Source of the DNA: Sphingobacteriaceae bacterium
Lineage (GTDB): Bacteria; Bacteroidota; Bacteroidia; B-17B0; Aurantibacillaceae
Reading direction: 5' to 3'
Length of the DNA: 39,130 nucleotides
Assembly: GCA_947453445.1 (NCBI GenBank)
Contig: CANGGP010000029.1
Span: forward strand, 1 to 39,130
Shown here: positions 1 through 39,130 of the stretch, one piece after another
How the letters are laid out: every line of letters begins with the position of its first letter
Position numbering within the stretch: the first letter of the stretch is position 1
Translations under genes and position numbers: made by a program
The notes under the pieces: model-generated
The model's input: only the letters and a program-made list of their open reading frames with translations
What the model was told of the DNA's origin: nothing
Database searches by the model: none

Positions 1-14
1 AACGCACGGGATGC

Positions 15-337
15 CCTGTGTGTGCTTCGCGGCATTATCTCAGTAATTTATTCTAACGAAAGTTACTTTACCGGATTGAGAGGGGCAACTGTTATAAACT
101 TGATGCAAAAGAAACAATCCCGATGGTTATCGGGATCAAGGCTGCCGAGAAATTTCTCGAAGTCCACTCTTGACCACCATTACTCGAAATCCGTTTAGGC
201 TAGCAGAAAATTACAGTAATTTCTTAAAGCGAATTGTGGCCTTACTTATTAACTTAAAGGTTCATAAACGCAAAATGGAAGAAACGCTCTCGTTCTAAAA
301 AATGCTAATTTAAAATTATCCCGGACACTAGCGATTT
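15..337. repeat. Left copy of a dispersed repeat, inverted relative to the right end
   Basis: Read forward, this segment matches the reverse complement of 38691-39130 almost base for base. The first roughly 55 bases differ at about one position, and the inner part (around 163-337) is about 85-90% identical by eye. It has no open reading frame of gene size. It differs from the right copy by a 20-bp palindrome it carries (117-136) and by lacking a 131-bp GC-rich segment. Both copies end inward near TTATCCCGGACA followed by TAGCGATT. A repeat at each contig end suggests a multi-copy element that the assembler could not cross. The element class is unknown. Confidence 0.85.
117..136. repeat. Perfect 8-bp-stem miniature palindrome inside the left repeat
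   Basis: The sequence ATCCCGAT-GGTT-ATCGGGAT forms a perfect 8-bp stem with a 4-base loop. The right-hand copy has only a short A-run at the corresponding place (between 'aagaaaca' and 'atcaaggctgccgag'). The palindrome therefore looks like an insertion into, or replacement within, the larger repeat. Confidence 0.7.
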
Positions 338-455
338 TTAATTCTTAATTAATTTTCACTCACACATGAGATCGAATTGCGAATGTAAAAAAGCCTGTAA
401 TTTTCCGAATTTGGCTATCAAAATAAAACTTGCGTAAAAGTTGAGCAGCATTTTG

Positions 456-463
456 TATATTTG
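456..463 (+). promoter_or_regulatory. Candidate -7 box (TATATTTG) for the kelch protein gene
   Basis: TATATTTG fits the Bacteroidota -7 consensus TAnnTTTG exactly and lies 24 bases before the start codon at 488. No good TTTG -33 element is present at 19-base spacing. The rest of 338-487 is AT-rich spacer in which I see nothing else. Confidence 0.5.
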
Positions 464-487
464 ATATAAGCCGCTAAACCTATAATC

Positions 488-2107
488 ATGCTAAAATCCA
501 TTCAAAAAAAAATACTCATTACAGGATTATTATTTCCTCATCTTCTTTTTTGCCAACTTGACTGGACATGGGTAAGTGGAGGCGGTGCTTCAACCCTTTA
601 TCAGGCTCCTGTTTTTGGAACAAAAGGTGTTTCAGCCCCTGCAAATACGCCGGGCAATAATGCCAATGCGCTTACTTGGAACGACAATAGCGGAAACTTC
701 TGGTTGTATGGAGGCAGAAATAATAATTCGGTTGACCGTGGTGAGCTCTGGAAATACGATATACTTAGCAAGCAATGGACCTGGATAACAGGATCGGGTA
801 GTGGTTCCGGTGCAGAAGCACCTGTATATGGCACAAAGAACTTGGCTTCACCATCAAATGATCCGGGTGCCAGAGTTGGTTCTGTTACTTGGACGGACAA
901 TGCCGGCGACTTATGGTTGTTTGGCGGCACTAATTTTATGTTGGGAGTAAGCAACGATCTTTGGAAATACAACATCTCAACAAATATGTGGACCTGGATG
1001 AATGGACCTTCAGTAAATACCAATATCACAAGGCAGCCCGTTTATGGCACGCAGGGCGTTTCTTCTTCTACCAACAGACCTCCGGCTGTAACAGGTGCAC
1101 TTTCGTGGAAAGATAATAATGGGGATTTTTGGCTTTTTGGAGGCGTAGGTGTAGATAACGCTTCCAATTATGGTGTATTTAATGATCTTTGGAAATACTC
1201 AGTTTCAACGAATCAATGGACTTGGGTAAAAGGCGGAGCTGCAGTGAATCAAATAGGGAACTATGGAACTTTAAATATTGCCTCTTCCACAAATATGCCT
1301 GGAGGAAAATCATTTACATCCGGCTGGGTTTCTAACGCTGGTGATTTGTATCTTTTTGGAGGAGAAAATAATGTTGCTTTGTTAAATGACTTGTGGAAAT
1401 TCAACATTGGCTCAGGCAATTGGACATGGTTAGGTGGCTCTTCATTACCCGGACAAAGCGGTGTTTACGGTACACAAGGCACTGCTTCAGCACAGAATAT
1501 TCCGGGCGCGAGGTCACAATTTTATACTTGGAAAGATAACAATGGCGATTTTTGGTTGTTCGGTGGAATAGATACGTATTGGTCATCGCATGTAATAAAT
1601 GATCTTTGGAGATACTCGGTATCGACAGGACTTTGGACATGGATGAAAGGATCATCAGTTGCTTTACAATCGGGTGTGTATGGAACCCTGGGTGTGTCTA
1701 ATCCCTCGAATACGCCGGGCGCTAGGAGCAACGGCGCAAGATGGACCGACAACCATGGTGATTTTTGGCTTTATAGTGGAGTAACAGCGAGCATGTCATT
1801 TATGCCAAGTGATATGTGGAAGTTCACATTAAATATTGCTTCGACTGTTGGCATTAAAGAAGAAGGCATTTCAACTATTTTAATTTACCCTAACCCAACA
1901 GATAATCAATTTAGTATTGAAATATCATCGGCTAAGGATAATGTAAGTTTCCAATTGTATAATTCTATAGGATCTATAGTGCGTTACGGTAAGCTGGCCG
2001 ATACAGCCAATTCTATTTCCGTTGAAGATTTGAACAGTGGCATCTATTTCTTACAAATTTATAAAGACGGTAAACTCATGGCTTCGAAAAAAGTAATTAT
2101 CAAGTAG
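488..2107 (+). CDS. Secreted six-bladed kelch-type propeller protein with T9SS type A sorting domain
   Basis: Residues 1-23 form a signal peptide (basic start, hydrophobic core, ending FCQ). Residues 24-450 hold six repeats of about 70 residues. Each has an 'FWLFGG' strand, a 'DLWKY' strand and a 'WTW' strand, which is the kelch/galactose-oxidase pattern. Six WTW motifs start at about 26, 97, 168, 244, 312 and 383. Six LWK/MWK motifs start at about 87, 158, 234, 302, 373 and 443. The first WTW therefore precedes the first complete repeat and the last repeat lacks one, so the N-terminal strand probably closes the ring. The last roughly 80 residues, starting at 'IYPNP', are a T9SS type A sorting domain. 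The protein is exported and probably surface-attached or released. The ligand is unknown and no catalytic residues are evident. It is monocistronic. Confidence 0.85.
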   Translation: MLKSIQKKILITGLLFPHLLFCQLDWTWVSGGGASTLYQAPVFGTKGVSAPANTPGNNANALTWNDNSGNFWLYGGRNNNSVDRGELWKYDILSKQWTWITGSGSGSGAEAPVYGTKNLASPSNDPGARVGSVTWTDNAGDLWLFGGTNFMLGVSNDLWKYNISTNMWTWMNGPSVNTNITRQPVYGTQGVSSSTNRPPAVTGALSWKDNNGDFWLFGGVGVDNASNYGVFNDLWKYSVSTNQWTWVKGGAAVNQIGNYGTLNIASSTNMPGGKSFTSGWVSNAGDLYLFGGENNVALLNDLWKFNIGSGNWTWLGGSSLPGQSGVYGTQGTASAQNIPGARSQFYTWKDNNGDFWLFGGIDTYWSSHVINDLWRYSVSTGLWTWMKGSSVALQSGVYGTLGVSNPSNTPGARSNGARWTDNHGDFWLYSGVTASMSFMPSDMWKFTLNIASTVGIKEEGISTILIYPNPTDNQFSIEISSAKDNVSFQLYNSIGSIVRYGKLADTANSISVEDLNSGIYFLQIYKDGKLMASKKVIIK

Positions 2108-2264
2108 AAGAAAGTGTTTTTTGAAATATTAATCTGATTTTAATTTTGCTTCTTAATTGTATGTCTTTCACATTTATGTGGTTTTGTAAATTTTAGCTTT
2201 TCCCAATTTATTCGCGAATAATTGCAAATACCCAATCATTAATTTTAATATTGTTAATAAATAT

Positions 2265-2284
2265 CTTTCAAATATTATTGAAAG
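2265..2284. promoter_or_regulatory. Candidate operator dyad in front of the GbsR/MarR-type regulator
   Basis: CTTTCAA-ATATTA-TTGAAAG is a perfect 7-bp inverted repeat with a 6-base spacer. Its right arm overlaps the putative -33 element (ATTG, 2277-2280) of the regulator's promoter, where a repressor would block transcription. MarR/GbsR-type dimers commonly autoregulate through such dyads. A related dyad lies at 2834-2851 before the next gene. No binding data exist, so the assignment is an inference. Confidence 0.5.
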
Positions 2285-2307
2285 TTTAGAAAATAGCCGT
2301 ATATTTG
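2277..2307 (+). promoter_or_regulatory. Promoter of the regulator gene (ATTG-N19-TATATTTG)
   Basis: ATTG (2277-2280), a 19-base spacer and TATATTTG (2300-2307) match the Bacteroidota sigma-A promoter TTTG-N19-TAnnTTTG at all but one position. The -7 box ends only 4 bases before the ATG, so the transcript would start at or next to the start codon, giving a leaderless or nearly leaderless mRNA. Confidence 0.65.
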
Positions 2308-2311
2308 TGGC

Positions 2312-2818
2312 ATGAAATACAACCTCGCAAAAGATAAATTCATACAAACCTGGGGTACATTGGGCAGTAGCTGGGGAATCAGTCGAACAATGGCACAGGT
2401 GCATGCGCTACTTTTAATTAGTCCTGAAGCTTTAAGTGCAGAAGAAATAATGGCAGATTTGAAGATATCTCGCGGCAATGCAAATATGACGATTCGTGAT
2501 TTAATGGGTTGGGGACTTGTTTTTAAAGAATTGCGTGCAGGTGATAGAAAAGAGTATTTTATTGCAGAAAAAGATATTTGGAAAGTAGCAAAACAAATCA
2601 TAAAAGAACGTCGTAAACGTGAAATAGAACCGGTTTTAGCCGTTCTTGAAGAACTAAAGAAAATTGAAGGAGCTAAAGACGATAAAAAAAATAAAGCATT
2701 TGTTGAAGCTGTTACCAACATTGAAAGCGTTGTTGAAAAAGCCGATTTCGCATTAGACAGAGCCATTAAACTCGATGAAAATGCCTTGGTTAATGCTTTG
2801 TTTAAATTATTTAAATAA
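2312..2818 (+). CDS. GbsR/MarR-family winged-helix transcriptional regulator
   Basis: This 168-residue cytoplasmic protein matches the GbsR-like branch of the MarR superfamily. An N-terminal helix ('WGTLGSSWGISR') is followed by a winged helix at about 25-90 with the recognition region 'ISRGNANMTIRDL' and the wing 'ELRAGDRKEYF'. A long charged helical tail (about 90-168) probably dimerises. The family responds to small ligands such as choline in Bacillus GbsR; the ligand here is unknown. A near-leaderless promoter and a dyad lie directly upstream. A second dyad lies in the 52-base gap before the two membrane-protein genes that follow. The simplest reading is a local repressor of itself and of 2871-4570. 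Confidence 0.8.
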   Translation: MKYNLAKDKFIQTWGTLGSSWGISRTMAQVHALLLISPEALSAEEIMADLKISRGNANMTIRDLMGWGLVFKELRAGDRKEYFIAEKDIWKVAKQIIKERRKREIEPVLAVLEELKKIEGAKDDKKNKAFVEAVTNIESVVEKADFALDRAIKLDENALVNALFKLFK

Positions 2819-2833
2819 AAAAATGTCCAAATG

Positions 2834-2851
2834 TTTCAATAAATACTGAAA
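2834..2851. promoter_or_regulatory. Second candidate operator, before the membrane-protein pair
   Basis: TTTCAA-TAAATA-CTGAAA has the same 18-base geometry as the core of the 2265-2284 dyad (TTTCAA-N6-TTGAAA), with one mismatch in the right arm. It sits between the regulator's stop codon and the start codon at 2871. An overlapping alternative dyad (TGTTTC at 2832-2837, GAAACA at 2857-2862) is also possible. Confidence 0.4.
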
Positions 2852-2870
2852 GTACAGAAACAAGATTTAT

Positions 2871-3245
2871 ATGTATACAATTACTGCATATCTCATTTAT
2901 TTAACCTGTAGTTTAATAACTGTATTTATTGTCGGTAAAAATTTGCACAGCAATGGCTTAAATTATTTATTTGGTGAGTGTCCCGACGAAGCCATGAGTA
3001 ATAGCGCCAACAATTTTCTTTATGTTGGTTACTGTCTTTTAAACTCAGCATTCGCATTATTCTTTTTAGAAACGACACCTCAATTAATAAATTCAGCTCA
3101 AGTTGTTGAATTTATCTCAGCTTCTCAGGGAATTATTTTTTTATCCTTAGGGATACTTCATATTTTGAATCTTTTTATTGCTCCAAAAATTATAAATCAA
3201 TTGCTCAAAAAGAAATTATTAACCAATAAAAATCAGAAATCATGA
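2871..3245 (+). CDS. Small integral membrane protein, paralogue of the next gene
   Basis: This 124-residue protein has about three hydrophobic segments (roughly 5-22, 48-68 and 82-105) and a basic C-terminus. I do not recognise a named family. The N-terminal half aligns with the following protein: both show 'AYxIYL', then 'K-x-LH-x-N', then an acidic stretch, 'NN' and an aromatic/Gly-rich helix. The two genes are therefore tandem paralogues. Its stop overlaps the next start (ATGA at 3242-3245), so the pair is translationally coupled. The GbsR-type regulator lies upstream. A two-subunit membrane complex is a plausible inference; its function is unknown. Confidence 0.75.
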   Translation: MYTITAYLIYLTCSLITVFIVGKNLHSNGLNYLFGECPDEAMSNSANNFLYVGYCLLNSAFALFFLETTPQLINSAQVVEFISASQGIIFLSLGILHILNLFIAPKIINQLLKKKLLTNKNQKS

Positions 3246-3637
3246 ATTACCACATCATCGCTTACAGCATTTATTTACCGGTTACTTTCGCACTTAGTAT
3301 CTGGATTGCAAAAAGTTTGCATAAAAATACCAGGGCATTTCTGCTCGAAAAGTTTAATGCCAGAGAAGAATTGGCTTCTGCAACAAATAACCTTATTCAA
3401 ACAGGCTTTTATCTTATTGCTTTGGGTTTTTCATTTATGCACATGCGCATAGAAGGAAAGCTGGAATATGAGAATGGAATTGGTAAATGGGTACAGATGA
3501 ATGGAAGTAAAGAAACCATTGAGACGCTAGCATCAAAACTTGGGAGTTTTACGCTGGTATTAGGTTTGCTATTGTTTTTAAATTTCTTCGTCATGATCAT
3601 GATACAGTCGCCTAAGAAAGTGGAAAAAAAAGTTTAA
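3242..3637 (+). CDS. Small integral membrane protein, second member of the paralogous pair
   Basis: This 131-residue protein has hydrophobic segments at about 5-22, 53-68 and 98-122, and a lysine-rich tail. It shares the N-terminal 'AYSIYL...KSLHKN...SATNNL' pattern with the preceding protein. It also has a longer polar loop ('EGKLEYENGIGKWVQMNGSK') between helices 2 and 3. It starts inside the previous stop codon and ends 15 bases before the epimerase gene, so all belong to one transcription unit. No enzyme motif is visible. Confidence 0.75.
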   Translation: MNYHIIAYSIYLPVTFALSIWIAKSLHKNTRAFLLEKFNAREELASATNNLIQTGFYLIALGFSFMHMRIEGKLEYENGIGKWVQMNGSKETIETLASKLGSFTLVLGLLLFLNFFVMIMIQSPKKVEKKV

Positions 3638-3652
3638 TTTAAAATTGACATC

Positions 3653-4570
3653 ATGAAAAAATTAATAATAGCTGGTGGGTCGGGTTTTTTAGGTAAAGAA
3701 CTGATCGACCATTTAAACAATCAATTCGATAAAATAATTATACTTTCAAGAACAGTCGGTAAAGATGAAGGCAAAATTAACTATCGCAAATGGGATGCGC
3801 GGACTTCAGGAAATTGGAGCGAAGATTTTGAAGAGGCCGATGTAATCATCAATCTCTGTGGAAAAAGTGTTGATTGCAGATACACCAAAAAAAACAAAGC
3901 TGAAATTTTTTCTTCAAGATTGGATTCAACTAAAATAATAGGTGAAGCAATACTAAAATGCAAAAACCCACCAAAGTTGTGGATTAATGGGGCTTCTGCA
4001 ACTATTTATACGCATAGTGAAGATACACCTATGACAGAAAGTACCGGAAAAATAGGTTCAGGTTTTTCAGTGGAAGTTTGCAAAGCATGGGAAAAAACAT
4101 TCAACGAATTTAATTTGCCTCATACCCGAAAAATAAACCTGCGCATTTCGATGGTGTTTGGTAACACAGGGGGTGTTTTTCCGGTTTTAGTAGGATTAAC
4201 AAAAAAAGGGCTAGGAGGCACAATGGGTAAAGGAACCCAACAAGTTAGCTGGATACACATTGATGATTTTTGCGAAAGTGTTAAGTGGATTATAGAAAAT
4301 AAAAACAAATCCGGCGTATACAATCTGGTAGCACCGGAGCCGGTTGTGAACAAAAAATTGATGGCACTTTTACGCCAGTTAACTAGTATTAAAATAGGTC
4401 TGCCTGCCACTTCATGGATGCTTGAAGTCGGGGCTTTCTTTTTAAGAACCGAAACTGAACTGATCCTCAAAAGCCGCTATTCGTATCCTGAAAAACTTTT
4501 GAATGAAGGGTTTAAGTTCAAGTATAACAAAATTGAGGAAGCCTTGATGTCTTTGATAAAACCCCACTAA
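3653..4570 (+). CDS. TIGR01777-family NAD(P)-dependent epimerase (YfcH/SDR39U1-like)
   Basis: This 305-residue protein belongs to the extended short-chain dehydrogenase family. The nucleotide-binding motif 'GGSGFLGKEL' starts at about residue 8, and 'DVIINLCG' begins near residue 63. 'INGASATIYTHS' stands where other SDRs carry the catalytic Ser, and 'RISMVFG' and 'SWIHIDDFCESV' are typical of TIGR01777 (E. coli YfcH, human SDR39U1). The C-terminal roughly 50 residues match the DUF1731 region of this family. The substrate is not known for the family. It is the last gene of the regulator/membrane-pair unit. Confidence 0.85.
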   Translation: MKKLIIAGGSGFLGKELIDHLNNQFDKIIILSRTVGKDEGKINYRKWDARTSGNWSEDFEEADVIINLCGKSVDCRYTKKNKAEIFSSRLDSTKIIGEAILKCKNPPKLWINGASATIYTHSEDTPMTESTGKIGSGFSVEVCKAWEKTFNEFNLPHTRKINLRISMVFGNTGGVFPVLVGLTKKGLGGTMGKGTQQVSWIHIDDFCESVKWIIENKNKSGVYNLVAPEPVVNKKLMALLRQLTSIKIGLPATSWMLEVGAFFLRTETELILKSRYSYPEKLLNEGFKFKYNKIEEALMSLIKPH

Positions 4571-4630
4571 CAAAAGAAAACAGCACTAATTTTTTCTTAT
4601 TCTCAAACATTCCTTAACTTTAAGCCTCAA

Positions 4631-4666
4631 TTCTAATTTTTAATTTTTCATTCTTAATTTTTAATT
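4631..4666. repeat. Two imperfect AT-rich tandem units before ettA
   Basis: TTCTAATTTTTAATTTTTCA is followed directly by TTCTTAATTTTTAATT, two copies of an about 18-20-base unit. Similar 'TTTTTAATTCTTAATTAATTTT' wording occurs near 335-356. It may be promoter-associated AT-rich sequence or a small tandem duplication. I see no clear -7 box here. Confidence 0.4.
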
Positions 4667-4672
4667 GCACAT

Positions 4673-6367
4673 ATGTCAGCAACTCCCGAAGGACGTCAGA
4701 TAATTTTTAGCATGGTGAACGTATCGAAGATACATCCACCGCAAAAACAAGTTTTAAAGGACATTTACATTTCGTTTTATTACGGCGCTAAAATTGGCGT
4801 TTTGGGTTTAAACGGTTCAGGTAAATCTTCTTTGTTGCGTATCATGGCCGGTATGGATAAAGATTATATTGGGGAAATTCACCAATCGCCGGGATATTCG
4901 GTGGGCATGTTGGAGCAAGAACCGAAATTGGATGAAAGTAAAACGGTGATTGAAATTGTGCGTGAAGGCGTTCAGAAATACGTGGATATTTTGAATGAAT
5001 TTGAAGAGGTGAACAACAAGTTTGGCGATGAAGAAATTTTGAATGATCCTGATAAAATGGATAAGCTCATTAACCGTCAGGCCCAATTACAAGAACTAAT
5101 TGACCAACATGATTTATGGAATTTAGACAACCGTTTGGAGCGATCGATGGATGCTTTGCGCTGTCCTGAAAGCGATGCGTCGATAAAAGTATTATCAGGT
5201 GGTGAGCGCCGCCGTGTGGCCTTGTGCCGCTTGTTGTTGCAAGAACCCGATATTTTATTGTTGGATGAGCCCACCAACCACTTGGATGCTGAGAGCGTTG
5301 ATTGGTTAGAACAACATTTAAAACAATACAAGGGCACCATTATAGCCGTAACCCACGATAGATATTTCTTAGACAATGTTGCAGGATGGATTTTGGAATT
5401 AGATAGGGGCGAAGGTATTCCTTGGAAAGGCAATTACAGCAGTTGGTTGGAGCAAAAAGGTGCCCGTTTAAAACAAGAAGAAAAAACAGAAAGCAAACGT
5501 CAGAAAACATTGGCGCGTGAATTGGATTGGGTACGTCAGGGTGTTAAAGGCCGCGGTGTGAAACAAAAAGCACGTTTAAACAACTATGAAAAAATGTTGA
5601 ACGAGGATGTAAAATCGAAAGAAGAAAACTTGGAGATTTTTATTCCTAACGGTCCGCGCTTGGGTACAGAAGTCATTGAATCGATTGGTGTTTCGAAAGG
5701 ATTTGGCAACCGCTTGTTGTATGAAGGATTAAACTTTAAGTTACCGCCTGCGGGTATTGTTGGTATTATTGGTCCGAATGGTGCAGGTAAAACCACCTTG
5801 TTTCGCATGATCATGAAGGAGGAGCAACCCAACAGCGGGGAGTTTAAAGTAGGACCAACGGTTAAGTTGGCTTATGTGGATCAAAACCACAAGGAGTTAG
5901 ATCCGAATAAAACTGTGTATGATGTGATTAGTGGGGGGTTAGACAATTTGATGTTGGGTGGTAAAGCCATGAATTCAAGGGCCTATATTTCACGTTTTAA
6001 TTTTGCAGGCAGTGATCAGGGTAAAAAAGTCTCAGTTTTATCAGGTGGTGAGCGTAACCGTTTGCATTTGGCCATGGCTTTAAAAGAAGAAGGTAACGTA
6101 TTGCTGCTTGACGAACCAACCAATGATTTAGATGTAAATACATTGCGTGCTTTGGAAGAGGGTTTAGAAAACTTTGCCGGTTGTGCGGTGATCATTAGTC
6201 ACGACCGTTGGTTTTTAGACCGTGTGTGTACGCACATATTGGCTTTTGAAGGCGATAGCTCTGTTTATTGGTTTGAAGGCGGTTACAGTGAGTATGAAGA
6301 AAACCGCAAAAAACGTGTGGGCAATGTTGAACCAAAACGCCCGCGCTATAAAAAATTGGCGTTATAA
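4673..6367 (+). CDS. ettA: Energy-dependent translational throttle protein EttA (ABC-F ATPase)
   Basis: This 564-residue soluble protein has two ABC ATPase domains and no membrane segments, close to the usual EttA length of about 555. Domain 1 has Walker A 'GLNGSGKS' (45-52), signature 'LSGGE' (174-178) and Walker B 'ILLLDEPTNHLD' (194-205). Domain 2 has 'GPNGAGKT' (367-374), 'LSGGE' (456-460) and 'VLLLDEPTNDLD' (476-487). The acidic insert at about 95-145 corresponds to the EttA arm that contacts the L1 stalk. The charged linker at about 250-325 corresponds to the P-site tRNA interaction motif. EttA binds the ribosomal E site and gates the first steps of elongation according to the ATP/ADP ratio. 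A universal stress protein and a thioesterase follow. Confidence 0.93.
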   Translation: MSATPEGRQIIFSMVNVSKIHPPQKQVLKDIYISFYYGAKIGVLGLNGSGKSSLLRIMAGMDKDYIGEIHQSPGYSVGMLEQEPKLDESKTVIEIVREGVQKYVDILNEFEEVNNKFGDEEILNDPDKMDKLINRQAQLQELIDQHDLWNLDNRLERSMDALRCPESDASIKVLSGGERRRVALCRLLLQEPDILLLDEPTNHLDAESVDWLEQHLKQYKGTIIAVTHDRYFLDNVAGWILELDRGEGIPWKGNYSSWLEQKGARLKQEEKTESKRQKTLARELDWVRQGVKGRGVKQKARLNNYEKMLNEDVKSKEENLEIFIPNGPRLGTEVIESIGVSKGFGNRLLYEGLNFKLPPAGIVGIIGPNGAGKTTLFRMIMKEEQPNSGEFKVGPTVKLAYVDQNHKELDPNKTVYDVISGGLDNLMLGGKAMNSRAYISRFNFAGSDQGKKVSVLSGGERNRLHLAMALKEEGNVLLLDEPTNDLDVNTLRALEEGLENFAGCAVIISHDRWFLDRVCTHILAFEGDSSVYWFEGGYSEYEENRKKRVGNVEPKRPRYKKLAL

Positions 6368-6432
6368 GGTGTTTTTGTCAATAAGATTTACTATTATTAC
6401 TAGCGAATTTAATTACATAATAACTTAGGTTT

Positions 6433-7335
6433 ATGATTCATTTTAAGCATTCTAAAATTTTAATACCGGTTGATTTTAGTGAAACATCAATGTTAGCTAT
6501 TCGTCACGGTGCCTTTATTGCTTCTTTTGTGAAGGCCGATTTACATTTGTTGCATGTGGTGAACCAAAACTATGGTTCTCAAAACATGTTTTTGCCTTTG
6601 GTGAGTTTGGAAATACAAACGGAGATTGAGAAAAAAGCCGTTGAGCGTTTAAATGAATTGGCTGAAGAGTTAAAACACCAATATCAAATAGAAATACATA
6701 AAATTGTAAAATTGGGTTCTGCCAGTACCGAAATTTCGCAAGTGGCCAGGGAAATTGGTGCTTCGTTGATTGTGATGGGAACGCATGGTTATTCGGTGAT
6801 TAAGGAATTGGTAATTGGTTCAACGGCCATGAAAGTGCTTACCAAAGCGCCTTGTCCTACCATGGTTACCAGCGTTACAACCGATCGCATAGGGTACACT
6901 AAAATTGTGTTGCCAATTGATAATACAGTAAACACCAAACAAAAAGTACAGTATGCCATTGAAATGGCGAAACAATTTTCTGCAACATTATATCCTTTGG
7001 GCTTATTGGATTCGGATGAAGGAGACCAAGCGCCGCATATGGAAATGGTGATTCATCAAATTGAAGAAGTAGCCAAGAGCAAAGGGGTGATGTTTAGAAG
7101 CAATATTATTAAAAACGTTAAAAACCGCGCCAATACTTCTGTTGAATATGCCCATTCGGTAAATGCCGATTTGATGATTATCATGACGGATCAGGATGCT
7201 GAATTGAGCGGCTTTTTCCTCGGACCTTATTCACAACAAATTATCCACTTAAGTAAGATTCCGGTTATTGCCATTCGTCCTGAAGAATTATATCAAACTG
7301 ATGGATCTTTATTAACCGGTACTAGTAGCGGATAA
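6433..7335 (+). CDS. Tandem-domain universal stress protein (UspA family)
   Basis: This 300-residue cytoplasmic protein has two Usp domains. Domain 1 (about 5-150) begins 'KILIPVDFSETS' and contains 'MGTHG' followed nine residues later by 'GST', the G-x2-G-x9-G-S/T nucleotide-binding motif, so ATP binding is likely. Domain 2 (about 155-288) begins 'KIVLPIDNT' but its matching segment reads 'MTDQDAELSGFFLGPYSQQ', without the glycine pair, so it probably does not bind ATP. It lies 65 bases after ettA and 10 bases before the thioesterase gene and is probably cotranscribed with both. Confidence 0.88.
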   Translation: MIHFKHSKILIPVDFSETSMLAIRHGAFIASFVKADLHLLHVVNQNYGSQNMFLPLVSLEIQTEIEKKAVERLNELAEELKHQYQIEIHKIVKLGSASTEISQVAREIGASLIVMGTHGYSVIKELVIGSTAMKVLTKAPCPTMVTSVTTDRIGYTKIVLPIDNTVNTKQKVQYAIEMAKQFSATLYPLGLLDSDEGDQAPHMEMVIHQIEEVAKSKGVMFRSNIIKNVKNRANTSVEYAHSVNADLMIIMTDQDAELSGFFLGPYSQQIIHLSKIPVIAIRPEELYQTDGSLLTGTSSG

Positions 7336-7345
7336 TTTTTATACT

Positions 7346-7756
7346 ATGCTCATAAAACCATTTATTATTGAAAATGATATTGAGTGGGCAGAACTTGATT
7401 TATTTGGCCATGTGAACAACGTGGCCTTTTTCTTTTATGTGCAAAAAGCAAGGTTAAAATTTTGTGAGTACTTGGGTTTAACAAGTTTGAATGAAAGCGG
7501 TAAAAATGGATTTATTGTAGCCTCTAGTCACTGCGATTTTTTGCAACCCTTGTTTTATCCTGGCAAGGTTCAATTGATTGTAAATGTAGAAGCTGTAAAT
7601 AACAGCAGTTTTGTACTCACTTATCAAATCATTAATCAACAGCAAGTCATAGCAGCCAAAGCCAAAGATGTGTTGGTGGTTTTTGATTACCAAAATCGTA
7701 AAAAGGTGTTGATGGATGCATCCATCAAAGAAAAATTAAAAGTATATCAATTGTAA
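7346..7756 (+). CDS. Hotdog-fold acyl-CoA thioesterase (4HBT family)
   Basis: This 136-residue single hotdog domain carries the 4HBT signature 'DLFGHVNNVAFFFYVQKAR' at about residues 19-37. The aspartate and the HVNN loop form the catalytic region of 4-hydroxybenzoyl-CoA thioesterase-like enzymes. The specific acyl-CoA cannot be read from the sequence. It is the last gene after ettA and usp. Its stop lies 2 bases from the stop of the convergent gene, leaving no room for a conventional intrinsic terminator. Confidence 0.8.
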   Translation: MLIKPFIIENDIEWAELDLFGHVNNVAFFFYVQKARLKFCEYLGLTSLNESGKNGFIVASSHCDFLQPLFYPGKVQLIVNVEAVNNSSFVLTYQIINQQQVIAAKAKDVLVVFDYQNRKKVLMDASIKEKLKVYQL

Positions 7757-7758
7757 AA

Positions 7759-9339
7759 TTATTCTTTCAAAAATTTTGCCATTTGGGCATTGATTGAAAT
7801 AAAATACATTCCTTTGCTTAAAGCCGAAACATCAAGTTGCACTTGCGCTTTATCTGCATTGATAATGATTGGCACACTCAATTCTTTTCCGCTGATATCA
7901 AATACTTTTGGTTTTGTTAACTTGTTGGCATTGGCAAAAGAAACATTTAATTGATTCGAGGCGGGATTAGGATACAAATTAATTTGTTGATCTTTTTCTA
8001 AGTTTGATAATCCTGTGAGGTTACAAAATTGGGTGATGTTGTTAACGATTACGGGTTCTGAAAGTACATAGGCATTTTGACCGTAAGGCACATTTACCAC
8101 ATAAGAGCCGGTGCTAATAACCGGAATGATTTGCGAGCTGCTGCCGGTGTTCCATTTATAATTACTTAAGCCGCTTTGTGCCTTTAAATATAAAACCCCT
8201 AGCGAATCGAAGCAAGTAACGGTGGGTTGTTGTATATCCCATGGCATGCTGGGATAATAAAACGATCGGTAACTGTAAAGGCCTGAATTTGGGAAACTCA
8301 AATTAAAAACTTCTTGTCCTAAACTATCCACCACATTAAAACACACCGAATTTGTATTGGTTGCACCATAATTAACCAAGGTTTGTTTATTAGGCAGGCG
8401 CTGTACATTGCCCATGGCGTTACTAAACATAAGACTGTCGTAAACATACGACCAAACCAATTTCGCTGTCATGGCTTCTTCATCTAATTCGTATTCGAGG
8501 GCTCTGGCAGGATGTGCATTAAAGTGGTTGCCATTGTCGAACAAAGTAATGTGTCCGTTTTTTAGTCGGCGTACATCATGTTGACCATAAAAAGGTGTGG
8601 TATCTCCCAATAAAGCAAATTGGTTGTATTTGCCGCCAAATCGCCACATTACGGCACCTGTTGTGCGGTTAATTTTGGTGATTTCGTTAAAATGACGCGA
8701 GGACATTAAAATATTTCCATCGGTATCAGGTTCTAAAGCGTTTGAATGGGTCCAATCAACAATATCAGAATCGTTTAACCAAAAGGGATCAGCTGAATCG
8801 AATTGAAAATGTGTATTGGCGTGCCAATTAAAATGAACAATGTTATTCGAATCGAGTTCTTGAATCACTGCGGCTTGCCATTTGGCGGTTGTGCTACCGG
8901 CGGCATGCGTGTGTTTAAACATGTGATAAGCACTTAAATCGGTAACTGTTGTTTCAATGCCCATAAGCAGATAATGGCCATTGGGTAATATAATTAAATC
9001 ATGTACATCAGTGTAATAACCTACCGTTGAAACCGTGTCGATGTTTTTAAACAAACTATCCATCACAATAAAATAGTTATGGAAAGAATCAAAGTAGCTT
9101 ACTTTGCCATTTTTGTGCTTTTTAAAATCAAAGGTTCTGTAGGTTGGAAAGCTTCGGTAAAAAACCATGTCACCATCTCCATCCACCAAATACTGATCTG
9201 AATTGGCTTGTGTGAATCTGATGGGCGCAAACATATAATAACCTTTGGGTGCCTGATTGGTTACGGTAACAGAATAGGCAGGGGCTTGGGCAAATACTTG
9301 TTGGCAAAAAAACAAAAAAACGAAGCTGAGTTGTTTCAT
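7759..9339 (-). CDS. Secreted arylsulfotransferase-like (ASST) propeller protein with T9SS type A sorting domain
   Basis: This 526-residue protein has a signal peptide (1-18, ending FAQ). Its repeats resemble the arylsulfotransferase propeller: 'DVHDLIILPNGHYLLMG' (about 112-128), 'DIVDWTHSNALEPDTDGNIL' (about 193-212), 'TGAVMWRFGG' (about 228-237) and 'GQHDVRRLKNGHITLFDNG' (about 253-271). The histidines within these segments are candidates for the active site. The last roughly 80 residues ('LYPNPASNQ' onward) are a type A sorting domain. ASST enzymes transfer sulfate between aryl donors and acceptors, but members of this branch in Bacteroidota are not characterised. It is monocistronic, with its own -7 box at 9405-9412. 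Confidence 0.8.
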   Translation of the reverse strand: MKQLSFVFLFFCQQVFAQAPAYSVTVTNQAPKGYYMFAPIRFTQANSDQYLVDGDGDMVFYRSFPTYRTFDFKKHKNGKVSYFDSFHNYFIVMDSLFKNIDTVSTVGYYTDVHDLIILPNGHYLLMGIETTVTDLSAYHMFKHTHAAGSTTAKWQAAVIQELDSNNIVHFNWHANTHFQFDSADPFWLNDSDIVDWTHSNALEPDTDGNILMSSRHFNEITKINRTTGAVMWRFGGKYNQFALLGDTTPFYGQHDVRRLKNGHITLFDNGNHFNAHPARALEYELDEEAMTAKLVWSYVYDSLMFSNAMGNVQRLPNKQTLVNYGATNTNSVCFNVVDSLGQEVFNLSFPNSGLYSYRSFYYPSMPWDIQQPTVTCFDSLGVLYLKAQSGLSNYKWNTGSSSQIIPVISTGSYVVNVPYGQNAYVLSEPVIVNNITQFCNLTGLSNLEKDQQINLYPNPASNQLNVSFANANKLTKPKVFDISGKELSVPIIINADKAQVQLDVSALSKGMYFISINAQMAKFLKE

Positions 9340-9404
9340 GGATTAATTTGATTTAATGGTTGTTAAACTTTGATGCTAAATGTGCATTGAAGTTTAATTG
9401 TTTT

Positions 9405-9412
9405 CAAAGTTA
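9405..9412 (-). promoter_or_regulatory. Candidate -7 box (TAACTTTG) for the ASST-like gene
   Basis: On the minus strand the bases read TAACTTTG, an exact TAnnTTTG match, about 65 bases before the start at 9339. The -33 element is weak. It is arranged divergently with the promoter at 9477-9507. Confidence 0.45.
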
Positions 9413-9476
9413 GATTAATTACTTGAATGAAAAAGTACAGTACCGTATAAAAAGACATGATACACCTTTTTTTTAA

Positions 9477-9507
9477 CTTGTTTAAAACATAATATGCTTT
9501 AAATTTG
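9477..9507 (+). promoter_or_regulatory. Promoter of the secreted dienelactone hydrolase-like gene
   Basis: CTTG (9477-9480), 19 bases and TAAATTTG (9500-9507) match the Bacteroidota promoter at all but one defined base. The predicted leader is about 20 bases before the ATG at 9534. Confidence 0.6.
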
Positions 9508-9533
9508 TTTAAATCATACTAACGATACATCTC

Positions 9534-10376
9534 ATGATAAAAAAAGGAATTTTATTTGTTGCAGCAGTTTTTGTAACAAAATTGACAATGGCGCAAGGCA
9601 GCTGTTGTATGAAAAGCAATTCAGGTGAAGCATTTGCCATGTTAACACACAACAAACAATTTGTGGCGGCACACCTTGATCCAAAACCGTTTGCCTTGGA
9701 AAATCCCATGGGGCAAGACATTTCGGTTAAATCGAGCGATGGTCAAGATGCCCACGCCTATGAAATTAAGGCCGCCAAGCCAAGTAAAAATTATGTGCTT
9801 GTGTTTCACGAATGGTGGGGTTTGAACGATTATATAAAACAAGAGGCAGAGCGCATTTATAAAAACCTTGGCGATGTAAACGTGATTGCCATAGATTTAT
9901 ACGATCGCAAAGTGGCAACGGTAAAGGATTCGGCGGCAAAATACATGCAAAGTGTAAATGCCGAAAGGGCACAAAAAATTATCCAAGCAGTGCTTGCATA
10001 CATGGGTAACGATGTAAAAGTGGCCACCATTGGTTGGTGCTTTGGCGGTGGCTGGAGCATGCAAGCATCATTGTTGGCTGAGAAAAAAAGCAAAGCCTGT
10101 GTGATGTATTACGGTATGCCTGAAGATAAAATGGAAAAAATTAAAACTTTAAATCCTCCTGTATTATTTATTTGGCCTGAGTTAGATCAGTGGATCAACA
10201 AAGACATTGTATCGAAATTTGAAGCCAATATGAAAACTGCAAAAAAAACATTAACCGTTAAACAATACAATGCCAATCATGCCTTCGCAAATCCAAGCAA
10301 TCCTATTTACAACAAAGAATTTGCCGACGATGCCTTTGCGCATGCCATGACTTTTATTAAAGCCAATTTAAAATAA
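9534..10376 (+). CDS. Exported dienelactone hydrolase-family alpha/beta hydrolase
   Basis: This 280-residue protein has a signal peptide (1-21, ending 'LTMAQ') and a hydrolase fold at about 60-280. The dienelactone hydrolase triad is visible: nucleophile Cys169 in 'GWCFGG', Asp218 in 'PELDQW' and His249 in 'NANHAF'. Glu93 in 'FHEWWGL' is the conserved family glutamate. Classic dienelactone hydrolases are cytoplasmic enzymes of chloroaromatic degradation, so the export signal is notable and a different periplasmic ester or lactone substrate is likely. A Cys-Cys pair follows the cleavage site, but I do not see a convincing lipobox. It is monocistronic, with its own promoter and strong terminator. 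Confidence 0.85.
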   Translation: MIKKGILFVAAVFVTKLTMAQGSCCMKSNSGEAFAMLTHNKQFVAAHLDPKPFALENPMGQDISVKSSDGQDAHAYEIKAAKPSKNYVLVFHEWWGLNDYIKQEAERIYKNLGDVNVIAIDLYDRKVATVKDSAAKYMQSVNAERAQKIIQAVLAYMGNDVKVATIGWCFGGGWSMQASLLAEKKSKACVMYYGMPEDKMEKIKTLNPPVLFIWPELDQWINKDIVSKFEANMKTAKKTLTVKQYNANHAFANPSNPIYNKEFADDAFAHAMTFIKANLK

Positions 10377-10393
10377 AGCTATTTCATTTTTTT

Positions 10394-10427
10394 AAAGCTG
10401 TTTCGAAAAAGAAACAGCTTTTTTTTT
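10394..10427 (+). terminator. Rho-independent terminator after the hydrolase gene
   Basis: AAAGCTGTTTC (10394-10404), loop GAAAAA and GAAACAGCTTT (10411-10421) form a perfect 11-bp stem followed by a run of T to 10427. It ends transcription 18 bases after the stop codon. Confidence 0.92.
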
Positions 10428-10506
10428 GCCTTTTCGACTGCTAAAAACAATTCACAAATTGTTTAAAATTAGCCTTTAGATGTAAGTTTAGTTTGCGCTT
10501 CAACAT

Positions 10507-10514
10507 TAACTTTG
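10507..10514 (+). promoter_or_regulatory. -7 box (TAACTTTG) of trxB; decides the start codon
   Basis: TAACTTTG matches TAnnTTTG exactly. An in-frame ATG at 10512 lies within the box and so cannot be on the transcript. The next ATG, at 10533, is the likely start, giving a leader of about 13 bases. Confidence 0.6.
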
Positions 10515-10532
10515 CATCCTAAAATTTTTACT

Positions 10533-11477
10533 ATGCAAAATTCAGAACATATACATTGTTTGATTATTGGTTCAGGTCCTGCCGGCTACACAGCCGCAAT
10601 TTATGCTGCACGTGCCGATTTAAAGCCGGTTTTATATACAGGTTTAACGCCCGGCGGGCAATTAACTGAAACCACCGAAGTGGATAATTTTCCCGGCTAT
10701 CCAAAAGGGGTAACGGGTCCGGTGTTAATGGAAGATTTAAAAGCCCAAGCTGAGCGTTTTGGCACCCAAGTGCGATTTGGCATGGTTACCAAAGCTGATT
10801 TAAACTGTACACCCAAAAAAGTGTGGGTGGATGACACAATTGAATTAACCGCTGATACAGTAATTATTTCAACCGGTGCAAGTGCCAAGTGGTTAGGACT
10901 TGAAAATGAAACCCGTTTAAGAATGAATGCCGGGGGTGTAAGTGCTTGTGCTGTGTGTGACGGTTTTTTCTTTAAAGGTCAGGAAGTGGCCATTGTAGGC
11001 GCAGGCGATACTGCTGCTGAAGAAGCCACCTATTTGTCGAAGTTGTGTAAAAAAGTATACATGATTGTTCGTCGTGATCAAATGCGTGCCAGTAAAGCCA
11101 TGCAGCGTAGGGTTGAAACCACAGCCAACATCGAAATTCTTTGGAATTCAGAAACTGCAGATATTTTAGGAAAAGAAACTGTTGAAGGAGTTGTGGTGAA
11201 AAATAGCAACGACGGCAGCTTAAAAACTTTGAACGTAACCGGCTTTTTTGTGGCCATTGGTCACAAACCAAACACCGATATCTTTAAGGGTCAATTAAAC
11301 ATGGATGATCAAGGCTACTTGGTGGTTCAAGCGGGTAGCACCCGTACCAATATTGAAGGGGTTTTTGCCGTGGGCGATTGCGCCGATAAAACCTACCGTC
11401 AGGCAGTTACAGCCGCTGGTAGTGGTTGTATGGGCGCCTTAGATGCCGAGCGTTACTTGGCTACTTTGGGGCATTGA
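10533..11477 (+). CDS. trxB: Thioredoxin reductase (NADPH)
   Basis: This 314-residue FAD enzyme transfers electrons from NADPH to thioredoxin in the cytoplasm. It shows the FAD motif 'GSGPAG' (13-18), 'TPGGQLTETTEVDNFPG', the redox centre Cys139-Ala-Val-Cys142 (commonly CATC in this family), the NADPH motif 'GAGDTA' (156-161) and the C-terminal FAD motif 'FAVGDCAD'. The length is normal. The 10533 start is preferred because the upstream ATG falls in the -7 box and residue 1 is then close to the first beta strand. A small charged gene follows after 53 bases. Confidence 0.95.
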   Translation: MQNSEHIHCLIIGSGPAGYTAAIYAARADLKPVLYTGLTPGGQLTETTEVDNFPGYPKGVTGPVLMEDLKAQAERFGTQVRFGMVTKADLNCTPKKVWVDDTIELTADTVIISTGASAKWLGLENETRLRMNAGGVSACAVCDGFFFKGQEVAIVGAGDTAAEEATYLSKLCKKVYMIVRRDQMRASKAMQRRVETTANIEILWNSETADILGKETVEGVVVKNSNDGSLKTLNVTGFFVAIGHKPNTDIFKGQLNMDDQGYLVVQAGSTRTNIEGVFAVGDCADKTYRQAVTAAGSGCMGALDAERYLATLGH

Positions 11478-11530
11478 TAAAAGGATTTGAATTGCAAGAA
11501 TAATGTTTATCTTGCGTATTTAAATTCATT

Positions 11531-11764
11531 ATGGTGAAAGCTAAATCCACGCAAAAAACAAGCGGTAAAAAAGAATCTATTGACCTTCGTGAAGATTTGA
11601 AAGATTTTAAGAACACTAAAAAATCGATTCAAGCTTTAATGAAAGTGAAACAAGACAATAAGCTGAAAGGTGAATCGGATGCAGCGCAGAAGAGTGCCTT
11701 GAAAAAAATCGAAGACAAAGCCATCTCTTCTTTGGATAAACTCTTTAAAGGCAAAAGCAAATAA
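11531..11764 (+). CDS. Small, highly charged hypothetical protein
   Basis: This 77-residue protein is rich in Lys, Asp, Glu and Ser and has almost no aromatic residues. It has a basic N-terminus ('MVKAKSTQKTSGKK') and predicted helical stretches ('LREDLKDFKNTKKSIQALMK'). It has no signal peptide or membrane segment. I do not recognise a family. The composition suggests a cytosolic, possibly nucleic-acid- or ribosome-associated protein, but that is only a guess. It lies 53 bases after trxB and may be read through from it. Confidence 0.65.
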   Translation: MVKAKSTQKTSGKKESIDLREDLKDFKNTKKSIQALMKVKQDNKLKGESDAAQKSALKKIEDKAISSLDKLFKGKSK

Positions 11765-11780
11765 TTTTGTCTACTTTTTA

Positions 11781-11788
11781 TACATTTG
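11781..11788 (+). promoter_or_regulatory. Possible -7 box (TACATTTG) upstream of the TraB-domain operon
   Basis: This exact TAnnTTTG match lies 81 bases before the start at 11870. A nearer 7/8 match, TATGTTTA, is at 11846-11853. Neither has a good -33 element at standard spacing, so the promoter position is uncertain. Confidence 0.3.
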
Positions 11789-11869
11789 GCCATCATAAAA
11801 AGACTTAAAAATTGTTTGTACAAGCCATAACACAAATAAAATTGTTATGTTTATGTTGAATTTAGGGAT

Positions 11870-14800
11870 ATGAGGCAGTTTCTTATTATTTTATTATTTC
11901 CGGTTTTAATTTTTGCACAAAAATCCCAACGTTATCCCAGTTTATTATGGAAAATTTCGGGTAATGGTATAAAAAAACCATCCTACTTGTACGGCACCAT
12001 GCACGTGAGTAATAAATTGGCATTTAACTTATCGGAACAATTTTTCGAAGCTTTACAAAGTGTTGAAGTGGTTGGCTTAGAAACGAACCCGGGTGAGTGG
12101 CTCGATGGCATGGAACATACCGGCGAATTGTCGGAATTAAATCGTTTTAGGCCAACAGCTTTAAGTGCCAATTTTTATGAAAGTGCCTTTAAGCCTAATT
12201 TGGCAGATAGGCGCATGCTGCAAGGTATTTTAAGTTATGATCCGGATATTATTGATGGTTTGTTATACCGACAAAACAAACAAAGTCAAAACTTTGAAGT
12301 GAGCACATACATCGACTTATTCATTTTTCAAAGTGCAGCCAAGTTGAATAAAAAAATCATCAGTCTCGAAAGTTTTGGTATGTCAGAAATTAAAGCCCGA
12401 TTGGCAGCTATACCTGATTCGGGTGAAACAAATAATTACGGTGATAGGAATGCCTATTTAACTTTCCAAAAAATTGAAGATGCTTACCGTGAAGGTGATT
12501 TGGATTTACTCGACAGCTTGAGCAAACTCACCGGAAGTAAAAACAACCAACGTTATTTAATTGATGATAGAAACGATTTTTTTGTCAATACCATTGATTC
12601 AGTTTTAAAAAACCAAAGTATCTTTTCAGGGGTAGGTGCGGCGCATTTACCGGGCAAACATGGCTTAATTGAATTGCTTCGATTAAAGGGTTACAAAGTG
12701 GAGCCTGTGTTTCCGAGTATTACCAAACGCAGTCACAAACGCCGTGAAGAATTAGATGCAATAGTAAAACCCGTTACTTTTCAAAAACAATACGCCGTTG
12801 ATTCTATTTTTTCGGTGCAAGTACCGGGAAAATTATACAGCTTGGTAAATCTTGAAAATTTAAAATACCAAATCAATGCCGATATGGTAAATGGAAGTTT
12901 TTACACCATTGTTCGTTTAAATTATTTTGGTCCACTGGCTCATTTAAGCGCCAATCAAATTGTGGTGAAATTAGACAGTTTGGTGTTTGAAAATATACCG
13001 GGTCGCATTGTTAAACACAATGCCATTGAATCAAACAACGGTATTAAGGGAATTGAAATTATCAATGAAACACGCTCGGGCGATTTACAGCACTATCAGA
13101 TATTTGTAACCGACATGGAAGTGATTTTGTTTAAGTTGGGCGGAAAAAATGCTTATGCCACCGGCAGTGAAGCAAAACAATTTTTTAATTCCATCAGCTT
13201 TAAATCGGCCTCTACGCGTGTGGTTGATTTTGTGCCGCCTACCAAAGGTTTTACCGTTAAATTACCGGCCAATTATGTGTATACCAAAAATGATAATTCT
13301 TCATTATTGGGTTTGGTAGAAGATTTATATGCATATGATTTGAACAACAAATTGTATTATGGCGTAAAACAAGTGGTGTACAATGATTTTAATTATTTGG
13401 AACAAGACACTTTTGAGCTGAACCAATTGGCCAAGCGCAGTTTATTGAATTACGGCTTTACCATTACACCCTCATGCAGTATTACCATCGAACAAGGATA
13501 TCCCGGTATACTCCTAAGCGGTAAAAATGTTTTTGGTGAATTTTTAAGCGGAAAAATTATCATCAAAGGTGTTCACTATTATTTTCAATACCTCATTGGT
13601 AATAAAGAGAAGCAGTTTGAAACTGATTTTATGAAATCATTCAAACTAACACAGTTTGCCTATGTGAATACATTGAAAGACATCACTGATAAGGAGTTTT
13701 GTTTTAAAGCCAAAGATGAAGTATCGGAGGATGCACTGAGTAAATTTAATGAAGCCCTTACAAAAGCTTATGAAAAGGCTTTACCCAAACAAGTTATTGC
13801 CAATGATTATGATTACCGCAGTTCGGCAAAATATTATTATTCACCCTCAAGCAATGAATATGTGAATTTAATTTTTGAAAAGTACAATAATTATGATTTT
13901 CGCGATAGCACTGAAATGGCAAAAAAGGTGGATGAAACCATTAAAAACACCACCAGTTTATATGTGACCGGTAAAAACATCAGTTTTAAAAATGGCGTTT
14001 ACAAGTACGAGTGCAGACTAAGAGATACTGCCACCACGCGTGCCATTGCCATGAAGTTAATTTATAAACATGGCATTTCGGTTGAACTTACTGCACCATA
14101 CGATACCATTGGTGGCATGCACGGATGGATGAAGGGTTTTTACGATTCTTTTACCTTAACCGATACACTTTTAGGGAAAAATTTATTTCAAAATAAATTC
14201 GATTTACTCTTAAACGATTTAAGAAGCAACGATACCACCATTCGCGCAGCTGCAAACAATTCATTGCGCAATGCCGTGGTGATGGACAAGGCTTACCTCA
14301 ATGGTTTTGTGCATTTTTTGGGGCAAAGTAATTTAAGCGACATTAATGAAGACAGCAGAGCACAATTGTTTGTGAATGGCGGCACTTTAAAAAGTGAAAG
14401 AATTATTGAGCCCTATAAAAAATTATATAAACAATACACCGATAGTTTTTATTTGCAATTGTGTTTATTAAAAGGATTGGGTTTGCTGAAAACGCAAAAT
14501 TCTTATAACACATTTTTAAATTTATTGATGAGCGAAACCCCATTATTGGGAAATGAATCAACCATTGATGATGTGTTTTGGGTTTTGCATGATTCATTGC
14601 CTTTGTGTAAATCATTCTTCCCGCAAATATTAAAATTAACCCGATACGACGAATACAAAGCTTCGGTTTATTCTTTGCTGTCGGATTTGTTGCACCACAA
14701 TTTAATGTCTTACAATGTTTATTTGGCTTACAAAGAACAAATATTGGATGATGCTTTTTTAAATGTAAAACGCTTCAATCCTTATGCCTCTAAAATAATT

Positions 14801-15586
14801 GGGCAAACCGATAATGTATTTGACCGCTTGGATAAAAACGATCGTGAAACTGCCGAAAACTTAAAATTAAGTTTAGAAAGTTTCGACAGCAATGTGTTGA
14901 ATAGAAATATGGGCGTAGCAGGCAAGTATGATTTTTACCGTCGTCCGAAATTAATTGATTACGCTATTATTTTGGCCCCATATTATAAAACAGATGAAAA
15001 AGTAAAACAATATTTCGCCAAGTTGTCGAAAATTAAATCCCAAAGCATTGCCATGCCTTTGTTGTTGGTAGGTTTAAAACACAATATCGTGGTTAACGAT
15101 TCATTAAAAAATGTTTATTGGAAAAACAATTTCACCAAAACCTATTTTTACAGTGAACTTGAAAAGGAAAATTTATTATCGCACTTCAATACCAATAACA
15201 TTAGTCAAAGGGCTTTGGTTGAATCGTTGTTAAGCAGCGAATACCAACTATCGAAATATTACGCATCAAATGGGCAAAAAATAAAATCGGATACCATTTC
15301 TTTGGTGGATGTGATGTACATTGAAAATAAGTACCAAAAAGGCGAGTTGTACATTTATCGCAAGCCACAAGTAAAATCAGAATCAGAGGCCTGGATGATT
15401 GTGTTTGTGCCTAAAACCAAAGAAAAACCAACCACCAACTTATCATTGATTTCGGCCAATTATTTCATCGACCCTAGTTTAAGTCAAAAAGAAAATTTAC
15501 AAAATTTAGCCGATTACTTTAGCATACGTTACCGCGCGAGGGCCGGAGAATATTTTGATAACAATCAACAGGAAACAGAAAATTAA
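11870..15586 (+). CDS. Giant exported protein with N-terminal TraB/GumN (TIKI-like) domain
   Basis: This 1238-residue protein has a signal peptide (1-17, ending 'LIFAQ'). Residues about 25-285 match the TraB/GumN family (PF01963), related to TIKI metalloproteases and the EreA/ChaN group. Visible motifs are 'YGTMHVS' (41-47, the GxxH motif), 'GLETNP' (69-74), 'YIDLFIF' (147-153) and 'GVGAAHLPGKHGL' (254-266). Ordinary TraB/GumN proteins are only about 300 residues. The remaining roughly 950 residues are not recognised: a mixed region to about 730, then a mostly alpha-helical, HEAT-like part. It begins a run with very short gaps (17, 6 and 10 bases) into MoxR, a small acidic protein and fumarylacetoacetase. 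Peptidase activity is possible but not shown. Confidence 0.75.
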   Translation: MRQFLIILLFPVLIFAQKSQRYPSLLWKISGNGIKKPSYLYGTMHVSNKLAFNLSEQFFEALQSVEVVGLETNPGEWLDGMEHTGELSELNRFRPTALSANFYESAFKPNLADRRMLQGILSYDPDIIDGLLYRQNKQSQNFEVSTYIDLFIFQSAAKLNKKIISLESFGMSEIKARLAAIPDSGETNNYGDRNAYLTFQKIEDAYREGDLDLLDSLSKLTGSKNNQRYLIDDRNDFFVNTIDSVLKNQSIFSGVGAAHLPGKHGLIELLRLKGYKVEPVFPSITKRSHKRREELDAIVKPVTFQKQYAVDSIFSVQVPGKLYSLVNLENLKYQINADMVNGSFYTIVRLNYFGPLAHLSANQIVVKLDSLVFENIPGRIVKHNAIESNNGIKGIEIINETRSGDLQHYQIFVTDMEVILFKLGGKNAYATGSEAKQFFNSISFKSASTRVVDFVPPTKGFTVKLPANYVYTKNDNSSLLGLVEDLYAYDLNNKLYYGVKQVVYNDFNYLEQDTFELNQLAKRSLLNYGFTITPSCSITIEQGYPGILLSGKNVFGEFLSGKIIIKGVHYYFQYLIGNKEKQFETDFMKSFKLTQFAYVNTLKDITDKEFCFKAKDEVSEDALSKFNEALTKAYEKALPKQVIANDYDYRSSAKYYYSPSSNEYVNLIFEKYNNYDFRDSTEMAKKVDETIKNTTSLYVTGKNISFKNGVYKYECRLRDTATTRAIAMKLIYKHGISVELTAPYDTIGGMHGWMKGFYDSFTLTDTLLGKNLFQNKFDLLLNDLRSNDTTIRAAANNSLRNAVVMDKAYLNGFVHFLGQSNLSDINEDSRAQLFVNGGTLKSERIIEPYKKLYKQYTDSFYLQLCLLKGLGLLKTQNSYNTFLNLLMSETPLLGNESTIDDVFWVLHDSLPLCKSFFPQILKLTRYDEYKASVYSLLSDLLHHNLMSYNVYLAYKEQILDDAFLNVKRFNPYASKIIGQTDNVFDRLDKNDRETAENLKLSLESFDSNVLNRNMGVAGKYDFYRRPKLIDYAIILAPYYKTDEKVKQYFAKLSKIKSQSIAMPLLLVGLKHNIVVNDSLKNVYWKNNFTKTYFYSELEKENLLSHFNTNNISQRALVESLLSSEYQLSKYYASNGQKIKSDTISLVDVMYIENKYQKGELYIYRKPQVKSESEAWMIVFVPKTKEKPTTNLSLISANYFIDPSLSQKENLQNLADYFSIRYRARAGEYFDNNQQETEN

Positions 15587-15603
15587 ATTGTTTTGAGCAG
15601 ACC

Positions 15604-16566
15604 ATGAGATACAACAGTGATACCGAAGCCTTACAGGACTTCATCAAAAAATACAATCAATTAAACACTGAAATAAGTAAGGTAATTGTGGGGCAGGAGG
15701 AAACCATTCAAAATGTTTTGATTTCCATTTTTAGCAAGGGCCATTGTTTATTGGTTGGTGTTCCAGGATTGGCCAAAACGCTTTTGGTGAATACCATTGC
15801 CGATGCATTGGGCTTAAGTTTTAACCGCATTCAATTCACACCCGATCTTATGCCAAGTGATATCATTGGCAGCGAAGTATTGGATGAACACCGTAATTTT
15901 AAATTCATCAAAGGTCCTTTGTTTTCGAACATTATTTTGGCCGATGAAATTAACCGCACCCCGCCTAAAACACAAGCCGCTTTGTTAGAGGCCATGCAAG
16001 AACGACAAGTTACTGCCGCCGGGGTGAAATACCATTTAGATAATCCGTTTTTTGTTTTGGCCACCCAAAACCCCATTGAGCAAGAAGGTACATATCCTTT
16101 GCCTGAGGCACAATTAGACCGATTTATGTTTAACGTGTGGCTCGATTACCCTAATTTTGCAGAAGAGCTTCAGGTGGTGAAGTTAACCACCGCCAACTTA
16201 AAGGTGCAGTTAAATAAAGTATTAAATGCCGAAGAAATCGTTTTCTTTCAAGATTTGATTCGTAAAATTCCGGTGGCAGATAACGTAATTGAGTATGCCG
16301 TAAAACTGGTCAACAAAACACGTTTAAATTCAGAGTTTTCATCCGACATCAGTAAAAAATATTTGCAATGGGGTGCCGGTCCGCGCGCCTCGCAATATTT
16401 AATAATCGGCGCCAAATGCCATGCCGCCATTCACGGCAAATACAGTCCGGATATTGAAGACGTGAAGGCTATTGCCATACCTATATTGCGACATCGCGTG
16501 GTGTTGAATTATAAAGCAGAAGCTGAAAATATTTCGGTGGAAGAAATTATCAAACAATTAATGTAG
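15604..16566 (+). CDS. MoxR-family AAA+ ATPase
   Basis: This 320-residue protein has Walker A 'GVPGLAKT' (52-59), Walker B 'ILADEINR' (111-118), sensor region 'VLATQNP' and 'LPEAQLDRFMFNVWLDYP', all typical of MoxR ATPases. MoxR proteins act as chaperone-like ATPases, usually with DUF58 and VWA-domain partners encoded next door. Here there is no DUF58 or VWA gene: the neighbours are a TraB/GumN giant (17 bases upstream) and a small acidic helical protein (6 bases downstream). The ATPase core looks complete. Confidence 0.92.
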   Translation: MRYNSDTEALQDFIKKYNQLNTEISKVIVGQEETIQNVLISIFSKGHCLLVGVPGLAKTLLVNTIADALGLSFNRIQFTPDLMPSDIIGSEVLDEHRNFKFIKGPLFSNIILADEINRTPPKTQAALLEAMQERQVTAAGVKYHLDNPFFVLATQNPIEQEGTYPLPEAQLDRFMFNVWLDYPNFAEELQVVKLTTANLKVQLNKVLNAEEIVFFQDLIRKIPVADNVIEYAVKLVNKTRLNSEFSSDISKKYLQWGAGPRASQYLIIGAKCHAAIHGKYSPDIEDVKAIAIPILRHRVVLNYKAEAENISVEEIIKQLM

Positions 16567-16572
16567 TTAAAA

Positions 16573-17082
16573 ATGGCAGTAGACGAGCTATTAGACGAGA
16601 GTGCATTTGATCCCAAAAAATTATTTAATGAGGAAGAATATAGCACATTAATCATCAAAAGGGATGGTTTTTCGAAACAAGAAAACAGTGATGCCGACTT
16701 AGTAGAAGCCTTATTGGACAATAAAAACACCAGACAAGAAGATGAAGCCATCTTTGCAAGTTTAAAGGAATTAAAGGCCCAAGATTTATTGGTGAATGCC
16801 ATTCAATCGACGGAAGTAATTGACTTTAAAATAAAATTATTGGCGGCCTGTTGGGAAACCGGTTTGGAATTCGCCAATCACTTTTTGTTTTTTGTATCAA
16901 TGGCTTGCGATACAAATTTTCAAATTGCCATGGAAGCCCTTACGGTGATTGAGAATGAAGAAGGGACTATTACACCTGAAGTTTTACACGCGGCCTTGGC
17001 ACTGGCCACGAATAATTCGGGAGGACACTCGGTTTTAAAGCAAGATTTAATCGAACACATTCAATCACGCATCAATTCTTAA
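16573..17082 (+). CDS. Acidic, helical hypothetical protein in the MoxR operon
   Basis: This 169-residue cytoplasmic protein has an acidic N-terminal half and helices from about 55 onward that resemble HEAT or armadillo-type pairs ('EAIFASLKELKAQDLLVNAI', 'ALTVIENEEGTITPEVLHAA'). It has no signal peptide and no catalytic motif. I do not recognise it. Its tight spacing (6 bases after moxR, 10 before fahA) suggests coupling to MoxR. A regulatory or adaptor role for the ATPase is a reasonable inference. Confidence 0.65.
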   Translation: MAVDELLDESAFDPKKLFNEEEYSTLIIKRDGFSKQENSDADLVEALLDNKNTRQEDEAIFASLKELKAQDLLVNAIQSTEVIDFKIKLLAACWETGLEFANHFLFFVSMACDTNFQIAMEALTVIENEEGTITPEVLHAALALATNNSGGHSVLKQDLIEHIQSRINS

Positions 17083-17092
17083 AAATTTAGCA

Positions 17093-18346
17093 ATGACACA
17101 CATACACTTAAGCACATGGATGAGCATAGCAGCTGATTCAGATTTTAGTATATACAATATTCCTTTCGGCGTTTATAGCGATCAAAATGTTCAGCACCAT
17201 GCCTGTTCAGCCATTGGTGATGAAATAATTGATTTGTTCGAATTGGCTGAAGCCGGCTTAATTCAGGTGGATAAAAATACCTTGAATCAATCTACATTAA
17301 ACGATTTTATTGCCTTAGGCAAATCCACCACAAACGCCGTGCGTTTAAGAATTCAACAACTGATGCTTGCATCAAACAATGAATTACAAAGCAATGTAGT
17401 TTTAAAACAGAAAGTTTTTAAGAAGCAATCGCAAATAAAAATGCTCATGCCGATTAGGGTAGGGGACTATACTGATTTTTACAGCAGCATCGACCATGCC
17501 ACTAATATTGGCACCATGATTCGTGATCCTAAAAACGCACTCATGCCCAATTGGAAACACTTACCGGTAGGTTATCATGGCCGCGCCAGTTCGGTTTGTG
17601 TGAGCGGTCATTCATTCCACCGTCCAAAAGGCCAACAAAAACCTGCCGACAGCGAAATGCCGGTGTTTGGACCAACCAAAGCATTAGACATTGAATTGGA
17701 AACAGCCTTTGTAATTGGTAAATCAACAAACATGGGCGACAGTGTGAATACGGCCAGTGCCGATGATTATATTTTTGGCATGGTATTGTTTAACGACTGG
17801 AGCGCAAGAGACATTCAAACATGGGAATATGTACCACTTGGTCCATTTTTGGCCAAGAATTTTGCAAGTACCATTTCACCATGGATTGTAACTTTAGAAG
17901 CATTGGAGCCTTTCAGAACCAAGGGTTATGTGCAAGATCCAAAAGTATTGCCATACTTGGAATACAGCGGCAATAAAAATTTAGATATTCATTTGGATGT
18001 TTATTTACAAGCCGATAAAGCTGCGCCGCACAAAATTTGCAGTTCAAATTACAAGTATATGTATTGGACCATGGAACAACAATTGGCGCATCACACCGTG
18101 AACGGTTGTAATTTAAATGTTGGTGATTTAATGGGAAGTGGCACCATTAGTGGTCCGCAAGCCAGCGAATATGGCAGCTTGATGGAATTAACCTGGCGAG
18201 GCACCAAACCAATTACTTTGCCCGATGGCAGCGAAAGAAAATATGTGAACGATGGCGATACCATTATCATGAAGGGCTACTGCGAAAAAAATGGTATGCG
18301 TTTGGGTTTTGGTGAGTGTAGAGCCTCTGTGTTGCCCGCCAATTAA
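17093..18346 (+). CDS. fahA: Fumarylacetoacetase
   Basis: This 417-residue enzyme catalyses the last step of tyrosine degradation, cleaving fumarylacetoacetate to fumarate and acetoacetate. Family hallmarks are 'VGDYTDFYSSIDHATNIG', 'LPVGYHGRASS' (about 158-168), 'RPKGQ', the metal ligands in 'DIELETAFVIG' (about 199-209), 'FNDWSARDIQTWEY' (about 227-240) and 'LGPFLAKNF'. The length agrees with the family (about 415-420). It lies 10 bases after the acidic protein of the MoxR operon. No other tyrosine-catabolism gene is in the window, so the placement may be fortuitous. Confidence 0.95.
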   Translation: MTHIHLSTWMSIAADSDFSIYNIPFGVYSDQNVQHHACSAIGDEIIDLFELAEAGLIQVDKNTLNQSTLNDFIALGKSTTNAVRLRIQQLMLASNNELQSNVVLKQKVFKKQSQIKMLMPIRVGDYTDFYSSIDHATNIGTMIRDPKNALMPNWKHLPVGYHGRASSVCVSGHSFHRPKGQQKPADSEMPVFGPTKALDIELETAFVIGKSTNMGDSVNTASADDYIFGMVLFNDWSARDIQTWEYVPLGPFLAKNFASTISPWIVTLEALEPFRTKGYVQDPKVLPYLEYSGNKNLDIHLDVYLQADKAAPHKICSSNYKYMYWTMEQQLAHHTVNGCNLNVGDLMGSGTISGPQASEYGSLMELTWRGTKPITLPDGSERKYVNDGDTIIMKGYCEKNGMRLGFGECRASVLPAN

Positions 18347-18414
18347 TTGATACGCAGGCAGCCAAAACAAAATATACTTCAGTGATATTAAGGTAAAAAA
18401 ATAAAACATCTTTT

Positions 18415-19410
18415 ATGAAAAATTTTACTTCCAACTTTTTTTTGTTTGTCTTTGGCTTTTTAATGGTTTCGATGCAAGGCCAAATTACGGCTGAATTTTT
18501 CGGCACAAAAGAAGATTTTAAAAATCTGTCGCATCGCATTTTGATTGTTGAAACCTTGGTTGAAAATCAAAATGTAATTAGTCATTTGAAGAAAAAAGAC
18601 AACCCTGCAAAATTGGTTGAGGAGTATAAAAATTTCATTAAAAAATACAACGAATACATTCAAATAACCGCCTACAAGTACTGGAAGTTTAATGATTCGA
18701 TTGAATTTAAATCAGAGTTAGAAGTAAATGAATTAAAAAAAACACGTTCGCACCATTATGCTTTGTTGAGTTATGTGGAGTTGCGCGACCAAGAAGGTGA
18801 ATCAAATGTTGAATCTATTTATTCTATTCCTGCGATTAAATACACCAGACTTGAAACCCCAATTGATAAGCCCGATTATAAAATCTATATTCCTTCAAGT
18901 TACATTCGTCAAGGTAATCGTTACATAGAAGCCGATTTTAGAGTGGCCATTATGGCCATGCAAGAAAATATTAAATATGTGATGAAGCACAATGAAAACA
19001 TTGAGTTTCAAGAGTTCATTTTAGACATGGCAGATAAGAACTGTAAAAAATTAAAAAAGACGACGGTTTTGGTTGAACAAGATATGCTTGATAAAGAATT
19101 GCCTGAATCAAAGGCTAAATTGCATTGTGGCGCCAAGGTTGAGTTTGTAAGCATTGATGAAATTGACCAACACATGTTTTATAAAACCAAGGGCAAATCG
19201 GCTGTGATTGCTTTTCCTTTAGCCATTTTACAAGGCAAGGGAGATAAAAGCCATATTACCACTGTGGTGTATTTTAAAATTGCCGTTGATTGCGAAACAG
19301 GCAGCATTATTTGGACCAATGGCGGAAGTTTAGGACACATCGCATACGATAACAACCACAGTCGATGGATGACTGAACGTGATTTTAAGCACATGCAACC
19401 ATGTGACTAA
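18415..19410 (+). CDS. Exported hypothetical protein
   Basis: This 331-residue protein has a signal peptide (1-23, ending 'VSMQGQ'). The mature part is Lys/Glu-rich with helical segments near the N-terminus ('KLVEEYKNFIKKYNEYIQ') and more beta-like sequence towards the C-terminus, including 'CETGSIIWTNGGSLGHIAYD'. It has no lipobox, sorting domain or motif that I recognise. It follows fahA after 68 bases, probably as the last gene of the run from 11870. It converges with the pseudouridine synthase gene, with 9 bases between stops. Confidence 0.65.
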   Translation: MKNFTSNFFLFVFGFLMVSMQGQITAEFFGTKEDFKNLSHRILIVETLVENQNVISHLKKKDNPAKLVEEYKNFIKKYNEYIQITAYKYWKFNDSIEFKSELEVNELKKTRSHHYALLSYVELRDQEGESNVESIYSIPAIKYTRLETPIDKPDYKIYIPSSYIRQGNRYIEADFRVAIMAMQENIKYVMKHNENIEFQEFILDMADKNCKKLKKTTVLVEQDMLDKELPESKAKLHCGAKVEFVSIDEIDQHMFYKTKGKSAVIAFPLAILQGKGDKSHITTVVYFKIAVDCETGSIIWTNGGSLGHIAYDNNHSRWMTERDFKHMQPCD

Positions 19411-19419
19411 TGACTCTTT

Positions 19420-20025
19420 CTATTCATTGTTGGGTGTTAAACCCAGTTTTGTAAAAAAACTTTCTCTGTCGATTTCCATTACTTGTCCTGCTTGCAAAGG
19501 CCCCAACTCTAAATTTTCGATTTTGGTACGAATAAGTCTTTTACACTTATGTTTTACGGCCTTACACATTTTTCGAATTTGCCGATTTTTACCTTCGGTT
19601 AATACAAATTCCAGCCAGGTATGCGGAATTTTATCTAAATAATCTTTGTCAATAAAAGCCAAGTTTTCGGGTTTGTTGATTCTGTTCACTTCACAAGGCA
19701 TGGTGGTGTATTCTCCACGCTGCTTCAAGATGATTTCAATGCCATTGCGCAATTGCTGAAGTGTGGTATCCGACATTTCTTTTTGCACTTGCACCACATA
19801 ATGGCGGTTGTGCTGTTTGTCGGGATGTAATAATAGGCGTGTAATGCTTTTATCAGTGGTTAGAATCAATAAACCTTCGCTAAATTCATCCAATCGTCCG
19901 ATGGCGTGCGAACCCTGCGGGAATTTAAAATCAAGGTCGCCAAGCAGCCGGTGGTGCGGATAAGGACTCACAAACTGCGACAACATATTGTATGGTTTGT
20001 TTAAAATGTAATAACGGTTTTCCAT
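19420..20025 (-). CDS. rluE: 23S rRNA pseudouridine synthase, RluE/RsuA family
   Basis: This 201-residue cytoplasmic enzyme isomerises a specific uridine in rRNA to pseudouridine. The catalytic motif 'GRLDEFSEGLLILTTD' places the nucleophile at Asp46. 'RHYVVQV', 'LVLTEGKNRQIRKM'-type sequence (here 'FVLTEGKNRQIRKM') and the short length without an S4 domain point to RluE (E. coli target U2457). The ATG at 20025 was chosen because the upstream in-frame TTG (20055) lies within an exact -7 box, and the family begins with 'YYILNKPY'. The RluE subtype is inferred from overall similarity. Confidence 0.85.
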   Translation of the reverse strand: MENRYYILNKPYNMLSQFVSPYPHHRLLGDLDFKFPQGSHAIGRLDEFSEGLLILTTDKSITRLLLHPDKQHNRHYVVQVQKEMSDTTLQQLRNGIEIILKQRGEYTTMPCEVNRINKPENLAFIDKDYLDKIPHTWLEFVLTEGKNRQIRKMCKAVKHKCKRLIRTKIENLELGPLQAGQVMEIDRESFFTKLGLTPNNE

Positions 20026-20052
20026 GTGCAGCAGTTGTTCAAGCAGAGCCAA

Positions 20053-20060
20053 CAAACTTA
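20053..20060 (-). promoter_or_regulatory. -7 box (TAAGTTTG) of the pseudouridine synthase gene
   Basis: On the minus strand TAAGTTTG matches TAnnTTTG exactly and lies 27 bases before the ATG at 20025. It excludes the alternative TTG start at 20055. Confidence 0.55.
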
Positions 20061-20201
20061 CTGTATTTTTTTAGCTTAAAATAAAATGATAGATTTAAAA
20101 AAAATAATGGCACGATTATTGAAAAAGTGTTAAAAGATTGACCGCAGTACCGGTAAAGGTCATTGCAATTTTCGTTGTTATTCATTTTAAAATTAAATCC
20201 T

Positions 20202-23200
20202 ATGAGAACAATTATCGCCTTTGTATTATTGATATGTATACATATTGGTAATGCGCAAACAAGTTGTCAAAATGCCCAGCCATTCTGTGCCGGAGGGGTA
20301 TCAGGAGTAACTTATCCGGCTTCCATTAATTCAGGGGCGGCACAGTCTGGTCCTAATTATGGTTGCTTAATTACGCAACCCAATCCGGCATGGTACTATT
20401 TGCAAGTTGCCAATCCGGGTAACCTAATCATTCAAATCCAAGGGCAAAACATTTCACCGCCGGGTCCGGGGCAAGATGTGGATTTTATTTGCTGGGGTCC
20501 CTTTAGTTCATTGGCAGGCATTTGCAATAGTTTAACCGCATCCAATATTGTTGATTGCAGTTATTCATCGAGCTTTACCGAAACATTAACCATTCCAACG
20601 GGTTTAACAGGTCAATATTATTTGGTGTTAATTACAAATTTCGCAAATGTTACACAAAATATCAGTTTTAATCAGATTGCAGGAACAGGCAACACCAATT
20701 GCTCATTGATTAATGCCAATTATAGCCTCTGCATGGGCAGCAGTTTAAGTTTAACCATGAATCCGCCAATTGGTTTGAGCAATTTAAATTATACTTTATT
20801 GCCCAACAATGTGGTATCACAAACACCTTCATTTGTGGTGACACCTTTGGCTAACACAAATTATTCGATTGTTGCAGGTGGCCTTACCTCTCAAAATATT
20901 GCCACTTCTCAAACCGCTGTGTCGCATGTTACTGTGAATCCCGTGGCTGTTTTAAATCCAACGGTCACCAATGCAACCTGTGCCAGTTCAATCAATGGAT
21001 TTAATTTAGGATTAACCTTTAATCCGGTCAATGCCAATCCCAGTTATACCGTTGTTTGGAACAATATTCCTAATGGTGTAGGTTCGCCAACACAAGTATC
21101 GGCCAATGGTGGTATTGTTCCCGGGGCCTACAGCGCTAGTGTTCTGGTAGCTGGTGGTTGCAATGCCAGTACTTCCTTTACCATTGAACCTTTACCGGCC
21201 ACGGCTAATTTTACTGTAACACCATCAGCCAATGTGTATTCAATTACTTGTTATCAACCCACTTTAAATTTGCTGGCCACCAATGCCAATTGTACTTACA
21301 CGTGGACCAATTTAGGGGCACCTTATACAGTACAATCGGCAACTGCCGGCATCAATTATGTGGGGCAGGGCACTTGGACCATCCACGCTGTAAATGCTAT
21401 TTCGGGATGTGTTGATACAAAAACAATTTTGGTTGTTACCAATACAATTACGCCCTTTAGTTCGGTTACACCATCTTTTCAAACCATCAATTGTAATTTA
21501 ACCAGCATTACACCTGTTACCTTGGTGGCAACACCAACAGTAAACGTCGAGCATCAGGTTACAGCACCTTCAGGCGGACAATTTGTGTCACCTAATCCAA
21601 TAACGATTTATGTGCCCGGAGGATCGGGAATTTACACACACTGCGTAAAAAACTTAAACAACGGTTGCACAAGTTGTCAAACTTTCACCTTGTTTTCAAA
21701 TCAAGGTTATCCGGTGTTTAATCTCACCAGTCCGCAAAATTACACCTTGGGTTGTGGTAGTAAGAGTGTTGCATCGGTACAAATTATCAATGCCAATACA
21801 ACACCTCCAGGCGGTGTATTGTCTTTTACAGCATTGGCACCGGGCAGTTCAACTGTTTTAAATGGCACACTGTCAACCGTTGGTATTTACACTATTAATA
21901 CACCCGGTACATGGACAATTGTAACCAAGGATAATAATAGTTTATGCGAAACACGTTTACCCATAAGTATATTGCTGAATAATTTTGGTCCAGACATTTC
22001 AAATTTGGTGGTGCCAAAAAACATTTTGGATTGCAATACCCCAAGCTTGGTGCTAGAGGCCTATAGCAGCAATACGAATGTTGATTTCAATTGGCAATTT
22101 AAGTCGGGTTTACAAACTTTAAACTTAATGACCAATACCGTGGTTGTGAATGTTAACTTTTTGAATCCTAAAACAGTTTTAATTTCAAATTACACCATTA
22201 GTATTACCGATAAAAGCAATTTATGTACAACCAGTTCGGTAATTGCAATGTCGCAAAATATTTTCCCGCCCAAAGCCGGAATTACTGCCGGAAGTGTGGC
22301 ATCTATTACATGTGTGAATGCAACTGTTGTGTTGAATAATAGCAGCACAACAAGTATTCCAAATGGAATAGGATTAATCAATAGTGCACCGGTGGTGGCT
22401 GCATTGTGGAAAGGACCATCGCCGCAAATAGATTTGCAATTTTATTCTTCATATGTGGCCTCAGTGCCCGGTATATACACTTTATCTGCACTGGATTTAA
22501 ACAATGGCTGTACTGCTACTTCAACATTGCATGTGGGCGACAATAGAATTTATCCTGTGGTAAATATTCCGGCTCCAAGGGCAGCCATTCTTGATTGCGC
22601 GGCAACAAGTACAACACTTTCACCCAATGTGAGTGGTAATCAAAATAATTTAGAATACACTTGGGTGCCGCCTTTGGATGCAAAATTTACAGGTACTGTG
22701 AAGGATAAAATTTTCCGTGTTTCAACAGTAGGAATTTACCGTGTTGTGGTAAAAGATTTAAACAACGGATGCTCTTCTTCAGGTGTAGATTCAGTTAAAT
22801 ACGGGTATTTAACCGCCGATGTTGAAGCCGATGTGTTAAGCGGATTCGCACCACTCAGTGTTACATTTAAAAATAATTCTACATCTACGCTCGACAGTAC
22901 AAAAATTAAAACAATTTGGAGTTTTTCGAATGGTAAAAGTGAAATAACGAATTATGCCGGACAAAACGTGACCAGCATTTTTAATACAGCCGGTACTTAT
23001 ACTGTAAATGTTTTTGCCTCAAAAGGCGATTGTATGGCATCAACAAGTAAAGTTATTCGAGTGGAAGTACCCTCATCATTGCAAGTGCCTAATATCTTTA
23101 CACCCAATGGCGATGGCATTAACGATGAATTTTTCTTAAAGGCAAATAATTTGGTGCAAATTAATTTTAAAGTATATGACCGTTGGGGAAATACAGTGTT

Positions 23201-23354
23201 TGAGAGCAATTCTGACAAAGGTAATATACGTTGGGATGGAAAAAACGCAAACGGACAAATGGTGGTTGACGGGGTTTATTTTTACGAGTTAAAAGCCTCG
23301 GGTGCCGATAACAAAAACTTCAAACAAAATGGAACAATAACAGTGGCTAAGTAA
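20202..23354 (+). CDS. Large secreted adhesin-like protein with PKD-like domain and T9SS type B sorting domain
   Basis: This 1050-residue protein has a signal peptide (1-19, ending 'GNAQ'). An N-terminal beta domain starts 'CQNAQPFCAGG' and includes 'AWYYLQV' and 'VDFICWGPF', common in Bacteroidota surface proteins. Several Ig-like modules follow, each ending in a variant of 'D-L-N-N-G-C' (for example 'YTLSALDLNNGC' and 'YRVVVKDLNNGC'). A PKD-like domain ('GFAPLSVTFKNNS ... NTAGTYTVNVFA') precedes the C-terminal roughly 85 residues ('IFTPNGDGINDEF', 'VYDRWGNTVFES', 'WDGKNANG'). These form the CHU_C/gliding-motility type B sorting domain. The upstream TTG at 20163 is rejected because the signal peptide starts at this ATG. 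Role in adhesion is inferred. Confidence 0.88.
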   Translation: MRTIIAFVLLICIHIGNAQTSCQNAQPFCAGGVSGVTYPASINSGAAQSGPNYGCLITQPNPAWYYLQVANPGNLIIQIQGQNISPPGPGQDVDFICWGPFSSLAGICNSLTASNIVDCSYSSSFTETLTIPTGLTGQYYLVLITNFANVTQNISFNQIAGTGNTNCSLINANYSLCMGSSLSLTMNPPIGLSNLNYTLLPNNVVSQTPSFVVTPLANTNYSIVAGGLTSQNIATSQTAVSHVTVNPVAVLNPTVTNATCASSINGFNLGLTFNPVNANPSYTVVWNNIPNGVGSPTQVSANGGIVPGAYSASVLVAGGCNASTSFTIEPLPATANFTVTPSANVYSITCYQPTLNLLATNANCTYTWTNLGAPYTVQSATAGINYVGQGTWTIHAVNAISGCVDTKTILVVTNTITPFSSVTPSFQTINCNLTSITPVTLVATPTVNVEHQVTAPSGGQFVSPNPITIYVPGGSGIYTHCVKNLNNGCTSCQTFTLFSNQGYPVFNLTSPQNYTLGCGSKSVASVQIINANTTPPGGVLSFTALAPGSSTVLNGTLSTVGIYTINTPGTWTIVTKDNNSLCETRLPISILLNNFGPDISNLVVPKNILDCNTPSLVLEAYSSNTNVDFNWQFKSGLQTLNLMTNTVVVNVNFLNPKTVLISNYTISITDKSNLCTTSSVIAMSQNIFPPKAGITAGSVASITCVNATVVLNNSSTTSIPNGIGLINSAPVVAALWKGPSPQIDLQFYSSYVASVPGIYTLSALDLNNGCTATSTLHVGDNRIYPVVNIPAPRAAILDCAATSTTLSPNVSGNQNNLEYTWVPPLDAKFTGTVKDKIFRVSTVGIYRVVVKDLNNGCSSSGVDSVKYGYLTADVEADVLSGFAPLSVTFKNNSTSTLDSTKIKTIWSFSNGKSEITNYAGQNVTSIFNTAGTYTVNVFASKGDCMASTSKVIRVEVPSSLQVPNIFTPNGDGINDEFFLKANNLVQINFKVYDRWGNTVFESNSDKGNIRWDGKNANGQMVVDGVYFYELKASGADNKNFKQNGTITVAK

Positions 23355-23364
23355 TTAGCCATTG
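23341..23364. terminator. Hairpin over the stop codon, possible bidirectional terminator
   Basis: CAGTGGCTAA-GTAA-TTAGCCATTG pairs as a 10-bp stem with one G-T wobble and a 4-base loop that contains the TAA of the type B protein gene (23352-23354). The convergent gene ends at 23366. T-runs on either side are weak, so termination efficiency is uncertain. Confidence 0.5.
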
Positions 23365-23365
23365 T

Positions 23366-24040
23366 TTAATGTTCTTCATGGTCTTCGTCGAAGCCCATGC
23401 TGTCGTTGCCTTCAAAGTCTTCTTCAGATCCAGATTCCTCTTCGCCTTCCTCGCCTTCTAAACTTTCTAAATCATCTTCTTCAACTCCTTCTTCAACTTC
23501 ACCAATGGTTTTTAAAATTTCATCATCATCGGGTTCATCAATTTCGCCAAGTAAACCGACCAAGGCCATTTCAGGACCAAGTTCTTCTTTGGCCATATTG
23601 GTTTGTTTGTATTGTTTTGGCGCAACGCCGACACTTTTAATGATGCAAGGATAATTAAGCTTCTCGTTTACATCCACAATGCGCATCATTTCAATTAAAA
23701 AACTCCATTGAACCGATGGATCGAAAACATAAACAAAACGTTGGTGGGGTTGTTCGATGTACTTAGCAATTTTTACATCGGACATTAATTTTTTGGGATC
23801 AACTTTTTTTCTGATTTCTTCTTCATCCAAAGGCAAGTCTTCTTTGCGTAATGTTATTTCTTGACCTTTACGCCAATAATCATCGCTTACAAAAAAAGAA
23901 GCCGCATGTTTAGCATCAAATTTAAATGCTTCTTGAATGATGGTATGAAAATCTTGAAAATTTTGAACGGCTTTAATGTCGATATCTCTAAAAATATCTT
24001 CATTTTCTTCCAAACACACTTTAAAGCGGTAAGCAGCCAT
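23366..24040 (-). CDS. Plasmid pRiA4b ORF-3-like protein with long acidic tail
   Basis: This 224-residue cytoplasmic protein has an N-terminal domain (about 1-145) that resembles the pRiA4b ORF-3 / IS1096 TnpR-like family (PF07929). Supporting segments are 'YRFKVCLEENEDIFRDIDI', 'FHTIIQEAFKFD' and 'FVYVFDPSVQWSFLIEM'. From about 175 it is an almost continuous run of Glu, Asp, Gly and Ser, giving a very acidic, probably disordered tail. Despite the family's name there is no transposase or plasmid context. The function of the family is unknown. It starts 2 bases after the stop of the glycosyltransferase gene, so the two form an operon. Confidence 0.75.
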   Translation of the reverse strand: MAAYRFKVCLEENEDIFRDIDIKAVQNFQDFHTIIQEAFKFDAKHAASFFVSDDYWRKGQEITLRKEDLPLDEEEIRKKVDPKKLMSDVKIAKYIEQPHQRFVYVFDPSVQWSFLIEMMRIVDVNEKLNYPCIIKSVGVAPKQYKQTNMAKEELGPEMALVGLLGEIDEPDDDEILKTIGEVEEGVEEDDLESLEGEEGEEESGSEEDFEGNDSMGFDEDHEEH

Positions 24041-24042
24041 TT

Positions 24043-24798
24043 TTATTGATGTTTAGGTTGTTGGTAAATAGTTGATTTCATCAATCCTAAGCGATTAAAG
24101 AAATGCGTGAATGATACACCCAGTACACCCATGCCATATTTCATACTTCTTCTGAAATTAATCGAACTGGCTTCAGGGAAATATTTGGTAGGACAAGTTA
24201 CTTCTGCGATGTCGAAACCTGCGTAAAATATTTGAGAGATCATTTGGTTATCGAACACAAAATCATCTGAATTGGCGTGGTAATTAATGCTTACAAGCAC
24301 TTCTTTCGAAAAAGCACGGTAACCGGTGTGGTACTCCGATAATTTTTGATTAATCAATAGATTTTGAGTGAAGGTTAAAAAGCGGTTAAAAATGTATTTA
24401 TACATGGGCATGCCACCTTTAAGGGCACCTTTGCCTAAAATACGGGATCCAAAAGCCACCGGGTATAAATCGTTGGCAATTAAATAACTTAAACTTTGAA
24501 TCAATAGGGGAGTATATTGGTAATCGGGATGCAACATGATCACGATATCTGCATTTAATTCCAAAGCCTTGTCGTAGCAAGTTTTTTGATTTCCGCCGTA
24601 ACCCTTGTTTTGTTCGTGACGAATAACGTGCTTAATGCCAATGCTTTTGGCTACTTCAGAGGTATTGTCCTTACTGTGATCATCTACCAATACCACATCA
24701 TCCACTATATCAAATGGTATTTCATCATATGTCTTTTTTAAAGTCAATGCGGCATTGTAAGCGGGCAGTACCGCGATAATTTTTTTTCCGTTAATCAT
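24043..24798 (-). CDS. Glycosyltransferase family 2 (dolichyl-phosphate-mannose-synthase-like)
   Basis: This 251-residue GT-A fold enzyme has 'VLPAYNAALTL' (10-20), 'VVLVDDHSKDNT' (about 35-46), 'HEQNKGYGGNQ' and the family variant 'IVIMLHPDYQY' in the DxD region. The acceptor-side segment 'YHTGYRAFSKEVL' follows. It has no obvious transmembrane domain. It probably transfers a sugar from a nucleotide donor to a lipid or glycan acceptor; donor and acceptor cannot be read. It is divergent from the LptF/G operon (78 bases between starts), which suggests related envelope-glycan functions. Confidence 0.85.
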   Translation of the reverse strand: MINGKKIIAVLPAYNAALTLKKTYDEIPFDIVDDVVLVDDHSKDNTSEVAKSIGIKHVIRHEQNKGYGGNQKTCYDKALELNADIVIMLHPDYQYTPLLIQSLSYLIANDLYPVAFGSRILGKGALKGGMPMYKYIFNRFLTFTQNLLINQKLSEYHTGYRAFSKEVLVSINYHANSDDFVFDNQMISQIFYAGFDIAEVTCPTKYFPEASSINFRRSMKYGMGVLGVSFTHFFNRLGLMKSTIYQQPKHQ

Positions 24799-24805
24799 AG
24801 GTCAG

Positions 24806-24813
24806 CAAAAATA
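24806..24813 (-). promoter_or_regulatory. -7 box (TATTTTTG) of the glycosyltransferase gene
   Basis: On the minus strand TATTTTTG matches TAnnTTTG exactly, 7 bases before the ATG at 24798. The leader would be extremely short. No standard -33 element is present. Confidence 0.5.
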
Positions 24814-24876
24814 ACAAAGTTTGTTTAATTTATTAAATTAAAAGTAAGCAAATAAATGTATTTTTAAGGCATTATT

Positions 24877-26307
24877 GTGTTTCTCAAAAAGCTACATAGC
24901 CTTACCCTCAAGTCGTTTATACCCCCGTTTGTAATTACGCTTTTTGTAAGCGTGTTTTTGTTCTTTTTGGTGCAGGTGGTCATTACTTATTTGGATGACT
25001 TTATTGGTAAGGGCTTAAAGACATTTGACTTGTTAAAATTATTCACTTATGCTTGGATTGCGATTATTCCGCAGTGTATACCATTGGCTGTATTACTGGC
25101 ATCCATTATGAGTTTTGGCAATTTGGCCGAAAATTACGAATTGGCCGCCATGAAATCTTCAGGCTTATCCTTGTTTAAAATTATTCAACCGGTGTTTGTG
25201 TTTATTGTTGTTTTGGCCGGTGTAACCTTTTTGTTCAATAATTTTATTCTGCCAGTTGTGCATTTAAAATCAACCTCATTACTATACGATATCCGTCAAA
25301 AGAAACCCACTGTAAACATCAAAGAAGGTATTTTTTACAATGGCATCGATAACTACAGTTTAAGGGTGGGCAAAAAATCGCATAATAAAGATACTTTGAA
25401 AGAGATTTTTATTTATGATCATAGTCAACACCAAGGCAACACCATTCAAACCTATGCCAAAACCGGTAAAATTACTACTACAGCTGATACTTCTGATTTG
25501 GTTTTAACGCTGCGCGACGGTAACCGTTATGAAGAAAATATTGAATCGGGTAATCCGGGAAAGCACAATTTATCGCAAATAAGTTTTAAGCAATTACAGG
25601 TAAACATACCGCTTGAAGACTTTAAATTAAAACGCACCAATGAAGAATTGTTCAAAGGCAATGAAGAAATGTTAAATATCTGGCAATTGGATTCTGTGAT
25701 TGATTCTACCAGTCGAATAACACAGAAGCGTATACAGAACTTAAAAAAACAATCCAGTGAATTGTTTTATACCCGAACAGCTTCATTTATGAAACTAAAA
25801 ACACATTATGAATTGGTGGGTGTAAAAAATTTTTACGACAGTTTAAACAACCAGCAATTTCAACAAGCCGTACAAAACGCTTTGAACATTAGTCGCACCG
25901 CCTCAGGCAATGTGGATGCCTTGGAAAACGGCATCAAAGAAGAAGAAAACTCCAAACTGCGTTTTTTAATTGAATGGCATAAAAAAATTGTGATTTGTTT
26001 GGCTTGTATCATCCTTTTCTTTATTGGTGCACCGCTTGGGGCCATCATCAAAAAAGGGGGATTGGGTTTGCCTGTGATTGTTTCGGTGTTTTTCTTTTTG
26101 GCCTATTATATTTTAACCGAAATGTTTTTGCAGCTGGCCATCGATGGTAATATGGAACCGCGCTATGCCATGTGGATGCCCTTGGTGATATTTTTGCCCA
26201 TTAGTGTTTTTCTTACTTACAAGGCCGCCAAAGATTCTGTGATTTTTGATATTACTGTTTATTATTCTTGGATCGAAAAACTTTTTAAGAAAAAGCCAAT
26301 TGCTTAA
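24877..26307 (+). CDS. LptF/LptG (YjgP/YjgQ) family lipopolysaccharide-export permease
   Basis: This 476-residue inner-membrane protein has N-terminal transmembrane helices (about 15-38, 58-80 and 100-122), a large periplasmic domain (about 125-355) and three C-terminal helices (about 370-460). 'AVLLASIMSFGNLAENYELAAMKSSGLS' around 70-97 is the cytoplasmic coupling segment typical of LptF/G. The LptB2FG transporter moves LPS onto the LptCA bridge. Whether this is LptF or LptG is not clear, and its usual partner is not in the window. The start is GTG, with no ATG nearby. It opens a four-gene operon in which the next start overlaps its stop by 8 bases. Confidence 0.88.
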   Translation: MFLKKLHSLTLKSFIPPFVITLFVSVFLFFLVQVVITYLDDFIGKGLKTFDLLKLFTYAWIAIIPQCIPLAVLLASIMSFGNLAENYELAAMKSSGLSLFKIIQPVFVFIVVLAGVTFLFNNFILPVVHLKSTSLLYDIRQKKPTVNIKEGIFYNGIDNYSLRVGKKSHNKDTLKEIFIYDHSQHQGNTIQTYAKTGKITTTADTSDLVLTLRDGNRYEENIESGNPGKHNLSQISFKQLQVNIPLEDFKLKRTNEELFKGNEEMLNIWQLDSVIDSTSRITQKRIQNLKKQSSELFYTRTASFMKLKTHYELVGVKNFYDSLNNQQFQQAVQNALNISRTASGNVDALENGIKEEENSKLRFLIEWHKKIVICLACIILFFIGAPLGAIIKKGGLGLPVIVSVFFFLAYYILTEMFLQLAIDGNMEPRYAMWMPLVIFLPISVFLTYKAAKDSVIFDITVYYSWIEKLFKKKPIA

Positions 26308-27508
26308 AGTATTGCAAATATGTAATAAAGCGCCTTATCCTGCCAACGACGGCAGCAGCATCGCCATTTACAACATGAGCAGGGGTTTGCTGGCCAATGG
26401 GGTTGATTTGCATATTCTCACCATCAATACAAAGAAACACTTTAAGCCCGATGAGGACGTGCCTTCTGATTTTAAAGATAAAAGTCATTACCAGTCCATT
26501 TTTAAAAATACCAATGTCAATTGGTTGGGAGCTTTGATGAATTTGTTCAGCAACGAATCATATTTTGTTTCACGTTTTTATTTTGATGCTTTTGATAAGG
26601 CCCTTATGCAAAAGCTCAAAAGCCAAACTTTCGATATTATTCAACTCGAAGGTTTGTTTATGTGTACCTACTTAAAAACCATAAAAAAGTATAGTCAAGC
26701 CAAAGTAGTTTTAAGAGCCCATAACATTGAACATTTTATTTGGAACCGCCATATTTCGCAGGAAAAACGCTACTTACACCGTTTGTATTTAAGTTTGCAA
26801 AACAAGCGTTTAAAACGTTTTGAGTTAAATGCCTTTCAGCAACTCGATGCCATTGTTCCAATTACTGATAAGGATTTGTTGGAATTTAAAAATTTGGGAT
26901 TCAATAAATCACTGTATGCATGCATCACCGGCGTTGATATTAAGGAGTACCAAAATAAAAACAACATTACCGAAAAATCTAAAACCATATTTTATTTTGG
27001 TTCGATGGATTGGTTGCCTAACCAAGAAGCCGTGAATTGGTTTTTGGCCAATTGTTGGGATCAAGTGCATGCTGCGGTGCCTGAAGCCCGCTTAATTATT
27101 GCGGGTAGGGGCATGCCATTAGAATTTTTTCACATCAACAAACCCAATGTATTAATTGTTGAAAATGTTGAAAATGGCAAAACCTTTTTTCAGCAACACC
27201 AAATCATGATAGTGCCACTTTGGTCGGGTAGTGGCTTAAGAATTAAGATTATTGAAGGCATGTCGTACGGTAAAGCCATTGTAAGCACCAGCATTGGCGC
27301 CGAAGGCATTCATTACACGCACAAAAAAAATATTTTAATTGCCGATTCGGCAGAAGATTTTGCCAACGATGTAATTGCTTTATTGCAAAGCAATGAATTG
27401 CGCAAAGAATTGGAAACAAATGCTGCCAATTTTTCGAAAGAAGAATTCGATAACATGAAAGTGGTATCGGGATTAATCACCTTTTTAAAAAGCTTGGTCA
27501 ATGAATGA
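26300..27508 (+). CDS. Glycosyltransferase family 4 (GT-B fold)
   Basis: This protein of about 402 residues starts 'LLKVLQICNKAPYPANDG', the typical first strand and donor loop of GT4 enzymes. A C-terminal domain contains 'FYFGSMDWLPNQEA', 'LIIAGRG' and the E-x7-E-type motif region 'KIIEGMSYGKAIVSTSIGAEGI'. The TTG at 26300 is proposed as start because no ATG is near, the first beta strand begins right after it, and it gives the same 8-base overlap seen at the next two junctions. A further upstream TTG at 26246 would add a non-homologous leader inside lptF/G. It probably adds a sugar to an envelope glycolipid; the substrate is unknown. Confidence 0.82.
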   Translation: MLKVLQICNKAPYPANDGSSIAIYNMSRGLLANGVDLHILTINTKKHFKPDEDVPSDFKDKSHYQSIFKNTNVNWLGALMNLFSNESYFVSRFYFDAFDKALMQKLKSQTFDIIQLEGLFMCTYLKTIKKYSQAKVVLRAHNIEHFIWNRHISQEKRYLHRLYLSLQNKRLKRFELNAFQQLDAIVPITDKDLLEFKNLGFNKSLYACITGVDIKEYQNKNNITEKSKTIFYFGSMDWLPNQEAVNWFLANCWDQVHAAVPEARLIIAGRGMPLEFFHINKPNVLIVENVENGKTFFQQHQIMIVPLWSGSGLRIKIIEGMSYGKAIVSTSIGAEGIHYTHKKNILIADSAEDFANDVIALLQSNELRKELETNAANFSKEEFDNMKVVSGLITFLKSLVNE

Positions 27509-28670
27509 TTTACTCATGATTGTTTTTTGGCTTTCGGTATTATGTGTAATGCATACTTACATTTTGTATCCTTTTTTTATGATTTTATTTTATTCAAAAT
27601 CTCACAAAAAGCGCGCCGCATTTACATTGCAAGATGACACCTTACCTTCGGTGGCCATATTGGTGGCTGCTTACAACGAGGAGAAAGTGATTGCCGAAAA
27701 AATCCATTCCATCTTTAAAACAAGCTATCCTATTAATAAAATAAAATTATTTATTGGTTCTGATGCCTCGCGTGATAAAACCGATTTATTGGTGGCTGAA
27801 TTGTGTTTGCAATATCCACAATTGCAATTGGTGAAATTTGCCGGAAGAGTAGGAAAAATAAGCATCGTGAATGAATTACAATCTTTGTGTGAGGAAGAGA
27901 TTTTAATCATGACTGACGCCAATGTGATTTTCACTGAGAATACTATTTTTGAATTGTTGCGTTTTTTTAAGGATGAAAAAGTGGGCATTGTTGCCGCCAA
28001 CATTTCAAAACAGTCATTGAGTAACGATGGTATTTCTTTGCAAGAAAAGATGTACCTCTCGCTCGAAAATAAAGTGAAAGCTGCCGAAAGCAATGCCATT
28101 GATATGATTATGGGTGCCGAAGGTGGTTGTTATGCCATTCGCAACAATTTATTCAGCAAGGTGCCTTCAAAATTTAATGTGGATGATTTTTACATCACCT
28201 TTCAAGTTTTATTAAAAAATCGCAAAGCCCTGTTTAATCCATTATCAATTTGTAAAGAAGATGTGCCGGGTGCCATGCAAGATGAATACCGACGCAAGGT
28301 GCGTATTTCGTCGGGCAATTTTCAAAATTTATTTTTCTTCAAAGCCATTCTTTACCGTTTTTGGAAACCTTTTGGTTTTGCCTTTTTATCACACAAAGTT
28401 TTACGTTGGTACACGCCTTTCTTTATTTTAGCGGCTTTGCTTTCAGCTTTCTTCTTAAGCAATGTTTCAGCCCTTTACCACTGGGCTTTTATGCTACAAT
28501 TGGCTTTTATTATTTTGGCCTTCATCAACTTTTATCTAAAATTAAATCACAACATTTTAAAATTTATCACGCATTTTTATTTTATGAATTTGGCTTTAAT
28601 TCATGGTTTTTTCCGTTTTACCATGGGCATTAAAACCAGTATTTGGCAACCGGTTGACCGTAATGTATAA
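27501..28670 (+). CDS. Membrane-bound glycosyltransferase family 2
   Basis: This 389-residue protein has one N-terminal helix (about 4-27), a GT-A domain and two or three C-terminal helices (about 285-375). Motifs are 'ILVAAYNEEKVI' (about 53-64), 'IGSDASRDKT', 'LIMTDANVIF' (DxN variant), 'MGAEGGCYAIR', 'DDFYITFQVL' and 'QDEYRRKVRISSGNF', which correspond to the D, D, ED and (Q/R)xxRW elements of processive or membrane GT2 enzymes. It overlaps the previous gene and the next by 8 bases each. With the GT4 and Lpt components it probably builds or modifies a lipopolysaccharide or other surface polysaccharide. Confidence 0.85.
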   Translation: MNDLLMIVFWLSVLCVMHTYILYPFFMILFYSKSHKKRAAFTLQDDTLPSVAILVAAYNEEKVIAEKIHSIFKTSYPINKIKLFIGSDASRDKTDLLVAELCLQYPQLQLVKFAGRVGKISIVNELQSLCEEEILIMTDANVIFTENTIFELLRFFKDEKVGIVAANISKQSLSNDGISLQEKMYLSLENKVKAAESNAIDMIMGAEGGCYAIRNNLFSKVPSKFNVDDFYITFQVLLKNRKALFNPLSICKEDVPGAMQDEYRRKVRISSGNFQNLFFFKAILYRFWKPFGFAFLSHKVLRWYTPFFILAALLSAFFLSNVSALYHWAFMLQLAFIILAFINFYLKLNHNILKFITHFYFMNLALIHGFFRFTMGIKTSIWQPVDRNV

Positions 28671-30204
28671 TCGTTTTTTACATATTCTTTTGGCTTTGTT
28701 TTTGGTGTGTTTCATCAAGGCACAAACAAATTCGAATGCTACCAAAGGCAGTAAATTAATACGCATTATTCATGCCGAATCTTTATCATTTGATCGCGAA
28801 AAAAATGACGCTAAAGTTTTAAGTGGTCATGTACAATGCGAACACGAAGGTGTGTTACTCAATTGTGATACGGCTTTAATTGTTGATGGCGATAATAGTA
28901 TGCAAGCCAAAGGCCATATCTTAATCACGAAAGGCGATAGCATTCATGTTACAGGCGATAAATTGTTTTACGACGGCAAAACAAAATTGGCCACCCTCGA
29001 AAACAATGTGAAGTGTGTTGAAAAAGACATGACCTTAAACACCAATTTTTTAACCTTTGATGTGGCCAACTCTATTGCGCATTATTACAATGGCGGTAAA
29101 ATTGTCAATAAACAAAATACACTCACCAGTAAACACGGTCATTATTATTCTGCCACCAAAGAGGCCACTTTTAAAGAAGATGTGGTGTTGGTGAATCCTG
29201 AGTACAAAATGAATTCCGATACCTTGCGTTATCGTTTAAGTAATAAAACCGCATACTTTGTTGGTCCTAGCATCATTACCAGTCAACAAGATTATATTTA
29301 CTGCGAAAACGGTTGGTACGACACCAATAAGGAAAAAGCAAGGTTTAGTAAAAATGCTTTATTAAAAACATCAGCGCAAATACTACGTGGCGATAGTCTA
29401 CAATATGATCGCACCAATAAAATAGGTTTGGCTTTGAAAAACATTTCACTGGTTGATACCGCCGAAAAATCAACTTTGTATGGCGACTATATTTTGTTTA
29501 AAGAAAAAAAATCTGAAGCCATTGTGACCAAAAGGGCTGTGTATGCGAGATTGGTTGAAAAGGATTCGATTTATTTGGCAGCCGATACTTTGTACCATGT
29601 GAAGACCGATAGCAGTAATCATGTATTAAATGCGTATCACCATGTTAAAATTTTTAAAAAAGACCTACAAGCCATTTGTGATTCGGCGAGTTTAAACACA
29701 AAGGATTCGCTTATACAATTGTTTAATACACCCACCTTGTGGAGTAACCGTTCGCAAGCAACAGCCAAACTGATTAAAATAGACATTGGTAAAAAAACCA
29801 TCAAGGGATTCACACTAGATGATAAGGCTTTTTTAATTCAGGACGCCGATAGTTTGAGTAAAAATAAATACAATCAATTATCAGGAAAAAAAATAACGGC
29901 AACACTTACAAACGATACCATTCGAAAAGCCATCATTAGTGGCAGTGCAGAGATTTATTATTATCCCAAGAACAAAAAAAGTTTGGTGGGTTTAAATAAA
30001 ACAACAGCGCCCGAAATTTATTTGTGGTTTAAGTCCGGTGAAATTGAACGCAGTACATTAAAACCAAAATCTTCGGGTGTCATCGATCCCATAAAGGATG
30101 TGGATATTGAAAATGCAAAACTGAAAGGTTTTAATTGGCGTTATGAAGAAAGGCCTAAATCAAGGTTTGATTTGGTGTTAGAGCCTGCTCCAAGTATTAA
30201 ATAA
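28663..30204 (+). CDS. OstA/LptA-like periplasmic protein
   Basis: This 513-residue protein has a signal peptide (1-20, ending 'CFIKAQ'). It is built from repeated OstA (LptA-type) strands such as 'VLSGHVQCEHEGVLLNCDTALIV', 'SIHVTGDKLFYDGKTKLATL' and 'DSLQYDRTNKIG', which fold as a beta-jellyroll ladder that shields lipid A in LptA, LptC and LptD. It is much longer than LptA (about 185 residues) and lacks an obvious LptD barrel, like other OstA-like proteins of Bacteroidota. The ATG at 28663 overlaps the GT2 stop and begins the signal peptide; an upstream ATG at 28603 lies inside the GT2 gene. Its place after LptF/G supports a bridge role in LPS transport. Confidence 0.83.
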   Translation: MYNRFLHILLALFLVCFIKAQTNSNATKGSKLIRIIHAESLSFDREKNDAKVLSGHVQCEHEGVLLNCDTALIVDGDNSMQAKGHILITKGDSIHVTGDKLFYDGKTKLATLENNVKCVEKDMTLNTNFLTFDVANSIAHYYNGGKIVNKQNTLTSKHGHYYSATKEATFKEDVVLVNPEYKMNSDTLRYRLSNKTAYFVGPSIITSQQDYIYCENGWYDTNKEKARFSKNALLKTSAQILRGDSLQYDRTNKIGLALKNISLVDTAEKSTLYGDYILFKEKKSEAIVTKRAVYARLVEKDSIYLAADTLYHVKTDSSNHVLNAYHHVKIFKKDLQAICDSASLNTKDSLIQLFNTPTLWSNRSQATAKLIKIDIGKKTIKGFTLDDKAFLIQDADSLSKNKYNQLSGKKITATLTNDTIRKAIISGSAEIYYYPKNKKSLVGLNKTTAPEIYLWFKSGEIERSTLKPKSSGVIDPIKDVDIENAKLKGFNWRYEERPKSRFDLVLEPAPSIK

Positions 30205-30283
30205 TGCCATTAAATTTTATTGATTGTTGCGCCTTGAAATTATTTATTAAAGGTCATCGACAATTATAGGCAACACATTTGTT

Positions 30284-30826
30284 TTATGGATTCTCAAACA
30301 ATGCCTTTAATTCTGTTGCATCGTGCGCTTTCATTCTGCCTGCAATGACTAGTGATAATTGTCGGCGACGTAAGGCACCCACAAATCGTTTTTTCTCTTC
30401 TTCGGTTTCGGGCTCTATCGCCGGAACGGGCAGGGGAGAACCATTTTGATCAATGGCCACAAAAGTAAGTATGGCTTCATTGCTTTTGGTTTTGGCGCCG
30501 GTACTTGGATTTTCAACAAAAACATCCACAATTACTTCCATGCTGCTGTTAAAGGCACGGCTCACCTTGGCTTCGAATGTTACCACCGAGTTTTGTTTAA
30601 TTGGATTGTCGAACGAAACATGGTTGATGGCTGCGGTGACTACCACGCGACCACAATGACGTTGGGCGGCAATGGCGGCAGTAATATCCACCCATTGCAT
30701 TAATTTACCGCCAAATAAATTCCCAACATGGTTGGTGTCGTTTGGTAATACCACTTCGGTATTAATGGTGAGTGATTGAGATGGTTTTTTTGTGATCATA
30801 TGCTTATGCGCCGCAAATTTACTCAT
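30284..30826 (-). CDS. Acyl-CoA thioesterase (YciA/BACH-type hotdog)
   Basis: This 180-residue cytoplasmic hotdog protein has the signature 'NHVGNLFGGKLMQWVDITAA' (about 31-50), with the catalytic Asn and Asp of the YciA/ACOT7 group, and 'VVTAAINHVSFDNPI'. The C-terminal extension is charged and helical. It hydrolyses acyl-CoA thioesters; chain-length specificity cannot be told. ATG at 30826 was used, but an in-frame ATG at 30799 ('MITKKPSQS') is equally possible. It is divergent from hemJ (71 bases between starts). Confidence 0.85.
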   Translation of the reverse strand: MSKFAAHKHMITKKPSQSLTINTEVVLPNDTNHVGNLFGGKLMQWVDITAAIAAQRHCGRVVVTAAINHVSFDNPIKQNSVVTFEAKVSRAFNSSMEVIVDVFVENPSTGAKTKSNEAILTFVAIDQNGSPLPVPAIEPETEEEKKRFVGALRRRQLSLVIAGRMKAHDATELKALFENP

Positions 30827-30885
30827 ATTCTGCCGAATTCATGAAGCCCGACAAATAATTTTAGCGATTATTAAGTGATTATCCT

Positions 30886-30893
30886 TTACTTTG
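30886..30893 (+). promoter_or_regulatory. Near-consensus -7 box (TTACTTTG) 4 bases before hemJ
   Basis: TTACTTTG matches TAnnTTTG at 5 of the 6 defined bases and ends 4 bases before the ATG at 30898. This is the same spacing as at 2312 and 37745. Confidence 0.35.
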
Positions 30894-30897
30894 TGAC

Positions 30898-31434
30898 ATG
30901 GATTTTAACTACCTCAAATCACTGCATATTGTTTTTGTTGTAAGCTGGTTCGCTGCTTTATTTTACATTGTTCGTTTGTTTATTTATACCGCTGAAGCCC
31001 AGGCTAAAGATGAAGTAAGCAAAGGTATTCTCACCACCCAATTGCTTTTCATGCAAAAAAAACTATGGTACATCATTGGTTGGCCGGCCATGGTGGGTAC
31101 ACATATCTTTGGATTTTGGATGTTGTTCTCAAATCCGGTTTATTATTTTTCGCAACCTTGGATGTGGTTAAAACTCGTCCTTATCGTACTTTTAACCCTT
31201 TACCATTTTGTTTGTCAAATCATATTAACCAAACAAAAGAAAGGAATCTTTAGCATGTCCTCATTTAAATTGCGTTTGTTCAATGAACTTGCCACTTTAT
31301 TTTTAGTGGCCATTGTGTTTTTAGTGGTAATTAAATCAACAGCCGGCCTTTTATGGGGCGTATTGGGTTTACTGGCCTTTGCCTTTGTTTTAATATTGGC
31401 TGTAAAAATATATCGGAAAAAGAGTGGCGCTTAA
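30898..31434 (+). CDS. hemJ: HemJ/CopD-type membrane protein, probable protoporphyrinogen IX oxidase
   Basis: This 178-residue protein has four or five transmembrane helices. The N-terminus 'YLKSLHIVFVVSWFAALFYIVRLFIY' carries the conserved His10 and Arg26 of HemJ (UPF0093), and a further conserved lysine lies in 'WMWLKLVL'. HemJ oxidises protoporphyrinogen IX to protoporphyrin IX in haem synthesis and is common in Bacteroidota. The protein is somewhat longer than many HemJ at the C-terminus. CopD-family proteins are related and a different function cannot be fully excluded. It is monocistronic; the convergent gene's stop is 6 bases away. Confidence 0.78.
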   Translation: MDFNYLKSLHIVFVVSWFAALFYIVRLFIYTAEAQAKDEVSKGILTTQLLFMQKKLWYIIGWPAMVGTHIFGFWMLFSNPVYYFSQPWMWLKLVLIVLLTLYHFVCQIILTKQKKGIFSMSSFKLRLFNELATLFLVAIVFLVVIKSTAGLLWGVLGLLAFAFVLILAVKIYRKKSGA

Positions 31435-31440
31435 ATTTTC

Positions 31441-32016
31441 TTATGCCCCCAAATCAATCTCAATATCAAACCCATGCAAAAGCCCCGGTAATTGCGATAA
31501 TGAGAACTTCGCCTTTTTCATGCGGTTGATGTTCGGATCAATGCTGTAATTAAAAGCACTCGAAAAATCTACCTTTTCCAAATTGCTTTGCTCAAAACGA
31601 CTTAAACTTAAATCACAATCATCGAAAACACTTTGCGCCAAATCACTCTCACAAAAATCGGCTTCGTGTATCAAACAATTTTTAAATGTTGTTTTCTTTA
31701 GTTTTAACTGATAAAAAGAAGCATGGTGCAAAATGCAACTCTCAAAATAAAACGATAATAAAAATGTCTCGCATTTGTGAAATGGCATGCCCAGCATTTT
31801 ACAGTTTTTAAACTGCGCGTTCTGAAAGCTTGTTCTATCGAGCTTAGCAAGACTTAAATCACAATTGATAAACACACAATCTATAAACTTAATGCCGCTT
31901 AAATCGGTATACGAAAAATGACAATCATCAAATTTACAATGCTCGTATTCTTGTTTTGGTAAACCCTCTGCCTTAAAATCTCGCTGCTTAAAGCTTTGCT
32001 TAAACACACCGTCCAT
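31441..32016 (-). CDS. Pentapeptide-repeat protein (Qnr/McbG-like architecture)
   Basis: This 191-residue cytoplasmic protein consists of pentapeptide repeats A(D/N)LXX from about 25 to 155, for example 'CKFDDCHFSYTDLSG', 'CVFINCDLSLAKLDRTSF' and 'CLIHEADFCESDLAQSVF'. These fold as a right-handed quadrilateral beta helix. The C-terminal 'SQLPGLLHGFDIEI' resembles the capping or dimerisation end of Qnr/McbG-like proteins, which mimic DNA and protect gyrase. A gyrase role here is only inference. It lies 11 bases after the NRAMP gene in a minus-strand operon. Confidence 0.8.
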   Translation of the reverse strand: MDGVFKQSFKQRDFKAEGLPKQEYEHCKFDDCHFSYTDLSGIKFIDCVFINCDLSLAKLDRTSFQNAQFKNCKMLGMPFHKCETFLLSFYFESCILHHASFYQLKLKKTTFKNCLIHEADFCESDLAQSVFDDCDLSLSRFEQSNLEKVDFSSAFNYSIDPNINRMKKAKFSLSQLPGLLHGFDIEIDLGA

Positions 32017-32027
32017 ACACTTTGTTT

Positions 32028-33287
32028 TTAATTAAAGAATTGTAAGTACAAAAGTAACAAAGATGCCGCTGTCATAATTAACAAAGCAATAACACCCAGC
32101 ACATTGCTTTTTGTATCGTTCACAAATTCACCCATTATTTTTTTGTTATTCGAAATATGTAAAATAATGGCAATCAACACCGGCGCCGTAATACCGTATA
32201 AAACGGCTGTGTAAATCAATGCTTTAATGGGTGAAATGCCAATGTAATTCATCGATAAGCCCAGCAACAATGATATGGCAATGATCGCATAAAAGCCCTT
32301 GGCTTCATGAAATTTTTTGTCTAATCCTTGTTCCCAACCAAATGTTTCAGTAAAAATATATGATAAAGAACCACTCAATACAGGTATGGCAATTAGACCG
32401 GTGCCAATCACCCCAATGGCAAATAATAAATAAGCCAAATCGCCGGCAAGTGGCTTTAAGGCATTGGCTGCTTGTTCAACAGTGTCGATTTGATGCACGC
32501 CGGCATTGTATAATACGGTGCCTGTGGTTAAAATGATAAAGTACATGATAAAACCCGAAAAGGTCATGCCGAAATCCACATCCTGCTTCATATTGTGAAT
32601 TAACTTTTTATTCACGATTAAATGTTTTTTTCGGTGTTTCATTTCTTCCACTTCAACCGATGCCTGCCAAAAAAACAAATAGGGTGAAATGGTGGTGCCC
32701 AAAATGCCTACAATGATAGCCACAAAGCCGGTGTTCCATTCAAAACTGGGAATAAAGGTGGCTTTTAATATGGCCACGAAATTTTGTTTATACAAAAATG
32801 GCACCACAAAATACACCAGCATCACAATACACAAATACTTTAGCACCGAGGCTATTTTTTGATAAGGCAAATAAATGATCAAGCCCAATAACAACACAGT
32901 AAAAAATACCGAAAAAAAAGTGGCATCAATGGCCGGAAACAACAAATTGCCCACGGCGCCCATGCCGGCAATATCAGCACCTATGTTCATCACAATGGCC
33001 GGAAAACTAAACACCAACATCAAATACAAAATGGGTTTTGGGTAATGTTTTTTTAAAGTGCCTGTGAGTCCTTGCGAAGTTACTAAGCCAATTTTAGCAC
33101 ACATCTGCTGAATGGCAGCCATTAACGGAAAGGCCACGATCGATGTCCATAAGGTTGATAAACCATAAGCTGCACCTGCCTGCGAATAGGTGGCAATGCC
33201 CGATGGGTCGTCGTCGCTGGCGCCTGTAACTAAACCGGGACCGATGATTTTCCAAAATTTTGCAATTTTATTCTGTCCCTTTTTCAT
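32028..33287 (-). CDS. NRAMP-related divalent metal transporter with altered metal site
   Basis: This 419-residue inner-membrane protein has about 11 helices of the LeuT fold. The first helix reads 'GASDDDPSGIATYSQAG' (22-38), in the position of the canonical NRAMP motif D-P-G-N, so the metal-binding Asn is replaced by Gly30. Helix 6 reads 'GTTISPYLFFW' (197-207), where NRAMPs have M-P-H. The methionine ligand, which selects transition metals, is missing. Similar losses mark the NRMT group that carries magnesium, so Mn/Fe transport should not be assumed. It lies 11 bases before the pentapeptide gene and 7 bases after a small membrane protein gene. Confidence 0.82.
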   Translation of the reverse strand: MKKGQNKIAKFWKIIGPGLVTGASDDDPSGIATYSQAGAAYGLSTLWTSIVAFPLMAAIQQMCAKIGLVTSQGLTGTLKKHYPKPILYLMLVFSFPAIVMNIGADIAGMGAVGNLLFPAIDATFFSVFFTVLLLGLIIYLPYQKIASVLKYLCIVMLVYFVVPFLYKQNFVAILKATFIPSFEWNTGFVAIIVGILGTTISPYLFFWQASVEVEEMKHRKKHLIVNKKLIHNMKQDVDFGMTFSGFIMYFIILTTGTVLYNAGVHQIDTVEQAANALKPLAGDLAYLLFAIGVIGTGLIAIPVLSGSLSYIFTETFGWEQGLDKKFHEAKGFYAIIAISLLLGLSMNYIGISPIKALIYTAVLYGITAPVLIAIILHISNNKKIMGEFVNDTKSNVLGVIALLIMTAASLLLLYLQFFN

Positions 33288-33294
33288 GTTGTTA

Positions 33295-33888
33295 TCAGTA
33301 ACGTTTTACGCTTGGTTCTTCAATGTCAATTTCTGTAATTAATTCATTGCGTTCATGCATCAATCGGTTGTATAAGCTGTAGGTGTCGATGCTGAATTTT
33401 TGTATCAATGAGGTAATCAAATCTTTTAGTACTTCCACAAATTTAGCAGGTGTACCATAGGTTACAAAGGCAATAAAGGAGTATGCCAATACTACAATTG
33501 AATTGAATTTCAACATTTCATTCGATCCCTTTTTAATATCAAAAGGAATTTTATAATGTTTCATATACAAGTAATTGATAATGAGTAAACACACCGCAAT
33601 AAATAAACGCGAGAACAATAAAATACGTCTTTCATTGCGTTTAATCTCGTTTTTTCGGGCTTGCAAATCCAGAAGCTTTTCATCCACGTATTTTAAACGC
33701 CGTTTTTTAGCGGCAAGATCATCGTATTTCTCCTCGTCGAGTAATTTACCCGAGGCCCAACCAACCGTAATAAAAATAATGGTAATCAGCACAATAATGA
33801 TGATGATCATTAAAAAATGACCCAAAGGCTTCCTTAATTTTTTAAGTATGGTTTCCAATTGCACAAGCAATATAGTCAATTGCAACAT
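33295..33888 (-). CDS. Hypothetical integral membrane protein upstream of the NRAMP gene
   Basis: Read from the ATG at 33888 it has 197 residues. A first transmembrane helix ('MIIIIIVLITIIFITVGWAS', about 27-46) is followed by a charged, probably coiled segment (about 50-88) and two further helices (about 91-110 and 132-152). A charged C-terminal domain ends 'DIEEPSVKRY'. I do not recognise it. The reading frame is open back to 34128, but that part is translated from a GC-rich dispersed repeat and is not gene sequence. Alternative starts are ATG 33810 (right at the first helix) and ATG 33912. It is the first gene of the operon with the NRAMP-like transporter. Confidence 0.65.
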   Translation of the reverse strand: MLQLTILLVQLETILKKLRKPLGHFLMIIIIIVLITIIFITVGWASGKLLDEEKYDDLAAKKRRLKYVDEKLLDLQARKNEIKRNERRILLFSRLFIAVCLLIINYLYMKHYKIPFDIKKGSNEMLKFNSIVVLAYSFIAFVTYGTPAKFVEVLKDLITSLIQKFSIDTYSLYNRLMHERNELITEIDIEEPSVKRY

Positions 33889-33969
33889 TTTAGTAATGCA
33901 CAATTGCTGCATTGTAATGCAATTTTTGAACAACAGGTTTTTGATACCAAAAAGAATAGGTTTTATGTG

Positions 33970-34156
33970 GGCGCAACCTGAAGCAAAAATTTTTGTTTTC
34001 AACCCCTTGTTTGCTTCAGGTCCGGGCTGTTGCAGGCTCCGCTTCGCTACGGCTTCGCGCCTGGCGGACGCGAGAGCTAAACCCCGCCTGCCTTCGCGCA
34101 GACCTAATATCGGCGGGCAAGCTTCCACATCCCTTGCGCAAAATTTCGGAACCTGA
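33970..34156. repeat. GC-rich intergenic repeat element
   Basis: Most of the 362-base gap between 33888 and 34251 is a GC-rich block unlike its AT-rich surroundings. It has clustered short inverted repeats (TCGCG/CGCGA near 34052-34072, CCCGCC/GGCGGG near 34083-34118) and a perfect 12-bp inverted repeat at its left side. No real protein is encoded, although frames stay open across it. It looks like a dispersed REP- or MITE-like element. The remainder of the gap (34157-34250) is AT-rich and shows nothing else. Confidence 0.65.
33976..34021. repeat. Perfect 12-bp inverted repeat with 22-base spacer
   Basis: ACCTGAAGCAAA (33976-33987) is exactly complementary to TTTGCTTCAGGT (34010-34021). It forms one edge of the GC-rich element and could fold as a hairpin in either strand. 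It could be a terminal structure of the element. Confidence 0.7.
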
Positions 34157-34250
34157 TATCTCCAACAATTTGAATTGTAAATTTTTTACAAATGGAATTG
34201 TCGATTGCTAAAATCGATGAAAAGTTTCAGCAAAATTCAATACAAAATAT

Positions 34251-37200
34251 TTATTCTATCAAAAGCGTCATATTTTCAATCGTGAAATGACTTGTGCATT
34301 TCAAAATATATGTTCCTTTTTCAAGTGTTTTGAATTCCAATTTATTTTCTCCCTTTATGATATTGCCTTTTGACATTACTTGACCAAGCATATTCATCAA
34401 TTCGTATGCTCCTGATTCATTACAATTCACAATGAATTCACCATTACTCGGGTTTGGATACACTTGAAATTGTTTTTCGCTTGATTGGTTTTCTTTTATC
34501 CCGCTTGTATTGCATTCTTTCACAGCAATCGCAATGCTGGCCGTGGCACTGCAGTTGGTGATGGTGTTGGTGCCAACAAGCGATATCACCGTATTCGTGT
34601 TAGGGATAATCGTTATACCGCTCAAATTTGAGTTGTTCGACCAATGGTAGGTGTTGGCCCCAATGCCGCTTAAATTCACCATTTGGCCAATGCATGTTAA
34701 AGTTGTGTTACTATTTATCCAAACAGGGGGCAATGGGTTTATGATTAAATTCAAATGCACACTGTCCTTACAGCCATTGATGTCGATTACATGCAAGGTA
34801 TAATTGCCGGCATTTTGAACGGGCGTATTATTGATTTGTGGATTGGGCACGTTGGCAGTAAAGTTATTTGGTCCTTGCCAAAAGTACGATTGGTTAAAGC
34901 TGGCATTAAAATTGGCAATTTGTCCTTCACAAATAGGTGAATTGTTTTGCACATTGGTAATTGGGGCAGGCAATACCACTAATAAAACAGTTTTTGTGTC
35001 GACACAATTGTAAACGTTGCTGCCACTAACGGTATACACCATGTTGCTAAGCGGACTCACAAGAATGCTGTTCGATTGTACAATATTAGGCTGCCAAGTG
35101 TAAGTATTGGCGCCGCTTGCACTCATTACCGTGCTTGTATGGGCACAAACACTGCTTTGTGAAACAATAATACTTGGATTAGGTGCCACTATAAAGGATA
35201 CAGTGTTGCTGATGCCGCAGTTTAAAGGGTCGGTGGCTGCCACTGTATATGTGTAATTGCCGGCATTTAAGGCCAGATTTTGGTTTTGTGTATTTGATGC
35301 ATTGGGCATCCAAGTGTAAGTATAAGGTCCCACACCTCCCGAAGCAGCGGCGTTGATTTGTATGGTACCCCCTTCACAAACCATGTTATTCAACACGTTA
35401 ATTTGTAATCCCAGTGCATTGGCCTGATTGATGTTAAATGTTGAATGATAATTACAGTTTTGAGTATTGTCGTGCACAATTAAACTGTAAGTACCAACGC
35501 CCAAATTGCCCAGGGTAGGGGCATTAATACCATTGGCCGACCAAGAATAAGAATATGAACCCGAACCACCAATTACAGAAGCACTCACGCTGGCGTTGCT
35601 GGCACCATTACACAATATACTTGGTGTAATACTAATTGAAACACCACCAGTTGGAACTAATAAATTAAAAGTACTTGTTCTGCTGCAATAACCTGCCCCT
35701 TGGTCGATTACATTCACCGAATAAATACCAGATGTGGAATAAGAAAACACTGCATTGCTTTGAGAGCCAACCGACCAGCTGTATGTATAAGGACCCGTGC
35801 CATTGATTACTTGCGCAGTGGCCGTTCCCATGGCACAGGCATTAGCTGTTAAAATGTTTATTGAAGGTTGAACAATACTCACCACTTGGGTGATGGTATC
35901 GTTGGTGTTGCATTGAAAGTAACGGATTAAACTCACTGTGTAATTTCCTGTATTAGTGAAAGAATGACTAGGGGAGGCAAGAAAAGAAGTATTGTTGGAT
36001 CCCGAAGCATTATCGCCAAAATTCCATTGATACCCACTAATGCTGTAGCCAGAGGCAGAACATACCGGAGGTGTGCTAAACAAAACATTTTGGCAAGAAC
36101 CGTTTACAGTATATGAAAATGAAGAATTGGGTTTCTGTTCAAAATAAAATCCGGGAAAATTGGGTAATCCCAGCTGGCAGGTCAAAGTACCTAAAGAAAT
36201 TCCCATGTTAGTATAAGATGCGCTTGCGTTTATATTATTGGGATTATTAATTGCGCCTAGACTTGATTTTCCGGGCGAGGCCACATAAATTTTACCATCT
36301 GAAGCGAGTTGAAAAGTGGCTTTTGTAATAGTATCTTGGGCATAACTGTCAGTATTGTAAACCGGAGTATAACTAGAACTTGTACCACAAACATCAAATC
36401 TATTAATTATTGATCCAAACAAATTACTAGTTCCCAAAATAGCCCTTGACCAATATAGGTTATTGGATGTAGGTGAAAATTCACAATTAAAAGTTCGAGG
36501 GTTACCAAAGGTCATACTTCCACTCATTGAATACATTATACTAGGGCTTGAAGAATTGATGCTTCCAGTTAAATTATTAAAGTCTAAAACAAAAACTCTT
36601 GAATTATAATAGGTTAAAGGTCCTGGTGTGTAATTGTTAACAGCAAGTGCAATTTTTTTACTATTTGGCGAAAGTTTGAGTTCGCCATAACCTGTTTGCG
36701 CTATAATATTATTTCCACTAAAAATCGGTATTCCCACTCCTGAGTAAGTCAATGGTACTGAAATGATTCCTGCTGTAGTTGCACAAATAGATACCACCCA
36801 AACATCATCACCATTACAATGTTTGCCGGCAGTTAATTTGTCTCTGCAATTGGCATCTATTAAATTGTTTTTTGTTGTTATCGATCCCTGTCCTGATGCT
36901 AAACTCATGTCAACAATTGAATATTTCAAACCCATTGAGGTAGCGGAACCACCCACCGTAAAAATGTAAAAGATGTTATTGCTCTGTGGTTGCTTCAGAA
37001 TGATGGCTGGTTGCGATGCATTTTGTCCATGTAAACCTGTACCATTGGCCATCACCGAATGGGTGCTATTATAAACCGTTACACCATCAGTATAAAACAA
37101 CAAATTACCATTGGCTCCTGAAATTGCTGCGCAACCCAAGGAATTGGTGAGGGCTCCGCCAGTTGCTAGCGTAGGTGTACCTCCTGCAAAGTTTAATCCG

Positions 37201-37301
37201 GCATTATTGCCAAAATACCAATTGCGTGCTTGGTTTTGCCCAATCATTGTTCCTTTCAATAGAATTAAAAAGATGCAGAATTGTTTTAACTTTGAAAGCA
37301 T
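34251..37301 (-). CDS. Large secreted protein with propeller-like N-terminus, PKD and Ig-like modules, and T9SS type A sorting domain
   Basis: This 1016-residue protein has a signal peptide (1-22, ending 'TMIGQ'). The N-terminal domain (about 25-380) begins 'NWYFGNNAGLNF' with 'NGNLLFYTDGVTVYN', a beta-propeller-like region common in Bacteroidota surface proteins. A PKD domain ('YQWNFGDNASGS', 'HSFTNTGNYTVSL') lies at about 415-475. Six Ig- or SprB-like modules follow (about 480-925), each bounded by cysteines ('CAMGTATAQV', 'LCNGASNASV', 'VCEGGTIQI', 'VCAHTSTVM', 'ICEGQIANF', 'TCIGQMVNL'). The end ('VYPNPSNGEF' onward) is a type A sorting domain. The TTG at 37310 is rejected in favour of ATG 37301, which begins the signal peptide. 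An adhesive or structural surface role is inferred. Confidence 0.85.
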   Translation of the reverse strand: MLSKLKQFCIFLILLKGTMIGQNQARNWYFGNNAGLNFAGGTPTLATGGALTNSLGCAAISGANGNLLFYTDGVTVYNSTHSVMANGTGLHGQNASQPAIILKQPQSNNIFYIFTVGGSATSMGLKYSIVDMSLASGQGSITTKNNLIDANCRDKLTAGKHCNGDDVWVVSICATTAGIISVPLTYSGVGIPIFSGNNIIAQTGYGELKLSPNSKKIALAVNNYTPGPLTYYNSRVFVLDFNNLTGSINSSSPSIMYSMSGSMTFGNPRTFNCEFSPTSNNLYWSRAILGTSNLFGSIINRFDVCGTSSSYTPVYNTDSYAQDTITKATFQLASDGKIYVASPGKSSLGAINNPNNINASASYTNMGISLGTLTCQLGLPNFPGFYFEQKPNSSFSYTVNGSCQNVLFSTPPVCSASGYSISGYQWNFGDNASGSNNTSFLASPSHSFTNTGNYTVSLIRYFQCNTNDTITQVVSIVQPSINILTANACAMGTATAQVINGTGPYTYSWSVGSQSNAVFSYSTSGIYSVNVIDQGAGYCSRTSTFNLLVPTGGVSISITPSILCNGASNASVSASVIGGSGSYSYSWSANGINAPTLGNLGVGTYSLIVHDNTQNCNYHSTFNINQANALGLQINVLNNMVCEGGTIQINAAASGGVGPYTYTWMPNASNTQNQNLALNAGNYTYTVAATDPLNCGISNTVSFIVAPNPSIIVSQSSVCAHTSTVMSASGANTYTWQPNIVQSNSILVSPLSNMVYTVSGSNVYNCVDTKTVLLVVLPAPITNVQNNSPICEGQIANFNASFNQSYFWQGPNNFTANVPNPQINNTPVQNAGNYTLHVIDINGCKDSVHLNLIINPLPPVWINSNTTLTCIGQMVNLSGIGANTYHWSNNSNLSGITIIPNTNTVISLVGTNTITNCSATASIAIAVKECNTSGIKENQSSEKQFQVYPNPSNGEFIVNCNESGAYELMNMLGQVMSKGNIIKGENKLEFKTLEKGTYILKCTSHFTIENMTLLIE

Positions 37302-37732
37302 AACATGCAAATAATGGGCTTGTGTTAATTATTAGTAAATATAGAAAATAAATGAATATCAAATTTTTCTATGACTCGATAAAACCGTAAATAGTAAAAA
37401 TTGCACCACATCTAATTGAGATGCTTCTGCTGTAATTTCAAAATCGATGAAGAAATACCACAAACGTTAAGATGGATTACAAAATATTTTTGAATGGATA
37501 TTTTTATTGGTAGTGCGTAACTTTTTTTGACTATGATGAACGACCTTTTATTTAGAATTACTTTAAGCCTGGGAGTTATTATACTTAAACCAATCTTAAC
37601 GTCATTTTGTTGTATTAGACGTGATAGCTTATTTCATTCATTTTTCTGTAAATCCAAGATGAATAAATTTCTAAAAAAATCATAAATCCAAGCTTTATTT
37701 ACTCACAAATGTTAAAGCTAGGCTTATTCTGA
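37302..37732. other. Intergenic region without recognised genes
   Basis: This divergent, AT-rich spacer of about 430 bases separates the minus-strand surface protein from the plus-strand gene at 37745. All short frames lack gene character. I see no tRNA, hairpin terminator or riboswitch. The promoters of both flanking genes must lie here, but only the one at 37733-37740 is clear. Confidence 0.5.
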
Positions 37733-37740
37733 TATATTTG
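37733..37740 (+). promoter_or_regulatory. -7 box (TATATTTG) 4 bases before the STAS-like gene
   Basis: TATATTTG matches TAnnTTTG exactly and ends 4 bases before the ATG at 37745, implying a leaderless or nearly leaderless transcript. The -33 element is poor. Confidence 0.5.
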
Positions 37741-37744
37741 TAAT

Positions 37745-38182
37745 ATGAAACGCTTGCAAATTATTCGTCCTGATCAAAACAAAAATGAAGTCATCGATAC
37801 CCGTGTTGCACAGGTATATAAAGATGCCAACGAAATTGTTGTGATTACCATGAAAAACGCCGGTGTGGTTGATGAAGCCGATATTACCGATTTAAATTTG
37901 GTGATTCGAAAAATGGCTGAAAAAAAGGCCATCTACAAATTACTTGATGCCCGTGCCTCATTCGACATGGATAAAAAGGCCAAACTCTTAACTGAAAAAG
38001 AAGAATTAATTTCAAAAACTAAAGCCAGAGCCATTATCGAGCCCAACTCCATCAAGGCCTCCTTACATAATTTTTTAAAACAATTCAGCCACGATAAATA
38101 CCCTCAGCAGTTTTTTACTGATTATGATGAAGCGTACCATTGGCTGCTTGATTTACAACAACACAACAATTTGGGCTTTTAA
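37745..38182 (+). CDS. STAS/SpoIIAA-like small cytoplasmic protein
   Basis: This 145-residue protein has the alternating strand-helix pattern of STAS/SpoIIAA-like domains. A strand pair with 'TRVAQVYKDANEIVVITMKNAG' character is followed by 'DITDLNLVIRKMAEKKAIYKLLDARASF', then 'RAIIEPNSIKASLHNFLKQF' and the end 'FFTDYDEAYHWLLDLQQ'. The C-terminal 'T-x-x-E-A-x-x-W-L' wording is typical of this group in Bacteroidota. Such domains bind lipids or act in anti-sigma switches; neither role can be assigned here. No kinase or sigma-factor gene is nearby. Confidence 0.65.
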   Translation: MKRLQIIRPDQNKNEVIDTRVAQVYKDANEIVVITMKNAGVVDEADITDLNLVIRKMAEKKAIYKLLDARASFDMDKKAKLLTEKEELISKTKARAIIEPNSIKASLHNFLKQFSHDKYPQQFFTDYDEAYHWLLDLQQHNNLGF

Positions 38183-38185
38183 ATT

Positions 38186-38207
38186 TACTTTTGAAATTAT
38201 ATTTCAA
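38186..38207 (+). promoter_or_regulatory. Promoter box with overlapping palindrome before the last gene
   Basis: TACTTTTG (38186-38193) is an exact -7 match 33 bases before the ATG at 38227. It overlaps the perfect dyad TTGAAAT-TAT-ATTTCAA (38191-38207), which could be an operator or a weak hairpin after the preceding stop codon. There is no T-run after the hairpin. Confidence 0.4.
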
Positions 38208-38226
38208 TGAATAAATAGCTTGATGC

Positions 38227-38712
38227 ATGAAAAAGAATTTACCTTTCATTATTGTACTTGCTTTGATATGCAATGCTCAAATTAGCCTTGCCCAAAAAAT
38301 ATCAAAACAAGAAGCAAATGCACTTTTAGAAAAAGCTGTTACCTTCTTAAAAAACAATGATACAGCGGCTTTTGTCAATCTATGGTACCTCGATAACAGC
38401 GGTAGGCCTTACGATAATACCACATTTACAAAAAAAGACATCATAGCTGAATTCAATGAATTAAAGTTGTTTTTGGATACGGCCATCAAAAACAACCTGT
38501 CTTTCGATTACATTGAAATACGAGATGAGAAAGATGTTTCTAAGCACAAAGCAAATAATGTTTCATCTAATAAGCTTTTGGCCTGGTATTTATACGATGC
38601 CAAACATAAGTATTATAAAGGCTTTGGGGTTCGCAGTATTTATATGAATAATCGGTGGCTGTTTCGCTTCAATTTGCAATATTCTATCTCAAATCGCTAC
38701 TGTCCGGGATAA
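38227..38712 (+). CDS. Exported hypothetical protein whose C-terminus is encoded by the terminal repeat
   Basis: This 161-residue protein has a signal peptide (1-22, ending 'ISLAQ'). The mature part has an N-terminal helical segment ('KQEANALLEKAVTFLKNNDT') and later beta-like sequence ('YKGFGVRSIYMNNRWLFRFNL'), which suggests an NTF2/SnoaL-like or DUF4348-like small domain, though I cannot assign it. The last six codons (N-R-Y-C-P-G) and the stop lie inside the right-hand repeat (from 38691). The original C-terminus may therefore have been replaced when the repeat arrived. Confidence 0.65.
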   Translation: MKKNLPFIIVLALICNAQISLAQKISKQEANALLEKAVTFLKNNDTAAFVNLWYLDNSGRPYDNTTFTKKDIIAEFNELKLFLDTAIKNNLSFDYIEIRDEKDVSKHKANNVSSNKLLAWYLYDAKHKYYKGFGVRSIYMNNRWLFRFNLQYSISNRYCPG

Positions 38713-39130
38713 TTTTAAAGTAGCATTTTTAAGAACTAGAGCATTTTTTCCATATTGCGCTTACGAACCTCTAAGTTAATAAGTAAGGCCGCAATTTGCT
38801 TTAAGAAATTACTGTAATTTTATGCTACCCTAAACGGATTTCGGGTAATGGTGGTCAAGAGTGGCCTTCGAGAAATTTCGTACGAAAACAAGGAGCAGCT
38901 TTCTGCCGTTCTAGCGCGCGGTCAGTCGCTAAACTAACCACTGCATTTGAGCAGACCTGCGCGACCTTCGCGCGCATCAGAAGGCTGCGACGTAGTTTTC
39001 AAGAAATTTCTCGGCAGCCTTGATTTTTTGTTTCTTTTTTATCAAGTTTATAACAGTTGCCCCTCTCAATCCGGCAAAGTAACTTTCGTTAGAATAAATT
39101 ACTGAGATAATGCCGCGAAGCACACACAGG
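38691..39130. repeat. Right copy of the dispersed repeat, inverted relative to the left end
   Basis: Its reverse complement aligns with 15-337 at high identity from the contig end inward: the outer part 'GCTTCGCGGCATTATCTCAG' is identical, and the inner end AAATCGCTA..TGTCCGGGATAA matches as well. It lacks the small palindrome of the left copy and has 131 extra bases. No coding frame of gene size is present beyond the overlap with the 38227 gene. Confidence 0.85.
38880..39010. repeat. 131-bp GC-rich segment present only in the right repeat copy
   Basis: The segment lies between two AGAAATTTC direct repeats (38871-38879 and 39002-39010); the left copy has a single AGAAATTTC (149-157). It includes the hairpin GCGCG-ACCTT-CGCGC. 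Either the segment was inserted here or it was lost from the left copy by recombination between the direct repeats. Confidence 0.7.

Follow-up and report, generated by a model that had tools for sequence, protein, structure and literature searches.

The window, meaning the whole 39,130-base stretch of DNA analysed here, contains a GbsR-type regulator gene flanked by two palindromes and followed by an operon for two small membrane proteins and an oxidoreductase. The features of the locus are as follows.

2265–2284, no strand: candidate operator O1, CTTTCAA-N6-TTGAAAG, upstream of the regulator gene and over its -33 region
2278–2307, plus strand: candidate regulator promoter, TTG at 2278–2280 and TATATTTG at 2300–2307
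2312–2818, plus strand: GbsR-type regulator (MarR superfamily), 168 aa, from Pfam MarR_2, the CudC model and Mj223 similarity
2834–2851, no strand: candidate operator O2, between the regulator gene and the membrane-gene operon
2871–3245, plus strand: MP-A, small membrane protein, 124 aa, upstream paralogue of MP-B
3242–3637, plus strand: MP-B, small membrane protein, 131 aa, downstream paralogue of MP-A
3653–4570, plus strand: TIGR01777 / DUF1731 extended SDR oxidoreductase, 305 aa, last gene, assigned by its TIGR01777 score

The regulator matches the Pfam MarR_2 model with 28.6 bits (cut-off 27) and resembles Mj223 (PDB: 1KU9, E = 8e-13) over residues 6–146 of 168. Its best named model is CudC, a protein of choline uptake and conversion, which is matched over residues 4–141 with 44 bits, below the cut-off of 218. 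From this homology over most of its length, the regulator is assigned to the GbsR family and not to CudC itself. No match to a MerR model was obtained in the Pfam and NCBIfam scans, and no cysteine is conserved across the 84 regulators compared (the best 80 of 315 found, plus 4). The CudC match would suit an osmotic-stress regulon of the Bacillus GbsR/OpuAR type, with choline or glycine betaine as the inducer. This is very unlikely, given that the score is far under the cut-off, that genes for betaine synthesis or an Opu transporter are missing from the operon families shown (25 of 47 in the scan described below), and that the aromatic cage for choline or betaine is reported absent outside the osmostress group in the available part of a 2018 GbsR survey (PMC6207618).

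O1 (CTTTCAAATATTATTGAAAG) has perfect 7-bp arms around a 6-bp spacer, and O2 (TTTCAATAAATACTGAAA) has an 8-bp spacer between 5-bp arms. The original prediction spoke of dyads of identical length, which is correct for the 18-bp core common to both and incorrect for the arms, which are longer in O1. Both are exact copies of TTTCA-N8-TGAAA, and a pattern scan identified these two alone in the window. With up to two mismatches, 69 dyads were found where 68.9 were expected; since this is the chance level, only exact sites were counted. The genome of the window contains 37 exact N8 sites, including O1 and O2, compared to 15 for the control. Eight further exact N8 sites from this genome were examined and all eight are inside open reading frames.

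Ahead of the regulator gene, the TTG is separated by 19 bp from TATATTTG, which ends 4 nt before the start codon; this motif pair is presumably a Bacteroidota-type promoter. As had been claimed, O1 overlaps the promoter, covering the TTG. The arrangement recurs in other genomes. In 56 of 82 loci, a TAnnTTTG motif is located at a nearly fixed distance, 18–45 bp from the start of an upstream site that overlaps the -33 element, compared to 1.8 loci in shuffles. The position over the -33 element is consistent with a predicted role as a repressor. A TAnnTTTG promoter was not found beside O2 on either side (0 of 62 loci).

Conservation of the site was assessed at 84 loci, consisting of the window, three loci from a search of the family, and the best 80 of 315 found. 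Cultured species with a regulator locus include Terrimonas ferruginea, Lacibacter luteus and Taibaiella chishuiensis. Four rows had been removed beforehand: L086, which is the same locus as L104; L087, which has no regulator; and L088 and L092, where the regulator is at a contig end and the upstream values are artefactual. In this set of the best 80 of 315 plus 4, an exact site was present within 160 bp upstream of the regulator at 82 loci and within 560 bp downstream of its stop codon at 62, leaving 22 loci with no exact downstream site. The shuffled controls produced zero exact copies, and the site is retained with regulators down to 53% identity. The prediction that orthologous loci would keep the dyads is thus borne out. 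In two of six genomes scanned (G024 and G049), the AT-core pattern occurs only twice per genome, both times at the regulator locus. In Jiulongibacter sediminis it was counted 12 times, compared to 0 for the control. From these comparisons, TTTCA-N8-TGAAA is very probably the landing site of the regulator, retained by many relatives ahead of the same genes for small membrane proteins and, possibly, for lipid modification. Elsewhere, some of the sites examined in other genomes are intergenic and distant from the module, and in several genomes intergenic sites precede genes that have no evident connection with lipids.

The site also accompanies module genes that have separated from the regulator. 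In 9 of 10 genomes whose membrane-protein loci are unlinked to the regulator, an exact site is present in the 130 bp that precede the locus; in G199 an unlinked membrane-protein gene has no site. In Taibaiella chishuiensis one site precedes an unlinked MP pair, and in Pseudarcicella an unlinked DCC1-type membrane domain plus SDR has two sites at its start, one of which overlaps the called start. For comparison, when 99 non-module genes of these loci were checked with a limit of 250 bp, 15 also had a site; shared intergenic regions and operon genes that carry no label account for at least part of this number. With sites kept before module genes distant from the regulator, the description of the locus as a regulated module is upheld. 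The palindromes could instead be conserved transcription terminators or RNA elements, as they are short, AT-rich and near gene ends, and inspection by eye places a terminator-like hairpin ahead of O2 in many Chitinophagaceae loci. This alternative is extremely improbable: the core is also found at the promoter upstream of the regulator and before the unlinked module genes, the arms are short, and a reversed control pattern, which is also palindromic, yields fewer sites in every one of the 13 genomes examined with it.

The module is further defined by co-occurrence. The MP family is present in 54 of 396 genomes of the class, and 53 of those 54 contain the regulator. The regulator is the more common of the two (140 of 396 genomes), and the Fisher test for its association with the MP family gives 2e-26. 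In the family of the source organism, relatives of MP-A are found in 14 of 87 genomes.

The genes for MP-A and MP-B overlap by 4 bp. The two proteins are similar by BLASTP (E = 2e-7, 72 residues) and by profile-profile comparison (probability 99.9, E = 3.7e-33, 121 columns), and in a tree the downstream copies of all 50 pairs (47 distinct) form a single clade. They are paralogues of one family by all three approaches, and the possibility that they belong to unrelated families did not withstand the comparison. From the tree, the duplication appears to be old and the A-B gene order fixed. Neither protein has a Pfam match above cut-off or an NCBIfam match. When 20 relatives of MP-B were searched against Pfam at 0.01, the sole match was Saf_2TM for one member (E = 0.009). 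No Pfam or NCBIfam model significantly covers MP-A or MP-B. An AlphaFold model of MP-B has three helices with low confidence (mean pLDDT = 68), and a Foldseek search of this low-confidence model against the PDB returned 90 matches, none at E ≤ 0.001; an MP-B alignment searched against PDB sequences gave nothing at E ≤ 1. Six clusters (m10, m27, m51, m22, f23 and f74) were considered as diverged members and gave no match by profile comparison; they are other small membrane proteins.

A classic layout for paired pumps consists of two small membrane-protein paralogues encoded in tandem after a MarR-superfamily repressor. Within the same circuit, MP-A and MP-B may therefore be a small paired efflux transporter resembling the EbrAB-type SMR proteins, induced by a toxin that the SDR and other enzymes detoxify, and the A-B order fixed in 50 of 50 pairs would suit such a pump. 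This is nonetheless unlikely. Pfam gave no SMR match for the window pair at E ≤ 1 or for the 20 MP-B relatives at 0.01, the weak MP-B model has three helices and not four, and the desaturases and CMAS-type methyltransferases of some operons, described below, are unlike detoxification genes.

The closing gene had been described as an epimerase with an unknown substrate. The family can now be named, since the protein scores 267.4 bits against TIGR01777, above the cut-off of 207.35, and also passes the DUF1731 cut-off. Its nearest solved structure by sequence is SDR39U1 (PDB: 4B4O, E = 5e-25), and it is also similar to 3OH8. The GGSGFLG sequence at its N-terminus is taken here to be the nucleotide motif.

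In related operons, the partners are TIGR01777 SDRs, DCC1-like membrane proteins, and SRPBCC and DUF2071 proteins. Fatty acid desaturases or cyclopropane-synthase-like methyltransferases are added in a few genomes. To the operon scan, 85 proteins with no family label were available; nine were excluded (L120 near-copies and locus-end fragments) and 76 were scanned, among which FA_desaturase was found in four and CMAS in three. A 77th protein, a CMAS type from L083 known beforehand, was added by hand. The genes at the tail end of Chitinophagaceae loci (in L126: CoA-binding, unknown, reprolysin-like and RNase H-like) were treated as neighbourhood and excluded. As a control, 140 of 540 non-operon neighbours were drawn at random, and 137 were scanned after three module-family proteins were removed by hand. 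Neither FA_desaturase nor CMAS appears in the 25 of 126 control families shown (n = 137); as the smallest count shown is 2, either could number up to 2. General methyltransferase domains occur in both sets (4/137 in controls, 4/76 in operons), so the CMAS type alone is informative. At one locus (L372), a phospholipid-methyltransferase protein also includes a weak DCC1 part. In profile counts over 148 operons, a set with the window excluded and some genomes present twice, the desaturase profile matched at six loci, all operon members and four of them its own seeds, and the CMAS profile also matched 10 methyltransferases outside operons with weaker scores.

The suggestion that the module is lipid-modifying is favored to some extent by these enzymes in a minority of operons; it gains nothing from the window's own operon, which, like most others, contains neither. 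A related possibility is an oxidative or photo-oxidative stress regulon of the LitR/ChrR kind, in which modified acyl chains, the SDR and thiol-redox proteins shield the membrane. The gene kinds resemble the Pseudomonas PmlR1 region, which in the part of the report available encodes a short-chain dehydrogenase, an FAD-dependent oxidoreductase and the furan fatty acid synthase UfaM (PMC9758184), and DCC1-like and OsmC proteins are present in some operons. The regulator is of the MarR/GbsR kind and not MerR, has no conserved cysteine, and no photolyase is present in the 25 of 47 families shown for the 77 operon proteins, all of which make a stress regulon of this kind improbable.

The preferred reading is that the regulator is a dimeric GbsR-type repressor that would recognize TTTCA-N8-TGAAA, shutting its own promoter from O1 over the -33 element and the MP-A/MP-B/SDR operon from O2. 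Its family suggests that it is ligand-responsive, with release presumably by a small ligand and not through a conserved cysteine. The induced genes may then remodel membrane lipids: MP-A and MP-B are predicted to assemble in the membrane as an obligate heteromer and the SDR would carry out an NAD(P)-dependent redox step. Other genomes would add a DCC1-like membrane thiol-oxidoreductase and the SRPBCC and DUF2071 proteins for ligand binding, and in some cases the desaturases or cyclopropane-synthase-like methyltransferases. On the comparative evidence, the regulatory architecture of a self-repressing GbsR-type regulator, a conserved site and a module is highly likely. The membrane-lipid function is plausible, with a somewhat less than even chance, and for the whole, a self-repressing repressor that controls a membrane-lipid modification module, the balance is about even. 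A broader version remains tentative and rather doubtful: the Bacteroidota GbsR-type proteins may be a lipid-sensing branch with a class-wide operator, in which a two-subunit MP-A/MP-B membrane complex, previously undescribed, would cooperate with the TIGR01777 SDR and a DCC1-type thiol oxidoreductase in the synthesis or repair of a modified membrane lipid. If so, the orphan TIGR01777 family would receive a pathway.

In the available part of the 2018 survey, gene neighbourhoods gave no function for 73 of 179 GbsR members, chiefly from Euryarchaeota and Bacteroidetes, and no consistent picture emerged for the Bacteroidetes members (PMC6207618). As far as that part goes, the module addresses an open question. 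The conserved site, the linked gene set and the co-occurrence tie a Bacteroidota GbsR branch to a membrane module, and an unassigned group of regulators gains a likely job. Among the papers listed by a search of the literature, with subscription papers mostly outside its coverage, none describes the module in its title or the start of its abstract. If the proposal is true, several families that are poorly understood (MP-A/MP-B, TIGR01777, the DCC1-like membrane proteins and DUF2071) gain a common, testable context, and the site permits a regulon to be listed in many genomes.

Of the known systems, the GbsR family (GbsR, OpuAR, OpcR, CudC and CydE, with the Mj223 fold) is among the closest, with a regulator that is alike over most of its length and here adjoins its presumed target operon. 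The targets differ, being a membrane pair, an SDR, DCC1 and some lipid enzymes, and the site TTTCA-N8-TGAAA is its own. Paired SMR transporters of the EbrAB type likewise have a local repressor next to small membrane paralogues in tandem; however, the pair described here has no sequence match to them, three helices in a weak model, and other partner genes. The LitR/PplR light regulon of Pseudomonas, as far as the UfaM report was available, is likewise a one-regulator module with an SDR and a fatty-acid-modifying enzyme, but the regulator class and the membrane proteins differ and no photolyase is among the families shown here. Lastly, the window SDR resembles the TIGR01777 / SDR39U1 proteins, relatives of YfcH and ThyD, in passing the TIGR01777 and DUF1731 cut-offs, and is set apart from them by its place under a GbsR-type regulator together with a membrane-protein pair.

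The locus is most likely that of a locally autoregulated GbsR-type repressor which, through one class-wide operator, controls a membrane-lipid modification module. The proposed operator is the palindrome TTTCA-N8-TGAAA; its two exact occurrences in the window flank the regulator gene, the downstream one ending 19 bp before the first of two overlapping genes for small membrane proteins (MP-A and MP-B). The arrangement is as follows.

488-2107, kelch-repeat protein whose C-terminus is a type IX secretion sorting domain, upstream of the regulator
2266-2283, upstream exact site, on the 5' side of the regulator
2278-2280, TTG element of the candidate promoter, inside the upstream site
2300-2307, candidate promoter box TATATTTG, 19 bp beyond the TTG
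2312-2818, + strand, GbsR-type regulator
2834-2851, downstream exact site, on the 3' side of the regulator
2871-3245, + strand, MP-A, overlaps MP-B
3242-3637, + strand, MP-B, overlaps MP-A
3653-4570, + strand, oxidoreductase (SDR) assigned to TIGR01777
4673-6367, ettA, downstream of the SDR

The kelch-repeat protein gives no indication of membership in the module.

Conservation of the palindrome was assessed over 84 loci: the window itself, three loci of its family and the top 80 among the 315 retrieved with the regulator. In 82 of the 84, the 160 bp ahead of the regulator include an exact site; the site of the remaining loci, L109 and L144, has one mismatch. Past the regulator, 62 of the 84 have an exact site within 560 bp. 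Shuffled sequence (20 shuffles per locus) produced zero exact sites. The arm positions hold 1.8-2.2 bits of information, which is low farther out except at an A-rich tract 5' of the site, a conserved stretch 3' of it and the promoter box. Since the compared regulators are as low as 53% identical to that of the window, kinship alone explains this conservation poorly. A third half-site is possible in the form of an extension, TGAAA.TT.[AG].AA, behind the dyad (for example, window 2834-2861), found at 52/82 upstream and 21/62 downstream sites.

The Bacteroidota promoter consists of a TTG element and a TAnnTTTG box. Such a box occurs 18-45 bp from the start of the upstream site in 56 of 82 loci, compared to 1.8 by shuffling, and it was found on neither side of the downstream site in any of 62 loci. 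A repressor bound at the upstream site would close the regulator's own promoter, and we infer self-repression by this route. Within 60 bp of the regulator start, the box is present in 58 of 84 loci, including the window (2300-2312), and in 38 of these 58 it ends exactly 4 nt 5' of the start codon, a distance that makes a leaderless regulator mRNA probable. In many Chitinophagaceae loci (e.g., L129 and L136), a terminator-like GC-rich hairpin with a T-run was observed by eye directly 5' of the downstream site; such a hairpin would split the regulator and operon transcripts.

The tie between site and module was further examined by co-occurrence. In the window's family, MP genes were found in 14 of 87 genomes, and a regulator match was obtained in 19, which include all 14. 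Class-wide (396 genomes), MP genes occur in 54 genomes and the regulator in 140 (E<=1e-20), and 53 of the 54 MP genomes have both (Fisher p 2e-26, not to be taken literally since the genomes are related). The one exception, G177, had no exact site within the 5 kb examined. MP genes lie remote from the regulator in 10 genomes, as a pair in five and a single gene in five, and at nine of these loci an exact site stops 9-126 bp short of the first MP gene, where shuffling predicts 0.0018 per locus; the tenth, in G199, has no exact site in front. In Taibaiella chishuiensis, a site precedes an unlinked MP pair. In Pseudarcicella hirudinis, two sites mark the beginning of an unlinked DCC1-type membrane domain plus SDR, one of them overlapping the called start. 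An AT-core form of the site was confined to the regulator locus in two of six genomes scanned (G024 and G049), the other four having one to three extra sites each. By comparison across loci and genomes, both the site and its tie to the module are shown, and the regulator would be the protein that binds there.

Some evidence runs counter to this tie. Of 99 genes of these loci that do not belong to the module, 15 likewise have a site within 250 bp, some of them sharing the intergenic space. Emticicia (G087), Jiulongibacter sediminis (G089) and Pseudarcicella (G090) have 8 to 12 AT-core sites per genome against 0 or 1 for a reversed, also palindromic, control; many of the 12 Jiulongibacter sites (control 0) adjoin genes that show no connection with the module. 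Some sites in these three genomes precede what we take, by eye, to be genes for histidine synthesis, ribonucleotide reductase or methyltransferases. The abundance of sites in these genomes may mean that the regulon is larger there or that the palindrome is put to some other use.

No alignment column of the regulator has cysteine in more than 2 of 84 sequences. With none conserved, a small ligand is a likelier signal than thiol sensing, and its binding would release the repressor from the site.

Partner genes were counted over 148 operons, some genomes being entered twice. MP genes occur in 74, the SDR in 67, a DCC1-type membrane protein in 35, a cluster of small membrane proteins (m10) in 26, SRPBCC in 20 and DUF2071 in 14. 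One report links DUF2071 to the acetoacetate-decarboxylase fold with the active-site lysine absent (PMC4520260). Fatty acid desaturases (4/76) and CMAS-type methyltransferases (3/76) appear among the unassigned operon proteins, a luciferase domain appears in 3 of 77 scanned operon proteins, and L372 encodes a phospholipid-methyltransferase-domain protein whose DCC1 match is under the cut-off. A profile built from four of the operon desaturases matched six loci, always an operon member (four by construction), and zero remaining ORFs of the loci. The CMAS profile had close matches in five genomes, all adjoining the module and for the most part the profile's own seeds; a further 10 matches, which are weaker, lie outside the operons. 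The window's own operon has neither enzyme. From this content, the module may act on membrane lipids. Three helicases of the DEAD-box type, like a few housekeeping enzymes, are plainly read-through neighbours. In L088 (G001:C418, 1463-2256), a desaturase-like gene is split into two overlapping ORFs, either an assembly error or a pseudogene. A four-gene tail recurs in Chitinophagaceae after the module or a bare regulator (e.g., L126, 8722-12075: CoA-binding, unknown, reprolysin-like with a weak T9SS tail, RNase H-like).

The membrane proteins MP-A and MP-B are homologues of each other. A tree was built from 120 rows, 114 of them different and 20 drawn from single-copy loci, of which one is truncated at a contig end. 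It places each of the 50 downstream copies in a single clade (support 100/97) and each of the 50 upstream copies elsewhere; 47 of the 50 sequences on each side are distinct. The duplication is thus old and the gene order fixed, an arrangement suggestive of an obligate heteromer. The pair matched no Pfam or NCBIfam model significantly and is related by sequence to no solved structure; the MP-B model (three helices, mean pLDDT 68) had no fold match.

Judged by title or abstract start, none of the papers listed in literature searches describes such a module. A 2018 survey places genes of the GbsR type alongside osmoprotectant, cydAB and transporter genes, and offers no consistent picture for those of Bacteroidetes (PMC6207618). 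The locus very probably represents a conserved regulon whose regulator family is known and whose targets are new, and it includes a pair of membrane proteins not described before: the regulator is a GbsR family member although not CudC, the SDR belongs to TIGR01777, and the MP pair is unlike the SMR transporters by sequence.
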